From: Endozoicomonas sp. G2_2
Lineage (GTDB): Bacteria > Pseudomonadota > Gammaproteobacteria > Nevskiales > Salinisphaeraceae
NCBI RefSeq assembly: GCF_017744135.1
Contig: NZ_JAGHQU010000008.1
Location: 1 to 64,000 of the forward strand
Length of the DNA stretch: 64,000 nt
Reading direction: 5' to 3'
Shown here in pieces: positions 1 to 64,000 of this stretch. Made by a program: the position numbers and the translations under genes. How positions within the stretch are numbered: the stretch's first letter is position 1; every line of letters starts with the position of its first letter. The notes below the pieces were generated by a model, which was not told where the DNA came from, searched no databases, and saw only the letters and a list, made by a program, of their open reading frames with translations.

Positions 1-126
1 CGGCCTCGGCCTCCTTCAGAAAACCGATGATCTGCTCTTCGGTGTAACGCTTCTTCATGTCCAATCTCCAGACTTCGGGTGATTGGACTCCAGATCGGCC
101 TGCTACTCAATAGTGGGGGATGGTCG
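1..126 (-). mobile_element. IS3-family insertion sequence, left end with start of orfA (partial)
   Basis: Reading the minus strand from position 58 gives MKKRYTEEQIIGFLKEAEA, the typical first residues of the IS3-family OrfA helix-turn-helix protein that binds the element ends and, by frameshifting, forms the OrfAB transposase. The rest lies beyond the window start. The 60-70 bases upstream, reading outward through the segment around 75-126 (ccccactattgagtagcagg on the minus strand), look like an IS3-type terminal region, but the exact terminal inverted repeat and target duplication cannot be fixed without the other end. Bases beyond about 126 turn AT-rich and no longer resemble the element. 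Confidence 0.8.
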
Positions 127-325
127 TAAAGATAATATTCAAGTATGTTTCGATTCAGAAGTGGTTTATATCGCTAAAAAGTTCGATTAATTAGGATTTT
201 AGCGTAGCCCGGGGGTAAGACTGGTGCTGGGTGAACCGTGGGTCACGTCTTACATCGTGCGTGAACTCGGTTAAATGCGGCGGCGCCGCTGAAACCGACT
301 GCCGCACTCCCCGCATAATGACGCC

Positions 326-1942
326 ATGGAATTGACCTTCATCGGCGGGGCCGACGGCGTTACGGGTTCTGCCAGCCTTCTTACGGATACACGCATCGGA
401 CTGCGTGCGCTCGTGGATTGCGGCGCCCATGCCGAGCGCGAGCTTAAGCGTCCGGACGGTGTGCCGCGGCTTGGTTTTGATGCGCGGCACCTGAGCTGCG
501 TTTTTCTCACCCACGCGCACCGCGATCACTGTGGGCGGCTGCCGCAGCTGCATCGCGCGGGTTTTCGCGGGCCGGTGTATTGCACGCAGGCGACGGCCGA
601 GATGACGTGTATCGCCTTGCTCGATGCCGCGAAGTTCTCGCCCGAGTACGACGCGAACGACGTCGAGATGATCGATTTCCAGCCGTTGGATCGCCGTGCG
701 GACTTCGCCTTCGGGCGGCCGATGCGTCTGCACGGGGTGGCTGTGACCTTCCATCGCGGCGCGCATATTCTGGGCGCGGTCGCCGTCACCATTGCCTGGC
801 GCAGCCGGTCCAGCACGCGGCGATCGATCTGTTTCAGCGGCGATATCGGCGGCAATACCCCGGCCAATCCCTACCAGTCGTTGCTCGCGGGCCAGCAGAC
901 GCCGGGCCCGGTCGATTACCTGGTAGTGGAATCCACGCGCGGCGCCGAACCGGCCCGGCCGGCGCACTACAAATCGTTCGCCGACCGCCACGCCGCCTGG
1001 GCCGAGCTGTTCGCCGATAGCGACGCGCGCGGCGGCGGGCCGGTGGTCGCGCCCTGTTTCGCGATTCATCGCGCCCAGGAGCTGTGGTTCGACCTCGACC
1101 ATGTGCTGCGGGGCACGGGCGCCGGCGCGCCGGATGCAGCCGGGCGGCCACGCTGGCTGTCGCTGGATGCGCCGCTGGCCGCGCGCATGACCGATGTATA
1201 CGCCGAGCAACTCACCCGGACCGGCGACGACGAGGAACCGCCGGCCTGGCGCAATCCCGGGCTGGCCGAGCGCCTGGGCCTGGACGACGAGACGGGCGTC
1301 GATCGCTATCTCGCAGCGCTTTGGGGTCGGGTCGGCCGTAATCGCGCGCCCGGCGGCACGCTGCGGGCCATGCGGGATCCGGATCTGTCGCGGGTCGTCG
1401 CTCTGGCGGGCAGCGGCATGTGCGAGGGCGGGCGAATCGTGGATTTCATTGCCGATCAGATCGGTAACCCGGCCGCGACCATCGTGCTTTGTGGTTATGC
1501 GCCGCCCGAGACCGGCGCGGGCCGGCTGCGTCGCTTGATCGCGGGCGATTGGCCTTTGGATACGCCGCTCGCGCTGGGCAACGCGCGGCTCGATCCGCGC
1601 CGGATCAAGGCGCGCCTAGTGGATTTCGGCGACTATTATTCCGGCCATGGCGATCTCGATGCGCTCTGCCGGTTCGTCTTCGAAACCGATGCGCCCGCGC
1701 CGGCTGCCACGGTGTTTCTCAATCACGGCGACGATGCCATGCGCGCCGGTCTGGCCGATGCGCTCCGCGCTCGCGCGGCGATGCAGCAGCCGGGCGATCG
1801 ACCGCTCGCCGATGTGGTGATGCCGGCCACGGGCGCGCGCCACGATCTGGACGCGGCCGACGACATCGCCCGCGTAGCCCGCCAGCGGCTGCGCGCCCAG
1901 GCGCTCGCCAGCCTGCGCGGCGCCGAGCCGGGCGGGGCATAA
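326..1942 (+). CDS. MBL-fold / beta-CASP RNA metallo-hydrolase
   Basis: A 538-residue protein of the metallo-beta-lactamase superfamily with an inserted beta-CASP domain, the family that includes bacterial and archaeal RNA-processing nucleases related to CPSF73. Visible motifs are the zinc-binding THAHRDHCG near residue 72, SGDIGG near residue 170 carrying a metal-ligand aspartate, SGMCEGGRIV near residue 365 and a C-terminal SGHGD near residue 440. No signal peptide, so cytoplasmic. The ATG lies about 18 nt after an ATAATG-like stretch and has no strong ribosome site. It stands alone, between an IS end and an unrelated phosphatase gene. RNA as substrate is inferred from the family; the gene's own substrate is unknown. 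Confidence 0.85.
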   Translation: MELTFIGGADGVTGSASLLTDTRIGLRALVDCGAHAERELKRPDGVPRLGFDARHLSCVFLTHAHRDHCGRLPQLHRAGFRGPVYCTQATAEMTCIALLDAAKFSPEYDANDVEMIDFQPLDRRADFAFGRPMRLHGVAVTFHRGAHILGAVAVTIAWRSRSSTRRSICFSGDIGGNTPANPYQSLLAGQQTPGPVDYLVVESTRGAEPARPAHYKSFADRHAAWAELFADSDARGGGPVVAPCFAIHRAQELWFDLDHVLRGTGAGAPDAAGRPRWLSLDAPLAARMTDVYAEQLTRTGDDEEPPAWRNPGLAERLGLDDETGVDRYLAALWGRVGRNRAPGGTLRAMRDPDLSRVVALAGSGMCEGGRIVDFIADQIGNPAATIVLCGYAPPETGAGRLRRLIAGDWPLDTPLALGNARLDPRRIKARLVDFGDYYSGHGDLDALCRFVFETDAPAPAATVFLNHGDDAMRAGLADALRARAAMQQPGDRPLADVVMPATGARHDLDAADDIARVARQRLRAQALASLRGAEPGGA

Positions 1943-2136
1943 GCGCCGGTAACGCTGTGGGTGCGGCGATGCGCGCCGTGTATTCGCCGACGGCGACTGG
2001 GCTGGGACTTTCACATTGCCCAATGGTAAGTATCATGGCGAATATCGATTCACGCGTCGTTGATTGGTGACGGGTGCGCTGCGCGGCAAGACGCTGCGCG
2101 TTTCCACCACTCGACGCATCGGCAGGAGGAATGCAT

Positions 2137-2583
2137 ATGGCGGATTACACCGAAGGTCTCGCAAACGCGAACCGGTTCGAAACCGGCATCATCACCGCCG
2201 GCCAGCCCACGGCCGCGCAGCTCGAAGCCGCGCAGGCCCAGGGCGTGAAGACCGTGATCAATTTGCGGCCGGACGGCGAAATGCAGGAGTTCGACGAGGC
2301 GGCGCTGGTGAAGAAGTCCGGCATGAACTACGTGCATATCCCGGTCGCCGGGCCGGACGATATCAACGACGCGAATGCGCGCCTGCTCGACGAGGCATTG
2401 GTGCCGGGCGCGCGGCCGGCGCTGGTGCATTGCGCGAGCGCCAATCGCGTCGGCGCGCTGATTGCGTATCGCGCGCGCTTCATCCAGCACAAGAACGACC
2501 ACGAATCCATGGGCCTGGGCATCATCGCCGGTCTCGATCCGGACGGCACATTGGTCGAAGCCGTGGCCCAGAAGATCGGCTGA
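2137..2583 (+). CDS. DUF442 / protein tyrosine phosphatase-like protein
   Basis: A 148-residue cytoplasmic protein of the DUF442 (beta-lactamase-hydrolase-like, dual-specificity phosphatase fold) family. The P-loop is HCASANRVGA near residue 100, where the cysteine and arginine are four residues apart, which is the form usual in DUF442 rather than the five of classical tyrosine phosphatases. The start was placed at the ATG at 2137 because AGGAGG at 2124-2129 lies 7 nt upstream; the in-frame ATG at 2131 is only 1 nt from it. Some family members act with sulfur metabolism (Blh), but no such partner is adjacent here. Its 3' half is overlapped on the other strand by a possible small secreted-protein gene. 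Confidence 0.8.
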   Translation: MADYTEGLANANRFETGIITAGQPTAAQLEAAQAQGVKTVINLRPDGEMQEFDEAALVKKSGMNYVHIPVAGPDDINDANARLLDEALVPGARPALVHCASANRVGALIAYRARFIQHKNDHESMGLGIIAGLDPDGTLVEAVAQKIG

Positions 2584-2813
2584 TATATCCCGCTAGTGCT
2601 TCGGTCGTGGCCGCCGCTTTTGAGGCAGGCCGCCATGCTCGGGTACGGCGTGTAGTGTGTCGTGCGCGAATAGTAGGTGCTGCCGGCAGCGTGGCGGATG
2701 CCGCTCCGGCTTTTCTTTACCGGCGGCCCATCGGCGAACGCGGTGCACGCGAACAACAGCGCGAATGCCAGCCAGACGATAGCCACGTGATGGCGACTGC
2801 GGTGCCTGATCAT
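2328..2813 (-). CDS. Possible small secreted protein, antisense overlap with the phosphatase gene
   Basis: From the ATG at 2813 the minus strand encodes a clean Sec signal peptide (hydrophobic AIVWLAFALLFACTAFA, then ADG) followed by a short conserved-looking unit, KSRSGIRHAAGSTYYSR...YPSMAACLKSGGH, resembling the KSxSGICH-type motif seen at the ends of small exported proteins. In those relatives I recall a cysteine where this copy has arginine. The recognisable part ends at about residue 70, just as the frame enters the phosphatase gene; the next stop is at 2328, giving 161 residues whose last 85 are only the antisense of that gene. Either the gene has lost its own 3' end or the protein carries a meaningless tail. 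No function assigned. Confidence 0.4.
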   Translation of the reverse strand: MIRHRSRHHVAIVWLAFALLFACTAFADGPPVKKSRSGIRHAAGSTYYSRTTHYTPYPSMAACLKSGGHDRSTSGIYQPIFWATASTNVPSGSRPAMMPRPMDSWSFLCWMKRARYAISAPTRLALAQCTSAGRAPGTNASSSRRAFASLISSGPATGICT

Positions 2814-2954
2814 CCGGTAAGCGCTTCGTGAACGGCCAAGCCCCTGGCTCGTTATTTCACCGAATGGTGATGCGCTGCACGTAGGCTGCGCCATGCGCCC
2901 GCGGCGTTTGCCGTAATATGGCGCGTCCACCCCTTTTCCAGTCGGAGCAATGCC

Positions 2955-3233
2955 ATGGCCAAAGCCAGCGCCCGTCATATTCTCGTCGACAGCGAGCAGA
3001 AGTGTGCCGAACTCAAGGATCAGATCGAGAACGGCAGCGACTTCGCCGAAGTCGCGCGTGAACATTCCTCGTGCCCGTCCGGCCGCAACGGCGGCGATCT
3101 GGGCACTTTCGGCCCCGGTCAGATGGTGCGCGAGTTCGATGAAGTCGTGTTCAGTGCGCCGTTGAACGAGGTGCAGGGGCCGGTCAAGACGCAGTTTGGT
3201 TATCACTTGCTGGAAGTGACCGAGCGCGGTTGA
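2955..3233 (+). CDS. ppiC: Parvulin-type peptidyl-prolyl cis-trans isomerase
   Basis: A 92-residue single-domain parvulin, which speeds cis-trans isomerisation of proline peptide bonds in folding proteins. It begins directly with the ASARHILV strand, has CPSGRNGGDLGTF in the middle and FGYHLLEV at the end, matching cytoplasmic PpiC/Par10 in length and order. No signal peptide. Expressed alone: the following 900 bp has no gene. The assignment to family is secure; the client proteins are unknown. Confidence 0.92.
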   Translation: MAKASARHILVDSEQKCAELKDQIENGSDFAEVAREHSSCPSGRNGGDLGTFGPGQMVREFDEVVFSAPLNEVQGPVKTQFGYHLLEVTERG

Positions 3234-3419
3234 TTGGTTTCGGGGCCGTTCGCTTTGCGGCGGCCCTGATTTGTCGGCGCGGCTTTGGACGAGCGTTGCG
3301 TCCCCTGGGCGCCAGTTGCCGCAAATGCAGGCCGTCGTCAAGATGATCGGTCCGAGAGCGCCAGTGTTTGGATCGACGGCAAGGGTTTGATCGGCTTGGG
3401 GTTTCGCACTGCTGTGCGA

Positions 3420-3453
3420 GTTACTTTTATTTGCTTGCCCAAATAAAAGTAAC
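3420..3453. repeat. Perfect 14-bp hairpin, arm 1 of the inverted repeat
   Basis: gttacttttatttg at 3420-3433 pairs perfectly with caaataaaagtaac at 3440-3453 around the six-base loop cttgcc. It is preceded by a second small hairpin, gcac-tgct-gtgc, at 3406-3417. The stem is A/T-rich inside a GC-rich neighbourhood and could end transcription from ppiC, but its main signature is that of a repeated element. Confidence 0.75.
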
Positions 3454-3968
3454 CAAAACAAAAGGCACCCTGTCTTGCGTCGGCGCTTCGCGCCGATGCC
3501 CTGCGCGGCTCCGTCCGCAAGCGGGCCAGCCGGAAACTCGCCGCGCTGCGCGCGACTCAAACATCCGGCTGTCTTGATCCGCTTGCGGCCTCCACTGCTC
3601 GGCGCTGCGCCCAAGGGGACCGAATACAGACAAAGACAGGCTCGCTATAGCTTCGCCATGAAGATCGCTAAGCGATCTTTAGGCCGGACAAAGCCGAAGG
3701 CGAGTCTGGCCGGAACGTAGGCACGCCCCCAATTTCTACTCGGGACTTGTTACAACGCTGTGGGCCGAGTTCGCCGCGTCTGTATTCAGGTCCCTTGTGA
3801 AGCGACGAGAAGCGCAGGGCCGAAGGGTGTCCGGCGCATGCGCCGGTGCGGCCAGCTGTTTGAGGATCGCCAAAGCGATCCGAGTTCTGGCCGCAAATCC
3901 TTCGGACCGAGCATCGCAGTGCACCGGCGTTTCGCGCCGGCGCGTAACCCGGGTGTCTTTTTCCTTTG

Positions 3969-4002
3969 CTTACTTTCTTTTGGACAAGCAAAAGAAAGTG
4001 AG
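3969..4002. repeat. 14-bp hairpin, arm 2 of the inverted repeat
   Basis: cttactttcttttg at 3969-3982 pairs with caaaagaaagtgag at 3989-4002 around the loop gacaag, with one G-T type mismatch. It is followed by gcac-agca-gtgc at 4005-4016. It has the same plan as the hairpin at 3420-3453 in mirror orientation, but the stem sequence differs, so the two arms are diverged relatives rather than a recent duplication. Confidence 0.7.
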
Positions 4003-4132
4003 TCGCACAGCAGTGCGAAACAAAAGGGCCGACAAACTCGTGAGTCGACTAAAAACCCACGGCCCTGATCCCGAGCGCTGAATCGATCTCGAGTGGCCGA
4101 ATCGTTTCGGCGAGTCGCGGAGATAGCGAGTT

Positions 4133-4753
4133 TCAATCGCCAACAACCAGCCGCCCATTCAACCGCGCATCCAGCGCGTCCAATGCCACCCGGGCATCCA
4201 AGGGCCACCCCACAACCAGAGTCACCCCCTGACCGTGATAATCCGCCGCCACGATCTCGCCGTCGTGTTCCGCCAGCCAGGCACGCGCCGGCTGTTCGTC
4301 CGCGAACGTCAGGTCGAGCGATAAGCGTTGACGTGGCACGTGCTCGCGGGTGGGCAGTTCGGCCAGCAGCGCGCTCACGGTCTGCCCGTAAGCCCGTGCC
4401 AGGCCGCCGGTGCCGAGCTTGGTACCGCCGAAATAACGGATGACGACACAGGCAATGCGCCCCAGCCCGCTGCCTTCGAGCACACGGTACATGGGCTGTC
4501 CGGCGGTGCCACCGGGTTCGCCGTCGTCGGAGAAACCGATCGCGCGGTCCTCGCCGGGCGGGCCGGCGATATAGGCCGAACAATGATGCGACGCGTCGGG
4601 ATAATACGAGCGCGCGTGCGCGATCAGGCGTTCGGCATCGGCGACGTCGTCGATACCGGCACACCAGCCGATGAAGCGGCTTTTCTGGATTTCGAGCGTG
4701 GTCGTATGCGGCGCATCGACGCTTGCCGCCGGTATGGCATAGCGCATCAGCAC
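4133..4753 (-). CDS. yigZ: YigZ / IMPACT family protein
   Basis: A 206-residue protein of the YigZ/IMPACT family (UPF0029), cytoplasmic, related to the eukaryotic regulator of GCN2; the bacterial role is unsettled but links to translation are suspected. Signature segments are KSRFIG near residue 25, DDGEPGGTAGQPM near residue 80 and IRYFGGTKLGTGGLARAYG near residue 105. I chose GTG at 4753 because AGGAG ends 7 nt upstream of it; the ATG two codons later (4747) is the alternative. It lies downstream of the BCCT carrier gene on the same strand, separated by a strong hairpin, so probably transcribed separately. Confidence 0.88.
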   Translation of the reverse strand: MLMRYAIPAASVDAPHTTTLEIQKSRFIGWCAGIDDVADAERLIAHARSYYPDASHHCSAYIAGPPGEDRAIGFSDDGEPGGTAGQPMYRVLEGSGLGRIACVVIRYFGGTKLGTGGLARAYGQTVSALLAELPTREHVPRQRLSLDLTFADEQPARAWLAEHDGEIVAADYHGQGVTLVVGWPLDARVALDALDARLNGRLVVGD

Positions 4754-4811
4754 TTGGCGGCTCCTAGTGACAGGGCCGCGTCGGTAAGCGAGGCCTCGTA
4801 TTCTGCACCGG

Positions 4812-4840
4812 GGCACGCCGCCCGTCAGGGGCGGCGTGCC
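4812..4840. terminator. 11-bp GC-rich hairpin between BCCT carrier and yigZ
   Basis: ggcacgccgcc at 4812-4822 pairs perfectly with ggcggcgtgcc at 4830-4840 around the loop cgtcagg. It sits 20 nt after the stop of the minus-strand carrier gene, where a terminator would be expected. On the minus strand no U-run follows, so a classical intrinsic terminator is uncertain. Confidence 0.5.
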
Positions 4841-4860
4841 GGTGGCGCGACTCTGAAACG

Positions 4861-6471
4861 CTAGAGCTGTTCCGCCTTGGGCGGCTTGCCCACCTCGACC
4901 TCGCTGAGATTTTCCTGCGACAGGCCGCGCATCAGCGCGAACATCATCGCGAATACCAGGACAAACATCGGCAGCCCGACCACGGTGATCACCTGCTGCA
5001 GTGCCGTAAGCCCGGCTTCGCCCGCGAGCACGATCAGCATGGCGGCGAGCACGCCTTCTGAGATACCCCAGAACATGCGCTGGTGGACCGGCCCGGGGTC
5101 GGGCGTGCCGGTACACAGCATGTCTACCACCAGCGAGGCCGAGTCGGAGGAGGTGGCGAAGAAGATCGCCACGATCACCACGGCCAGCCCCTTGATCAGC
5201 GTCGCGAAGGGGAAATGCTCGAAGAAGGCGAACATGGCCAGCGGCACGCTTTCGCTGACTGCATCGGACAATGCGCCGGCCTGGGCACCGAGCGCGGCTC
5301 GCGCTTCCTGGCCGATGCCGTCGATTTCCATGGCCGACCAGCCGAAGATCGCGAACCACACAAGGGTGAAGATCGAAGGCGCGAACAGCACGCCGAGCAC
5401 GAATTCGCGGATCGTGCGCCCGCGCGAGATACGCGCCACGAAGATGCCGATGAACGGCGACCAGGTCACCGTCCAGGCCCAGTAGAACACCGTCCAGCTG
5501 CCCTGCCAGCCCCAGCCGCCTTCTTCATGCGTGTACTCGGCCAGCGCGTCGTTCCAGAACGCCATCGGCACGATATTGGAGATGTAGATGCCGAAGGTCT
5601 CGATGATCGAGCGGAGCAGGAACACGGTGGAGCCGGTGACCAGCACGAACAGCATCAGCCCCACGGCCATGCCGATATTGATGTTCGACAGCAGCTTCAC
5701 GCCGGAATCCAGCCCGGCGATGATCGAGCCCACCGCTACGGTGGTCAGCACGGCGATAATCAACACCTTGGTGGTGACCGAATCGGATACGCCGGTGAGC
5801 TCGGTCAGGCCGGCATTGATCTGCTGCGTGCCCAGACCGATCGACACCGCCACGCCGAACAGCGTGCCGAGGATGGCGAACACGTCGAGCGTTTTGCCGA
5901 CCGGGCCGTAGATGCGATCGCCGATGAGCGAGTAAAACACCGACGAAAACCGCATCGGCAGTTTATAGCGGTAGATGAAATAGGCGAAAGCCAGTCCGGG
6001 CAGGGTGAAGATCGCCCAGGTGTGCAGGCCGAGATGGTAGATGGCGAATCCCATCGCGTCGTCGGCCGCTTCCGTCGAGAATGGTTCCACTTCCGGGCGC
6101 GGCGGCGTGGCGAAATGCGAGATCGGCTCGGCCACGCCCCAGAACATCAGCACCGTGCCGATGCCGCCGGCAAAGAGCATGGTGAACCACGAAATATTGC
6201 CGTAGTCGGGCTTGGCGTCGTTGCCGCCGAGGCGTATCGCCCCGAACCGGCTGAGCGCAACCCACAGCAGGAATGCCACCCAGCTGGTCACGCCAAAGAT
6301 GAAAAACCAGCCGAGGTTGGTGACGATCCAGGCGCGCCCCGCGCCAAAGGCATCGCCGATCGGCCCGGGTGCGATCAACAGGGCGATCAAAAAGATCACC
6401 ATGATGCCGGCCGATACGAAAAAAATGGTCGGATCGGTCTTGAGACCGAGCTTTCGCGCGATTTGATCCAT
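4861..6471 (-). CDS. BCCT family osmolyte transporter
   Basis: A 536-residue inner-membrane carrier of the betaine/carnitine/choline transporter family, with about twelve hydrophobic segments. Family marks are FWGVAEPISHFATPP near residue 100, the tryptophan-rich segment WAWTVTWSPFIGIFVARISRG near residue 340, and SSDSASLVVDMLCTG near residue 440. The glycine stretch that is usually GMGIG in sodium-coupled betaine carriers reads GGIGTV here, so ion coupling may differ. The ATG at 6471 follows AAAAGGGG; upstream in-frame codons give an implausible N-terminus. No biosynthesis genes for betaine or ectoine are adjacent. Substrate (betaine, choline, DMSP or similar) cannot be decided from sequence alone. 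Confidence 0.88.
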   Translation of the reverse strand: MDQIARKLGLKTDPTIFFVSAGIMVIFLIALLIAPGPIGDAFGAGRAWIVTNLGWFFIFGVTSWVAFLLWVALSRFGAIRLGGNDAKPDYGNISWFTMLFAGGIGTVLMFWGVAEPISHFATPPRPEVEPFSTEAADDAMGFAIYHLGLHTWAIFTLPGLAFAYFIYRYKLPMRFSSVFYSLIGDRIYGPVGKTLDVFAILGTLFGVAVSIGLGTQQINAGLTELTGVSDSVTTKVLIIAVLTTVAVGSIIAGLDSGVKLLSNINIGMAVGLMLFVLVTGSTVFLLRSIIETFGIYISNIVPMAFWNDALAEYTHEEGGWGWQGSWTVFYWAWTVTWSPFIGIFVARISRGRTIREFVLGVLFAPSIFTLVWFAIFGWSAMEIDGIGQEARAALGAQAGALSDAVSESVPLAMFAFFEHFPFATLIKGLAVVIVAIFFATSSDSASLVVDMLCTGTPDPGPVHQRMFWGISEGVLAAMLIVLAGEAGLTALQQVITVVGLPMFVLVFAMMFALMRGLSQENLSEVEVGKPPKAEQL

Positions 6472-6796
6472 CGGTAACGCCCCTTTTCCCTGAGGTTTCA
6501 ACCTACGCCGAAATCCGCTCAAGAGAAAGGGCGTGCCATGCACAGTTGCGGGATCGTGCCAAAAAATACAAAAGAATTAATAACCTGCGATTCAATCGCG
6601 ATTTCCTGTGCTGTCATCGCATGGTCACGAAACCCCGGAAAAAGCCGTTTTCGCACGCAGCGGTTGCCGTGCGCGCCGCGGCGCGTGACCGCGCTTCAGG
6701 CATCGCCGTGGGGCAAGCGCGGCGTGCACAGGCTGGCGGCGCCGAATGCGCTCGGGCACCCTCGCGGTTTTCACAACCCTGGAAAACGCTGCAACG
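6472..6796. promoter_or_regulatory. Divergent intergenic region upstream of the BCCT gene, candidate promoter
   Basis: This 325-bp gap separates the minus-strand carrier from the plus-strand DUF3820 gene and contains no convincing gene. An AT-rich stretch at about 6558-6600 holds, on the minus strand, TTGAAT (6595-6590) and TTGTAT (6571-6566) 18 nt apart, a weak sigma70-like pair about 95 nt before the carrier start. A short palindrome gcgattcaatcgc lies at 6587-6599. The remainder is GC-rich and featureless. Confidence 0.35.
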
Positions 6797-7027
6797 ATGG
6801 ACGGCGACGATCTGCGCAAACTGGTGACCCGCACCATGCCGTTCGGCAAGTACGAAGGACGGCTGATCGCCGATTTGCCGGGGCACTATCTCAACTGGTT
6901 CGCGCGGACCGGCTTTCCGGCCGGCGAGATCGGGCGCCTGCTCGCGCTCATGCACGAAGTCGATCACAACGGCCTCAAGCCGCTGCTAGACCCGCTAAGG
7001 GGCGCTAGCGATAGAAGCGCTCGATGA
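6797..7027 (+). CDS. DUF3820 family protein
   Basis: A 76-residue protein of the DUF3820 family (sometimes named putative quorum-sensing-regulated virulence factor). The family core is clear: MPFGKYEGRLIADLP near residue 12, YLNWFARTGFP near residue 30 and LMHEVDHNGL near residue 50. I placed the start at the ATG at 6797, which gives the usual family N-terminus; an ATG at 6746 would add 17 residues with no conserved character. No membrane segment or signal. Its last 23 bases overlap the 3' end of the convergent lipoprotein gene. Biochemical function unknown. Confidence 0.8.
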   Translation: MDGDDLRKLVTRTMPFGKYEGRLIADLPGHYLNWFARTGFPAGEIGRLLALMHEVDHNGLKPLLDPLRGASDRSAR

Positions 7028-7631
7028 GCAACGCGTCGATCTGCTCGTAGAAGCCGGCATAGCGTTCGGCCGCGCTCGCCATGATCTGCGACAGCGCGGT
7101 GTCCGGCTCGCGCTCGGCGAGCGTTTCGGCCAGATAGTGCTGTTGATCGACCGCGCCGAGCAGGCGAATGAGCAGCCCGCGCTCGAACGCGACCCCGGCG
7201 GTGCCCACCACCGGGGCGAAGCGTTTCAGCGTGGCCTGTTTCTGTGCTTGTTCGGCGGCCTCGATGATCGGCGGGGTGTTGTCGTGGTCGATCGCCAGCG
7301 CGGGAAAGTCGCCCGTGAGCTGCTCCAGCCGCGTTGCCAGTTCGCCGCTGTAGCCGGTGACGTCCTCCACCACACGTTGCACCGGGTCGGATTCGATCTT
7401 CACGTAGAAGATGCGATCCACCTGCGATAGCCCGTCGGCGGTCGCATAGAGTTTGCTGTACCCGTCGTTGAGCTGATCGCGCAGACTCGACGACGCGTTC
7501 TGTGCGGATGCCGGCGCCGTGTCGGGCCGCGTGTCGAATGCGGTACAGCCGCCGAGCGCGACCAGGCCGGCCGCGAGCAGGGCAAACAGAGCGGGTCGCG
7601 CCGCGCAGCGCTTTGGGGCAGTGTCTTGCAT
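7005..7631 (-). CDS. Conserved lipoprotein of unknown function
   Basis: A 208-residue predicted lipoprotein: a hydrophobic signal (ALFALLAAGLVAL) ends in the lipobox LGGC with the cysteine near residue 29, so it should be lipid-anchored facing the periplasm. The mature part is mostly helical and charged, with FYVKIESDPVQRVVEDVTGYSGELA in the centre and a repeated-looking AAERYAGFYEQIDALLIERFYR end; I do not recognise a named domain. The 3' end overlaps the convergent DUF3820 gene by 23 bp. Confidence 0.75.
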   Translation of the reverse strand: MQDTAPKRCAARPALFALLAAGLVALGGCTAFDTRPDTAPASAQNASSSLRDQLNDGYSKLYATADGLSQVDRIFYVKIESDPVQRVVEDVTGYSGELATRLEQLTGDFPALAIDHDNTPPIIEAAEQAQKQATLKRFAPVVGTAGVAFERGLLIRLLGAVDQQHYLAETLAEREPDTALSQIMASAAERYAGFYEQIDALLIERFYR

Positions 7632-7717
7632 GACTCAAGTTTACGCAGCGCGACGTTCCAGCGATGCCGCTTCGGCGGGCGCGTTGTCGCTGGCGTCGAA
7701 CCAGACCGGGTGTCGCG

Positions 7718-8143
7718 ATGAAGTATGTGGCGGTTGTATTGCTTTGCCTGGCCGGTACGGCCGGGGCGATCACGAATCCGGACGCGCCCGATCTCGTGGA
7801 CGCCTTTCACGAGCGCATGGCGCCCTACGCACAGCGTATCCGCGACGGGCAGACCACGCTCGCCATGGATCAGGCGTCGGTCGCGATGGCCGAGGCGCTC
7901 GATCGTGAACTCAATACCGCCTACGGGCGGCTCATGGCCCGGCTCGAACCGGCGCAGCAATCGGCATTGCGCACCGCGCAGCGCCGCTGGCTGAAATACC
8001 GCGACGCCGAGTTTGCATTCCTGAACAAGACCTTTAGCCGGGAAAGCCACGGCAGCGCCGTCGTGCTCGCCGTCGGCAGTGCGCGCAACGCGCTGGTGCA
8101 GGCGCGTGTCGAGGCGCTATGGCGGCGCCTGCAACAGCTGTAG
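7718..8143 (+). CDS. LprI/DUF1311-family secreted protein
   Basis: A 141-residue exported protein. Residues 1-16 form a signal peptide ending AGA. The mature domain has LNTAYGRLMARLEPAQ followed by LRTAQRRWLKYRDAEFAF, the signature of the DUF1311 family to which the mycobacterial lysozyme inhibitor LprI belongs. Most relatives carry conserved cysteines around the YRDAEC position; here that residue is phenylalanine, so the disulfide-stabilised form may be lost. The ATG at 7718 is chosen because it starts the signal peptide. Lysozyme inhibition is known for LprI only and is not shown for this subgroup. Confidence 0.75.
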   Translation: MKYVAVVLLCLAGTAGAITNPDAPDLVDAFHERMAPYAQRIRDGQTTLAMDQASVAMAEALDRELNTAYGRLMARLEPAQQSALRTAQRRWLKYRDAEFAFLNKTFSRESHGSAVVLAVGSARNALVQARVEALWRRLQQL

Positions 8144-8274
8144 TACGTCGGCAGGCCATTGATTAGGCGCGTTTTTTAGCGGCTTTAATTTTATCGTCCA
8201 GGTACTAGACGGCCGCCGAATTTGCCGCAAGAATCATCGGGTATCGACTGCCGCCGGGCGGCTTCATATCCACC

Positions 8275-8723
8275 ATGCATCCCTGTCTGAGCTGTGGCGC
8301 CTGCTGTGCGTATTTTCGTGTGGCCTTTCACTGGCTGGAGACCCAGCCGCAGGCTGATTGGCCCGGCGTGCCCGTGGAACTCACGGCCCCGCTCGACGGG
8401 CATCGACTGGTCATGCAGGGCACTCAGCCTCGCCGGTGCGCTGTGTCGCCCTCGATGCCGATATCGGCCGTCACGCGCGCTGCACGATTTATGCGCAGCG
8501 ACCGAGCGTATGCCGCGAGGTGGTCGCCTCCTGGGAAAACGGCGCGCCCAGCGGCCAGTGCGACCGCGCACGGCTCGCCCACGGTCTGCCGATTCTTTTG
8601 CCGTCCGACTGGACGCGCCACGCGCCGATCGCACAGCCGCCGGCCGCCAACGACGTTCCGCATCCCGACCACGGCCCGGGTGACGGCGCGCCCGCGCCCG
8701 ACCCGTCGCCCGTGGCGGCCTGA
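8275..8723 (+). pseudogene. YkgJ-family cysteine-cluster protein, frameshifted
   Basis: The first 50 codons from ATG 8275 encode the classic start MHPCLSCGACCAYFRV with its CxxCxxCC cluster. Around 8425 the family sequence jumps to another frame: PVRCVALDADIGRHARC, then IYAQRPSVCRE, SWENG and CDRARLAHGLP continue from 8433 to the stop at 8721-8723. Restoring one missing base near 8425 rebuilds a full-length YkgJ (zinc- or iron-chelating) protein of about 149 residues with all cysteines. In the given frame translation would leave the family sequence after residue 50. It is either a recent one-base deletion or a sequence error. Confidence 0.85.
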
Positions 8724-8812
8724 CAGCCACGCGCTAGGCGACGCCACGCTTGCATCCGGGGCGATCACGCAGCGCGTAGTTGTCGGCCTCGAATCACGCA
8801 GGATATTCACGC

Positions 8813-9001
8813 ATGAGCGAAGACAGCGACAGCGGCCGAAACAATCTCTGGCCCGACAGCGCCGAGACGATGACCGGCGCCCAGCGCATCTATCTGCAGC
8901 GTTTGTGCGAGCAGGCGGGCGTGGCCTTCGACGGTAGCTGGACCGAGGCGCAGGCACTGGAACGCATCAAGACGCTCGAAGCACGCACCGGTAAAGCCTG
9001 A
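8813..9001 (+). CDS. DUF3072 family small protein
   Basis: A 62-residue acidic protein with a central MTGAQRIYLQRLCEQAG and a C-terminal WTEAQALERIKTLEARTG, the helix-turn-helix-like pattern of the DUF3072 family, whose role is unknown. The ATG at 8813 was preferred over one at 8780 because the extra residues do not belong to the family. No signal or membrane segment. Confidence 0.75.
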   Translation: MSEDSDSGRNNLWPDSAETMTGAQRIYLQRLCEQAGVAFDGSWTEAQALERIKTLEARTGKA

Positions 9002-9103
9002 CCGGCATGCGGGCGTCGGGCCTGCGCCTTCACCGGCCCGGCTCGACGGCACGGCGCCACGCGCCGACAATGGCCCTGCGGTTTCTCGGGGCCGGACAAC
9101 GGC

Positions 9104-10051
9104 ATGCCGAATTCGGCACTGACGCCGCGCGTTCGCCTGAAGACGCGCCCATCACCGACCGGGCTCGAGCCGGCCGGCGGCCGCACTGCGACGGATACCC
9201 CCTGGCAGGCCGTGGCCGCGGCCTGTCTTGACGATGCGCTCGACGCCTTCGGGTGGCGCGATGCGCGGCATCGCCTCGGTCGGCGGTTGGCGTCGCGCCT
9301 GCTCGCGACGCCGATCGCGCGGCTCGCGCAACGCCTGTGCGCGTTCGACGGCGTTGTCGCCGCGCATGGTCTTCGCGCCGGCGGTGTCCTTGCCACGCGC
9401 GCGTTCACTCACGGTACGACGGTTCAGGGCGCGGATGCCGTGCCGCCCTCCGGGCCGTTGCTGCTGGTCGCGAATCACCCCGGCCTGGCGGACGCCGTCG
9501 CGCTGTTCGCCAGCCTGCCCCGCGATGATCTGAAAGTGATCGCCGCGCCGCGGCGCCTGCTGGCGGCGCTACCGGCGGCGCGGCAACGACTGATCGTCAT
9601 GCCCGAGGATCGCCGTGGTCGCCTGTCGGGCGTACGCAAGGCCGGCCGCCATCTGGCGTCGGGCGGCGCCGTGCTCACTTTTCCGGGCGGCCGTATCGAG
9701 CCGGACCCGGCCCTGCGAGAGGGCGCGGCTGCGGCGCTGGCGGACTGGTCTGGCTGTGTCGATCTGTTCGCGCGCCGCGTGCCCGCGCTGCGCATCGTGC
9801 CGGTCGCCGTCTCGGGCGTGCTGTCGCTGCGCGTTTGCCGCCATCCGCTTACCCGGCTGCGCCGGCCCGGCCGGGACCGCGACTGGCTGGCCGCGACCCT
9901 GCAGATGCTGCGGGCCAGCCCACCCACGGACGTGCGCCCGAACGTGGTCTTCGGCGCGCCTATCGATGCCGTTGGCGGGCATTCCGCCGGAACGGCCCGT
10001 GAACGGACGCTCGACGCCATGCGCGATCTGCTCGCGGCCGAGCGTGACTGA
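9104..10051 (+). CDS. Lysophospholipid acyltransferase family protein (PlsC-like)
   Basis: A 315-residue protein with the glycerolipid acyltransferase signature: NHPGLAD (HX4D, catalytic His and Asp) near residue 126, IVMPEDRRGR near residue 165 and the substrate-binding FPGGRIEPDP near residue 192. It probably transfers a fatty acyl group to a lyso-lipid at the inner membrane face. The first 80 residues have no strong similarity that I can name. It stands alone, with no ACP or lipid gene beside it, and the true acceptor is unknown. Confidence 0.8.
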   Translation: MPNSALTPRVRLKTRPSPTGLEPAGGRTATDTPWQAVAAACLDDALDAFGWRDARHRLGRRLASRLLATPIARLAQRLCAFDGVVAAHGLRAGGVLATRAFTHGTTVQGADAVPPSGPLLLVANHPGLADAVALFASLPRDDLKVIAAPRRLLAALPAARQRLIVMPEDRRGRLSGVRKAGRHLASGGAVLTFPGGRIEPDPALREGAAAALADWSGCVDLFARRVPALRIVPVAVSGVLSLRVCRHPLTRLRRPGRDRDWLAATLQMLRASPPTDVRPNVVFGAPIDAVGGHSAGTARERTLDAMRDLLAAERD

Positions 10052-10134
10052 GCGCGTCGCGCGTCGACCCGCGTTCGCGGCCGGCGGGGCGGCATGGGTA
10101 GACTCGGACCAGGTTGTCTTTTCGGAATGCCGTC

Positions 10135-10812
10135 ATGATGCGATCGAACCCTGTGCGCGCCGCCCGTTTGCTGCTTGGCCTGGGCGCGCTGCTGCTGTGT
10201 GCGAGTAGCCTGTCCGTATCGGCGGCGGAGGAGCCGGTCGAACGCGCGCCGATTTCCAGCACCATCGCGATGATCGGCGCCGGCAACATGGGCCAGGCGC
10301 TGGGCAACCTCTGGGCGGCGGCCGGCTATCACGTGATCTTTGCCACCCGGCATCCGGAAGAACTGGACGCCGTGGTCGAGCGCGCCGGCCACGGCGCCGA
10401 AGCCGCCAGCGTGGCCGAGGCGATCGAGCAGGCCGGCATCATCGCGCTGGCCGTGCCCTACGGCGCGGAACCGGGCATCGCAAAGGCACACGGCGCGGCC
10501 ATGCGCGGCAAGGTGCTGGTGGACGTGAACAACGCGTTCGAGCGCCGTGACGGCGAAGTGGCGAAGAAAGCCGAAGCGGTGGGCGAGGCGGTCTATTCCG
10601 CCCGTCTGTTCGAAGGCACGCGCTTCGTGCGCGCTTTCAATCTCAAGGGGGCGAGCAGCTTCCCGACGCCGCAAGACGTCGAAAGCGCCGATTACGAAGT
10701 GCCTTATACCGTCAACGACGAATCGGTACGCCACATCGCCGAGGCGCTCATTCACGACGCCGGCGGCACGCCAGTCTACGAGGGCGGCCTGGAGAACGCG
10801 CGCGAGTATTGA
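10135..10812 (+). CDS. Exported NADPH-dependent F420 reductase-like Rossmann protein
   Basis: A 225-residue protein (from ATG 10135; ATG 10138 is equivalent) whose body matches the NADP-binding fold of NADPH:F420 oxidoreductase-like proteins: IAMIGAGNMGQALG near residue 44, ATRHPEEL near residue 75, ALAVPYGA near residue 108, and FNLKGASSFPTP near residue 173. Unlike soluble relatives, which begin at the glycine-rich strand, it has about 34 extra residues forming a signal peptide (LLLGLGALLLCASSLSVSA-AEE) with no twin-arginine. That predicts Sec export of a nucleotide-binding fold to the periplasm, where NADP(H) is scarce. The reaction is unknown. Confidence 0.75.
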   Translation: MMRSNPVRAARLLLGLGALLLCASSLSVSAAEEPVERAPISSTIAMIGAGNMGQALGNLWAAAGYHVIFATRHPEELDAVVERAGHGAEAASVAEAIEQAGIIALAVPYGAEPGIAKAHGAAMRGKVLVDVNNAFERRDGEVAKKAEAVGEAVYSARLFEGTRFVRAFNLKGASSFPTPQDVESADYEVPYTVNDESVRHIAEALIHDAGGTPVYEGGLENAREY

Positions 10813-10827
10813 GGGCGGCTGCGGCGC

Positions 10828-11709
10828 CTAATCTCGGGGCTGGATATCCGGACGCATGTCGAAATAGGACTGATCGACGAGGGTGTCGTGCACGCCTTCG
10901 ATATTGAGGCCGAGCCATTCGTCGTACATGCGTAGATCGCTGAACGCCGGCAGGCGGATATCGGCCTTGAGCTGTGCCAGCGGCTTGCCGGCGAGCATGC
11001 CGTCGCGAACGCTGTCGTAGAGGGCGTTGAGATACGCGAGATAACGGGCGACGTCCGTCTTGTCGCCGGCATCGGCATGGCCGCCGATGAACAGGTCGAA
11101 GTCGGTGGCGAGGATGGCCTCGGTGCTGTCGATCATGCCCTGGATATCGTAGCCCTTGAGGTTCTTGTAGGTCATGCGGCCAAGCACGATCCAGTCGACC
11201 ACATACATCACGTTGGCCGGCTGGAAGTGCATGCTGATCGAGCCGCGGCCGTTGTTGACGCCGTGATAACGCAGGCCGACGCGGGCGTTGCCCAGGTGTA
11301 GCGTCATTTCATCGTCGAAAGTGATGTCCGGAATACGCGTGTCGGCGCGGGTTTGGACCAGGTCCTCGCGCGCCAGCCGATGGGCGACGAAATGCACGCC
11401 CTCGCCGTCGAGCGCCCGCCCGCCGTAGCTGTGATCGACATGGTTGTGGCTGTAGACGACATAGCGCAGCGGGACATTGAAGCGCCGTGCCAATTCGTCC
11501 TTGAGCCAGGCGGCGGCCTCGGCATTGATGGGATCGGTGGCGACGATGCCGGCATCGGTCACCATGAACGCCGACCGGTAGTTGCCGGCGGTAAAGCGGT
11601 AGACGTTGTCCTTCATCCGCTCGATTTCGTAGGTCGCGGCCACGCTCTGGCACGCGGCGCAGACCAGGCTGGCGAAAAGGCTCAGGCGAAGCAGCAGGCG
11701 TGGATGCAT
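10828..11709 (-). CDS. Periplasmic MBL-fold metallo-hydrolase
   Basis: A 293-residue metallo-beta-lactamase-fold protein with an N-terminal signal peptide (LLLRLSLFASLVCAACQSVAA). The zinc motif is SHNHVDHSYGG near residue 95, followed by the conserved GGHAD near residue 210. Its start, YEIERMKDNVYRFTAGNYRSAFMVT, is like secreted lactonase/alkylsulfatase-type family members. Start ATG at 11709 begins the signal peptide. It is convergent with the Rossmann gene (15 bp apart) and runs in the same direction as the upstream GGDEF gene. Substrate unknown. Confidence 0.82.
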   Translation of the reverse strand: MHPRLLLRLSLFASLVCAACQSVAATYEIERMKDNVYRFTAGNYRSAFMVTDAGIVATDPINAEAAAWLKDELARRFNVPLRYVVYSHNHVDHSYGGRALDGEGVHFVAHRLAREDLVQTRADTRIPDITFDDEMTLHLGNARVGLRYHGVNNGRGSISMHFQPANVMYVVDWIVLGRMTYKNLKGYDIQGMIDSTEAILATDFDLFIGGHADAGDKTDVARYLAYLNALYDSVRDGMLAGKPLAQLKADIRLPAFSDLRMYDEWLGLNIEGVHDTLVDQSYFDMRPDIQPRD

Positions 11710-11809
11710 GGCGCGACCGTAGTTCGGGAGGGCAAGGGTCATCCTAGCGCGCAGTGCACGGCCGCAGCTTTGCAGGGCGTGCAGTGCTGTGTTGCGCGGC
11801 CTGGCCGCC

Positions 11810-12754
11810 TCAGGCGCGACGCGAGGCGCGGTCGGGGTCGCGGGCCATGACCACGCGATTGCGGCCCCCGCTCTTGGCTTCGTAGAGGGCGATATCGGCA
11901 TCGCGGAGCAGCTCGTTCAGGCGCCTGCGGAACGGGCGCACCACGCTCGCGCCGATGCTCATGGTGACCGGGATGACGGTGCCGCATTCCAGCTCGAAAC
12001 GGTGCCCGGCCACGGCCGCGCGCAGCTGCTCGGCGATACGCAGTGCCGCGCTCGGCGTGATGTCGGAAAGCAGCACGGCGAATTCCTCGCCGCCGAGCCG
12101 GGCCAGCAGGGCCGTGCCGTCGAGCTGTTCGACACAGACCGCGATCAGCGCCTTGATGATCCGGTCGCCGTCGAGATGGCCGTACTGGTCGTTGATCGGC
12201 TTGAAGTGATCGATATCGATGATCAGCAGCGTGATCGCCGTCGCATCGGGGTCGTATTCCGCGAGCCTGTCCCCGAGGATCTGCATGAAGTGCCGCCGAT
12301 TGCAGATGTCGGTCAGCTCGTCGGTCTCGCTGAGCTGGCGCAGCCGGGTTTCCAGGTGATGGCGCTGCGAGATATTGCTCGCCAGCCAGAGCACCGCCCG
12401 TTCGCCGTCGACGCGCGACCGCATGGGTTTGACGCGCCCTTCGAACCAGATGTCGCCGGGCGGCCCGGCGTTCTCGTCGATTTCGCTGACGTCCTCTCCG
12501 GCCAGGGTGTATTCCACGATGCGCAGGCGGTTCTCGGCGAGCGTCTGGCGGATTTCGGCGAGAAACCATTCCGCCTTGGCCTGCGGGAGCACGTCGAACA
12601 GGCTGAAGTCCACGAGGCAGCTGCCGTCGTGGTACATCTCCCGGTCGGCTCCGCCGATGATCGCCGCATAGCGGCCGCTCTCGGTGAGAATGAAGATGGG
12701 ATCGGGCAGGGCTTCGAGCGCCTCGAGTTTGAGGTGCAGCTCCCGCTCTGACGT
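11810..12754 (-). CDS. PAS-GGDEF diguanylate cyclase, apparent ACG start
   Basis: The C-terminal 165 residues form a GGDEF domain (active motif RLGGEEF; SDELTD...NRRHFM; LIIDIDHFKPINDQYGH) that should make cyclic di-GMP from GTP. No RxxD inhibitory site precedes GGEEF (DGTA instead). A PAS sensor domain lies before it. The PAS coding (ELHLKLEALEALPDPIFIL) begins well upstream of the first ATG at 12637, and no ATG, GTG or TTG occurs between the in-frame stop near 12797 and that ATG. ACG at 12754-12752 has AAGGA 8 nt upstream and gives TSERELHLK, so I take it as the start (314 residues); otherwise the PAS domain would be decapitated. Confidence 0.7.
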   Translation of the reverse strand, partial: TSERELHLKLEALEALPDPIFILTESGRYAAIIGGADREMYHDGSCLVDFSLFDVLPQAKAEWFLAEIRQTLAENRLRIVEYTLAGEDVSEIDENAGPPGDIWFEGRVKPMRSRVDGERAVLWLASNISQRHHLETRLRQLSETDELTDICNRRHFMQILGDRLAEYDPDATAITLLIIDIDHFKPINDQYGHLDGDRIIKALIAVCVEQLDGTALLARLGGEEFAVLLSDITPSAALRIAEQLRAAVAGHRFELECGTVIPVTMSIGASVVRPFRRRLNELLRDADIALYEAKSGGRNRVVMARDPDRASRRA

Positions 12755-13151
12755 ACTGATGGTCCTTCCCCGGCTAGACGCGCATCGAACAGTTCAAATG
12801 TCGCTCGCCTGCGTGCGCAGTGCAACGATCGCAGCCGTGCCGGGGTACCGCGCCTGGCGCCATATTCGTACCGGCGCGCCCGCCGTTGATCGGCCCGCCG
12901 CACGGCTAGCCTTGCCGCTCGAAGTCGCAACCGATTGTTTCTATACGCCGTTAAGCCAATTTCAACGTCTGACCGATAGCGTGGCCGCCGGCCGGCGCGT
13001 GCCGCGGGACGCTCGGCGTCGCCGTATGGCGGCCTTGGTCGCATGCCGCCGCGGCCGAAGGCGATGCCCGGCGAAGCCGCGCGACTCGACATCAGGCAGC
13101 GCCGGGTTTCCGGCACGGGCCGCGATAGCTCACGGCCGTGTCAGCGTCGCC
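12755..13151. other. 397-bp gap with no recognised gene
   Basis: The gap lies upstream of the minus-strand PAS-GGDEF gene and downstream of hslO (also minus). Open frames here give arginine-rich, low-information translations typical of GC-rich non-coding DNA. An AT-richer spot around 12930-12970 (gattgtttctatacgccgttaagcc) is the likeliest promoter location for the GGDEF gene, but no clear -35/-10 pair stands out. Confidence 0.5.
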
Positions 13152-14060
13152 TTACTGCAGGGTGGGCGACGGCGCGTCCGGGTCTTCGATCAGGGCTTCG
13201 ACATCGGCCGGGGTGAATACGTACCAGGTGTTGCAGAAATGGCACTGGGTCTCGATCTGGCCCTGTTCGGCAAGCACGTCACGCAGTTCGTCGGCGCCGA
13301 GCTGGTGCAGCGCGCGCCCGAAGCGCTCGCGCGAGCAGGTGCAGCTGAACTTGATCGGCGCAGGCTCGAACACCCGCGCCTGTTCCTCGTGGAACAGCCG
13401 GTGCAGCACCTGTTCCGCGCCGAGGCTCGTCAGTTCGGCGTCGGTGAGGGTGTCGGCGAGATGATTGATCCGATCCCAGGCGTCGGCGTCAGCCGTGGTG
13501 TCGGCGCTCTGTTCGGGCAGCTTCTGGATCAGCAGGCCGGCCGCGCGCGCGTCGTCGGTGGCGAGCCACAGGCGCGTGGGCAGCTGTTCCGACTGGGCGA
13601 AATACTGCTCCAGACAGCCGGCGATGCTGGGCTGATCGAGCGCCACAATGCCCTGGTAGCGCTGGCCTTCCTCGGGGTCGAGCGTGATGACCACGTGGCC
13701 GCCGCCGGTCAGCGTTTCCAGCGAATGCTCGGGCATGTCCGTAATCGCCTGTTCGTCGATGCGGGCCACGCCGCGCAGCCGCTGCGCGCGTTCGCCAACG
13801 CCGGGGTTGGATTCCGCCATGAGCAGCTTCAGCGCGCCCTGGCCGCGAATCTCGATACTGAGCGTGCCGTCGAACTTGATAGTGGCCGTCAGCAGTGCGC
13901 AGGCCGCCAGCAGCTCGCCGAGCAGACGCTCCACGGCGGGCGGATAGTCGTGGCTGGCGATGGCGTCCTGATAGGTCGATTCCAGCTGGGCGATCTCACC
14001 GCGCACCTGGGTATCGTCGAATAAAAAGCGCTGCAGTTGGTCGGTCGGCATGGCGGGCAT
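13152..14060 (-). CDS. hslO: Hsp33 redox-regulated chaperone
   Basis: A 302-residue Hsp33, a cytoplasmic holdase chaperone switched on by oxidation. The C-terminal redox switch is present: [10 protein letters not shown] near residue 233 (CxC) and CHFCNTWY near residue 268 (CxxC), which bind zinc when reduced. The N-terminal [13 protein letters not shown] start and the [11 protein letters not shown] segment fit the family. Start ATG at 14060 has GGAGA 8 nt upstream; ATG 14051 is an alternative. It is divergent from the MATE exporter gene with about 170 bp between them. Confidence 0.95.
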
Positions 14061-14233
14061 GGTGTCTCTCCGGTACAAGCCAGCAGGATGTGTGCGACGC
14101 CGGGCGAATTCAACGCGGCGGCGTACTCGATCGGTCAGCCGGCGCCTTTTGGCCGGCGATGGTAGATTGCGCCGGCCCGAATGCCGCCACCGCAGAGAGA
14201 CGGCGGCCACACCACAGCCTGCATATCCGTACC

Positions 14234-15544
14234 ATGACGAACGAGGACAACGCCGAACGTGTCACCGCTGCGCGCGTACTCGCGCTCGCGATACCGGCGC
14301 TGGGCGTGCTGGCGGCAGAGCCGCTTTATGTCCTCGTGGATACGGCCGTGGTCGGCCATCTGGGCGCGGTTCCGCTGGCGGGGCTGGCGCTGGGCGGCAC
14401 GGTGCTGTCTGTGCTTACCAGCCAGCTGACGTTCCTGTCCTATGGCACGACGGCCCGCACCGCGCGCCTCTACGGCGCCGGCCGGCGTACGGACGCGGTG
14501 GCCGAAGGCGGCCAGGCGACCTGGCTGGCCATCTTCGTTGGCCTGGCGGTGCTGGTGTTCGCACAGCTGTTCGCGCATCCGATTCTGGCCGCGCTGGCCG
14601 GCAATCCGGCGGTCGCGGATGCGGCAGCCTCCTGGCTGCGTATCGCCATCATCGGGGCGCCGGCGATCCTGATCACCCTGGCCGGCAACGGCTGGATGCG
14701 CGGCATTCAGGATACGGTGCGACCGCTCTACTACATCTTGGCCGGCAATATCCTGTCGGCGATCGCCTGCCCGCTGCTGGTCTATCCGCTGGGTTTCGGC
14801 CTCGAAGGCTCGGCGATCGCCAACGTGCTGGCCCAGTACACCGCGGCCACGCTGTTTCTCATCGCCCTGCGTTCCGAGCGCGCCATGGTGCGCCCGCGCT
14901 GGACGATCATGAAGGCGCAGATGGTGCTCGGTCGGGATCTGATCCTGCGCAGCCTGTCGTTCCAGATCTGTTTTCTCTCGGCCGCGGCCGTGGCGGCGCG
15001 CGAGTCCGCAGCGGCGCTCGGCGCGCACCAGATCGTCTACCAGCTCTGGGTTTTTCTGTCGTTGATTCTGGATTCGCTGGCGATCGCGGCGCAGGCGCTG
15101 ATCGGCGCCGAGCTGGGTGCCGAGCGCGTCGCCCGTGCGCGGGCCGTGGCCTGGCAGATCACCCGCTATTCGCTTGGCCTCGGCGTGTTCCTGGCGCTGG
15201 TGTTCGCAGCGCTCGCCGGCGTGTTGCCCCATGCCTTCACCAACGACCAGGGCGTGCTCGCGCAGATTCCCCATGCCTGGTGGCTGTTCGTGGCCCAGCA
15301 GCCGGTGGCCGGCATCGTCTTCGCGCTGGACGGCGTGCTCCTGGGTGCGGCGGATACGCGGTTTCTGCGTACGACCACGCTGGCCTGCGCGCTTGGCGCC
15401 TTTCTGCCGTTGATCTGGCTGTCCTGGGCGTTCGGCTGGGGGCTGACCGGTATCTGGATCGGGCTGACGATGTTTCTGGTTACCCGCATGGTGGCGGTCG
15501 TGCTGCGTACCCGCTCCGGCCACTGGGCAGTGGCCGGCGCTTGA
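14234..15544 (+). CDS. MATE family efflux transporter (DinF-like)
   Basis: A 436-residue inner-membrane protein with about twelve hydrophobic segments in two related halves, typical of MATE cation-coupled multidrug or metabolite exporters. The start [37 protein letters not shown] and the segment [15 protein letters not shown] near residue 150 point to the DinF subgroup. [19 protein letters not shown] repeat of the first-half motif lies near residue 360. ATG at 14234 chosen; long open upstream sequence in the same frame is antisense of hslO. Exported compound unknown. Confidence 0.9.
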
Positions 15545-15574
15545 GGCCTGGGAATGCGCAAGATCGCGGCCGCA

Positions 15575-16624
15575 TCAGGCCGTTGGCGGCGCTGATTCCT
15601 TGGCCTCGGCCTTAGCCGCGTCGAGCTGATAGCTGACCGGAATCCAGCGATAGCCGCCGGCCTGCGGGGCGACGAAGCCCACGGAGGGAAACGAGGTGTG
15701 GTAGCCGATCACCGGTATGCGTTCCTGAGCGGCCATGGCATAGATGCGCTTGCGGGTGCGTGCGCCCTGGGCCTTGTCCCGGTCGAACAGCGCATGCCAT
15801 TCCGGTCGGGCCAGCGAGGCTACCTCGTGATGGGCACAGTCGCCCCAGAGCAGCAGACGCTGGCCAAGGCTTTCGATATGAAAGGCGAGATGCCCGGGCG
15901 TATGGCCATAGGCTTCGATGGCATGAATACCGGGCACGACCTCGTCGCCCGGTTTTATGAAGCGCATCTTCTCGGCAAACGGGGCCACGTGCGTGGCGAA
16001 CAGGCGCCCTGACAGATGCTCGACGTCGCCCTCGGGCGCACGCAGCCGGTCCTCGGTCGCGGCCCAGAACTCGAACTCCTTAGCGCCCATCACATAGCGG
16101 GCGTTCGGGAACGCGGGGCGGCCGTCGTGCAGCATGCCGCCGATATGATCGATATGGCCGTGGGTGAGCACGACGACATCGATCTGTTCCGGCGTATAGC
16201 CCGCGGGGGCGAGCATGCGCGCCAGCCAGCCGCCCTCGGGCGGCGGCACGAAGCCGTCGGCGCCGTTGCCGGTATCGAAGAGAATCAGTTGCTTGCCGGT
16301 GTTCACCAGCGCCGGAGTGAAGCCGGGCTGGAATCGCGTTTCCGGTAGCAGGTTGGCATGCATCAACTCGTGGACGGCCGCCGCCGGCTGGTCTTCGCCG
16401 ACCACGGGCCAGGGCCCGTCGAGCATCGCCCCGGCATCCAGCAGCGTGGTGATCTCGAAACCGCCGAGCTGGAATCGGTAGTGGGTCGGGCGCGCCGGAC
16501 CGAGCGTCGGCGCGGCTGCCTGGGCCGGGCCTACCAGCCGGCTGCCCACGGCCGGCAGCGCCAGCAAGGCGGCACTGGCACCGAGAATGCGACGGCGTGT
16601 CGTATCAGGACGAGCGTTGAACAT
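15575..16624 (-). CDS. Tat-exported MBL-fold metallo-hydrolase
   Basis: A 349-residue metallo-beta-lactamase-fold protein with a twin-arginine signal (TTRRRILGASAALLALP) and an AQA cleavage site near residue 36, so it should be exported folded with its metals. The zinc motif LTHGHIDHIGGM is near residue 153, with GHTPGHLAFHI and LLLWGDCAHH farther on. Family members include quorum-lactone, organophosphate and other hydrolases. The gene is divergent from an AraC-type regulator 136 bp away, which may control it. Substrate not predictable. Confidence 0.88.
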   Translation of the reverse strand: MFNARPDTTRRRILGASAALLALPAVGSRLVGPAQAAAPTLGPARPTHYRFQLGGFEITTLLDAGAMLDGPWPVVGEDQPAAAVHELMHANLLPETRFQPGFTPALVNTGKQLILFDTGNGADGFVPPPEGGWLARMLAPAGYTPEQIDVVVLTHGHIDHIGGMLHDGRPAFPNARYVMGAKEFEFWAATEDRLRAPEGDVEHLSGRLFATHVAPFAEKMRFIKPGDEVVPGIHAIEAYGHTPGHLAFHIESLGQRLLLWGDCAHHEVASLARPEWHALFDRDKAQGARTRKRIYAMAAQERIPVIGYHTSFPSVGFVAPQAGGYRWIPVSYQLDAAKAEAKESAPPTA

Positions 16625-16760
16625 CGGTTGTCTCCAGTCGTCGACGTGCAGCGTAGGGAAGCTGCTATCGTCTTTGAGCCTGCCGGCGGCCCGCTTCTAG
16701 GGGCGGGTCGAACGGTGCGCCGCGCCCCACGGCATGAGCGCATGGCTTGGAGATTGGCCG

Positions 16761-17555
16761 ATGATTGCGAGCCGTGACTTGTACGAACGTGCTGCCGGGC
16801 AGTGCCAGAATGCCGATGCGCTATGGCATTTGGATGCCGGGCGGATGCTGTTCATCGCGCCGCTCTGGCACAACCATATCCACCAGCACGGCGCGCCGAT
16901 CTTTCTGGCTGGCATGCACGACCGTTTCGAGCTGCGTGTGGCCGGCGGCAGTTGGCAGGCTTGCCGGTGCGCGGTGATTCCTGCCGGGGTGGCGCACGAA
17001 CTGAACGTACACGGCAATCCGGTCGCAGGCCTGTATATCGAGCCGTCGGTCGATGGCGTGCATGCCCTGTTGCCGCTGCTGGCGCATCGGCAGGAGATCG
17101 ACGGCGTGGTCACCGGCAGCGGCGGCGAATATGCGCCGATGCGCGAACTCTGGGAGGGCGGTACGGACCTGGCTTCGACCGCCCTGCTGCTGAACGATCT
17201 GCTGCGTTTTGCCAACGCGCGGGCGCCCGCACATATGGACCCGCGGATCGCTGCCAGCGTCGCGACAATCGCCTGCAGCGCGGGCGCGCCGTTACCGGTC
17301 GCAGCGGTCGCCGCAAGCGCCGGTCTATCCGTTTCCCGGTTCCAGCATCTGTTCCGCGAGCAGGTCGGCGTGGCGTTTCGCCGCTATCGCGCCTGGGCAC
17401 GGATGCGGACCGCGATCGAAGCGATCGTCGCCGGCGACAATTTCACCGCGGCCGCCCATGCCGCCGGTTTTTCCGACCAACCGCATTTCAACCACGATTT
17501 TCGCCGCACTTTCGGCGCGCCGCCGTCGGTCAGCTTGGCACGCCTGCGCGAATGA
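16761..17555 (+). CDS. AraC-family transcriptional regulator
   Basis: A 264-residue regulator: an N-terminal cupin-like sensor (MLFIAPLWHNHIHQHGAP; AVIPAGVAHELNVHG) and a C-terminal pair of helix-turn-helix motifs (AASAGLSVSRFQHLFREQVG; NFTAAAHAAGFSDQPHFNHDF). I prefer ATG 16761, which has TGGAG 8 nt upstream, over ATG 16734, which lacks a ribosome site. It is divergent from the Tat-exported metallo-hydrolase and is the natural candidate to control it. The effector is unknown. Confidence 0.88.
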   Translation: MIASRDLYERAAGQCQNADALWHLDAGRMLFIAPLWHNHIHQHGAPIFLAGMHDRFELRVAGGSWQACRCAVIPAGVAHELNVHGNPVAGLYIEPSVDGVHALLPLLAHRQEIDGVVTGSGGEYAPMRELWEGGTDLASTALLLNDLLRFANARAPAHMDPRIAASVATIACSAGAPLPVAAVAASAGLSVSRFQHLFREQVGVAFRRYRAWARMRTAIEAIVAGDNFTAAAHAAGFSDQPHFNHDFRRTFGAPPSVSLARLRE

Positions 17556-17605
17556 GATGATTTCCGGCTGGCCGGGCGCCGCGCCCGGCCATGGAGCGGC
17601 CGAAT

Positions 17606-18088
17606 TCAGCCGCGGGCAAAATCCGCCAGGGCATCGCCGGCCAGGCGATAGGTGGTCCATTCCGACTGCGGTCGGGCGCCGGCGGCTTCATAGAACTCGA
17701 TCGCGGGGGTGTTCCAGTCGAGCACGCTCCATTCGAAACGGCCGCAGCCCTGGTCCACGGCCAGGCGCGCGAGATGTTGCAGTAGCGCCTTGCCGGCGCC
17801 CCGCCCGCGCGCCTGGGGCGTGACGTACAGATCCTCGAGATACAGGCCGTTGCGGGCCAGCCAGGTCGAATAACTGTAGAAACACACCGCAAAGCCGACC
17901 GGCGTGCCGGCGTCTTCGCAGATGAAGGCAAACGCCCGCGCGCCGTCGTCGAACAGCGATCGCTCAACGGTCGCCTCGGTGGCGACGACCTCGTCGGCGG
18001 CTTTTTCATAGACGGCGAGTTCCTGGACAAAACGCAGGATCAAGGCTGCGTCGGCGCGCTCGGCCGCGCGAATGGTCAGATCGGACAT
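17606..18088 (-). CDS. GNAT acetyltransferase, SSAT-like
   Basis: A 160-residue GCN5-type N-acetyltransferase. The start IRAAERADAALILRFVQELAVYEKA and the acetyl-CoA loop LEDLYVTPQARGRGAGKALLQ near residue 95, then EWSVLDWNTPAIEFYEAAGA, are close to the spermidine/diamine or thialysine acetyltransferase (SSAT1/2) group. A small amine such as spermidine or a lysine analogue is therefore a reasonable guess, not shown. It is the last of three same-strand genes with VOC and Nramp upstream. Confidence 0.85.
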   Translation of the reverse strand: MSDLTIRAAERADAALILRFVQELAVYEKAADEVVATEATVERSLFDDGARAFAFICEDAGTPVGFAVCFYSYSTWLARNGLYLEDLYVTPQARGRGAGKALLQHLARLAVDQGCGRFEWSVLDWNTPAIEFYEAAGARPQSEWTTYRLAGDALADFARG

Positions 18089-18111
18089 GGTCTGGTTTTC
18101 CGGTAGCGCTT

Positions 18112-18537
18112 CTATTTCGCGAACAGCTGGCTGCGATCAGCAAACGCCTTGAATTCCAGGGCGTTGCCGCAGGGATCGAGCAGAAACATGGTGGCCTGTT
18201 CGCCGGGCTGGCCCTGAAAGCGGATATGCGGCTCGATCACGAAATCGGTATCCAGCCCGCGCAGGCGCTCGGCCAGCGCTTCCCATTCGGCCCATTCGAG
18301 CACGATGCCGAAATGCGGTACCGGCACGTCGTGGCCGTCCACGGCGTTGGTATGGGCGTTGTCCTGCGACGGCGTCTTCGGGTGTTCGTGGATTACCAGC
18401 TGGTGACCGTAGAAATCGAAATCCACCCACTGCTCGGCCGAGCGGCCTTCGCTCAGGCCGAAGGTTTCGCCGTAGAAGCGGCGTGCGGCCGGCAGGTCGT
18501 GGACGGGAATCGCGAGATGAAAAGGGGAAAGCGCCAT
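18112..18537 (-). CDS. VOC (glyoxalase/dioxygenase fold) protein
   Basis: A 141-residue single-domain vicinal-oxygen-chelate protein. The beta-alpha-beta-beta-beta pattern is visible: [38 protein letters not shown], then [18 protein letters not shown] and [15 protein letters not shown]. Metal ligands are likely H7, H53 region and the C-terminal glutamate. The ATG at 18537 has GAGG about 7 nt upstream. It is 23 bp upstream of the GNAT gene on the same strand, suggesting co-transcription. Substrate unknown. Confidence 0.85.
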
Positions 18538-18621
18538 CACGGAGCCTCGCTTCGAATCGATACGGTCGATTGTCTTTGATCGAAACGGCCCGCCGCAATC
18601 CAACGTTTGGCGCCTGTTGTT

Positions 18622-19848
18622 CTAGCCTGCGACCACCCCGAACACGCTGAGCAGGGTGTAGGCGCCGAGTCCGGTCGCCACCAGCAGCACGATCGCACCC
18701 AGAATGTTGCCGAGTGGGCCGTTGCGATAGGCGCCAAGCAGCGCCGAGCGGTTCATCACCCGTAACAGGAACAGCGCGACCAGCGGCAGCAGTACGCCGT
18801 TGGCCGCCTGGGCCACGACAATTGCCTGCACCGGGCTGGTGCCGAACCAGGCAAAGCCGGTGCCGATGAGAATGATCACCGCCCAGACCGCACGAAACGG
18901 CAGGCTGGCCAGGTCCGGTTTGAGGCCGAGCGCGCCGGTCACCGCATAGGCCGCGGCCAGCGGGGCGGTGACCGAGCTGGTCATGCCCGCCGCGAACAGG
19001 CCGATGGCAAAGAACCATTTCGCGCTCGTGCCCAGCAGCGGTTCCAGCTGTGTGGCCATCTGGCCGGCGTCCTCGATCGGCGTCTGGCTTGTGAAAAAAG
19101 CCGCGGCAGCGGTGATGACGATGGCCAGCGTGATGGCGCCGCCGAGAATGATGGAGACGATCGTGTCGCGGCGCGACTCGCCCAGGGCAGTGTCGGTGGC
19201 GATCTGCGCAGGCCACTTGTCCTGAACCGCGGCCGAATGCAGAAAGAAGTTGTAGGTCACCACTGTCGTGCCGACGAGCGCGATGACCGTGAGCACCGAA
19301 CCCGAGGGAATACCCGGCGCGAGCAGGCCCGCGAAAAGCGCGCCGAGGTCCGGCTTCACGATGATGGCGGTGAGCAGAAACACCACGCTCATGGTCAGCA
19401 CCAGCGCCACCAGAACCCGCTCGATGAGCTGATAGCGACCGGTGGCGAGCAGAGCGAAGGCGCTGGCGCCGACGATCAGGGCCCAAACCCGGGTCGGTAG
19501 CCCGACCACGGTTTCGAGGCCGAGCGCGGCGCCGGTGATGTTGCCGGTCTCGAACGCGGCGGTGCCGAAGCCGATGGCGATCAGCACCAGGGCGACGGCG
19601 AGCCCCTTGAGCAACGGTTGATCGAAGCTTTCGCGCAGCGCCTGGCCCAGCCCGAGCCGGCTGACGATGCCCAGCCGCGCGCTCATCTCCTGCAGGACAA
19701 TCGTCGCGAAGATCGAGAACGCCAGCGCCCAGAGCAGCGCATAGCCGGTCTCGGCGCCGGCAACGCTGGCGGTGGTCACGGTGCCCGGGCCGATGAAGGC
19801 GGCGGCCACCAACAGGCCGGGCCCGAATTGCTTGAGCCGTTTCAGCAT
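18622..19848 (-). CDS. Nramp-family divalent metal transporter, divergent motif type
   Basis: A 408-residue inner-membrane protein with about eleven hydrophobic segments of the Nramp/SLC11 family. It opens with FGPGLLVAAAFIGPGTVTTAS where canonical MntH proteins have DPGN in the first helix, and has VGTTVVTYNFFLHSAAVQDKW where canonical ones have MPHNLYLHS in the sixth. The usual metal-binding Asp, Asn and Met are therefore not in their standard places, as in a known side branch of the family. Manganese or magnesium import is possible; the substrate is not proven. It is 84 bp upstream of the VOC gene. Confidence 0.82.
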   Translation of the reverse strand: MLKRLKQFGPGLLVAAAFIGPGTVTTASVAGAETGYALLWALAFSIFATIVLQEMSARLGIVSRLGLGQALRESFDQPLLKGLAVALVLIAIGFGTAAFETGNITGAALGLETVVGLPTRVWALIVGASAFALLATGRYQLIERVLVALVLTMSVVFLLTAIIVKPDLGALFAGLLAPGIPSGSVLTVIALVGTTVVTYNFFLHSAAVQDKWPAQIATDTALGESRRDTIVSIILGGAITLAIVITAAAAFFTSQTPIEDAGQMATQLEPLLGTSAKWFFAIGLFAAGMTSSVTAPLAAAYAVTGALGLKPDLASLPFRAVWAVIILIGTGFAWFGTSPVQAIVVAQAANGVLLPLVALFLLRVMNRSALLGAYRNGPLGNILGAIVLLVATGLGAYTLLSVFGVVAG

Positions 19849-19908
19849 GACGTCTTCAGCATGGCACAGCAGCCTGCGGCGCGTCGTGGGGCGCTTTTAT
19901 CAGCGTTG

Positions 19909-20406
19909 CTAGGGCGAATCTTTTTCCGTGGCTGGCGCGGCGAGCGGCGAAGGCCGCATGTTGCGAATGCCGGCGATACGCCACTGGTCGGCATCGCGAA
20001 CCACGATAAAACTGGACCACATGACGCGCCGCTGGCCGTCGGCACGCACGATCACATAGCGGGCATCCGCGATCGCAGTGTCGGCGCCCAGGGCGCGCAC
20101 CTGTTCCACGTGCAACCGCCGCTCGCCCGGATTTTGGCTGGAGCTGCGCTGCATGCCCGTGAGCGCTGCATCGCGTCCGCGCCGCCATTGCCCGGATGAT
20201 GTGAGCTGATCCATATCGGTGTGCAGCAGCGTTTCCAGCGTGGTGCGATCGCCGTCAGTCCGCGCCGCCTGATAATCGTCGACAAGCTGAACGATCGCTG
20301 CGTGGGCCGCGTCATCCAGCGTCGCGGCTTCGGATGCGACTGCGGCCCCCGGCATGAGCAGCAGGCCGAGGAGCATGAGACGGGCCATTCGTTTCAAGGC
20401 GTTCAT
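19909..20406 (-). CDS. Exported NTF2-like (DUF4440/SnoaL) protein
   Basis: A 165-residue protein with a signal peptide (RLMLLGLLLMPGAAVASEA) and one NTF2-like cone domain: IVQLVDDYQAARTDGDRTTLETLLHTDM, then the long RRGRDAALTGM and the last strand SSFIVVRDADQWRIAGIRN. Such domains bind small hydrophobic ligands or act as enzymes; which applies here is unknown. It is divergent from the DUF2252 gene, 127 bp away. Confidence 0.78.
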   Translation of the reverse strand: MNALKRMARLMLLGLLLMPGAAVASEAATLDDAAHAAIVQLVDDYQAARTDGDRTTLETLLHTDMDQLTSSGQWRRGRDAALTGMQRSSSQNPGERRLHVEQVRALGADTAIADARYVIVRADGQRRVMWSSFIVVRDADQWRIAGIRNMRPSPLAAPATEKDSP

Positions 20407-20533
20407 GGCGGTACAGCGTCCAGTTCAACGGGCCGTGCTTCGATTATGCCCGCGGCGGCGATGCCGGGCCGACCGGCTTTGCCCGGCGCGGCGTGGTGCC
20501 GTAGTTTCACGTGTTTGCCCGAAGACCATCGCC

Positions 20534-21856
20534 ATGAGCTTTCCCTTCTTCACCGGCGACGACCGCGAAAGCCTCGTGCTCGCCGAACTCGACGTCCAGA
20601 ACCGCGATATCAGCGATGCCGACCGGGCGCGCAAATACGCCAAGATGGCGAAATCCGCCTACCGCTTCTTCCGCGGTACCGCGCATCTGTACTGGCGCGA
20701 CCACTGGAACGACTGGCGCCATCACCGCTTCGGCGGCGTGTTCGACAGCCAGACCTGGCTTCAGGGCGATGCCCATGTCTACAACTTCGGCGCGTACGGC
20801 GACGATCGCCAGGGCGTGCACTACGGCATGGACGACTTCGACGACGCCTTCATCGGCGACTACCAGTACGACCTGTGGCGGCAGGCGATCAGCATGGTGC
20901 TCGACGCCGAGGAGAACGCCGAGCTGTCGACGAAGAAGACGCGCCGCGCGATCCGGCATTTTCTGTCGGCCTATCTGGATACGGTCGAAGACCACGCCGA
21001 CGGGCGCGGTGCCGACGATATCCACGTGAAATACATCAAGAAGCCGATCGGCCCGTTCATGCGCGAGGTGCTGGCCGAGGAAGGCGTGGCCGAGCAGCTG
21101 GCCAAGTGGACGGTGATGAAGGACGGCCAGCGGGTCTTCGATACCGAGTACAAGAAGCTTGCGGCGCTGTCGGCCAGCGAACGCAGCGAACTGCTCAAGG
21201 CGCTGGCCGAGGAATACCCCGCGACGCTGCAGCCGGGCAGCATTGAGGGCCGCGATGCCTCGCATTTCGCGGTCAAGGACGTGGCCCGCCGCGTGAATGC
21301 GGGCACCGGCTCGCTCGGCGTGGCGCGTTACTACGCGCTCGTGCAGGGGGCCAGCGACAGCCCCGACGACGACATCATTCTCGATATCAAGTCACAGCAG
21401 CGCCCGTCCGCCTATCCCTACATGAGCACGGCCGATCGCCGGAAATGGCGTAAGAGTTTCAAGCACGAAGCCGAGCGCCATGCCCACGCTTTCATCGCGC
21501 TGGCCGACCATGCCGACGAGTATCTCGGCTGGCTCACCCTGGGCGACAACCATTTCTCGGTGCGCCAGCGCTCGCCCTACAAGGAAGACTTCCCCACCGA
21601 CGATATCGAGGGCTTCAAAGAGTACCGGCGTTTGAGCCGCCAGTGGGGGCGCATCCTCGCACGCGAACACATCCGCGGCGCGCATGCGCTGCGCGGCGAC
21701 GATCCCGGCTGTTTCTGCCGCGCGGTGACGGCCTTTACCGGCGATACGCGCGAGGCGTTCAAGCAGCAGGTCGTCACCCTGGCGATGGACTATGCCGAGC
21801 AGGTCCGGCGCGACCATGCCGTGTTTCTGGCCCATCGCGCCGGCCAACGCGACTGA
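20534..21856 (+). CDS. DUF2252 family protein
   Basis: A 440-residue cytoplasmic protein of the DUF2252 family, which has a kinase-like (APH-type) fold by distant relationship. Conserved pieces are KYAKMAKSAYRFFRGTAHLYW near residue 38, GDAHVYNFGAYGD near residue 78, DFDDAFIGDYQYDLWR near residue 102, a GTGSLGVARYYALVQG glycine loop near residue 257 followed by ILDIKSQQRP, and a C-terminal GLD-like LTLGDNHFSVRQ near residue 337. Start ATG 20534. No partner gene is adjacent. Function unknown. Confidence 0.85.
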   Translation: MSFPFFTGDDRESLVLAELDVQNRDISDADRARKYAKMAKSAYRFFRGTAHLYWRDHWNDWRHHRFGGVFDSQTWLQGDAHVYNFGAYGDDRQGVHYGMDDFDDAFIGDYQYDLWRQAISMVLDAEENAELSTKKTRRAIRHFLSAYLDTVEDHADGRGADDIHVKYIKKPIGPFMREVLAEEGVAEQLAKWTVMKDGQRVFDTEYKKLAALSASERSELLKALAEEYPATLQPGSIEGRDASHFAVKDVARRVNAGTGSLGVARYYALVQGASDSPDDDIILDIKSQQRPSAYPYMSTADRRKWRKSFKHEAERHAHAFIALADHADEYLGWLTLGDNHFSVRQRSPYKEDFPTDDIEGFKEYRRLSRQWGRILAREHIRGAHALRGDDPGCFCRAVTAFTGDTREAFKQQVVTLAMDYAEQVRRDHAVFLAHRAGQRD

Positions 21857-21882
21857 CGCGGGCGCCGCGCGGCCGGCACGGC

Positions 21883-22506
21883 TTACTCGAACGCGAGCCA
21901 GATGCCCACCCCCATCATCAGCGTGCCGGCGACCCGGTTGAGGCGCACGACATTGTGCGGCTCACGCAGAAAGCCGCTGACCGCGCGCCCGCCGCCGGCA
22001 TAGAGCATCAACGAGCCGAACTCGATCGACAGAATCACGCCCACCAGCACCGCAAGCTGCGGCGCAAGCGCACGCTCGCCGTCGAGAAAGGGTGGGAGCA
22101 GCGCGATGAAGAAAGCCCAGCCTTTCGGGTTGGCAATCGCGGTCACGAATCCCTGTGTTATCAATGCGTTTGGTCGAAGCGTGCCGGCGTTGCCGCGCGC
22201 CGTCGGTAGCGCCGACTCGCCGCTGGCCCGCCACATGGTCACGCCGAGATAGACCAGGTAGGCGCCGCCTGCCCACTTGAGCGCGAGGAACAGCGTCGGA
22301 TAGCGCAACATGATGGCGGCGGCGCCGACGACCGCGGATATCGCCACCAGGCCGACGCCGACCAGCTCGCCGGCCATCATCCACAGCGTGCGTTTCACGC
22401 CGATGCTCATGCCGAGGCTGAGCGACAGCATCATGCACATGCCGGGCGTGAGCGATACGGCGATGAAGGTGGGTACGAACACCGAAAGTTTCGGCAGGTC
22501 GAGCAT
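21883..22506 (-). CDS. LysE/RhtB family amino-acid exporter
   Basis: A 207-residue inner-membrane protein with six hydrophobic segments, of the LysE/RhtB translocator family that exports amino acids or related compounds. The start FVPTFIAVSLTPGMCMMLSLSLGMSIGVKRTLW and the middle FVTAIANPKGWAFFIALLPPF are diagnostic. It is convergent with DUF2252 (27 bp between stops) and divergent from the DUF2235 gene. Substrate unknown. Confidence 0.9.
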   Translation of the reverse strand: MLDLPKLSVFVPTFIAVSLTPGMCMMLSLSLGMSIGVKRTLWMMAGELVGVGLVAISAVVGAAAIMLRYPTLFLALKWAGGAYLVYLGVTMWRASGESALPTARGNAGTLRPNALITQGFVTAIANPKGWAFFIALLPPFLDGERALAPQLAVLVGVILSIEFGSLMLYAGGGRAVSGFLREPHNVVRLNRVAGTLMMGVGIWLAFE

Positions 22507-22736
22507 GGACAGGCCCCGGCGGCGGCGAAGTGTGCATGCAGCACAAAAAGAAGCCGGCCATGCTAACGCGTTGCCCGCGCGATGGTAGCGGGCTCGTCCA
22601 CGAGCCTGAGCCTGGCGGGGCCGACGGTTCGCGATCGACGCCGGATGCCGGTGGGGTTGTCGTCAGATATCCGGATTGTGATCCATGGCGCGGTAGCGGA
22701 TTGTGGTCGATCCACTTTTTGGATCGCCAGACGCGC

Positions 22737-23753
22737 ATGGGCAAGAACATCGTCGTGTGCTGCGACGGTACGAACAGCCAGTTCGGCGGGCTGAGTACCA
22801 ATGTCGTGCATCTATACAACGCGCTGGATCAGGATACGCCCGCGCAACGCTCGTTCTACGAACCCGGTGTCGGTACCTTCGGCGCCCCCGTGCTCGGCGT
22901 GAAGGTCGGCGAAACCGTGGGCAAGGCGCTGGGGGCAGCGTTCGGATACGGCATCACCCGGAATCTCGTACGCGCCTATCGCTTTTTGATCGATAGCCAC
23001 GAAGCCGGCGATCGGCTGTTCCTGTTCGGATTCAGCCGCGGCGCGTTCACGGCGCGCACGCTGGCGGCGCTGGTGGACCGCGTTGGTGTACTGCCCGCCA
23101 GCCATCGTGATCGAGCCGAGACGGTGGTGCAAGCCTATCTCGACCAGGACTCGCGCGCCTTGAACGAGAACGCCGCCGCGGCCTCGCGTTGTGCGCCGCA
23201 GTTCGTCGGCGTGTGGGAGACGGTGGGTGCGCTCGGTCTGCTGATACGTCTGCGGCGGTTCCACGACCATCGTCTGAGCCCGGGCGTGGCACGGGCCGCT
23301 CAGGCGCTGGCTATCGACGAACGGCGGCGCAAGTTCGAGCCCACGCTCTGGAACGAGTCGGCGCTGGCGCCCGACCAGCAAGTGCGCCAGGTCTGGTTCC
23401 CCGGCGTGCACAGCGATATCGGTGGCGGTTACGCGCAGCGCGGGCTTGCCGACATCACCCTGCAATGGATGCTGACCGAGGCCCGTGCGGCCGGTATTGG
23501 TCTCGCGCCGGGCGCGCTCGATAGCCGCGCTGGCGATGCCACGGGAACGTTGCATCGATCCTATCGCGGGCTCTGGCGGTTGTTGGGCCGGCATGTCCGT
23601 CGCCCGACAGCGCGGGCCACATTTCACCGCGCCGTGGGCGAGCGGCTCAGGCGCTGCGCGCACTACGTGCCGCAGAATTTGCCGGCGCGCACGCGTTCTG
23701 CGCTGCGTAGGGGTGATCGTGGCGATGCCGATGCCGCGCCCACCGGGGCGTGA
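22737..23753 (+). CDS. DUF2235 alpha/beta hydrolase (putative phospholipase)
   Basis: A 338-residue protein of the DUF2235 family, an alpha/beta-hydrolase group that includes type VI secretion phospholipase effectors (Tle1). The start KNIVVCCDGTNSQFG and the nucleophile elbow LFGFSRGAFTARTLA near residue 102 (GxSxG, catalytic Ser) are clear, with FPGVHSDIGGGYAQ near residue 222 supplying the aspartate. There is no VgrG, PAAR or immunity-like gene near it, so a housekeeping or stand-alone role is as likely as an effector role. ATG 22737 chosen by the family start. Confidence 0.85.
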   Translation: MGKNIVVCCDGTNSQFGGLSTNVVHLYNALDQDTPAQRSFYEPGVGTFGAPVLGVKVGETVGKALGAAFGYGITRNLVRAYRFLIDSHEAGDRLFLFGFSRGAFTARTLAALVDRVGVLPASHRDRAETVVQAYLDQDSRALNENAAAASRCAPQFVGVWETVGALGLLIRLRRFHDHRLSPGVARAAQALAIDERRRKFEPTLWNESALAPDQQVRQVWFPGVHSDIGGGYAQRGLADITLQWMLTEARAAGIGLAPGALDSRAGDATGTLHRSYRGLWRLLGRHVRRPTARATFHRAVGERLRRCAHYVPQNLPARTRSALRRGDRGDADAAPTGA

Positions 23754-23779
23754 ATGGCGCCACTCGGTACAGGTTCGGC

Positions 23780-25378
23780 CTAGTCCGAGGGCTGGGGTGA
23801 CAGGTCGCTCATCGCAGCCGTGAAAAACAGTCGAAATTCGTGCATCGACCGTACGGGCAATTCGGGCGCCGGCCGCATGCCTGGCGACCAGTAGCGCGGC
23901 TCGAGCCGCCTCAGCAACCGCGGCGCTTCCGTGACGATATGAATCGGCACCTCGCGCGATGCATCGTCGCCCGTGATGATCGGCGCCGGCTGATGATCGC
24001 CCACGACGATGAATACCGTGTCCTCACCGAAACGCGCCATGTAGTCGCCGATCGTCGCCAGACTGTAGTCGACGGCTTTTTCATACTGGATGCGTACCCG
24101 CGCCGGGTCGGCCCAGACCTCGCTGGGCGACGCGCCGGCCTCGGCCTGGGCGTTGAAGATACGCCCGTCGCCGACCGAATCCCAGGGCACGAGATGCGGT
24201 ATCGGCGTCCACGGCGCGTGGCTGGAGATCAGCGCGGTTTCGACCATCGCCGGGGTGTCGATGCTCGCCAGAAGGCGCTGGATGGCGGCCAGGGTGTACT
24301 GGTCGGGCATCGTGACCCAGTTGAACGGCTTGCCGGCATAGCCGAGATCGGCCGCGCCCAGGACCTGGTCATAGCCGAACCAGGCCGCTTCGGGCCAGTC
24401 CATGGTGATGGCGGGCATGGCCGCGAGCGTCGTCCAGCCGGCATCGGCAAACAGCCGGTTGAGGCTGCGACGATCACTGGCGACCAGCCGGTCGTAGCGA
24501 CGCTGGTTGTCGATCCACAGCCCGGAAAGCAGGGTGCCGTGGGCCAGCCAGCTCATGCCGCCCACGGTCGGTGACCGCAACCAGCCGCTGACGGCATGGT
24601 GCCCGGCCCGTGCCAGCTGTGCGTCGATGCTTGTCAGCCGGGCCCCGATAGTCTCGGCGTAACGGCTATCCTCGATCGCGCTGCGCCCGTAGGACTCGAC
24701 AAAGATCACGACCACATCACGACCGTCCAGCGCCGAGAACAACGATCGGCGCTCGGCGCCGGCCAGCGGGTCGTCGGCCAGGGCGCGTTCGAAGTCGGCG
24801 AGTTCGCGATACGTGGTACGAACCAGGCGCGCACGGTGCGCGACGTACGCCAGATTCTCGGCCTGCACGATACGCGGGCCGACACCGAGCGAGCCGACCG
24901 CGTGCCCGAACAGGCCGAGTCCGCAGAGGCCGGCCAGCGTCATTCGACCGGCGACGGGCAGCCGGCGCAGCCCGCCCAGACCCCAGAACAGCGCGACCGC
25001 GAGAGCCATGAGCGCCAGCCCGATCGCCGCCAGGCCGGCTGTGGCCGCGGCGATGCCGACGGTCCCGACGGCGAACTGCCATGCCGCAATGGCCAATCCC
25101 GCATCGGTGACGGGATTCAGAGCGCGCGAATAGGCCGCGCTCATCGCCAGATCGGCGCCCTTGAGCAGCCCGAGCACGAGTACGCCGAGCGTCGCCACGA
25201 GCCGCAGCGGCCGGTCGGCGGCGCCTGCGCCGGGCAGGAGCGCGAGCGTCACGATCAGCGCCAGCAGGGGCAGCGCCGGCAGCGGCGTCGTGCCCACGGT
25301 ATGCGGCATGACTAGTACGCCGATCAGCAGCAGCAGACCGGTTAGACTGCGCAGCCAGGGATGATTCACACGCGACAC
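23780..25378 (-). CDS. Membrane-anchored sulfatase-fold transferase (MdoB/LtaS-like)
   Basis: About 532 residues: four to five hydrophobic segments in the first 190 residues, then a sulfatase-fold domain facing the periplasm. Marks are VVVIFVESYGRSAIEDSR near residue 230, RSPTVGGMSWLAHGTLLSGL near residue 275 with a probable nucleophile threonine or serine, and IVVGDHQPAPII near residue 465. This is the plan of enzymes that move phosphoglycerol or phosphoethanolamine from phospholipid to glycans (MdoB/OpgB, LtaS). The start is uncertain; GTG at 25378 or 25369 are the first sensible codons. It is divergent from the flippase gene with under 30 bp between starts. Acceptor not known; OpgD is encoded at 61090. 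Confidence 0.75.
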   Translation of the reverse strand: MSRVNHPWLRSLTGLLLLIGVLVMPHTVGTTPLPALPLLALIVTLALLPGAGAADRPLRLVATLGVLVLGLLKGADLAMSAAYSRALNPVTDAGLAIAAWQFAVGTVGIAAATAGLAAIGLALMALAVALFWGLGGLRRLPVAGRMTLAGLCGLGLFGHAVGSLGVGPRIVQAENLAYVAHRARLVRTTYRELADFERALADDPLAGAERRSLFSALDGRDVVVIFVESYGRSAIEDSRYAETIGARLTSIDAQLARAGHHAVSGWLRSPTVGGMSWLAHGTLLSGLWIDNQRRYDRLVASDRRSLNRLFADAGWTTLAAMPAITMDWPEAAWFGYDQVLGAADLGYAGKPFNWVTMPDQYTLAAIQRLLASIDTPAMVETALISSHAPWTPIPHLVPWDSVGDGRIFNAQAEAGASPSEVWADPARVRIQYEKAVDYSLATIGDYMARFGEDTVFIVVGDHQPAPIITGDDASREVPIHIVTEAPRLLRRLEPRYWSPGMRPAPELPVRSMHEFRLFFTAAMSDLSPQPSD

Positions 25379-25395
25379 GACAAACCATCCGCGCG

Positions 25396-26388
25396 GTGCG
25401 ACACGAAAACGGTGCGGCGTCCGCACGTCCGGCGGCCGACAGGCGCCGCTTCGCAGTGACAACGGCGCTGCGGCTCGTATTCGTGGCCGGCTTGCTGGGC
25501 CTGTTGGCCTGGCTTGTCGATCCGCGCGCGCTGGTCGCACGTCTTCAGAGCGCCGAGCCCCTGCCGGTGCTGGCTGCCCTCGTGCTGGTGCAATGCCAGA
25601 TCTTGGCGTCGGCAGAACGCTGGCTTCTTACCGCCACGGCGCTCGGCCAGCCGCTGTCGCGGGGCCGCGCGGTGACGGAATACTATGTGGCGTCGCTGCT
25701 CAACCAGTTGCTGCCGGGCGGGGTATCGGGCGATGTGGTGCGCGTGTGGCGCAATCGCGGCGATGCCCGCAATGCGCAGGCCTGGGCCGTGCCGGCACGC
25801 GCGATCATGATCGAGCGGCTGGCCGGCCAGGTCGTGCTCGGTGTGGTCGCCAGCGCGGGCCTGCTGGTCTGGGTGCTCGGTGATGGCGGCGCGATCCCTG
25901 GCGCCGGGGTGCTGCTCGCAGGTGTCGGCATGGCGCTGGCGCTGTTGGCGCTGGCCACGGCCGGCCTGGCCCGCTGGGCGCCGCGCCGGCTGGCACGATT
26001 CGCGGCGGGCTTCGGGCCGGCGATACGCGTCGCCTGGCTGGGGCCCGGCAAGTTGTGGCGCCAGCTGCTGTGGTCGCTGGCGATCGTCGCCAGCTACCTC
26101 GCGGCGTTCGCCCTGGCGTCTGCCGCCATCGGGGCGCCACTGGCGCCGCTGGCCGTGGTCGCTCTGGTGCCCCTGGTGCTGCTGACCATGCTGCTGCCGA
26201 TCTCGGTGGCCGGCTGGGGCGCACGCGAGGCCGCGGCCGCCGCCCTTTGGCCGCTGGCCGGGGCGGCGAGCGCGGACGGCATGGCCGCGAGCGTGCTTTA
26301 TGGTCTGGTCAGTCTGGTGGGCGCGCTGCCCGGGGCGCTGTTGATCGCTCGTCGCCGTGTTCATGCCGGCGCCGGACGGCAGGCATAG
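25396..26388 (+). CDS. Flippase-like (LPG synthase transmembrane/UPF0104) protein
   Basis: A 330-residue inner-membrane protein with about eight hydrophobic segments, resembling the flippase half of lysylphosphatidylglycerol synthase and UPF0104 proteins. Typical parts are SAERWLLTATALGQPLSRGRA near residue 72, ASLLNQLLPGGVSGDVVRVWR near residue 98, IMIERLAGQVVLG near residue 137 and SVAGWGAREAAAA near residue 274. Likely role: moving a lipid or lipid-linked sugar across the membrane. The GTG at 25396 lacks a good ribosome site; GTG 25456 is the alternative. It overlaps the convergent FkbM gene by 28 bp. Confidence 0.78.
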   Translation: MRHENGAASARPAADRRRFAVTTALRLVFVAGLLGLLAWLVDPRALVARLQSAEPLPVLAALVLVQCQILASAERWLLTATALGQPLSRGRAVTEYYVASLLNQLLPGGVSGDVVRVWRNRGDARNAQAWAVPARAIMIERLAGQVVLGVVASAGLLVWVLGDGGAIPGAGVLLAGVGMALALLALATAGLARWAPRRLARFAAGFGPAIRVAWLGPGKLWRQLLWSLAIVASYLAAFALASAAIGAPLAPLAVVALVPLVLLTMLLPISVAGWGAREAAAAALWPLAGAASADGMAASVLYGLVSLVGALPGALLIARRRVHAGAGRQA

Positions 26389-27113
26389 ACATCCAGGCCC
26401 CGGCTATCGGCCGGCAGCGCGCGCAACGCGGCGCGACACGCGGTCGCCGATATCCATTCCGCATTCGCCCAGCGGTGCCGTTCGCCCACCACCCAGTTGT
26501 AGCGATAGTCGTCGGCCAGTTCGCTCAGCCGGTCGATACAGGCCAGCGCGGTATCGCGCGCTGCTGGCAGACATTCGAAAGCGATACAGGGCAAGGGCTG
26601 CGACAGGCCCGCCAGGATCGCGGCCTCGAAGCCTTCCACGTCGATCTTGCAGAAAGCCGGACGGCCATGGCGGGCGATCAGCGCGTCGAGCGTGGTGACG
26701 CGCACCTCGACCGCGCGATCCCAGCGCACGCCGTCGAAACCCGCTGTGGGCGCCACTCGGTCGATCCAGTCCGCCGAGAGGGTCGATACCGTCGGGTGCC
26801 GGGTCGAGACGCGCAGCTGCGCATGGCCGCAGGCGGCGCCAACCGCGTCTCGTACGAGAGTGATGCGCTGATTGCCGCCGAGACGCCGGGCGAGCCAGTC
26901 GGCGAATAGCGGCTGCGGCTCCACGGCGAGCACGGTCGCGCCGGCGCGGGCCATGGCCTGACTGCGATTGCCGACATGGGCGCCGATGTCGAACGCCAGG
27001 CTGCCCGGCCGGATCAGCCGGCGATAGAAACGCCGCAGCGCCAGCGTGCGCCAGGGCTGGGCGCGGTAGATGAGCAGCGAACGCGCCAGACCCCGCCAGG
27101 CCGTCGTGCTCAC
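26361..27113 (-). CDS. FkbM family methyltransferase
   Basis: A 250-residue S-adenosylmethionine-dependent methyltransferase. Motif I is LAFDIGAHVGNRSQAMARAGA near residue 38, the acidic motif II is VLAVEPQPLF, and the FkbM signature KIDVEGFEAAILAGL lies near residue 157. FkbM-type enzymes often O-methylate sugars or polyketides. The GTG start at 27113 overlaps the stop of the upstream CDP-alcohol phosphatidyltransferase gene as GTGA, which argues for translational coupling and a shared product. Substrate inferred only. Confidence 0.85.
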   Translation of the reverse strand: MSTTAWRGLARSLLIYRAQPWRTLALRRFYRRLIRPGSLAFDIGAHVGNRSQAMARAGATVLAVEPQPLFADWLARRLGGNQRITLVRDAVGAACGHAQLRVSTRHPTVSTLSADWIDRVAPTAGFDGVRWDRAVEVRVTTLDALIARHGRPAFCKIDVEGFEAAILAGLSQPLPCIAFECLPAARDTALACIDRLSELADDYRYNWVVGERHRWANAEWISATACRAALRALPADSRGLDVYACRPAPA

Positions 27114-27874
27114 GGGCGATCTGCCGTCAGCAGATAGTGCGTATCGCGGGCGAAAGAGCCCGCCAGCAGGGCCAGCGCGGCGGCCGCCATCGCCGATGCC
27201 AGCGGCGCCGTGACCGTCGGGGCCAACCCGACACACAGCACCCAGCCCTGGACGACGCAGACCGTCTTGCGGCGCAGGCTGGGCGGCAGGCGGCAATCGG
27301 CCAGAGCCGGCCATTGCCATTGGGCGAGCACAAACGCATAGCGCATCGACCCCAGGGCATAGATCCAGGCGCCGACCTTGCCCGAGCCGTGCAGCAGAAC
27401 GCACAGCAGCAGAATCAGCAGGGCATCGATTTCCATGTCGAAGCGGGCGCCAAAGCGCGATACCTCGGCGCGCCGGCGTGCCGCGTAGCCATCGAGCCCG
27501 TCCAGGCAGAGCGCGGCGGCAGCGGTGCCGGTCGCCAGCCAGGTGAGCACCGGCGCGCCGGCGCCGAGGCGTTCGGCCTCGAAGGCCAGTGCGCCGATCA
27601 GTGCGGTCAGCCCGGCGCGCGCCGTGGTCAGGATGTTGGCCATGCCGAAGCGGGCATGCGGATGGGCCGGCAGCGCCACGAGCACCGCCGCCGCGATCAG
27701 CCCGAAACCCAGCGGCGCAGCGATCGCGAATGCGGGCCCGGTGTCGCCGAGCCGGGCCATGCCGCCGACCGCGACGACCAGTGCGGCACAGGTCGCCAGC
27801 AGCACGAGTGTGGCCTCGGCGAGCAGGCGCGGGGCAGGGCCCGGCCCGAGGGACGTCGAGCGTGCCCGGCTCAT
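27110..27874 (-). CDS. CDP-alcohol phosphatidyltransferase family protein
   Basis: A 254-residue inner-membrane protein with six or more hydrophobic segments. It carries the complete CDP-alcohol phosphotransferase signature D-x2-D-G-x2-A-R-x8-G-x3-D-x3-D: DGLDGYAARRRAEVSRFGAR followed by FDMEID, around residues 130-155, so it should join a CDP-diacylglycerol (or similar) to an alcohol head group. Which alcohol is used is unknown. The ATG at 27874 was preferred to one 30 nt upstream. It is the first gene of a coupled pair with FkbM. Confidence 0.85.
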   Translation of the reverse strand: MSRARSTSLGPGPAPRLLAEATLVLLATCAALVVAVGGMARLGDTGPAFAIAAPLGFGLIAAAVLVALPAHPHARFGMANILTTARAGLTALIGALAFEAERLGAGAPVLTWLATGTAAAALCLDGLDGYAARRRAEVSRFGARFDMEIDALLILLLCVLLHGSGKVGAWIYALGSMRYAFVLAQWQWPALADCRLPPSLRRKTVCVVQGWVLCVGLAPTVTAPLASAMAAAALALLAGSFARDTHYLLTADRP

Positions 27875-28511
27875 CGAAGCGTACCGGCGTCGCGCCCGCG
27901 GCATACGGCAGACGTGGCCGCGCGCGGGCTGGGCTGGAGAACGGGAAACGACGTCATGGCGGTGTGGCGGATGGAATAGCTATCAATTATCGGCCGTGGT
28001 TCTGACTCAGGACACGCTTTCGCGTCATTTGCTGCGGTAGGGCTTGTATCGCGGCGCGCGACCGGGGTCCTTGTGCTTGTGAATGCTGCGAGGCGCGGCA
28101 GAGATCCATGCAGTATCTACTTGGATTCGGGCCGTATGGATGAATGAGTGATGTTAGTCACTATGGCCGTGCGGATATCTCGCCCACGCCGGCGGGCGCG
28201 GCCGAGATTCCCGCCGATATAGGGCAAGCGCCCGGTCCGACCCTGAAAGCGAGTTCATGCACGCGGCGGATTTTCCGAACGGTGCGCGAGATTCGCAGCG
28301 AAACGGCCGCCGGAATCGCCCAGGCCCTGTTTCAAGCACGGGGTCGCGGCCCGCGACAAATAATCATTGGTGGCTATCGGTTTGGCAATCAATAGGTTAC
28401 AGCCGGCACGGGATGTCGCGCGCCCCGTCGTGCCGACACGGGCGCGGCTTCGCCGATTGAAACCACGCCGACTCGCGACCCCCGCCGCCCGGTGGCGGGG
28501 GCCAAGAGCGC
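27875..28511. other. Divergent-free intergenic region with metH terminator hairpin
   Basis: This 637-bp stretch lies upstream of the minus-strand lipid cluster and downstream of metH. It is less GC-rich around 27975-28160 and probably holds the promoter of the CDP-alcohol phosphatidyltransferase gene near 27960-28000. An 83-codon open frame at 28144-28395 on the plus strand has no recognisable features and no clear ribosome site, so it is not called. Near metH there is a strong hairpin listed separately. Confidence 0.5.
28479..28501 (-). terminator. Hairpin after metH
   Basis: cccccgcc at 28479-28486 pairs with ggcggggg at 28494-28501 around the loop gcccggt, starting 11 nt after the metH stop codon on the minus strand. 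A GC-rich 8-bp stem in this place suggests transcription stop. A U-run is missing on the minus strand, so it could be a processing-stable 3' end rather than a full intrinsic terminator. Confidence 0.5.
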
Positions 28512-31229
<2,718 letters not shown>

Positions 31230-31348
31230 GAAAAGTCCCCGTCGTTGCGGCCGCGCGAACACGCGCGTCGCATCACATAATCAAGCCCGGTGCGCGCTGT
31301 GCGGCGACCGGGCGGGTCGACAGCCGCATGCGGCTGCTGGCGGTCGGT

Positions 31349-32389
31349 TCAGGCGGAGGCCGTGAACGGCTCGAGCCCGGACAGGCGCATCGCGCGCTTG
31401 ATCTCGGGCAGTTCCCGCGGCGCCTTGCCGGCCACGGCTTCGGCGATCGCGCCAATATGCTCCGGCGTCGAGCCGCAGCAGCCGCCGGCCATGTTGAGCA
31501 GGCCGGCTTCGGCCCACTCGCCGATGTGCTCGGCCATCTCGTCCGGCTGCAGGTCGTATTCGCCGAACTCGTTGGGCAGGCCCGCGTTCGGGTAGGCGTG
31601 CGTATAGCAGGGTGCAATCCGCGACATCTCGGCCACGTACTGGCGCAGCGCGTCGGGGCCCAGCGCGCAGTTCAGGCCCATGGTCAGCGGCCGGGCATGG
31701 GCGACCGAGTTGTAGAACGCCTCGGTGGTCTGCCCCGAGAGCGTACGCCCGGAGGCGTCGGTGATCGTGCCCGAGATCATCAGCGGGATATCGATACCGC
31801 GCTCGCGCAGGAGCTTGCGATAGGCATAGATCGCGGCCTTGGCGTTGAGCGTGTCGAAGATGGTTTCCATCAGAATGATGTCCACACCGCCGTCGAGCAG
31901 CGCTTCGGCGGCTTCGCCGTAGGCCTGGGCCAGCTCGTTGAAGTCGGTGTTGCGCTTGCCGGGGTCGTTCACGTCCGGCGAGATCGAGGCCGTGCGGTTG
32001 GTCGGGCCGATCACGCCGGCCACCCAGCGCGGTTTCTCGGCGGTGGCGTATTCCTCGGCGACCTCGCGCGCGAGCTTTGCCGCCTCGACGTTCATCTCCC
32101 AGGCCAGGTCTTCCATGTGGTAGTCGGCCTGGGCGATGGTCGTCGAGGAGAACGTGTTGGTGGTGATGATGTCCGAGCCGTTCTCCGCATAAGCCGCGCT
32201 GATCTCGCGAATGAGATCTGGCTGGCTCAGCGTGAGCAGGTCGTTATTGCCCTTGAGGTCGCTCTCCCAGTCGGCGAAGCGCTCGCCGCGGTATTCGGAT
32301 TCGTCCGGGTCGTGATTCTGAATCATCGTGCCCATGGCGCCGTCCAGCACGAGAATGCGCTCGCTCAGGGCGTCTGTCAGATCGCTCAT
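31349..32389 (-). CDS. metH: Methionine synthase, homocysteine-binding part (split MetH)
   Basis: A 346-residue homocysteine S-methyltransferase domain equal to the first third of full MetH. It begins with [13 protein letters not shown] near residue 12 and has the zinc cysteines in GLNCALGPD near residue 238 and [11 protein letters not shown] near residue 303. Being a separate gene it must pair with the 905-residue partner downstream for B12-dependent methionine synthesis. The ATG at 32389 has AAGG 5 nt upstream; an in-frame GTG lies two codons before. The same split is known in some other gammaproteobacteria such as Xanthomonas relatives. Confidence 0.93.
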
Positions 32390-32432
32390 CGTCACCTTGG
32401 AAAGTCTGAAATACGGCGCCTAGTATATCCGT

Positions 32433-32444
32433 TTATCCGGATAA
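32433..32444. promoter_or_regulatory. 12-bp perfect palindrome upstream of split metH
   Basis: ttatccggataa reads the same on both strands, 44 bp before the metH start. It lies inside a short AT-rich patch (tagtatatccgtttatccgga) that could be the promoter. A regulator dimer, for example one sensing methionine-cycle intermediates, could bind here. No binding protein is identified. Confidence 0.4.
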
Positions 32445-32504
32445 GCCGAAATCGCGCCCGTGCCTTGCTTGACGCCGGCCGGCGTCCTGCTAGGCTTTAG
32501 CGCA

Positions 32505-32705
32505 TCGCAGGTGTCCGGCGGCGTTCGTCGCCGGGTGAAACGGGAAGCCGGTGCGTCGTGTTCGATCGACAAGTCCGGCGCTGCCCCCGCAACGGTAGGC
32601 GAGTATTCGTGTTCGGCATACGGGCCACTGGGTTTCGACCCGGGAAGGCGTGCCGAATTGGCCCCAGGGCCGCTCGCAAGCCCGGAGACCGGCCGGCGAC
32701 ACGAG
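32505..32705 (+). promoter_or_regulatory. Cobalamin riboswitch upstream of btuB
   Basis: The leader holds the conserved pieces in order: caggtg near 32509, gtgaaacgggaagccggtg near 32535, ctgcccccgcaacggtaggc at 32581-32600, and the B12 box agcccggagaccggcc at 32679-32694. This is an adenosylcobalamin-sensing element that normally shuts off expression when cobalamin is plentiful. A weak inverted repeat ggcagc (32737-32742) / gctgcc (32769-32774) follows and might be part of the expression platform. It precedes btuB, and through it probably the whole cobalamin operon. Confidence 0.92.
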
Positions 32706-32856
32706 GCGACGGCATCGCGGCGGGCGATCGGCGGCTGGCAGCATCCTGTTTCGCGCTTTCAGCGGCGCGCTGCCCTCACGCTCCCATACCCACACCGTGC
32801 CGTGCCGTGTATTCCGGCGCACGGGTGCGTGCGCTATGGGTTCTTGGGGGAAAACG

Positions 32857-34761
32857 ATGCATTCTGTCCGTTTGATGCGCCACCTGGCGGCGTGCGCGCT
32901 TGCCGTGTCTTTCATGTCCGCGGCCCAGGCCGCCACCGATGCGCCGAGTCTCGACCGGCTCGACGATATTCAGGTCACCGCCACGCGTACGCCGCAGCGC
33001 ACCAGCGACACGCTGGCCGCGACCACGGTGGTCACGCGCGACGATATCGAGCGCCTGCAGGTGCGTTCGGTGCGCGACGTGCTGCGCCGCACGCCGGGCG
33101 TGTCCATCGCCAACAACGGCGGCCCGGGCAAGTCCAGTTCGATCTTTCTGCGCGGTACCGAGTCAGACCACACGCTGGTGCTGGTCGACGGCGTGGAATA
33201 CCGCTCGGCGACGGCCGGTCAGGCCGCCATCGAGGATCTGCCCGTCGAGCAGATCGAGCGCATCGAAATCGTGCGCGGACCGCGCTCGTCGCTGTATGGC
33301 TCGGACGCGATCGGCGGCGTGATCCAGATCTTCACCCGCGACGGGCGCGGCGTGCGCGGCTCACGGCCGTATTTCCAGATCGGCGCCGGTAGCGACGGCA
33401 CCTATGAAGGCCAGGTGGGCGTGGCCGGCAGCGACGACAACTCGCACTACAACCTGAGCGTGACCGGACGCCGCACCGACGGCTTCGACTCCTGTCGTGC
33501 CGAGGCCGGCGCGCCGTTTCCGGCCGGCGGAGGCTGTGGCAACGACGAGCCCGACGACGACGGCTACGACCGCGTCTCCATGGCGTTCAACTACGGTCAT
33601 ATCTTCGACAACGGCATCGAATGGGATCTGAACTTCCTGCGTGCCGAGGCCGACGTGGCCTTCGACGGCGATTTTCAGAATTCGAGCGACAACGTCCAGC
33701 AGGTGATCGGCACGTCGCTGACCTGGCGGCCCGTCGAGCCCTGGCGCACGAAGCTGTCCTACGGCAACAGCCGCGACGACTCGGAAAACTTCCTCGACGG
33801 GCGCTATGTCACCGCCTTCGAGACCCAGCGCCACCAGCTGACCTGGCAGAATGATTTCACCCTGCCCAACGACGACCTGTTCACGCTCGGTCTCGATTAC
33901 GAGCACGAAAGCGTCGATGGCGACAACGACGGCGATCGCCGCAACGATTTCACCGGCGACGCGCGCGCCGACAGCCGCGACAACAAGGGCGTGTTCGTGC
34001 AGTACCTCGGCGACTGGGGCCGGCATCACCTGCAGCTCGCCGGTCGCGGCGACGACAACGAGCAGTTCGGCGACCATGCCACCGGCAGCGCGAGCTATGG
34101 CATCGATTTCCTCGATGCCTACACGGCCAGTGTGTCCTACGGCACGGCCTTCAAGGCGCCGACCTTCAACGAGCTGTACTTTCCGAACTTCGGCAACCCC
34201 GAACTCGATCCGGAAGAGTCGGACACCGTCGAGATCGGCCTCGACGCCGACCACGGCTGGGGCACGTGGTCGCTGCATGCCTACGAGACCGACATCGACG
34301 ACCTGATTGCCTACGACGCCGCCATCTTCGCGCCGGCCAATATCCAGCAGACCCGTATTCGCGGCGTGGAAGCCAGCGTGGGCACGGCGATCGCCGCCTG
34401 GCAGATCAATGCCCAGTTCACCTGGCTGGACGCCGAGAACCGCACCGAAGGCGCCAACGACGGCAACGAACTGCCGCGCCGGCCCTCGCATACCGCCCAG
34501 CTCGACGTGGACCGCGCCTTCGGGCGTTACAGTGCAGGGGCGAGCCTGACCGTCGCGGATTCGAGTTACGACGATCTCGGCAACGAAAACGAGCTGGACA
34601 GCTACGAGATCGTGGACCTGCGCGCTGCGGTGGATCTCGCGCCGAGCTGGCAGCTGCAGGCCACGCTCAACAATGTCTTCGACGAGGAATACGAGACCGC
34701 CCGCTTCTACAATCAGGCCGATCGCAACGTCTTCTTCACGCTGCGCTACCAGCCGCAGTAG
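32857..34761 (+). CDS. btuB: TonB-dependent cobalamin receptor
   Basis: A 634-residue outer-membrane receptor: signal peptide ending AAQA-A near residue 27, TonB box DDIQVTATR, plug domain (DVLRRTPGVSIANNGG; LVDGVEYRSATAGQAAIEDLP; GPRSSLYGSDAIGGVIQIFT) and a beta-barrel ending FFTLRYQP. It brings cobalamin or other corrinoids across the outer membrane using TonB energy. The ATG at 32857 follows GGGGG by 6 nt. The riboswitch directly upstream supports cobalamin specificity, as does the following operon. Barrel loops contain many DND/DGD acidic turns that may bind calcium, as in E. coli BtuB. Confidence 0.92.
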   Translation: MHSVRLMRHLAACALAVSFMSAAQAATDAPSLDRLDDIQVTATRTPQRTSDTLAATTVVTRDDIERLQVRSVRDVLRRTPGVSIANNGGPGKSSSIFLRGTESDHTLVLVDGVEYRSATAGQAAIEDLPVEQIERIEIVRGPRSSLYGSDAIGGVIQIFTRDGRGVRGSRPYFQIGAGSDGTYEGQVGVAGSDDNSHYNLSVTGRRTDGFDSCRAEAGAPFPAGGGCGNDEPDDDGYDRVSMAFNYGHIFDNGIEWDLNFLRAEADVAFDGDFQNSSDNVQQVIGTSLTWRPVEPWRTKLSYGNSRDDSENFLDGRYVTAFETQRHQLTWQNDFTLPNDDLFTLGLDYEHESVDGDNDGDRRNDFTGDARADSRDNKGVFVQYLGDWGRHHLQLAGRGDDNEQFGDHATGSASYGIDFLDAYTASVSYGTAFKAPTFNELYFPNFGNPELDPEESDTVEIGLDADHGWGTWSLHAYETDIDDLIAYDAAIFAPANIQQTRIRGVEASVGTAIAAWQINAQFTWLDAENRTEGANDGNELPRRPSHTAQLDVDRAFGRYSAGASLTVADSSYDDLGNENELDSYEIVDLRAAVDLAPSWQLQATLNNVFDEEYETARFYNQADRNVFFTLRYQPQ

Positions 34762-34818
34762 CCGTCACACGCCGTGCCGCACTCGCGCGGCGCGGCCCGA
34801 CCCGACCTGGAGCCGCCC

Positions 34819-35442
34819 ATGAGCGACGACACCCGTACCGATGCCGACAAGGCCCGCCGCCACAAGGCGTCGATGCAAAAGCAGAAAGCCCGCGTGGACG
34901 CGGCGGTCGAGGCCGCCGACAACGAACGCGGCGTGGTGATCCTGCTCACCGGCAACGGCAAGGGCAAGTCGTCCTCGGCCTTCGGCATGGTGATGCGCGC
35001 GCTCGGCTACGGGCATTCGGTGGGCGTGGTGCAGTTCATCAAGGGCGTGCAGCTGTCCGGCGAGGAAATCTATCTGCGCGATCATTGCCCCACGGTGGAT
35101 TTCCATCAGATGGGCACCGGCTTCACCTGGAACACCCAAGATCGCGACAGCGACATCGCCGCGGCCGAGGCGACCTGGGCCAAGGTCGAGCCGATGCTCG
35201 CCGATCCCGGCAAGGATCTGGTCATACTCGACGAGATCACCTACATGATCGGCTACAAGTATCTCGACGAGGCGAAGGTGCTCGACGCCATCGCCAACCG
35301 CCCGGTCGAGCAGTCGGTGATCGTGACCGGGCGGGGCGGCGGTTCGGCGCTGCGTGAACTGGCCGACACGGTATCCGAGGTGAAGGACATCAAGCACGCC
35401 TTCAAGGCCGGCATCAAGGCGCGCAAGGGCGTCGACTACTAG
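34819..35442 (+). CDS. cobO: Cob(I)yrinic acid a,c-diamide adenosyltransferase
   Basis: A 207-residue CobA/CobO/BtuR-type adenosyltransferase that places the adenosyl group on reduced corrinoids using ATP. The P-loop LTGNGKGKSSSAFG near residue 41 and LVILDEITYMI near residue 134 (Walker B) are clear, and VTGRGGGSALRELADTVSEV follows. The ATG at 34819 gives the usual family start. It begins the tightly spaced block: its stop is one base before the GTG of cbiZ. It acts both in building and in salvage of cobalamin. Confidence 0.95.
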   Translation: MSDDTRTDADKARRHKASMQKQKARVDAAVEAADNERGVVILLTGNGKGKSSSAFGMVMRALGYGHSVGVVQFIKGVQLSGEEIYLRDHCPTVDFHQMGTGFTWNTQDRDSDIAAAEATWAKVEPMLADPGKDLVILDEITYMIGYKYLDEAKVLDAIANRPVEQSVIVTGRGGGSALRELADTVSEVKDIKHAFKAGIKARKGVDY

Positions 35443-35443
35443 C

Positions 35444-36229
35444 GTGTCGCGCGCGCCGGCCACCCCGGGCGTCGCGCAGCGCTGGAGCGCACGCGATCGC
35501 CTGCCGTCGCGGCAAACGCAGATCGTCCCGGGCGCGCTGTTACCGCGGGGCTGGCGGGCCGGCGTCGCCGACGACGGGCTGACCGCGGCGTTCTATACGC
35601 CGCAGCGCTGCCTGAGTTCGGCCGTGGCCCACGGCGGTCTGGTAGCGGCCGAGGGGCTGGTCAATCGTCATGTTGGCGATGCCGATCGCGACGCACTGCA
35701 GGCGCCGGAGGCGCTCGTGGCGGATTTCGCCCGTCGGCGCGGGCTGGGCGCGGCCACCGTCGGCATGCTCACCGGGGCTTCGATGCGCACTCTGCGCGTG
35801 GCCTGTGCCGAGCGCGAGGGCGAGCGTGTGACCGTGCTGGTCACGGCAGGGCTGGCCAATGCACGCCGCGCCGGTGACACCGCCGACCAGTCGACGCTGC
35901 GGCGCCCGCTGCAGGCGATCGGCACGATCAATCTCGTGCTGGCGACCACGCTGACGCTGGCGCCGGCCGCGCTCGCGGAAACACTGACCACGCTGACCGA
36001 AGCCAAGACGGCCACCCTGGCTGATCTGGGTATTGTCAGCCCGGTATCCGGCGCTCTTGCAACCGGTACCGGAACTGATGCGACCGCCGTGTTCTGCGCT
36101 CGCGACGGCGCGCCGCTGCACTACACCGGCAAGCACACCGCGTTTGGCGAGATGGCCGCGCGGCTGGTCATCGATACGCTGGGTGATGCGATCGCCCATG
36201 ATCGGGACTGGGCGGGGGGCTGCGGCTAA
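35444..36229 (+). CDS. cbiZ: Adenosylcobinamide amidohydrolase
   Basis: A 261-residue protein of the CbiZ family, which cuts the aminopropanol arm off adenosylcobinamide to give adenosylcobyric acid, allowing corrinoids with the wrong lower ligand to be rebuilt. Marks are [11 protein letters not shown] near residue 52, [13 protein letters not shown] near residue 105, [13 protein letters not shown] near residue 131, [13 protein letters not shown] near residue 159, [10 protein letters not shown] near residue 205 and [10 protein letters not shown] near residue 225. Start GTG at 35444; cobQ follows after one base. CbiZ was first described in archaea and in some bacteria; the amidase assignment is by family. 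Confidence 0.88.
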
Positions 36230-36230
36230 C

Positions 36231-37667
36231 ATGGCGAAAACCCTCATGATCCAGGGCACGGCCAGCGACGCGGGCAAGTCCACCGTGGTCGCCGGGCTGG
36301 GTCGTGCCTGGCATCGCCGCGGGGTGGCGGTGGCGCCGTTCAAGCCGCAGAACATGGCGCTCAACAGCGCGGTGTCGGTCGACGGCGGCGAGATCGCCCG
36401 TGCCCAGGCCGTGCAGGCCCAGGCCTGCGGGCTGGCGCCGACAATCGACATGAGCCCGGTGCTGCTCAAGCCGTCCAGCGACCGGGATGCCCAGGTCATC
36501 GTCCACGGCCACGCCGTGGGTTCGATGGCTGCCGACGGCTATCACGCCTACAAGCGCACGGCGATGGCGGCCGTGCTCGAATCCCACGCGCGCCTGGCGG
36601 CGGGCTACGAGCGCGTGCTGGTGGAGGGCGCGGGCAGCCCGGCCGAAATCAACCTGCGCGAAAATGATATCGCCAACATGGGCTTCGCCGAGGCGGTGGA
36701 CTGCCCCGTGGTGCTGGTCGCCGATATCGACAAGGGCGGCGTGTTCGCCCAGATCGTGGGCACGCTCGCGCTGCTGTCGGACACCGAGCGTGCACGAATC
36801 GCGGGTTTCATCATCAATCGCTTTCGCGGCGATATCGAACTGCTGCGCCCCGGCCTCGACTGGCTGGAGCGTAAGACCGGAAAGCCGGTCTTCGGCGTTC
36901 TGCCCTGGATCGACGGGCTGTATCTGGAAGCCGAGGACGCCATCGCCCTCGATCAGCGCAGGGCCGACGATGCGGCGTTCGTGGTTCAGGTGCCGGTGCT
37001 GCCACGTATTTCCAACCATACCGATCTCGACGCGCTGCGCCTGATGCCGGGGGTGGATCTGCAATGGGTCGGGCCGGGCCAGCGTCCCGGCGGTGCCGAT
37101 CTGATCGTGTTGCCGGGCTCGAAGAACGTCCGCGCCGACCGGCAGTGGCTGCGGGCCAACGGCTGGGATGCGCATATCGCCCGTCATCTGCGCTATGGCG
37201 GGCGCGTGCTGGGAATCTGCGGCGGCTACCAGATGCTCGGGCGTTCGATCGACGACCCCGAGGGCGTGGAAGATGCGCCGGGGCGCGTCGACGGGCTGGG
37301 TCTGCTCGATATCGCCACCGAGATCCGCGCCGAGAAACGGCTGGAAAATGTCCGCGGCGCGCTCGCGGCCGGCGACGCGCCGGTGCAGGGCTATCGGATT
37401 CATTGCGGCGTGACCCGCGGCGCGGGGCTCGGCCGGCCGTTCCTCGCGCTCGAGGACGGCGACGACGGGGCTATCAGCGACGACGGCGCCGTGGCCGGCA
37501 CCTACCTGCACGGCCTGTTCGACAGCGCCGCCGGCTGCAAGGCGCTGCTCGCCTGGGCCGGTCTCGACGATGCCGCCACCGAAGACGTGGCCGCCGTGCG
37601 CGAACGCCTGTTCGAACGGCTGGCCGACGCCATCGAAGCCGCGATCGATCTCGAGGCGCTGCCGTGA
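36231..37667 (+). CDS. cobQ: Cobyric acid synthase
   Basis: A 478-residue glutamine-dependent amidase that adds four amide groups to adenosylcobyrinic acid a,c-diamide. The N-terminal dethiobiotin-synthetase-like domain has [18 protein letters not shown] at residues 6-23 and [14 protein letters not shown] near residue 130. The C-terminal amidotransferase domain has the nucleophile in [12 protein letters not shown] near residue 328 and the catalytic histidine in GTYLHGLF near residue 424. ATG at 36231; its stop overlaps the GTG of btuC. Its presence means the cell can take cobyrinic diamide, made or salvaged, forward. Confidence 0.95.
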
Positions 37668-38671
37668 GTCCGCGCCGGCTCGTTTGGCTGCTCGCTGTCG
37701 CGCTGCCGATCTGCCTGCTCGCAGCGGTGCTGTACGGGGCGGTACGCCTGCCGGCCCTGGATGTGCTTGCCGTGTTGGTCGGTTGGGACGATGGCATGGA
37801 TCGGCTGGCACTGATCGTGCGCCAGCTGCGCCTGCCGCGTGCGCTGCTCACCGCCCTCGTGGGTGCCCTGCTGGCAATCTGCGGGGCCGCGATGCAGGGG
37901 CTGTTTCGCAATCCGCTGGCCGATCCCTCGCTGATCGGCGTGACCGCCGGCGCTTCGGTCGGCGCGAGTCTGGTCATTGTCTTCGGTTCGGGGCTGGCGG
38001 GATTCGTCGGCCTGTCGCTGGTCTCGCTGGGCGCGTTCGCCGGCGGCACGGCCGCGGTGCTGCTGGTCTATCGTCTGGCGACTGGTCCGGAAGGCACCTC
38101 GGTCGCGACCATGCTGCTGGCCGGCATTGCTATCGGCGCGCTTGCGGGCAGCGTCGGCTCGCTGCTGGAGTTTTATGCCGACAACGAAATGTTGCGGCGA
38201 ATCAGCCTCTGGCGCATGGGCGGGCTCGACGGCGCCAACTGGTCGCGCGTGGTTATCGTGGCCGGCGTGGGCGCGCTGATTCTGGCCGTGCTTCCGCGCC
38301 AGGCCGCGGCGCTCAACGCCCTGCTGTTGGGCGAATCCGAAGCGCGGCATCTGGGTATCGCGGTCGACCGGGTCAAACGCCGGCTGGTGCTGCTGACTGC
38401 GGCCGGCGTCGGCGTGTCGGTGGCGGTGGCCGGGGCGATCACTTTCGTGGGGCTGGTCGTACCGCATATCGTGCGCATGCTGATCGGCCCCGATCATCGC
38501 TGGCTGCTGCCGGCCTCGGCGATGGCCGGGGCGATTCTGCTGCTGGTCGCCGATACCCTGGCGCGTGTTGTGATTGCCCCCACCGAGCTGCCCGTCGGGT
38601 TGCTCACGGCGCTGCTCGGCGCGCCGTTTTTCATCTCGCTGCTGCGCCGGCGGCGCGAGTACGGCCTGTGA
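37664..38671 (+). CDS. btuC: Cobalamin ABC transporter permease (FecCD family)
   Basis: A 335-residue inner-membrane permease of the BtuC/FecCD family with about ten hydrophobic segments. Family marks are [37 protein letters not shown] near residue 50, the ATPase-coupling [11 protein letters not shown] near residue 222, and [19 protein letters not shown] near residue 260. GTG start at 37664 overlaps the cobQ stop (GTGA). With the adjacent ATPase and the BtuF-type binding protein at the operon end it forms a BtuCDF importer for corrinoids. Confidence 0.92.
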
Positions 38672-39453
38672 GTCGGCCGATGCTCGAGGTGGAGCGGCTC
38701 ACGCTGTCCGCGGGCGGCCGCACGGTCGTGGACGCCGCCGACTTTTCGCTCGCCGCGGGTGAGCACCTTGCGGTGATCGGCCCCAACGGCGCCGGCAAAT
38801 CGAGCCTGATTCATGCGTTGATCGGCGATACCCGCCCGATCGCCGGTCAGGTGCGCATTGCCGGGCAGCCTCTGGACGACTGGCCGGCGCGCGAACGAGC
38901 GTGTCGCGTGGCGCTGCTGCCGCAGGCCAGCGCGCTGAACTTTCCGTTCACGGTGGCCGAGGTGGTACGCCTCGGACGTGGCCCCCATGCCTCGGGTCGG
39001 CGTGCCGATCGCCAAATCGTGGATGAGGCCCTGGCCGCCTGCGATATCGCGCATCTGCGCGATCGGCCCTATACCCGGTTATCGGGGGGTGAGAAACAGC
39101 GCGTGCAGCTGGCGCGGGTGATGATCCAGGTCTGGCGCGAGCGCGATGCGGGCAACCGGCTGCTGCTGCTCGACGAGCCCGTGGCGGCCCTCGATCTCGG
39201 CCATCAGCGATGGGTCATGCGCCAGGTCGCCGCCCTCGCCGCGCAAGGGGTGGCGATCGTGAGCGTTCTGCACGACATCAGCCTGGCGGCACGCCATGCC
39301 GATCGCATGCTCGCCCTGCGCGATGGCATCACCATTGCGCACGGCAAGCCGACCGACGTGGTCACGGCCGAACGCATGCAGCAGCTGTTCGACACGCAGA
39401 CGCGGGTGATCACGCATCCGGATTCGGGCACCCCGGTGGTGTTGCATGGCTGA
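38668..39453 (+). CDS. btuD: ABC transporter ATP-binding protein, cobalamin/heme type
   Basis: A 261-residue ABC ATPase: Walker A GPNGAGKSS near residue 39, Q-loop LLPQASALNFPFTV near residue 83, signature RLSGGEKQRVQLARVM near residue 137, Walker B LLLLDEPVAALDL near residue 165 and switch VLHDISLAARHAD near residue 200. The Q-loop region is like HmuV heme ATPases, but its place between btuC and cobU makes corrinoid import the likely role. GTG at 38668 overlaps the btuC stop; ATG at 38680 is an alternative start. Confidence 0.9.
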   Translation: MSRPMLEVERLTLSAGGRTVVDAADFSLAAGEHLAVIGPNGAGKSSLIHALIGDTRPIAGQVRIAGQPLDDWPARERACRVALLPQASALNFPFTVAEVVRLGRGPHASGRRADRQIVDEALAACDIAHLRDRPYTRLSGGEKQRVQLARVMIQVWRERDAGNRLLLLDEPVAALDLGHQRWVMRQVAALAAQGVAIVSVLHDISLAARHADRMLALRDGITIAHGKPTDVVTAERMQQLFDTQTRVITHPDSGTPVVLHG

Positions 39454-40012
39454 TCGACCGCCGTCCGACGCCGACGACAACGCGGCCCGAACGCTGATAC
39501 TCGGCGGGGTGCGCAGCGGCAAGAGTCGATACGCGGAGACACGCGCGTTGTCGCTCGACGTGTCGCGCTGGTGCTATGTCGCGACCGCACGGGCCGGCGA
39601 TGCGGAAATGGCAGCGCGCATCCGTCACCACCGCGAACAGCGCGACCCGCGTTGGCAGACGGTGGAGGCACCGCTCGGCCTCGGCGCCTGCCTGCGCCGG
39701 CTGGACGCGCCCCACACCTGCATTCTCGTGGATTGTCTTACCCTGTGGCTGAGCAACTGCCTCGCCGACGAGGCCGATGCCGGGCGCTGGGCGGCGGAAC
39801 GGGAGGCGCTGCTCGCCGCCGTGGCAGACAGCCGCGCGCGCCTTGTCTTCGTGTCCAACGAAGTGGGTTCCGGCATCGTGCCGTTGGGCGCGCTGTCGCG
39901 GCGTTTTGCCGACGAGGCGGGGCGCTTGCACCAGGCGCTTGCCGCCCACTGCGACACGGTGACGCTGGTGGTGGCCGGCCTGCCCTTGACCCTCAAGGAG
40001 TCCGATACATGA
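39446..40012 (+). CDS. cobU: Adenosylcobinamide kinase / adenosylcobinamide-phosphate guanylyltransferase
   Basis: A 188-residue bifunctional enzyme that phosphorylates adenosylcobinamide and then links GMP to it. The P-loop is GGVRSGKSRYAE near residue 20, the guanylylated histidine lies in RIRHHREQRD near residue 58, and VDCLTLWLSN near residue 98 and SNEVGSGIVP near residue 137 complete the family pattern. It overlaps btuD by 8 nt, and its TGA overlaps the cobT ATG. The kinase activity on cobinamide would compete with CbiZ for the same substrate. Confidence 0.95.
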   Translation: MADRPPSDADDNAARTLILGGVRSGKSRYAETRALSLDVSRWCYVATARAGDAEMAARIRHHREQRDPRWQTVEAPLGLGACLRRLDAPHTCILVDCLTLWLSNCLADEADAGRWAAEREALLAAVADSRARLVFVSNEVGSGIVPLGALSRRFADEAGRLHQALAAHCDTVTLVVAGLPLTLKESDT

Positions 40013-41073
40013 ATGCCTGGTGGCAACAGCCGGTGGCAATGATCGATACGGCCGCCATGGCCGCCGCGCAGGCACGCCAGGCGGTGCTGACCAAGCCGCC
40101 CGGCGCGCTCGGCCGGCTGGAAACCGTCGCCGAGACGTTCGCCGGCTGGCAGGGGCGCGCCGTGCCCGCGCTCGATCGGGTGGATATCGCGGTGTTCGCG
40201 GCCGATCACGGGGTCACGGCACGCGGCGTATCCGCCTTCGATCAGGCGGTCACCGGGCAGATGATCGCCAATTTCGCCGCCGGGGGCGCCGCCATCTGCG
40301 TGCTCGCCCGGCGCCATGGCGCGCGGCTTGCGGTCGTCGATGTCGGCGCCGTCGCGCCACCCGCGGGCGTCGCCGGCGTGATCGACGCGCGTATCGCGCC
40401 GGGCACGGCCGATTTCACCGAAACGGCCGCGATGTCCGCCGGCCAGCTCGATCGCGCGCTGCAGGTCGGGCGCGAACGCGTTTCCGCGTCGGCGGATCTG
40501 TTCATCGGTGGTGAAATGGGTATCGGCAATACCACGAGTGCCGCCGCGGTATTCGCAGCGCTTACCGGCCGGGCCCCGGCCGAGGTCGTCGGTCGGGGTG
40601 CCGGGGTCGACGCGGCCGGGCTGGCACGCAAGCAGGCCGTGGTAGCCGCCGGTCTGGAACGCCACCGCGCGCGCTGGGCCCACATGCAGGGTGCGCGGCG
40701 GGCGCAGGCGGTGCTGCGCTGTGTCGGCGGCTTCGAGATCGCCGCCCTGGCCGGCAGTTTCGTCGCCGCGGCCCAGGCCGGTGTGCCGGTGCTCGTCGAT
40801 GGATTCATCGCCGGCGTGGCCGCGCTGTGCGCGCGCGAGATCGCCCCGGATTGCCGGCATTGGCAGATTTTCGGCCATCGTTCGGCGGAGATCGGGCACA
40901 CCCGGCTTCTGGACACGCTCGCGGCGCGGCCGCTGCTCGATCTCGACATGCGGCTCGGCGAGGGCAGCGGCGCGGCGTTAGCGCTCGGCGTGATCGGCGA
41001 CGCCCTGGCGCTGCACGCCGAGATGGCCACGTTCGACGAAGCCGGCGTTGCCGCCTCCGACGCCGATGGCTGA
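40009..41073 (+). CDS. cobT: Nicotinate-nucleotide-dimethylbenzimidazole phosphoribosyltransferase
   Basis: A 354-residue enzyme that makes alpha-ribazole phosphate, the lower-ligand nucleotide of cobalamin. Family marks are TKPPGALGRLE near residue 28, VFAADHGVTARGVSAF near residue 62, GGEMGIGNTTSAAAV near residue 167 and the catalytic glutamate in DMRLGEGSGAALAL near residue 318. ATG at 40009 overlaps the cobU stop (ATGA). The lower-ligand base itself must come from elsewhere; no bluB or bza gene lies in the window. Confidence 0.96.
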   Translation: MNAWWQQPVAMIDTAAMAAAQARQAVLTKPPGALGRLETVAETFAGWQGRAVPALDRVDIAVFAADHGVTARGVSAFDQAVTGQMIANFAAGGAAICVLARRHGARLAVVDVGAVAPPAGVAGVIDARIAPGTADFTETAAMSAGQLDRALQVGRERVSASADLFIGGEMGIGNTTSAAAVFAALTGRAPAEVVGRGAGVDAAGLARKQAVVAAGLERHRARWAHMQGARRAQAVLRCVGGFEIAALAGSFVAAAQAGVPVLVDGFIAGVAALCAREIAPDCRHWQIFGHRSAEIGHTRLLDTLAARPLLDLDMRLGEGSGAALALGVIGDALALHAEMATFDEAGVAASDADG

Positions 41074-41689
41074 GACGATCGCCACCACCATCGATCTGTT
41101 GCGCCACGGCGAATGCGAGGGCGGCGCGATCTTTCGCGGCCACCTGGACGTGGCACTCGCCGAGGCCGGTCTCGCGCGCATGCAGGCCTGCGCGGGCACC
41201 CAGCGCGGCTGGCAGCGCATCCTCGCCTCGCCGCTGCGCCGTTGCCGGTTCTTCGCCGAGTGGCTGGCGGCCGAGCGGGGCCTGCCGCTGACCCTCGACG
41301 ACCGCCTGCGCGAGATCGATTTCGGGCGCTGGGAAGGCCGTGAGACCGCTGCCGTGTGGGCCGAGGAGGCCGAAGCCGCCCAGGCCTGGTTCGACGATCC
41401 CGAGGGCCATGGCCCGCCCGGCGGCGAGACCCTGGCCGCGCTGCGCGAGCGCGCACGCGCGGCTTTCGACGAGGCGGTACGGACCCATGCCGGCAGCCAT
41501 GTGGTGCTGGTCACCCACGGCGGCTGGATACGGGCATTGCTGGCCGATCTGCTGGCCATGCCCGCTGCGGCCATGCATCGTCTGGACGTGCCCTATGCCT
41601 GTCTGAGCCGTCTGCGCGTGGTTCGCGATGGCCGGCGTAGCTTGTGTCAGCTCGTCGCCCACAATATCGATGCGGGTGCGAGCCGATGA
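41066..41689 (+). CDS. cobC: Alpha-ribazole phosphatase (histidine phosphatase)
   Basis: A 207-residue histidine-phosphatase-fold protein. The catalytic RHG is in IDLLRHGECEGG near residue 11, LASPLRRCRFFAEWLA near residue 54 and VVLVTHGGWIRALL near residue 153 supply the second arginine and histidine. In this operon the role is removal of the phosphate from alpha-ribazole phosphate or from cobalamin phosphate. ATG 41066 overlaps cobT by 8 nt and the stop overlaps the cobS ATG. Confidence 0.9.
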   Translation: MAETIATTIDLLRHGECEGGAIFRGHLDVALAEAGLARMQACAGTQRGWQRILASPLRRCRFFAEWLAAERGLPLTLDDRLREIDFGRWEGRETAAVWAEEAEAAQAWFDDPEGHGPPGGETLAALRERARAAFDEAVRTHAGSHVVLVTHGGWIRALLADLLAMPAAAMHRLDVPYACLSRLRVVRDGRRSLCQLVAHNIDAGASR

Positions 41690-42510
41690 TCCCGCGGCTG
41701 ATCGCTTTCGTCCGGCCCCTGGGGCTTGCGCTCGCGCTGCTGACGACACTTCCGGTGGGACGCTGGGTGGCCTCGCCTGTTTCGCCTGCCGATCCGGGGC
41801 GTTCGGTGCTGTGGTACCCGGTGGTGGGGCTGTTGATCGGCATGCTGCTCGCGAGCCTCGCGTGGCTGTTGTCTGGCGTGGATGCGCCTCTGGGCGCGGC
41901 GCTGGTGGTGGTGCTCTGGGTGGTATTGACCGGCGCGCTGCATCTCGACGGTCTCGCCGATTGCGTGGATGCCTGGTTTGCCGGCCACGGCCGCGATGCG
42001 GCGGCACGCACTCTGGCCGTGATGAAGGACCCGGCCGCCGGGCCGATGGCGGTGGTCGCGCTGTTGCTCGTGCTTGGTCTCAAGGGCGCAGCGATCGCGG
42101 CGATCTGGCCCGCGCTGTCGTCCTCGCCCGGATCCGGATTCTGGTGGCCGCCGCCGCTCGTTGGGCTGCTCGCGGTGGTGCCGGTACTCGCCCGAGTGGC
42201 AGCGATGCTGTTCATGGCGACCACCGCCTATCGGCGCGCCCAGGGCCTGGCCAGTGCGCTCGACGCCCAGTTGCCGCGGGCGGCCGCCTGGCTCGTTGCG
42301 GGCGGGGGCGTCGCGTTCGTGCTGGTGTGCGCGGGCCTTGCCGCCGGCGTGATCATGGCGCTCGGCGCGTTGTTCGTGAGCCTGGGCTGGCGGGCGCTCT
42401 GGCAACGCCGTATCGGTGGCTACACCGGCGACGTGGTCGGCGGGCTCATCGAACTCGTGGAGGTCGCGGTCTTGGTGATCGCGGCGTTGTGGGCCACCCC
42501 ATGGGTCTGA
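41686..42510 (+). CDS. cobS: Cobalamin synthase (adenosylcobinamide-GDP ribazoletransferase)
   Basis: A 274-residue inner-membrane enzyme that joins alpha-ribazole to adenosylcobinamide-GDP, the last assembly step. About six hydrophobic segments are visible. The metal-binding signature LTGALHLDGLADCVDAWFAG lies near residue 80, followed by MKDPAAGPM near residue 114 and the C-terminal RRIGGYTGDVVGGLIELVEV near residue 240. ATG at 41686 overlaps the cobC stop; it overlaps cbiB by 10 nt. Confidence 0.95.
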   Translation: MIPRLIAFVRPLGLALALLTTLPVGRWVASPVSPADPGRSVLWYPVVGLLIGMLLASLAWLLSGVDAPLGAALVVVLWVVLTGALHLDGLADCVDAWFAGHGRDAAARTLAVMKDPAAGPMAVVALLLVLGLKGAAIAAIWPALSSSPGSGFWWPPPLVGLLAVVPVLARVAAMLFMATTAYRRAQGLASALDAQLPRAAAWLVAGGGVAFVLVCAGLAAGVIMALGALFVSLGWRALWQRRIGGYTGDVVGGLIELVEVAVLVIAALWATPWV

Positions 42511-43427
42511 CCGCCGCCCTGATTGCCGGCATCCTGCTCGACGCGCTGTGCGGCGAACCGCGACGTGCGCATCCACTGGTCGCTTTCGGTCGGCTCGCGG
42601 ATGCGCTGGACCGGCGCCTGCCGCGGCGGCGGAGTGCCGGCTTGCTGGCCCTGCTCGTGCTTGTGGCGGGGCCGGCCGCATTGGCCGGCGGGTTGTTGTC
42701 GCCGCTGCCGACGCCGGCCGGCTGGGTCGCGGCGGCGTTGCTGCTCTGGCTGTGCATCGCCTGGCACAGCCTCAAGGATCATGCGCGCGCGGTGGTCGTT
42801 GCCCTGCGAGGGCACGATCTCGTCGGGGCGCGTCGCGCGGTGGCTCGCCTGGTCAGCCGCGAGACGGACACCATGGCGGCGCCGGCGATCCGCTGCGCGG
42901 TGCTCGAATCGCTGCTGGAAAACGCCAGCGACGGCGTGCATGTCACGCTGTTCTGGTTTGCCGCGGGCGGACTGGTGGCCGGGCCGGCCGGCGCCAGCGT
43001 ATGCGTTGTGGCGCATCGTGTCATCAATACGCTGGATGCCATGTGGGGCTATCGCACACCGACCCATGTGCGTTTCGGCTGGGCTGCGGCACGGGCCGAC
43101 GATCTGGCCAATGCCCCGGGTGCACGGCTGGCCGCCCTGTCCCTGGCACTCATGGGCGACCGTCGCGCGGGCCTGCGCTGCTGGCGCGATCAGGCCGCGG
43201 CGCTGGCCAGCCCCAACGCCGGCCCGGTGATGTGCGCCGGCGCCGGTGCGCTGGGTATACGGCTGGGCGGCGGGGCGCGCTACCACGGCGCGTATCGCGA
43301 GCGCCCGGTTTTCGGTTGTGGGCGCCCGCCCGACGATGCGGATATCGAACGCGCGATCACGCTGATTGGCCGCACGCTATGGCTGTGGGTGGCCGTGATC
43401 GCGCTGGTGGACTGGACATGGCACTGA
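42501..43427 (+). CDS. cbiB: Adenosylcobinamide-phosphate synthase
   Basis: A 308-residue inner-membrane enzyme that attaches aminopropanol phosphate to adenosylcobyric acid. The family start is GEPRRAHPLVAFGRL near residue 14, with SRETDTMAAPAIRCAVLESL near residue 121, ENASDGVHVTLFW near residue 140 and MWGYRTPTHVRFGWAAARADD near residue 182. ATG at 42501 lies inside the end of cobS, and its own last 10 nt lie inside cobD. It would use both newly made cobyric acid and the product of CbiZ. Confidence 0.95.
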   Translation: MGLTAALIAGILLDALCGEPRRAHPLVAFGRLADALDRRLPRRRSAGLLALLVLVAGPAALAGGLLSPLPTPAGWVAAALLLWLCIAWHSLKDHARAVVVALRGHDLVGARRAVARLVSRETDTMAAPAIRCAVLESLLENASDGVHVTLFWFAAGGLVAGPAGASVCVVAHRVINTLDAMWGYRTPTHVRFGWAAARADDLANAPGARLAALSLALMGDRRAGLRCWRDQAAALASPNAGPVMCAGAGALGIRLGGGARYHGAYRERPVFGCGRPPDDADIERAITLIGRTLWLWVAVIALVDWTWH

Positions 43428-44467
43428 CACACGGCGGCCAACTCGGCGAAGCCAGTCGGCGTTACCACATCCCCGCGGGGGACTGGCTCGATCTGTCCAC
43501 CGGCATCGCGCCCTGGCCGTACCCGGTGCCCGAGGTGCCGGCGCGGGTATGGGCACGATTGCCCGAGGCCGACGACGGCCTGCTAGAGGCCGCGGCCGCT
43601 TACTATCGTGCGCCCGTAGCGGCCGTCACGGCCCTGCCGGGCAGTCAGTTCGCCATTCGCGAGTTGCCGCGCGCGATCGCGTCGCTCACTGGCCGCGCGC
43701 GGGTTGGCGTGCCCGCCGTCGGCTATGCCGAACATGCGCGCGCCTGGCAGGCCGCCGGCCACGAAATCGTGTTCTATGCAGACCTCGCGGCGCTGGGCAG
43801 GCAAGCGTCGGCGCTCGATCACGCGGTGGTGATCAGCCCCAACAACCCGACCGGGGAGTCGGCCGATACCGCCACGTTGAACACGCTGGCCCACGAGCTG
43901 GGCCAGCGCGACGGGCTGCTGGTGCTCGATGCGGCGTTTGCCGACTGCTATGGCGACCTGGATATTTCCGTATTGCCGGACAACGTCGTCGTGCTGCGGT
44001 CGGTCGGCAAGTTCTTCGGTCTGGCCGGGCTGCGGCTGGGGTTCATGATCGGCACCGGCGATGCGGTCGCGACGATACGGGATCAGCTGGCGCCCTGGGG
44101 CGTGAGCCATCCGGCGCGCTGGATCGGTCGTCGCGCACTGGTCGATGGCGACTGGCAGGCGGCACAGCGACAGCGTATTGCCGAAAGCGTGCACCGCCTC
44201 GCCGCACTGCTGAGAACCCGCTTCGCGCCCGCGGACATTGTCAGCGCCGGTCTGTTTGCCAGCGTGTTCTTCGACCGTGCGGGCCATGCGTCGACCGTGC
44301 ACGAGGCGCTGGCCGCACAGGCCGTGCTGGCCCGACTCGGCGACAACGGGCGCTGGCTGCGTTTCGGTCTGCCGGCCGATGCGAGTGCCCGCGCGCGGCT
44401 GGCGGCCGCACTGGGCGTGGGCATACCCGCTCGCGCCGGATTCCACGACGATGGAGCCGATCGATGA
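43418..44467 (+). CDS. cobD: Threonine-phosphate decarboxylase
   Basis: A 349-residue PLP enzyme of the histidinol-phosphate aminotransferase fold; it makes aminopropanol phosphate from threonine phosphate for CbiB. Typical parts are LTHGGQLGEASRRYHIP at the start, LDLSTGIAPWPYP near residue 24, SPNNPTGES near residue 145, DAAFADCYG near residue 171 and the PLP lysine in RSVGKFFGLAGLRLGF near residue 194. ATG at 43418 overlaps cbiB by 10 nt; the stop overlaps the btuF ATG. Confidence 0.93.
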   Translation: MALTHGGQLGEASRRYHIPAGDWLDLSTGIAPWPYPVPEVPARVWARLPEADDGLLEAAAAYYRAPVAAVTALPGSQFAIRELPRAIASLTGRARVGVPAVGYAEHARAWQAAGHEIVFYADLAALGRQASALDHAVVISPNNPTGESADTATLNTLAHELGQRDGLLVLDAAFADCYGDLDISVLPDNVVVLRSVGKFFGLAGLRLGFMIGTGDAVATIRDQLAPWGVSHPARWIGRRALVDGDWQAAQRQRIAESVHRLAALLRTRFAPADIVSAGLFASVFFDRAGHASTVHEALAAQAVLARLGDNGRWLRFGLPADASARARLAAALGVGIPARAGFHDDGADR

Positions 44468-45396
44468 AGCAGACGAGCACGGGTGCAGTCGGCTCGCGGC
44501 GCCGCGCGGTTATTTCGGCCGCGATGATGATGATCGGTGTGGCCGCGTGGGCCGCGAGCGCAGCGGCTGCGGTCCAGGTGACCGATTTTCGCGGCGAAAC
44601 CGTCCGGCTCGAGGCGCCCGCGCGACGGATCGTCGCGCTTGCCCCGCATCTGGTGGAAAATCTCTATACCGCAGGGCTCGGTGATCGAATCGTCGGCGCG
44701 GTCTCGCACAGCGACTACCCGCCGGCGGCGCGCGCCATTCCGGAGGTGGGCGGGTATACCAACATCAGCCTCGAGGCGGTGGTCGCGCGCAACCCCGATC
44801 TGGTGGTTGCCTGGGCGTCCGGTCAGGGCGGCGATCCGGCCACGCTCGCGCGCTTCGAGGCGTTCGGGATTCCGGTCTATGTGGATCGGCCACGCCGCCT
44901 CGCGGATATCGGTCGCGCGATCACCGATTTCGGCGTGCTGGGCGGGACAAGCGAAACCGCCGATGCCGCCGCCAGCCGTTTCGATCGGCGCCTGAACGCG
45001 CTGCGTTCGCGGTACGGCACGCGGGCCCCGGTGAGCGTGTTCTATCAGGTCTGGAACGATCCGCTGCAAACGCTCGCCGGGGAGCAGTTCGTGGGTCAGG
45101 TGATCCGTCTTTGTGGCGGGCGCAATATCTTCGCGGACGCGGTGTCGCTGGCGCCCAAGGTGGGGATCGAATCCGTGCTCGAGCGTGATCCGCAGGCGAT
45201 CGTGGCCAGCGGCATGGGCGACGAGCGGCCGGACTGGCTGGATGACTGGCGCGACTGGCCCGGCCTGCAGGCCGTCGCGCACGAGCATCTGTTCTTCGTC
45301 GCACCGGACATCATCCAGCGGGCGACCGTGCGGGTGCTCGCGGGGGCGACCACGCTGTGCCGGCAACTCGAAAGCGTACGCCGCGACGCCGACTGA
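44464..45396 (+). CDS. btuF: Cobalamin-binding periplasmic protein
   Basis: A 310-residue binding protein of the BtuF/FepB type. A signal peptide covers residues 1-36 (ISAAMMMIGVAAWAASAAAA), then VTDFRGETVRLEAPARRIVALAPHLVENLYTAG and GYTNISLEAVVARNPDLVVAW match the family. It would hand corrinoids to the BtuCD importer encoded six genes earlier. It ends the block; the stop at 45396 is followed by an AT-rich gap. ATG at 44464 overlaps the cobD stop. Confidence 0.9.
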   Translation: MKQTSTGAVGSRRRAVISAAMMMIGVAAWAASAAAAVQVTDFRGETVRLEAPARRIVALAPHLVENLYTAGLGDRIVGAVSHSDYPPAARAIPEVGGYTNISLEAVVARNPDLVVAWASGQGGDPATLARFEAFGIPVYVDRPRRLADIGRAITDFGVLGGTSETADAAASRFDRRLNALRSRYGTRAPVSVFYQVWNDPLQTLAGEQFVGQVIRLCGGRNIFADAVSLAPKVGIESVLERDPQAIVASGMGDERPDWLDDWRDWPGLQAVAHEHLFFVAPDIIQRATVRVLAGATTLCRQLESVRRDAD

Positions 45397-45675
45397 TCCG
45401 CAGGCGTCAATCAAAGCTGTCGATAGGCGCGTTGTCGCGCGCGCGGCGTTAAATAAACGTTAATAAAATGCACGCATCATGCAATGAATAAAGAAGATAT
45501 CCCTAAGCCCGTTTCTTCTTTGTTTTATAAAAAATATTGCTTAACAAGTGTTTATAAACAATCTGATTGAATAGTCGTGATAGGTGCAGAAACCGGAAAA
45601 TCACGATGAAAAATATTCAGGTCGGCCGCCGCGCGATCACGTAGGCTCGGGCGGGTTTTTTCTATCGTCAGTATC
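45397..45675. other. AT-rich intergenic island after the B12 operon
   Basis: The 279-bp gap differs sharply in composition from its neighbours: 45447-45600 is AT-rich. It holds a perfect 12-bp palindrome tgtttataaaca at 45549-45560, a 28-codon open frame at 45484-45570 (MNKEDIPKPVSSLFYKKYCL at its start) without a ribosome site, and a 12-codon frame at 45606-45644 followed by ggctcgggcgggtttttt, which looks like a terminator half. It may hold the end of the B12 transcript and the promoter of the methyltransferase gene. I call none of these small frames as genes. Confidence 0.5.
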
Positions 45676-46329
45676 GTGCGACAAGCCAACTCCACTCGCC
45701 CTTTCCAGCATGCCGGTGCCGGCCGTGATTATGCGCAACGTCGCTACCGCGGCTTCTTCCAGCGACTCGTCGCGTGGCGTGAACAGCGTCTCGCAGCGCG
45801 GCTTCTGGCGCATCCCCACGCGGGCTGCAACGGCCATATCGTGGACCTGCCCTGCGGTTACGGGCGCTTCTATCCGCTGCTCAAGCAGATGAATCTCAAG
45901 GTCAGTGCGATGGACCAGTCGCAAGCCATGGTGGATATCTATCGCGAGCACGCGGATTTTACCGCCGTCGATCACGCCGAGCGGGCCGACGTGCTCGAGC
46001 CGTTGCCGGCACGTGCGAGTGCGGCCACGCGGGCCCTGTGCGTACGCCTGTTCCAGCATCTGCACCACCCGGAACTGCGCATTCAGGCCCTGCGTACCCT
46101 GGGCGCGAACCGGCGTCAGATCGTGATGACCTATTACGACGACGGCTCGCTGCACTACTGGAGCAAGCGCCTGCTGATGCGCCTCAAGGGCAAGAAGGTC
46201 CGCGTGAAGATGATCCCGCGGCGCGATTTCGAGTCCGAGGTGGCCCAGGCCGGCCTGCGCATCGTCAAGCGCATCAAGCTGTTCCCCGGCGTGCATGCCC
46301 AGACCTGGGTGCTGCTCGCGCCCGCCTGA
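45676..46329 (+). CDS. Class I SAM-dependent methyltransferase
   Basis: A 217-residue methyltransferase: motif I HIVDLPCGYGRFYPLLKQ near residue 54, motif II VSAMDQSQAMVDIYRE, and a VRLFQHLHHPELRIQAL motif where the family often carries an acidic post-I strand. The C-terminal part is rich in lysine (LLMRLKGKKVRVKMIPRRDF) and may bind a nucleic acid or lipid phosphate. Start GTG at 45676 has no strong ribosome site. It is convergent with the MFS gene. Substrate unknown. Confidence 0.75.
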   Translation: MRQANSTRPFQHAGAGRDYAQRRYRGFFQRLVAWREQRLAARLLAHPHAGCNGHIVDLPCGYGRFYPLLKQMNLKVSAMDQSQAMVDIYREHADFTAVDHAERADVLEPLPARASAATRALCVRLFQHLHHPELRIQALRTLGANRRQIVMTYYDDGSLHYWSKRLLMRLKGKKVRVKMIPRRDFESEVAQAGLRIVKRIKLFPGVHAQTWVLLAPA

Positions 46330-46347
46330 CCCCTGCGACTTGCGCGG

Positions 46348-47577
46348 CTAGGCGGTGGTGACGGGCCTCGCCTCGGCCGCCACGATCGGCGTGTCGCGGA
46401 TCGGCCAGTGCAGCGCGGCGGCGACCAGGGCCAGCACGATGGACGCGATCCAGCTCTGGTCGTAGCTGCCGGTCAGCGTATAGGACCAGCCCGCGGCCCA
46501 GGCGCCGAAGAAGCTGCCGAACTGGTGGCTCATGAACACCACGCCGAACAGCAGCGATAGATGCCGCATGCCGAAAATCTGACCGACGAGGCCGCTGGTC
46601 AGCGGCACCGTGCCGAGCCAGAGAAAGCCGATGGCCGCGCTGAACACAAGCGCACTGGTGGCGCTCAGCGGCAGTGCCACGAACAGGGTGATCACGCCGG
46701 CACGCGCGAGATATAGCCAGGTGAGCACGTGCTTCTTGCGGTAGCGGCCCGCGCAGAAGCCGAAATAGTACGAGCCGAAGATGTTGAACAGCCCGATGAG
46801 CGCCAGTGAGGCGGCGCCGATCGTGGCGTCGAGGCCGCCATCGCCGAGATAGGCCGGCAGGTGTGTCGACAGAAAGGTGATGTGAAAACCGCAGACGAAA
46901 AAGCCGGCGTTCAGCAGTAGAAACCCCGAGTGGCGAGAAGCCTGTCGCAGGGCCTGCCACGAGCCGGTATCCGTACCGTCTGCCAGGGCCTCGCGCGGCG
47001 CGCGCCCGGTCACGCCACGCGCGAGCGCGACGATCAAGAGCATGAGCCCGGCCAGTACGAGCAGGGTCTCGCGCCAGCCGGCCAGGTCGATCACTTCCTG
47101 CGTAAACGGCACGACCAGGAACTGGCCGACCGAGCCGCCGGCGGTCACGATGCCGAAGGCGCGTCCGCGCTGGTCGGCGTTGACCACCCGGCCGATCGCG
47201 CCGAGCACGACCACGAACGTCGTGCCCGCGAGCGCCAGCCCCACCAGCACGCCCAGGCTGGCGTTAATGCCGAGCGCGCTGCCCACGGTAGCCGCCAGCG
47301 CCAGGCCGCCGGCATAGAGCAGCGCGCCGACAGCGATCACCCGGCCGGCGCCGTGGCGGTCCGCGGCGGCGCCGACCGAAGGCTGGACCAGCCCGAACAG
47401 CAGGCTCTGAATCGCGATGGCGAGGCCGAAACTTTCCCGGTCGATGGCGATGTCGCCCGACATCGGCAGCAGGAACAGCCCGAACGCCTGGCGGGCGCCC
47501 ATCGACAGCGTAACGATGGCCGCGCCGCAGGCCACCATGACCCAGGGCGACATGCGCCGGGTGTCAGATGTCTTCAT
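46348..47577 (-). CDS. MFS transporter
   Basis: A 409-residue inner-membrane major-facilitator protein with twelve hydrophobic segments. It starts MSPWVMVACGAAIVTLSMGARQAFGLFLLPM, close to the oxalate/formate-like and monocarboxylate subgroup, and has AAADRHGAGRVIAVGAL in loop 2-3 near residue 70. Substrate unknown. Its ATG lies inside the 3' end of a marR-type gene that has been interrupted by a stop codon, so it was presumably controlled by that regulator. Confidence 0.88.
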   Translation of the reverse strand: MKTSDTRRMSPWVMVACGAAIVTLSMGARQAFGLFLLPMSGDIAIDRESFGLAIAIQSLLFGLVQPSVGAAADRHGAGRVIAVGALLYAGGLALAATVGSALGINASLGVLVGLALAGTTFVVVLGAIGRVVNADQRGRAFGIVTAGGSVGQFLVVPFTQEVIDLAGWRETLLVLAGLMLLIVALARGVTGRAPREALADGTDTGSWQALRQASRHSGFLLLNAGFFVCGFHITFLSTHLPAYLGDGGLDATIGAASLALIGLFNIFGSYYFGFCAGRYRKKHVLTWLYLARAGVITLFVALPLSATSALVFSAAIGFLWLGTVPLTSGLVGQIFGMRHLSLLFGVVFMSHQFGSFFGAWAAGWSYTLTGSYDQSWIASIVLALVAAALHWPIRDTPIVAAEARPVTTA

Positions 47578-48007
47578 TCGGCGCGCGCTCCAGTTGGTCG
47601 AGCAAGGTGAACAGGGTGTCGCGGTCGCTGCCCAGCCGGGCCACGGCGCGCTCCTGCGCGCGTTGTCAAAGCGGGTCTGCGCGCTCGAGCGTGGCGCGCC
47701 CGGCGTCGGTCAGGCAGGCCTCGCGTCTGCGGCGATCCGTGCCGCGCCGTATGTCGATCCATGCGGCGCGCTCGAGCGGGCGCAGCGTGCGTGCCAGCGT
47801 GCTGCGCTCGTGCCCTGTGGCGCGCGCCAGGGCCTGCACGCCGATCGGGCCCAGTCGTTCGATATGGCGCAGCAGCGAGAACTGCGCCACGGTGAGCCCG
47901 GCCGGTGCCAGCGTTTCGTCATACAGCAGGGTGAGCGCGCGGGCGCCGCGACGTAGCCGCGCACAGACGCAGGCGCTGTCATCGCTATTGGGTGTATATG
48001 CACGCAT
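47564..48007 (-). pseudogene. MarR-family regulator with premature in-frame stop
   Basis: The frame from ATG 48007 encodes a MarR winged-helix core: LYDETLAPAGLTVAQFSLLRHIERLG, GVQALARATGHERSTLARTLRPLE and RRGTDRRRREACLTDAG. At 47668-47666 a TGA follows ADPL, giving only 113 residues. Past it the same frame continues sensibly (QRAQERAVARLGSDRDTL, then FTLLDQL) to a second stop at 47566-47564, which overlaps the MFS ATG by 14 nt, as in an intact regulator-transporter pair. In relatives this position is commonly a tryptophan, so TGG to TGA is the simplest reading. The last dimerisation helix is lost. Confidence 0.8.
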
Positions 48008-48184
48008 TGCGAGGACGCTATCGCGAAACCGTGTTGCCTGCACGCCTTTCATGCCCGCCGGCGCAACAGTCACCGGCGGTGCTGCGCGCGGTCGACGGAT
48101 GGCGGATTGCGCTGCAATGGCGATCGTGCAAGAGTCGCCCGAAACGCTATTTCACAAAAAAAGTCAGCTCTTGGAGGAGAACCC

Positions 48185-49345
48185 ATGCTGCAGTTGATTG
48201 CCCGACGTTCCCTGGCTGCGCTGGCGGCCACGCCGCTGCTCGCGCTGTGCCTGTTCGCGAGTGCCACCAGTGCCCAGGCCCAGGACATGCCCCGGACCAT
48301 GATCTGGACCGCCTACGACCTCGGTGCATCCGGCTATGCCGAAGCCTCCGCCATTGCCGACGCGTTCGGGCGCGAGTACGGCATGCGGGTGCGCATCCAG
48401 CCCTCCGGCTCGGCGATCGGGCGTCTGCAGCCCATTCTCAACGGCCGCGCGGATATCGGTTTTCTCGGCAACGAGGCCTTCTTCGCGACCGAGGGCCTGT
48501 TCGACTTCTCCACCCGCCGTTTCGGCCCGCAGGACCTGCGCGTGCTCATGGGCAAGGTCAATTCCTTTGGCATGGCGGTCGCCGCCGACGCCGGGATCGA
48601 GACGGTGGCCGATGTTGAGGGCAAGCGCGTGGCCTATCCGGCCGCCAACCCGTCGAGCAGCCTGAAGTGCGATGCCATGCTGGCTTTTGCCGGCCTGACC
48701 CGCGACGACGTCGAGGTGGTCACATTCCCGACCTATGCCGCGACCATGGCCTCGCTGTCCGAAAACAAGGCCGACGTCACCTGCACGGTCACGGCCACGG
48801 GCCAGATGTATGAACTGGCCGAGTCGCCGCGCGGTATCCAGTGGCTCGACCTGGATCCGAACGACGAGGCGGGCTGGGAACGTCTGAACAACGTCGCGCC
48901 GCTGTTCAAGCCTGTATCGGAAGCCCAGGGTGCCGGCCTGTCGGAAGACGATCCGGCCCAGCTCATGGCCTATCGCTACCCGGTACTGACGGTACGCGCG
49001 GACATGGATGACGACACCGCCTATGCGGTGACCAAGGCACTCGATGAAACCTACGGCATCTACAAGAACGCCACGGCCACCGCGCCGCGTTACGAGATCG
49101 AAAAGGCCGCCGTGCCGCCGATCGATGCGCCTTTCCACCCCGGTGCGGTACGTTATCTCAAGGAGATCGGCGTCTGGAACGACGCGTCGCAGCAGTGGAA
49201 CAGCGACCGGCTCGAGCGCCTGAATGCGCTGCGCGCGGCCTGGGGCGAAACGCTCGAACAGGGTTCGGACCTCGACGAGGATGCCTTCGCCGATCTGTGG
49301 GACAAGCACCGCGAGCAGGCGCTGGCGGAGCTCGAGCAGAACTAG
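48185..49345 (+). CDS. TAXI-family TRAP transporter solute-binding protein
   Basis: A 386-residue periplasmic binding protein of the TAXI (TRAP-associated extracytoplasmic immunogenic) family. The signal peptide is LAALAATPLLALCLFASATSAQA, and the mature part has YAEASAIADAFGREYGMRVRIQPSGSAIGRLQPILNG near residue 50, GRADIGFLGNEAFFA and DVEGKRVAYPAANPSS near residue 150. ATG 48185 has GGAGGAGA close upstream. TRAP systems need membrane subunits, but none lies next to it, so it must work with a permease encoded elsewhere or have another role. Ligand unknown. Confidence 0.85.
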   Translation: MLQLIARRSLAALAATPLLALCLFASATSAQAQDMPRTMIWTAYDLGASGYAEASAIADAFGREYGMRVRIQPSGSAIGRLQPILNGRADIGFLGNEAFFATEGLFDFSTRRFGPQDLRVLMGKVNSFGMAVAADAGIETVADVEGKRVAYPAANPSSSLKCDAMLAFAGLTRDDVEVVTFPTYAATMASLSENKADVTCTVTATGQMYELAESPRGIQWLDLDPNDEAGWERLNNVAPLFKPVSEAQGAGLSEDDPAQLMAYRYPVLTVRADMDDDTAYAVTKALDETYGIYKNATATAPRYEIEKAAVPPIDAPFHPGAVRYLKEIGVWNDASQQWNSDRLERLNALRAAWGETLEQGSDLDEDAFADLWDKHREQALAELEQN

Positions 49346-49432
49346 GCACGGCCGCACAACAGGCGCCCGTTTGAATGCGCCCGCGCGGTGAATGCCGTGC
49401 GGGCGCCGCGTTTTCGACCAGAGACCGACGAC

Positions 49433-50233
49433 ATGACTGCACGACTCGAGAACAAGATCGCCATCATCACCGGGGCCACCAGCGGCATCGGTGAGGCTGC
49501 GGCCCGTCGTTTCGCCGAGGAAGGCGCCACGCTCATGCTTGCCGCCCGCAGTGTGGACAAGGGCGAGGCGCTGGCCGCCGAACTCGGCGACAAGGTCGCC
49601 TTCATGCGAACCGACGTCAGCAACGAAAACGAGATGGCGGCCCTCATCGATGCCACCGTCGAACGCTTCGGCCGGCTGGACTGCCTGTTCAACAACGCCG
49701 GCGCCGGCGAGCGCAGCACGGCGGAAACGATCGACGAAGCCAGCTTCGATCATTTCATGCGGCTGCTGGCCGGCAGCGTGGCCTTCGGTATCAAGCATGC
49801 CGCGCGCGTGATGAAGAGCAGCGGCGGCGGCAGCATCATCAATAACGCCAGCATCGCCGGCCACCGGCTCAGCCAGGGCGGCTATCTGTATTCCGGCGCC
49901 AAGGCGGCAGCAGCGCATTTCACCCGCATCGCCAGCGTGGAACTCGGTGAATACGGCATCCGCGTGAACGCCATTTCCCCGGGTGCCATCGCTACGCCGA
50001 TCTTCTGGGGCGGCTCGGCGCGGGCGCAGACCCTGTCCGACGAAGAGAATGCCGCCAAGCTCGACAAGCTCACCGGCAATCTTGCCCAGGCCACGCCGCT
50101 GCCGCGCTCGGGTTACGCGGTGGATATCGCCAACGCGGCGGTGTTTCTGGCCAGCGACGAGGCGTCGTTCGTTAACGGTCACGACCTGGTCGTCGACGGG
50201 GGCCGTATCCAGATGTTCAACGAAAAGAGCTGA
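49433..50233 (+). CDS. Short-chain dehydrogenase/reductase
   Basis: A 266-residue SDR with NAD(P)-binding TGATSGIGEAAARRF near residue 13, NNAGAG near residue 86, active Ser in IINNASIAGH near residue 140 and catalytic YSGAK at residue 153-157 region. The C-terminal DLVVDGGRIQ closes the fold. It oxidises or reduces an unknown alcohol or ketone. ATG at 49433 chosen over one at 49388. It is 87 bp after the TAXI protein gene, perhaps in the same transcript. Confidence 0.88.
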   Translation: MTARLENKIAIITGATSGIGEAAARRFAEEGATLMLAARSVDKGEALAAELGDKVAFMRTDVSNENEMAALIDATVERFGRLDCLFNNAGAGERSTAETIDEASFDHFMRLLAGSVAFGIKHAARVMKSSGGGSIINNASIAGHRLSQGGYLYSGAKAAAAHFTRIASVELGEYGIRVNAISPGAIATPIFWGGSARAQTLSDEENAAKLDKLTGNLAQATPLPRSGYAVDIANAAVFLASDEASFVNGHDLVVDGGRIQMFNEKS

Positions 50234-50352
50234 GACGGGGCCGGCTGCAGGCAGCGCATGCCCCGCCGCGGTCGCGGCACTGCTAATCTCCACATGGGAC
50301 GGGTCTGAGATACAACCGCGCGGTTTTCGTCGCGCGGCTCGTGGGGGATGCC

Positions 50353-51351
50353 ATGCGCGCTGGCTGCGTATTGTTCGGGCGGATTTTCGCTGCGCTCCTG
50401 CTGCTCTGGGCAGCCGTTCTGTCGGTCGGCGCGCAGCCGGCCGGGCTCGACGGCCCGGCGTCCGACGCGCCACCGATGGCCGGCGACACGGCGCGCCTGC
50501 GTGCGGCCCACGCAGTGTATGAGGCAGGCGATTTCGTGCGCGCCCGCAAACGCTATCGTGCGCTTGCCGAACACCACAGCATCGCGGGCATGACCCATCT
50601 CGCCCGAATGTACGCCAACGGCGAGGGCGGACGGCGTAGCGACGAGCAGGCGCTGTACTGGGACACGAAGGCCGCCCGCAAGGGCGATGCCCACGCCATG
50701 TACCGTGTTGCCGATGCCTATCGCACGGGCCGCGGCACGCCGACCGATTCGTCTCGTGCCGATCGCTGGTATCGCGCGGCGGCCGAGCGCGGCAACGCGC
50801 AGGCGCAATGGATGTTCGGGCGCCGGCTCTATCGCCGCGGCGCGCACCTGGCGGGCCTGGAGTGGATACGCATCGCCGCCTGGAACAGCGACGACCCGCG
50901 GGCCCGGCGGTTTCTGGCGGATCGCGGCCAAGGCCCGGCGGCCGAAGCGGGAGTCGAGAAGGCGCGGCGACGCGCGGTGCTGGCGACGCTGGCGGCTGTG
51001 GATCGCGCGGCGCGCGCGCAGAATGCCGCCGGCATCACCCGTCAGATCGCCGATGACGCGGAAATCCACGTGCGCCTGCCCGGCGACGCGGGCTGGAGGC
51101 GCCTTGCGCGCGCCGACTACGAGGCGCTATGGCGCGACACCTTCGCACAGGCCGAGGCCTATGCCTACCGGCGAGACGATCCCGAACTGCACGTGGGCGC
51201 CGACGGCGTGCTGGCGTTTTCGCAGATCCGCGAGCGCTTCGGGGCCGAGGCCGATGCGCGCACGGTGGACCTGCGCGAAAGTGCCACGTTGCGCGTTGTC
51301 GACGACGGTACGGCGGTCATCCAGAAACTGCGTCTGGACATGCGCGACTGA
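50353..51351 (+). CDS. Exported Sel1-repeat protein with C-terminal NTF2-like domain
   Basis: A 332-residue protein with a signal peptide (IFAALLLLWAAVLSVGAQ). The first half is Sel1/TPR-like: GMTHLARMYANGEGG, AMYRVADAYRTGRGTPTD and AQAQWMFGRRLYRRGAH repeats, residues 75-180, which bind other proteins or peptidoglycan partners. The second half, from residue 205, looks like an NTF2/SnoaL domain used in envelope proteins. ATG 50353 is preceded by GGGGG. The gene is convergent with the GGDEF gene, 13 bp apart. Partner unknown. Confidence 0.75.
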   Translation: MRAGCVLFGRIFAALLLLWAAVLSVGAQPAGLDGPASDAPPMAGDTARLRAAHAVYEAGDFVRARKRYRALAEHHSIAGMTHLARMYANGEGGRRSDEQALYWDTKAARKGDAHAMYRVADAYRTGRGTPTDSSRADRWYRAAAERGNAQAQWMFGRRLYRRGAHLAGLEWIRIAAWNSDDPRARRFLADRGQGPAAEAGVEKARRRAVLATLAAVDRAARAQNAAGITRQIADDAEIHVRLPGDAGWRRLARADYEALWRDTFAQAEAYAYRRDDPELHVGADGVLAFSQIRERFGAEADARTVDLRESATLRVVDDGTAVIQKLRLDMRD

Positions 51352-51364
51352 AGACGGCCGTCGT

Positions 51365-52555
51365 TTAGGCCCAACGCACCTGGTTGCGCCCGCCGTCCTT
51401 GCCGGCATAGAGCGCACCGTCCGCCCGATGGATGAGGTCGGTGATGTCCTGGTCGCTGGCGGTGAGCGCGGTCACGCCCAGGGTCACGGTAATCTGAAAG
51501 ACGTGTGCGCCGGTCTGGATGGTCGCGGCTCCCAGCCGCAACCGCAGACGTTCGGCGAATTCGACAGCGTCGTCCCGTGACGTCTCCGGCAGGATCAACA
51601 GGAATTCCTCGCCGCCGATGCGCCCGAGGAGGTCGGCGCCGCGCATCTCGGTGCGGCAAATATCGGCGACGTGGATCAGCGCCGTATCGCCGGCGCCGTG
51701 TCCGTAGGTGTCGTTGACGTGCTTGAAGTGGTCGACATCGAGCACGCAGACCGACAGCGGCCGGCCGTAACGGCGTGCGCGGCGACTCTCCTGGGCAAAC
51801 AGCGCCTCGTAGTCGCGTCGGTTGCTGGCGCCGGTGAGCGGGTCGGTTCGTGCCTGGCGGCGCAACTCGGATTCGAGGGCACGGCGGCGCTCGATCTCGG
51901 CCTCGGCCTGTTCGAGGGCAGCGAACTCGCCGCGCCGCACGATCTCGAACCGATACGAGGCCATGCCGCCCGCGATGCAGGGCATGAGCAGCATCAGCGC
52001 CAGAATGCCCATGCGCAACGCACTGGTTTCACTGATGTTGATACCCACGCATACGAGCGTGCCGATGCTGCCGTAGAGAGCCACCGTGGCCGATAGCACT
52101 GTGCGGTTGGGCAGAAACACGAATACGCCCATCAGGAACACGACGGTGGCGGCCGCGAGCCAGCGGATCTCGTCGTCGTCGCTCATGAAATAAACCGAAA
52201 ACACCTGGGTGAAGCCCAGCAGGGCGAGGGTCGTCACCAGGCCACCGTGGGTGGCCAGCCCCGGACGCCGGCGTATCCACGCCACGCAGGCCACGAGTAG
52301 CGCCACGAAGGCCATGCGGCAGCCGAGCAGGCTAAAATAGGTCGGGCCGAGGCCGAAGTGGTGATAATCGCTGAGACTGAACGCGAGCCACAGCGCGCCC
52401 CATACGCCCAGCACATGGCGTAAGTGCCGCGCGAGCCGGTGTTCCACGCTCTCGCGGTAGCGTTGCTCGGTGGTGCGATCGGCGAATTCACCGAACAGCG
52501 CGGTTATCGCGTAGCGGGAACGCGCCTGCTGCGCCTTCGCGGCCGATCTTTTCAC
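51365..52555 (-). CDS. Membrane diguanylate cyclase (GGDEF) with RxxD site
   Basis: A 396-residue protein: about six hydrophobic segments in residues 45-200, a short coiled linker (FAALEQAEAEIERRRALESEL), and a GGDEF domain with TDPLTGASNRRDYEAL, VLDVDHFKHVNDTYGHGAG and the active GRIGGEEFLLIL. RGAD lies just before GGEEF, which fits the RxxD inhibitory site that binds cyclic di-GMP. It should make cyclic di-GMP in response to an unknown membrane signal. Start GTG at 52555. Confidence 0.9.
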   Translation of the reverse strand: MKRSAAKAQQARSRYAITALFGEFADRTTEQRYRESVEHRLARHLRHVLGVWGALWLAFSLSDYHHFGLGPTYFSLLGCRMAFVALLVACVAWIRRRPGLATHGGLVTTLALLGFTQVFSVYFMSDDDEIRWLAAATVVFLMGVFVFLPNRTVLSATVALYGSIGTLVCVGINISETSALRMGILALMLLMPCIAGGMASYRFEIVRRGEFAALEQAEAEIERRRALESELRRQARTDPLTGASNRRDYEALFAQESRRARRYGRPLSVCVLDVDHFKHVNDTYGHGAGDTALIHVADICRTEMRGADLLGRIGGEEFLLILPETSRDDAVEFAERLRLRLGAATIQTGAHVFQITVTLGVTALTASDQDITDLIHRADGALYAGKDGGRNQVRWA

Positions 52556-52719
52556 GTCGATTGATTCCGGTTTGCGCCTGCGTCCCGTGCCCGGCGTGCG
52601 GGTCCGGTGGTCGCTGCCGGGCGTTATCGAGCCGCACCGGGCGCTTTATGTTCTCCCCGTCCTGGTATCGGCCGCAGGCGGCCAAAGTGCAGCGGCGACA
52701 ACGGCGTCGACAGCCCCGG

Positions 52720-53202
52720 TTACGCGCCCGGCGTGTGGCGTTGCGCATGCAGTGCGCGCACTTCGGCGGCCAGCGTGTCGACCGGGCCCTCCGTGATTAC
52801 CTGCGGCGCGATGGCGCTGATCGGATGCGGCGTGACCGGCGGTGGCGGCGCGCCGAACTCGGTCAGCCAGGCGACGAGTTGGGCCGAGGAGCTGGCATAG
52901 ACGATCCGCCCCAGCCCGACCCAGGCGTGGGCCGCCGCACACATGGGGCAGTGCTCGCCCGAGGTGTAGACCGTGGCCGAAGCGCGTTCTGCCGCGCTCA
53001 TGTGGGCCGCGGCCCAGCGTGCCAGCGCGAACTCGGGGTGGCGGGTGGCGTCGCCCGAGGCGATGCGATTGCGGTCCTCGGCGCGTACGGTGCCCTGGCT
53101 GTCGACCAGCAGTGAGCCGAAGGGTTCGTCGCCGGCGGCCAGCGCCTCGGCGGCGAGGTCCACACAGCGTTTCAGATACGGCATCTCGGTTTCGCAAATC
53201 AC
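52720..53202 (-). CDS. Nucleoside/guanine deaminase-like protein
   Basis: A 160-residue zinc deaminase of the CDA fold (guanine/tRNA adenosine deaminase-like). The zinc ligands are in TRHPEFALAR near residue 54 and the CxxC-type segment GEHCPMCAAAH near residue 83. Guanine deaminases have HAE here while this has HPE, closer to a nucleoside deaminase group. Start is GTG 53202, which has a GGGAGG 7 nt upstream; ATG 53184 is an alternative. Same strand as NMO upstream with a 53-bp gap. Substrate not decided. Confidence 0.8.
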   Translation of the reverse strand: MICETEMPYLKRCVDLAAEALAAGDEPFGSLLVDSQGTVRAEDRNRIASGDATRHPEFALARWAAAHMSAAERASATVYTSGEHCPMCAAAHAWVGLGRIVYASSSAQLVAWLTEFGAPPPPVTPHPISAIAPQVITEGPVDTLAAEVRALHAQRHTPGA

Positions 53203-53255
53203 CGCTCGGCCTCCCAGGCGTTTGATTACAGGCGGTTTCCCGTGAAACGTGTCGT

Positions 53256-54332
53256 CTAGCTATGGTGCAGCCGCGCCAGGCATTGCGTGTATTCGGCCAT
53301 CACCGTCTCCACGCATTCGGCGGCCGACCGGTCGCGCGAGAGTGCGGCGGCCTGCCCGGCCCAGAGCGACATGAAGGCGTCGTCTTCGGCATTGCCGGCC
53401 GCCGCGCGGATGTCCTTGGTCCAGGCGTTCTGTACCGGATAGTCCGGCAGTTCGGGTTCCAGCGGCGCCATCTCGGTGATGAAGCGATTGGCCAGGCCCC
53501 GCGCCGGCTTGCCGGAAAACGCGCGTGTCACGACCGTGGCGCGATCGCCCGCGTCGAGTAGTGCTTTCTTGTGTGCCGGCTTGGCCCCGCTTTCACGACA
53601 GGTGAGAAATGCGCTGCCCATTTGCGCCGCCTGCGCGCCCAGCGCCGTGGCGGCGGCCAGACCGCGGCCGTCCATGATGCCGCCCGAGGCGATCACCGGC
53701 ACGTCCACCGCATCCACCACCTGGGGCACGAGCGCCATGGTGCCGATCAGCGCCTGCTCGAAGGTGCCCAGGAACGTGCCGCGATGGCCGCCGGCTTCAC
53801 TGCCCTGGGCCACGATCATGTCGACGCCCTCGTTTGCCAGCGCTCTCGCCTCGGCGACCGTGGTGGCGGTGCCGATGACGACGGTACCGGCGGCCTGCAG
53901 ACGGGCGATGCGCGCGGCGTCGAGCTGGCCGAACGTGAAGCTGAAGACCGCGACCCCGGCCTGGGCCACCACCTCGAACTGGTCGTCGAACGGCGGGGCG
54001 TAGCGTGTCGGCGGTTCCGGCCGCTCGATGGCCAGTTCGTCGCGGAACCGATCCAGGCGTGCGTTGGCCTGTTCGATCGCGTCCGTGTTGATCGAAAATG
54101 CGCCGGGAATGAACAGGTTGACGGCGAACGGCCGGTTCGTGAGGGCGCGCGTACGGTCGATCGCTTCGGCGATGGCGTCGGGCGCCATGTAGCCGGCGCC
54201 GATCGACCCGAGGCCTCCGCTATTCGATACCGCGGCCACCAGCTCCGGCGTTGTGGTGCCACCGGCCATGGGCGCCTGAATGATCGGATGTTCGATACCG
54301 AGACGTCGGGTGAGGTCGTTCTGCAAGGCCAT
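53256..54332 (-). CDS. Nitronate monooxygenase
   Basis: A 358-residue FMN enzyme of the nitronate monooxygenase (2-nitropropane dioxygenase) family that oxidises nitroalkane nitronates such as propionate 3-nitronate. The barrel pieces are IQAPMAGGTTTPELVAAVSN near residue 18, GSEAGGHRGTF near residue 178 and IASGGIMDGRGLAAATALGA near residue 215, with QMGSAFLTCRESGA after. ATG 54332 chosen. It may be co-transcribed with the cupin gene 89 bp upstream. Confidence 0.9.
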   Translation of the reverse strand: MALQNDLTRRLGIEHPIIQAPMAGGTTTPELVAAVSNSGGLGSIGAGYMAPDAIAEAIDRTRALTNRPFAVNLFIPGAFSINTDAIEQANARLDRFRDELAIERPEPPTRYAPPFDDQFEVVAQAGVAVFSFTFGQLDAARIARLQAAGTVVIGTATTVAEARALANEGVDMIVAQGSEAGGHRGTFLGTFEQALIGTMALVPQVVDAVDVPVIASGGIMDGRGLAAATALGAQAAQMGSAFLTCRESGAKPAHKKALLDAGDRATVVTRAFSGKPARGLANRFITEMAPLEPELPDYPVQNAWTKDIRAAAGNAEDDAFMSLWAGQAAALSRDRSAAECVETVMAEYTQCLARLHHS

Positions 54333-54421
54333 GCGGCACTCCTGGGTCGCGAGAGGGCGAAACCGAGCGCTGTATTTTGCATCCACGCCGCGCGTATCGA
54401 CAGCGGCCGGATGAAATGGGT

Positions 54422-54967
54422 CTAGCGCCAGGCCATTGTCAGCGCGCCGTGGGTGCCGGTTACCGGGTCCTGCGGCGGTATCGCAACGGCGGCGATGCGC
54501 GCGCAGGCCGCGGCGTGGTCGGTGTCGCCCGGGCGGCACAGATCCCAGTCCTGCTGATCGGGCGGGTAGGCCGCGACCAGTTCGAAATCGGCGCTGGCGT
54601 CGATACGGCAGTGGCCGGTACCTGCTGGCAGAACGAGCACGTCGCCGGCGGTGACTGCAAGGCTTTCGCCCTGCTCGCCGCCGAGCATGAGGGTGGCGCT
54701 GCCGCAGGCCACCCCCAGTGTCTCGTGCGACACCGAGTGGTAGTGGTGATAGCCGAACACCCCGCCACGCCATTGCGGCGGCCAGTCGTTGGCGGCAAAA
54801 AGTGTTTCCAGGCGTTTGGCCAATCCGCCGGTGGCCTTGCCGTTGCCTTGATAGACGAGTACCGGATGCCGGCTGTTCGGCGTGCGGCCGTCGTCGGCGT
54901 AGCGATGGGTCGCCGGAATCGGCGCCGCCGTGCCGTAAATCGCCTGTCGAATCATGCTGCTGTCCAT
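54422..54967 (-). CDS. Cupin protein, YjlB-like
   Basis: A 181-residue cupin with GVFGYHHYHSVSHETLGVACG near residue 69 and the second motif GDVLVLPAGTGHCRI near residue 107, which together bind a metal through three histidines and a glutamate. PNSRHPVLVYQGNG near residue 30 and the overall order match the YjlB group. Substrate unknown. It lies upstream of the nitronate monooxygenase gene on the same strand, and divergent from the thioesterase gene. Confidence 0.85.
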   Translation of the reverse strand: MDSSMIRQAIYGTAAPIPATHRYADDGRTPNSRHPVLVYQGNGKATGGLAKRLETLFAANDWPPQWRGGVFGYHHYHSVSHETLGVACGSATLMLGGEQGESLAVTAGDVLVLPAGTGHCRIDASADFELVAAYPPDQQDWDLCRPGDTDHAAACARIAAVAIPPQDPVTGTHGALTMAWR

Positions 54968-55078
54968 GGCGTGCTCGTCTGGGCGGTGCGTCGTCGAGCC
55001 TGATAATCTGCCCGGCCAGAACGACGCAACCTTTCATGCCTTCGGCGCCGCATCCCGCCCGTTCGGATACGACGCCCC

Positions 55079-55558
55079 ATGCCGGACCATGCCATGAGTA
55101 TCGACGCCTTTCGTTACCGGTTTCGCGTGCGCTACAACGAATGCGATGCCCAGCAGGTCGTGTTCAACGCCCGCTACGCGGACTATGTCGATCTTGCGAT
55201 GACCGAGTTCATGCGTGCGCTCGGGCGCGACTATCGCCAGCTGCTGGCGCGCGGGCTGGATAATCAGGTGGTCAAGCTGAGCCTCGAATGGCAGGCGCCG
55301 GCCCATTTCGATGACGTGCTCGACGTGCGCGTTCGGGTACTGCATGTCGGGCGCACCTCGTTTGCGCTGGAATACGACATCCTGCGCGCCGACGACGACA
55401 CGCCGCTGTGTCGGGCCGAGGCGATCTATGTGCTCATGACCACGGAACCGTTCGCCAAGACCCCCATCCCCGACGATCTCCGGGCGCTGTTCGAACAGGG
55501 CGCGCCCGGCTGCCTGATCGACCACAGTGGCGGTGCCGCGCAAAGCGAGACGACATGA
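55079..55558 (+). CDS. Acyl-CoA thioesterase (4HBT hotdog, YbgC-like)
   Basis: A 159-residue single-hotdog protein. FRVRYNECDAQQVVFNARYADYVDLA near residue 14 carries the conserved aspartate and the tyrosine typical of 4-hydroxybenzoyl-CoA thioesterase and YbgC relatives, and FALEYDILRADDD with CRAEAIYVLM complete the sheet. It should hydrolyse a short or aromatic acyl-CoA; which one is not known. Its stop overlaps the ATG of the following GNAT gene (ATGA). Confidence 0.88.
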   Translation: MPDHAMSIDAFRYRFRVRYNECDAQQVVFNARYADYVDLAMTEFMRALGRDYRQLLARGLDNQVVKLSLEWQAPAHFDDVLDVRVRVLHVGRTSFALEYDILRADDDTPLCRAEAIYVLMTTEPFAKTPIPDDLRALFEQGAPGCLIDHSGGAAQSETT

Positions 55559-56061
55559 CCGCCATTCGACGCTTCAAGGACGACGACTGGCCCGCCCTCT
55601 GGGCGCTGATGGCGCCGGTGTTCCGCGCCGGCGAGACATACAGTTATCCCCCCGACATCACCGAGGCCCAGGCCCGCGCGGTCTGGGTCGAGCAGCCGGT
55701 GGCGACGTTCGTGGCCGTCGATGCAGAGGCCGGCACCCTGCTGGGCAGCTATTTCCTCAAGGCGAACCAGCCGGGACTCGGCAACCATGTCTGCAACTGT
55801 GGGTATATCGTCGATGCGAAGGCGCGCGGGCGCGGTGTGGCCTCCGCGCTGTGCGAACACTCGCAGCGCGAGGCCGTGAGTTACGGTTTTCGGGCCATGC
55901 AGTACAACCTCGTCGTCGAGACCAATACCGCCGCCTTGCGGCTTTGGCAGCGGCTGGGTTTCGACGTAGTCGGTCGTCTGCCGGGTGCGTTTCGCCACCC
56001 CGTCGAAGGGGAAGTGGATGCATTCGTGATGTACAAGCGGCTCGACGGCGCTGGCGCCTGA
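55555..56061 (+). CDS. GNAT acetyltransferase
   Basis: A 168-residue GCN5-type acetyltransferase with the acetyl-CoA loop GYIVDAKARGRGVASALCEHS near residue 82 and NLVVETNTAALRLWQRLGFDVVG near residue 117. The front region (IRRFKDDDWPALWALMAPVF) is like RimL/phosphinothricin-type enzymes. ATG at 55555 overlaps the thioesterase stop, so the two are likely translated together and may serve one pathway. Substrate unknown. Confidence 0.88.
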   Translation: MTAIRRFKDDDWPALWALMAPVFRAGETYSYPPDITEAQARAVWVEQPVATFVAVDAEAGTLLGSYFLKANQPGLGNHVCNCGYIVDAKARGRGVASALCEHSQREAVSYGFRAMQYNLVVETNTAALRLWQRLGFDVVGRLPGAFRHPVEGEVDAFVMYKRLDGAGA

Positions 56062-56188
56062 TCGGGGCGGTCGGGCCGGCCGGTGCATGGCTGCACCGCG
56101 CAGTAGTCGCGCTTTGTCGCGCGGCGGGTAAAATGCAGACGTAGGGTCGGGGGCCCGACGGGTCGCGACAAGCGACGGGGATGGCGTC

Positions 56189-57388
56189 ATGGCAATGCAC
56201 GAATCGAGCGTTTCGTCTCGCCTGCGTGCGCACTATCGTGCCTTGTTCGTGTGGGTGAACGCGGTCCACGCGCCGGACTATCTGGCCGCCAAGGCGGAGG
56301 ATTTTCGCGTGTTCACGCGCGTTGCACTGCTGATCACCGCGGTGTTTCTGGTTTTTATCATCATCTGGGACTACGCCATCGACCCGGTGAATGCCGGGCG
56401 CGCGGTGTGGCTGCGTTTAACCGAGTGTGCCGCGGTGCTGGTCTGGTGTGTCGCCAGCTGGAAGCACCTGCATTCGCCCATGTCGCGCGCGGCCGCGCTG
56501 CTGACGCCGCTGGCCGTGTCGGCCACGTTCATCGCGATTCTGGGCCTGCTCGACAACGGCCCGGCCTATGGCGTGGGCGGCTTTCTGTACTTCTTCATCT
56601 TCGTGCCGTTTCTCGTGGCCGGCCAGCCGTTCAGCTTCGCGGTGCTGGTACTGACCGTGATCTCGATCTTCCCCATGGCCGTCGCGCCTCTCGGGCTGTC
56701 GGCCGGGCTGAACTGGGCGGTCTACAACGCCTATGTCTGGATTGGCTTCGCGCCGATCGTGGCCATTCTGGTGCTTTGCGAATATCTCTACTGGCGCGTA
56801 TTCGTCTATCGAGGGCAGGTCGAGACGCTGGCCGTCACCGATGGGCTGACCGGCCTTGCCAATCGGCGTTACTTCATCGTCGAGGGCGCGCGCATCCTGG
56901 AAGGCCATAAGCGTGGCAATCGCCAGGCCAGTCTGCTGTTCATCGATATCGATCGGTTCAAGCGCATCAACGATACCTATGGCCACGCGGTAGGCGACGC
57001 CGCCCTGCGTCATGTGGTGGAAACGCTGGAGCCGTTCATGCGCAAGAGCGATCTCATGGCGCGCTATGGTGGCGAGGAGTTCGTCGTGCTGTTGCCGGAT
57101 ACGACCGATAACGCGGCCTTCAGCATGGCGGATCGAATGCGCGTGGCCCTGCGCGAGCGCCCCTTCAACGGCGTGCGTGCGGACGACAGCCAGCCGCTGG
57201 TGCTCACCATCAGCGTCGGCGTCGCCAGTTATCGCCCCGAGGCGGGCACGCCGGCGGATATCGACCTGCTGATACATGCAGCCGATCACGCGCTATACCG
57301 GGCCAAGAACGACGGCCGCGACCGGGTCGCGCGCACGGGCACCCAGGGTTATCCCCAGCCGCTCGAGTCCGGCCGCCCGCACGCCTGA
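56189..57388 (+). CDS. Membrane diguanylate cyclase (GGDEF) with RxxD site
   Basis: A 399-residue protein: six hydrophobic segments in residues 45-205, then a GGDEF domain: VTDGLTGLANRRYFIVEGA, LLFIDIDRFKRINDTYGHAVG and the active ARYGGEEFVVLL. RKSD just before GGEEF is the inhibitory RxxD site. The membrane part differs from that of the GGDEF gene at 51365, so the two probably sense different signals. ATG at 56189 starts after GGGGATGGCGTC. Confidence 0.9.
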   Translation: MAMHESSVSSRLRAHYRALFVWVNAVHAPDYLAAKAEDFRVFTRVALLITAVFLVFIIIWDYAIDPVNAGRAVWLRLTECAAVLVWCVASWKHLHSPMSRAAALLTPLAVSATFIAILGLLDNGPAYGVGGFLYFFIFVPFLVAGQPFSFAVLVLTVISIFPMAVAPLGLSAGLNWAVYNAYVWIGFAPIVAILVLCEYLYWRVFVYRGQVETLAVTDGLTGLANRRYFIVEGARILEGHKRGNRQASLLFIDIDRFKRINDTYGHAVGDAALRHVVETLEPFMRKSDLMARYGGEEFVVLLPDTTDNAAFSMADRMRVALRERPFNGVRADDSQPLVLTISVGVASYRPEAGTPADIDLLIHAADHALYRAKNDGRDRVARTGTQGYPQPLESGRPHA

Positions 57389-57536
57389 CGCGTATCGCGT
57401 CGATTGCGGCTGGCACCCTCCTTGCTTGATCGCCGGGGCAGTACGTCACAGGCGGCGCCCGCGCCGCAGGAACAGCCATGGCCTTCGCCTTCGTTCGTGA
57501 TTACGCACCGCTGCGTCGGGTCGCCGGGCGGCGGCG

Positions 57537-58796
57537 ATGAGCGCGCGCGTTGTGCGCCACCCGGCCGCGCCGTCCGATCTCAACGCCCTGGCATTGACTG
57601 CCGGCGGCGCGCGCGGCGCCTATCAGGCCGGCGTGCTCAAGCGGATCGGGGAGGTACCCGGCCTGCGTGACCGGCCGGCGCCATTCGACATCATCGCCGG
57701 TGCATCGGCCGGGGCGATCAACGGCGCGGCCCTCGCCGCCCGGGGCGAGCGCTTTCACGAGGCCACGGAAGCACTGGCCGGGCTGTGGGCCAACCTCACC
57801 GCATCCCAGGTCTATCGCACCGACCTGCGTGCCCTGGCACGCAATGCAAGCCGCCTGTTGCGCGACGCGGCCTTGGGGCCGCTGCTGGGCGCCGGCCGTG
57901 TTCAGGCGTTGCTCGACGCCGCGCCGCTGCGCGCTCTGCTGGCGCGCGAGCTGCCGCTCTTGGGTATTCGGCGCGCGATCGAACAGCGGCGGCTGTATGC
58001 GCTGGCGATCACGGCGACCGGCTATCACTCCGGCAAGTCCTATACCTTCATTCAGGGGCGCCCGCGTCATCCGCTGTGGCGCAAGAGCCGGCGTATTGCC
58101 CTGCCGGCGAGCATCAGCGTGGATCATGTCTGTGCATCCGCGTCCATTCCGCTGGTGTTTCCACCGGTCGCGCTGAATACCGGCGGTTCCATGGCCTGGT
58201 TCGGCGACGGCGCGATGCGCCTGACCAACCCGCTGAGCCCGGCTATCCGGCTCGGCGCAGAACGCGTGCTGGCCATCGGTATCCGTTGCCGCGAGAGCGA
58301 GCAGGCGCTCACCGAGACCGAGCTGGCCAGCCATGTGGAAGCCGCCGACCCGGATCGCGCCCGCCCCGGCCCGCTGCTGCCGCGACCACCGCTGTCGCAG
58401 ATCTGCGGCGTGTTTCTGAACGCGATCTTTCTCGACCATCTCGACGCCGATATCGATCATCTGATGCGCATGAACGAGCTGGTGCAGGCCTACACCGGCG
58501 ACGGTTCGCCGCCGGCCGATGTCCGGCACGACATCAGCGAGCCCATGCGCCTGATCGAGCCGCTGGTGATCACGCCGTCGCAGGATTTCGCCGAGATCGC
58601 CAGCGCTCAGGTTCGGCGCATGCCGGCGTCCGTGCGCTTCATGCTCGACGTGCTCGGCACGCCCGACCCGAAAAGCGCCGACCTCACCAGCTATCTGCTG
58701 TTCGATCCGGGGTATACCCGTGCGCTCATCGATATCGGCTATCGGGACGCGGGCGATCGCATCGACGAGATCGAAGCCTTCCTGCGGCGAGGGTGA
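57537..58796 (+). CDS. Patatin-like phospholipase
   Basis: A 419-residue protein with the patatin core: oxyanion loop LTAGGARGAYQAGVLK near residue 20, nucleophile in IIAGASAGAINGAALA near residue 51 (GxSxG) and the catalytic aspartate in WFGDGAMRLTNPLSPA near residue 222. It has no signal peptide and is likely cytoplasmic or membrane-associated, cutting acyl ester bonds of lipids. The C-terminal 170 residues are of the kind found in the larger single-domain bacterial patatins. Substrate unknown. Confidence 0.9.
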   Translation: MSARVVRHPAAPSDLNALALTAGGARGAYQAGVLKRIGEVPGLRDRPAPFDIIAGASAGAINGAALAARGERFHEATEALAGLWANLTASQVYRTDLRALARNASRLLRDAALGPLLGAGRVQALLDAAPLRALLARELPLLGIRRAIEQRRLYALAITATGYHSGKSYTFIQGRPRHPLWRKSRRIALPASISVDHVCASASIPLVFPPVALNTGGSMAWFGDGAMRLTNPLSPAIRLGAERVLAIGIRCRESEQALTETELASHVEAADPDRARPGPLLPRPPLSQICGVFLNAIFLDHLDADIDHLMRMNELVQAYTGDGSPPADVRHDISEPMRLIEPLVITPSQDFAEIASAQVRRMPASVRFMLDVLGTPDPKSADLTSYLLFDPGYTRALIDIGYRDAGDRIDEIEAFLRRG

Positions 58797-58874
58797 GCGC
58801 ACGGGTCGACACGATCGGCGTGGCCGGTACCGGCGGTTACAATCGTGCTCCCCCTGTTCATGTGGATCCTATCG

Positions 58875-59441
58875 ATGTTCGTGCGCCCTGTTCGCGTCGC
58901 CCCCGCTCTCGCACTGCTGTGCGTACTTGCCGGCTGTGCCGGCCTGCCCGAAAACACGCGTGCGGTGCACGATTTCTCCGTGCAGCGCTATCTGGGCCGC
59001 TGGTATGAAATCGCGCGGCTCGATCATGGTTTCGAGCAGGGTCTGGACTGTGTCACGGTGACCTATTCACGGCGCGCGGATGGCGGTCTGCGGGTGGTCA
59101 ATCGCGGTGTGGACCTGGCCGCGGGCGAGGTGAGCGAGGCCGTGGGCCAGGCCTATTTCACCGGCGATAAGGCGGTGGCGCGCCTGAAGGTAAGTTTCTT
59201 CGGTCCGTTCTACGGCGGCTACAACGTGCTCGCGATCGATGAGGACTACCGGGTCGCGCTGGTCGCCGGCAATGACCGTGACTATCTGTGGCTGCTGGCC
59301 CGCACGCCGACCCTCGACCCGGCCCAGCGGGCCCGGTTCGTCGGCCGTGCCCAGGCACTGGGTTTTCCGGTCGAGGCACTGATCGCGGTCGATCAGGGCG
59401 AAGCCTGTACCGACTATCGCGAAGCCGCCGCTACGGGCTAG
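58875..59441 (+). CDS. blc: Bacterial lipocalin lipoprotein
   Basis: A 188-residue lipocalin with a lipoprotein signal ending in LAGC (cysteine near residue 21), so it should sit in the outer membrane. Lipocalin motifs are YLGRWYEIARLDHGFEQG near residue 39 (GxW), YGGYNVLAIDEDYRVALVAG near residue 110 and the C-terminal RAQALGFP. Blc in E. coli binds lysophospholipids. ATG 58875 begins the signal; a GTG at 58845 is upstream in the same frame. Its last 4 nt overlap the convergent DUF4864 gene. Confidence 0.9.
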   Translation: MFVRPVRVAPALALLCVLAGCAGLPENTRAVHDFSVQRYLGRWYEIARLDHGFEQGLDCVTVTYSRRADGGLRVVNRGVDLAAGEVSEAVGQAYFTGDKAVARLKVSFFGPFYGGYNVLAIDEDYRVALVAGNDRDYLWLLARTPTLDPAQRARFVGRAQALGFPVEALIAVDQGEACTDYREAAATG

Positions 59442-59908
59442 ATGCTGTAGAGCGGCGCGTCGTGGGCGGGCTCCAGGGGATAGACGCCGTCGGTCATCCA
59501 GCAGTCTTCGCAGTCGCCACCGGCCTGTCGGCTGAGAAAGAACACATACGCGCTCTGGCGGCCGTCGAGCTGCTCGAGCTCCGCCAGAACGCGTGCCTGG
59601 CCGCCGTCGCGTTTCTGCAGGCGCACGCGGGCGCGGGTCTGGGTGAACATGTCGGCATAGCCGCGTTCGAGCACGGCGGCGAAATCGGCCGCGCTGCCGA
59701 TGGTGCGCCGGTTGGTCGGCGAGGCGAAGCGAAAGGCGCGGCGTGCGCCGCGGGCACGGTCGTCATCGCGCAGAGCCACAAGCTGGGCGCGCACGACATC
59801 GGTCGGCGACAGCGCCGGCGACGGCTCGAGTGTCTCGGCGAGCGCGATCCCGCAGGCGCCGTAGAGCAGCAGGACAAAACAGGCGGCGGCAGACCAGCGT
59901 GTCGACAT
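59438..59908 (-). CDS. DUF4864 family exported protein
   Basis: A 156-residue protein with a signal peptide (WSAAACFVLLLYGACGIALA) and a DUF4864 domain: DVVRAQLVALRDDD, RRAFRFASPTNRRTIGSAADFAAVLERGYADMFT and a C-terminal WMTDGVYPLEP. The fold is NTF2-like and the role is unknown. ATG 59908 has GGAG 6 nt upstream. It overlaps blc by 4 nt at the 3' end. Confidence 0.8.
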   Translation of the reverse strand: MSTRWSAAACFVLLLYGACGIALAETLEPSPALSPTDVVRAQLVALRDDDRARGARRAFRFASPTNRRTIGSAADFAAVLERGYADMFTQTRARVRLQKRDGGQARVLAELEQLDGRQSAYVFFLSRQAGGDCEDCWMTDGVYPLEPAHDAPLYSI

Positions 59909-60024
59909 GGCGGGCTCCGAAGGCGATAACGCGCACGGCTTCATCATTGCGCGCCATGCGCGTGTTTGGCCAGCCCGAGCCGGCAGCAGCCGCGTCGCGG
60001 CGATGTCGTTAGCGTTAACAGGCC

Positions 60025-61068
60025 CTAGTCGGCGGTGTGGGCCGGCAGCGTCGGCACGCCCTCGCGAATGGCGGCCGAGAACGCCGGGCTGGCCTGGCCG
60101 GCGACATCGGAAGCGATCGCGCGGTCGTTGATATGGCCGCGCCGTTTGAGCTCGGCCAGGGGGCGACGCGTGTCGAGGGCGCCGAGGTCGTAGATGTAAT
60201 CCGGCAGATAGCCCGACAGCAGCAGGCGATGATCCCAGGGCAGCCCGGGCACGATGCGCTTGACCATGTCGTAGACGATCGTCGTGCAGTTCGACAGCAG
60301 CGTGTTGTAGAAGCGCGGCTCGTGCCGCAGTTGCCGGGCTTCGTCCACATAGGCGGCGAACAGCGAGCGCAGTTCGGCCGGCGGCATGGCCACCGGGTAG
60401 ATATACACCTGCTCGCCGCGCACGTTGCTGCGGGTACGCACGATGTCGCGTTCGTCCGCAGCCACGAGCACCAGCTCGGATTGACGAAAGAAGCCGCCCA
60501 GCGCCGAGAATTCCTGGCCGCGCGTGCGCCGGACCTCGACCGAGAACACCAGGTGACGCCCGTCCTCGAAACCGAAGCTGACCAGCGTGTGGGCAATGGC
60601 CGGGCCCATCCAGTAGGACACGATGAGATCGGCGGAACGCAGCGTGGACAGATCGTAGCGGCGCGTTTCCCAGTGGGCGTCGAAATCGCCGCGGCTGCGC
60701 CAGTCGAAGTTGCGCACGTTGTGCAGGGTGACGGTATCGCCGTCGATACGGGCATCCAGCAGGCGCGCCACGTCGGGCGCCCAGTCGCGATCATGGCGGG
60801 GCTGAATGCCGTGCCACCAGCCGGCGAACGCCGGGATCGCGAGCGCGAACACGCCCGGCCCCAGCCAGAACACGTCCGGGGCGCGCGGCAGGATGAAGGC
60901 GGCGATGCTGGCGAGCGCCGCCAGCAGCCACAGCGCGATGAGCAGGCTACGGACAAAGCCGTTGTCGGGCCCGCGAAAATGCAGCGCCAACGCGCCCCAG
61001 CCCCCGCCCGCGAGGGTCAGCAGGATCAGCGGCAGCCGCCAGGCCAGAGCCAGCAGCGTGCCGCTCAA
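60025..61068 (-). CDS. DUF4105 (Lnb-like) membrane protein
   Basis: A 347-residue protein with two or three hydrophobic segments in the first 90 residues and a periplasmic DUF4105 domain: NVRNFDWRSRGDFDAHWETR near residue 117, DLIVSYWMGPAIAHTLVSFGF near residue 150 and the key YNTLLSNCTTIVYD near residue 258. The domain belongs to a papain-like group whose cysteine in NCTT is a likely catalytic residue. Start is TTG at 61068 with GAGGG about 5 nt upstream, 21 bp after the opgD stop, so the two genes form an operon. A role with periplasmic glucans is inferred from that. Confidence 0.8.
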   Translation of the reverse strand: MSGTLLALAWRLPLILLTLAGGGWGALALHFRGPDNGFVRSLLIALWLLAALASIAAFILPRAPDVFWLGPGVFALAIPAFAGWWHGIQPRHDRDWAPDVARLLDARIDGDTVTLHNVRNFDWRSRGDFDAHWETRRYDLSTLRSADLIVSYWMGPAIAHTLVSFGFEDGRHLVFSVEVRRTRGQEFSALGGFFRQSELVLVAADERDIVRTRSNVRGEQVYIYPVAMPPAELRSLFAAYVDEARQLRHEPRFYNTLLSNCTTIVYDMVKRIVPGLPWDHRLLLSGYLPDYIYDLGALDTRRPLAELKRRGHINDRAIASDVAGQASPAFSAAIREGVPTLPAHTAD

Positions 61069-61089
61069 GCCGGCCCTCGCCGTGCGCGG

Positions 61090-62703
61090 CTAGTAATAGC
61101 GTTCCTCGGACTTGGGCGGCACCCACTGGTAGAGCCAGGTTTCGGTCAGCGGCCGATCGCCGGCGCGCAGGAACAGCCGGATCGAGACCGCCTCGTCGGA
61201 ATCACTTTCGGGCACCCAGTCGAAGATCGCCCGGTAGCCCTGAATCGGCTCGAAGCGGCGGGCCTGGACCATGCCCAGCTTGCCGCGCGAGACGTCGACC
61301 TGGACCTCGACCTGGGTGTCTTCCGGCAGGTCGTCCAGCGGGTCGCCGACGAAATCGACCGCGAAGCGGCGGGCATACTCCTCGGGTGAGCGATCCCCGG
61401 GAATCCAGCCTTCCGGTACGTTGCCCATGCCCGACCAGGTTTTTTCCACCTGGGCGAGCGTCGGCCCGACCGGCGGCAGCGGCAACCAGTGCAGCTTGTA
61501 GCTGAAATGCAGGTGATCGTGGGCCTTGACCGGCTCTTCCGGGATCCAGAACGAGACGATGTTGTCCACCGTCTCGCCCACGGTCGGCAGTTCCACCAGC
61601 GCGATCTCGCCGGCGCCCCAGTCGCTGGTCGGTTCCACCCACAGGCTCGGGCGGCGGTTGTACCAGGCGACGTCGTCGCGGTAGTTGTCGAAATCGTGGT
61701 CGTGCTGCACGAGCCCGAAACCGCGCGGGTTCTCGTCGGGGAAGGCGTTGTATTGCAGCGTCTTGGGGTTGAACAGCGGGCGGCAGACCCATTCGCCGTT
61801 GCCGCGCCACATCTCCAGCCGATCCGAGTCGTGGACCTGCGGATGGATGGTGTCGCGGGCCTGCTGCTGGCTCGTGCCCTTGAGAAACATGCTGGTCATC
61901 GGCGCGATGCCCAGGCGCTCGATGTCCTTGCGGGTGAAGATCACCATGTCGACATCCATGACCGTGCCTTTCTTCTGCACGTCGATATCGAAACGGTAGG
62001 CGCCGGTCACGCTCGGTGAGTCGAGCAGCGCGTAGACCGTGACCCGGCGGTTGTCGTTGTCGGGCTGTACGAACCAGAACTCGGTGAAGTCCGGGAATTC
62101 TTCGGTATCGTCGGTGGCGGTATCCACCGCCAGGCCGCGCGCCGAGATGCCGTACTGCTTGTTCTCGTCGATGAAGCGGAAATAGCTGGCGCCCAGAAAC
62201 GCCCCGGCCTCGTCGATGACTTCGGAATGCGGATTGCGTGCGAGCACGAAGCCGGCAAAGCCGAGATCCTTGCCTTGCAGCTGGCCGGTATCGACGCCCG
62301 AGTTGTCGTAGTCGAACAGCTCGGGGCGGAAATGGATTTCGCGCGCCGTATTCGTCTTCGGGTCGACGGAATGCATGCGTACCGGCACGTCGAACTGCAT
62401 GCCGACATGGAAGAAGTTGATGCGCAGGTCGAACTCGGAATGGCCGTGCCAGAGGGCCTTTTTCCGGTCGTAGCGGATCTTCTGATAGTCGAGCGGCTGC
62501 AGGTTCGCCAGCGTATCGGGCAGGTTTTCAACGTGCGACTTGTATGGCTTGTCGGCCAGCGCCTTGGCGCGCTGCTTGAGCCAGGCGTAGTCGAAGTGTT
62601 CGCCGGGAGAGTCCTCGCCCAGCGTGCGGGCGAGAAGCGGAAAGGCCGGCAGGCCCAGGGAAGTCAGGGCCAGGGAGGCCTTCAGCAGATTGCGTCGATT
62701 CAT
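61090..62703 (-). CDS. opgD: Glucan biosynthesis protein D (osmoregulated periplasmic glucans)
   Basis: A 537-residue periplasmic protein of the OpgG/OpgD family that shapes osmoregulated periplasmic glucans. The signal MNRRNLLKASLALTSLGLP has a twin-arginine pattern, which is the mark of OpgD rather than OpgG. Typical parts are RYDRKKALWHGHSEFDLRINF near residue 76, SYFRFIDENKQYGISARGLA near residue 175, WVEPTSDWGAGEIALVELPT near residue 357 and AVDFVGDPLDDL near residue 440. ATG at 62703. The glucosyltransferase OpgH is not in the window. The downstream DUF4105 gene is in the same operon. Confidence 0.9.
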   Translation of the reverse strand: MNRRNLLKASLALTSLGLPAFPLLARTLGEDSPGEHFDYAWLKQRAKALADKPYKSHVENLPDTLANLQPLDYQKIRYDRKKALWHGHSEFDLRINFFHVGMQFDVPVRMHSVDPKTNTAREIHFRPELFDYDNSGVDTGQLQGKDLGFAGFVLARNPHSEVIDEAGAFLGASYFRFIDENKQYGISARGLAVDTATDDTEEFPDFTEFWFVQPDNDNRRVTVYALLDSPSVTGAYRFDIDVQKKGTVMDVDMVIFTRKDIERLGIAPMTSMFLKGTSQQQARDTIHPQVHDSDRLEMWRGNGEWVCRPLFNPKTLQYNAFPDENPRGFGLVQHDHDFDNYRDDVAWYNRRPSLWVEPTSDWGAGEIALVELPTVGETVDNIVSFWIPEEPVKAHDHLHFSYKLHWLPLPPVGPTLAQVEKTWSGMGNVPEGWIPGDRSPEEYARRFAVDFVGDPLDDLPEDTQVEVQVDVSRGKLGMVQARRFEPIQGYRAIFDWVPESDSDEAVSIRLFLRAGDRPLTETWLYQWVPPKSEERYY

Positions 62704-62946
62704 GGCTCGCTCTTCATAAACTCGAAAGACAAGACAGGCGGCATGGAAGAGGGTTCCCCCCCGCGCGCAACGGCCCGGCCCCTGTTCGTGTTTGCCTTTC
62801 GCCGCGCCTCGCAGCCCCCGCTGGCGAAACCGGATCCGCACACGCGGATTCGAGGGTTACAGATTACAGCATGCCGGCGCTTGTCGAACCATGGCGACGC
62901 GGCCGGGGCCTTGGTGCGCCATGGCTTCGCGTCTGCGGCATGGCGG

Positions 62947-63438
62947 TCAGACATCCATCTCGGTCAGAAAGGCCTGGGCTTCGCTCTGCATTTGTTCACG
63001 CAGTTCGATCATGCGTTTCGCATAGGCGTTGAGTCGCTTCGAGTGGTCGGAGTCGGGCACGAAGTCGGGAATGCGCTGCGGTTTGCCCTGGTCGTCCAGG
63101 GCCACGAACACGAGGATGCAGTGGGTCGTGAAGCGTCGCTGCGGGTCGCGCGGGTTACGGGCGTGCACGCTCACCGAGATATGCATGCTCGTGCGTCCCG
63201 TGTGCATGAGTTCGGCCTTGAGTTCGACCAGATCGCCCACGCTGATCGGCTTGAGAAACCGGATGCCGCCGACGTATACCGTTACGCAATACGCCGAGCT
63301 CCAGTTTGCCGCGCAGGTGTGGCCGGCATGATCGATCCACTTCATCACGTTGCCACCGTGCACGTTGCCGCCGAAATTCACGTCCGAGGGTTCGGCGAGA
63401 AAGCGCAGGGTGATGTCGGCTTCGGGGTTCGAGTTCAT
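62947..63438 (-). CDS. Acyl-CoA thioesterase (hotdog, YciA/ACOT-like)
   Basis: A 163-residue hotdog protein. FLAEPSDVNFGGNVHGGNVMKWIDHAGHTCAANW near residue 13 carries the conserved asparagine-glycine-histidine and aspartate of YciA/ACOT thioesterases, then GGIRFLKPISVGDLVEL and GRTSMHISVSVHARNP. It likely hydrolyses medium-chain acyl-CoA. ATG at 63438. It is divergent from the glutathione transferase gene, 102 bp away. Different subgroup from the thioesterase at 55079. Confidence 0.88.
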   Translation of the reverse strand: MNSNPEADITLRFLAEPSDVNFGGNVHGGNVMKWIDHAGHTCAANWSSAYCVTVYVGGIRFLKPISVGDLVELKAELMHTGRTSMHISVSVHARNPRDPQRRFTTHCILVFVALDDQGKPQRIPDFVPDSDHSKRLNAYAKRMIELREQMQSEAQAFLTEMDV

Positions 63439-63540
63439 CGCGGCCTGTCCGGCTGAGGTTCACGGCACAAAAGTCTAGCTGTGAGCGGCCGTCGGGCGCA
63501 CGTAGAATCGCGGTGATCATTTCATTTGCCGAGACGCGAC

Positions 63541-64000
63541 ATGAAACTGCTGGGTTCAGGCACCTCTCCCTACGTACGGCGCACGCGCCTGCTCCTGGGG
63601 GATGCCGACTACGAGTTCGCCAGCCTCGATATCTACGGCGCTGACCGCGACGAACTGCGCAAGCACAATCCGGCGCTCAAGATCCCGATGCTCATCGACG
63701 ACGATGGCCAGTCGATCTACGACTCGCGCGTGATCGCCCGCTATCTCACCGCGAAGCTGGGCCTCGAGCGCCCGGACTGGGCGCAGGAGAATCAGCTCAC
63801 CCTGATCGACGCCGCCAACGATTCGATGGTCACCATCGCCCTGTCCAAGCGTTCCGGGCTGGATACGAGTCGCGACATCAACTTCTACGCCTTGCAGCAC
63901 GAGCGTATCGCGCGTTCCATCGACGCCCTGTCGGCCATGGCCGCCGACGGCGCGTTCGATGCCTGGCATTACCCCAGCATGTGCCTGTTCTGTCTCGTCG
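63541..64000 (+). CDS. Glutathione S-transferase family protein (cut by window end)
   Basis: The first 153 residues of a glutathione S-transferase-fold protein. The thioredoxin-like front is MKLLGSGTSPYVRRTRLLL, the cis-proline segment NPALKIPMLIDDDGQSIYDSRVIARYL near residue 43 binds glutathione, and the helical second domain begins at about residue 85. The end is beyond 64000. Reaction unknown. Confidence 0.85.
   Translation, partial: MKLLGSGTSPYVRRTRLLLGDADYEFASLDIYGADRDELRKHNPALKIPMLIDDDGQSIYDSRVIARYLTAKLGLERPDWAQENQLTLIDAANDSMVTIALSKRSGLDTSRDINFYALQHERIARSIDALSAMAADGAFDAWHYPSMCLFCLV

Follow-up and report, generated by a model that had tools for sequence, protein, structure and literature searches.

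The window, the whole 64,000-nucleotide stretch of DNA analysed here, carries on its minus strand a MarR regulator gene followed by an MFS transporter gene, and the regulator frame is interrupted by a single in-frame TGA. The features of the locus are as follows.

46348–47577, minus strand: MFS transporter gene, intact, 409 codons (PF07690, 111.3 bits, over cut-off)
48007–47564, minus strand: MarR regulator gene with its stop read through (MRAYTP...LERADPL-stop-QRAQ...NEDI-stop)
47669–48007, minus strand: MarR part before the stop, 113 codons from the ATG at 48007 (Pfam MarR_2 38.3 bits, MarR 36.5 bits)
47666–47668, minus strand: in-frame TGA at residue 114, context CTT TGA C (Trp column of relatives)
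47564–47665, minus strand: marR tail, 33 codons plus the natural TGA, encoding the rest of the C-terminal helix (frame reading, alignment A1 and structure model)
47992–48003, no strand assigned: probable MarR operator, near-palindrome GTGCATATACAC over the marR start (motif search and relatives)
48185–49345, plus strand: gene for a TAXI-type TRAP solute-binding protein, divergent and sharing the upstream region (TIGR02122)

No NCBIfam model among the 11 listed for the MFS gene reaches its cut-off, the best being SfMCT; the gene is 76–78% identical in three other genomes of the genus. The divergent gene scores 195.2 bits against TIGR02122, over cut-off, for the frame 48107–49345, within which the start at 48185 was picked by eye. 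Elsewhere in the window, a run of plus-strand frames at 35444–45396 presumably resembles cobalamin synthesis and uptake genes. Among the literature matches listed, judged by title and including those for Salinisphaera with MarR, none concerns this marR–MFS operon.

The reading frame bears out the layout described in the earlier note, in which one TGA is followed by 33 codons and a natural stop, and places it on the minus strand, which that note had left unstated. The end of marR (47564) and the start of the MFS gene (47577) overlap by 14 nt. Both PF12802 and PF01047 lie above their curated cut-offs on the part before the stop, and the winged-helix domain is complete there. The 33-residue tail alone has no match in Pfam or NCBIfam, which is unsurprising because it is a stretch of the dimer helix. 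Third-position GC in the tail is 0.88, close to the 0.89 of the MFS gene, while the other two tail frames give 0.78 and 0.44, and all four (nearly) invariant alignment columns behind the stop (A117, Q118, L132 and L136) are kept in the window. Together, the conserved columns and the codon composition argue that the open frame downstream of the stop did not arise by chance. At column 82, which is also nearly invariant, the window MarR has A where relatives have G.

The earlier note had further proposed that the stop occupies a tryptophan position, and this was confirmed by two comparisons. A tblastn search with X at the stop (147 residues) returned Trp at that column in 23 of 23 non-self matches, read by eye, and alignment A1 has Trp there in all 22 rows besides the window. 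Those 22 rows comprise 18 syntenic genes and four more distant ones (L002, L084, L086 and L097); the alignment omits L085, a near-duplicate of L084, the weaker MarR matches L003, L087–L096, L098–L101 and L103, and the relic L102 of genome G016 described below. The syntenic genes come from a set of 80 MFS loci in named genomes, 77 of which have at least 500 nt upstream. A MarR gene lies directly upstream of the MFS gene in 18 of these 77 loci and is full length in each. The other 59, two named Salinisphaera loci among them, lack such a marR, so this pairing with an MFS gene is not general. At one further locus (L073, outside the 77), only the end of marR is visible at a contig edge, and it was not counted among the 18.

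All 18 syntenic MarR genes end 3–5 residues past the last aligned column, and none ends at the stop position; intact relatives ending at that codon, which the earlier note had named beforehand as evidence against its reading, were not found. Across the class (369 genomes), a profile search that scored at most about 11 candidates per genome and retained those at E <= 1e-18, so that weak or badly decayed copies went uncounted, gave 36 matches in 32 genomes, and the window marR is the only one with an inner stop. The window stop thus interrupts a frame that is open in relatives, as expected of a pseudogene. The gene is otherwise little altered: the mean MarR distance to the 18 intact genes, divided by the corresponding mean for MFS, is 1.23 for the window, within the range of the intact genes themselves (1.22–1.55), and 1.70 for the G016 relic. 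Together with the third-position GC of the tail, this undecayed state indicates that the stop is either recent or an assembly error.

We then considered what the stop removes. A model of the read-through MarR (mean pLDDT 91) contains helices at residues 14–36, 40–52, 57–64 and 68–80, strands at 84–88 and 95–99, and a single helix at 101–141. In this model the stop would leave 13 of the 41 residues of the last helix and remove 28. The earlier note held that the truncated form lacks the last dimerisation helix; part of the C-terminal helix is indeed gone, and the predicted extent of the loss, 28 of the 41 residues of one long helix, exceeds what was stated. An excerpt of PMC5823404 describes N- and C-terminal helices as the basis of MarR dimers, and a passage of PMC9765716 places the dimer segments of E. 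coli MarR at residues 10–22 and 123–144. As encoded under table 11, the dimer-forming helices of the window MarR are incomplete, with residues 114–141 present only by read-through. The suggestion that a short form may act differently, as a monomeric or trans-dominant regulator of 113 residues, would fit the complete winged-helix domain. We consider such a working variant highly unlikely and find no support for it, in view of the missing 28 residues, the 18 syntenic genes that all run past this point, and the absence of an inner stop from the other 35 matches of the class profile search (E <= 1e-18 only).

With the stop read through, the best solved match by sequence is MosR (Rv1049; PDB 4fx0/4fx4; E 1.2e-15), which also ranks first in Foldseek for the read-through model (TM 0.78 by query). 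Residues 13 and 15 of the window MarR form a CxC motif that recurs in 18 of 18 syntenic relatives, whereas the four more distant A1 rows lack it. In M. tuberculosis MosR, Cys10 and Cys12 form a disulphide, according to a portion of PMC5823404. From this sequence likeness we infer that the window MarR may sense oxidation through its N-terminal CxC.

The near-palindrome GTGCATATACAC is the sole place matching GTGYATATRCAC in the 3.73 Mb genome. One match per genome is unremarkable by frequency; what stands out is its position at the marR start. In 14 of 18 intact relatives TGYATATRCA occurs exactly in the 80 nt preceding the first aligned codon, and in the remaining 4 it occurs there with one mismatch; among 4000 random 80-nt pieces drawn from these loci, 0.9% contain it with at most one mismatch. 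This pattern points to the near-palindrome at 47992–48003 as a probable MarR operator. All 18 relatives have an ATG 4–9 codons before the first cysteine of MarR. In the window, that interval holds no start codon, and the first ATG lies 12 codons before the cysteine, at 48007. As this ATG overlaps the operator-like site and no ATG lies nearer the cysteine, the true start of marR is uncertain. The missing ATG of the relatives (47968–48007 in the window) is a possible second lesion.

Related genomes bear on whether the lesion is real. Among 17 family genomes searched, the MFS gene is present in 4 (E <= 1e-60), the window genome included, and all four belong to one genus. They form a single clade in the MFS tree (100/99) whose inner order is not resolved, and none of the four has an intact repressor beside the MFS gene. 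In G016, the place of marR (L118 5579–5905, minus strand) holds an open relic of 108 codons, 32% identical to the window MarR, with Trp at the stop column. In a tblastn alignment forced into one frame, the pairwise DNA alignment being too poor to place indels, the relic lacks window residues 58–59, 74–77 and 82–104, the last of which is the whole wing (strands 84–88 and 95–99). An operator-like site lies 5 nt before the relic start codon. The relic stop and a possible MFS start share an ATGA, and despite its lost wing the relic was perhaps retained for translational coupling. Beyond the marR–MFS pair, similar SDR oxidoreductase genes occur in the window (49388–50233) and in G016 (L118 8092–8892), with intervening genes that differ, as judged by eye; this shared gene supports orthology of the locus. 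The stretches of 12.0 and 9.0 kb around the MFS gene in G006 and G007 contain neither marR nor an exact operator. In both genomes, a gene that we take to be nitronate-monooxygenase-like lies upstream of the MFS gene. The nonsense codon of the window and the wing deletion of G016 are separate events, because neither genome carries the lesion of the other.

The stop could instead be a sequencing or assembly error, in which case the living strain would have an intact marR. The undecayed tail would fit, the assembly is a 33-contig draft, and errors in it are possible given a frameshifted gene in the same genome. That gene, which we take to be an MFS gene of the DHA2/EmrB type (L138, G000:C11:424800–427300), runs in two overlapping frames, the break lying somewhere from C11:425886 to the end of its frame-1 part; it is itself a second broken gene or else a product of faulty assembly. 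Other gene families of this genome speak against an error: none of 52 ABC_tran matches has an inner stop, and the one flagged case among 35 MFS_1 matches is a gene open for 442 codons whose match merely overruns its natural stop. No MarR_2 match was flagged (0 of 11), a count that is uninformative on the window stop since the match ends before it. The three sister genomes have no intact marR beside the MFS gene, so a true lesion in the window would be no surprise, and a genuine mutation is favoured over a sequencing slip. We regard an error as unlikely.

The context of the stop raises the question of recoding. The heptamer CTT TGA C is identical to the shifty stop in the genome's own prfB (AGGGGGTATCTTTGAC), a +1 shift leads into the MFS frame, which has no stop between 47709 and the MFS start, and CTT is rare: three neighbouring genes use it for 1 of their 100 leucine codons. 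Leaky or programmed decoding here would yield full-length MarR by readthrough or a MarR–MFS fusion by a +1 slip. The region upstream of the marR stop, however, reads GCAGACCCG and has neither the SD-like AGGGGG nor the UAU/UCU spacer, both named parts of the RF2 site in an excerpt of PMC13245932. Structure downstream of the stop is no stronger than chance (z 0.68), the relatives carry Trp rather than a stop, and no SelB was found above cut-off. Such decoding is thus very improbable, and it is less probable still that the stop is in use, with some ribosomes reading through or slipping to give a full-length repressor or a fusion; were it so, transporter and regulator output would depend on RF2 activity. 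The shifty-stop context at marR is regarded as coincidence. Selenocysteine insertion was rejected: the 7 SelB matches in the single genome covered all fall short of the TIGR00475 cut-off, and the relatives have Trp, not Cys. Genome-wide recoding of TGA is not supported, as prfB is present and 85 of 143 stop-to-stop frames of at least 200 codons on both strands of the window end in TGA, a count that includes many non-gene frames.

Taken together, these results make it likely that marR, the gene for the local repressor of a marR–MFS operon of two genes, was recently inactivated by a nonsense mutation. In the ancestral state, a MosR-like MarR dimer, probably oxidation-sensing through its N-terminal CxC, would have bound the near-palindrome at the start of marR, repressing both marR and the MFS gene. 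The 113-residue product may fail to dimerise or may be degraded. No cognate repressor would then be left for the operator-like site, and any activity of the MFS promoter would lead to transcription of the gene. The natural consequence would be a derepressed transporter, a possibility already raised in the earlier note, and constitutive transport. In 14 of 18 relatives, a candidate ATG or GTG start in the MFS frame shares 4 or 8 nt with the end of marR; in the window, ribosomes would now halt 88 nt before the MFS start, breaking this stop/start overlap. Lost coupling could lower MFS translation and partly offset the gain from derepression. A MarR paralogue at C11:326880 in the same genome, 42% identical over residues 7–109, may conceivably act as a substitute repressor at the operator-like site. 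With possible coupling loss and a possible substitute, the net effect on transport is uncertain.

The case looks like the ordinary loss of a genetic switch and not a new mechanism. In related genomes a single local repressor has been damaged in differing ways or is missing, yet the transporter is retained, and the operator-like site persists in two of these genomes (the window and G016). Beyond the earlier note, the analysis adds a probable operator, a MosR-like CxC, a relic and absences in sister genomes, and the shifty-stop context. It also yields an operator motif conserved among relatives, and the pairing of a two-cysteine, MosR-like MarR with an MFS gene that lacks an assigned substrate.

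Three known systems offer points of comparison. The CUU UGA C of the programmed +1 frameshift in RF2 (prfB) is common to the marR stop, but the SD-like element and spacer codon of the full site, present in the genome's own prfB, are absent at marR. Like MosR (Rv1049), an oxidation-sensing MarR repressor, the window MarR has an N-terminal CxC (Cys10/Cys12 in MosR); unlike MosR, it is cut at residue 114 and adjoins an MFS transporter gene, and its redox response is putative. Finally, the window nonsense codon resembles loss-of-function marR alleles of E. coli, among which a passage of PMC9765716 reports nonsense alleles in resistant laboratory mutants. Here, by contrast, the allele occurs in a collection genome and not in a selected mutant, and the sister genomes also have no intact copy.
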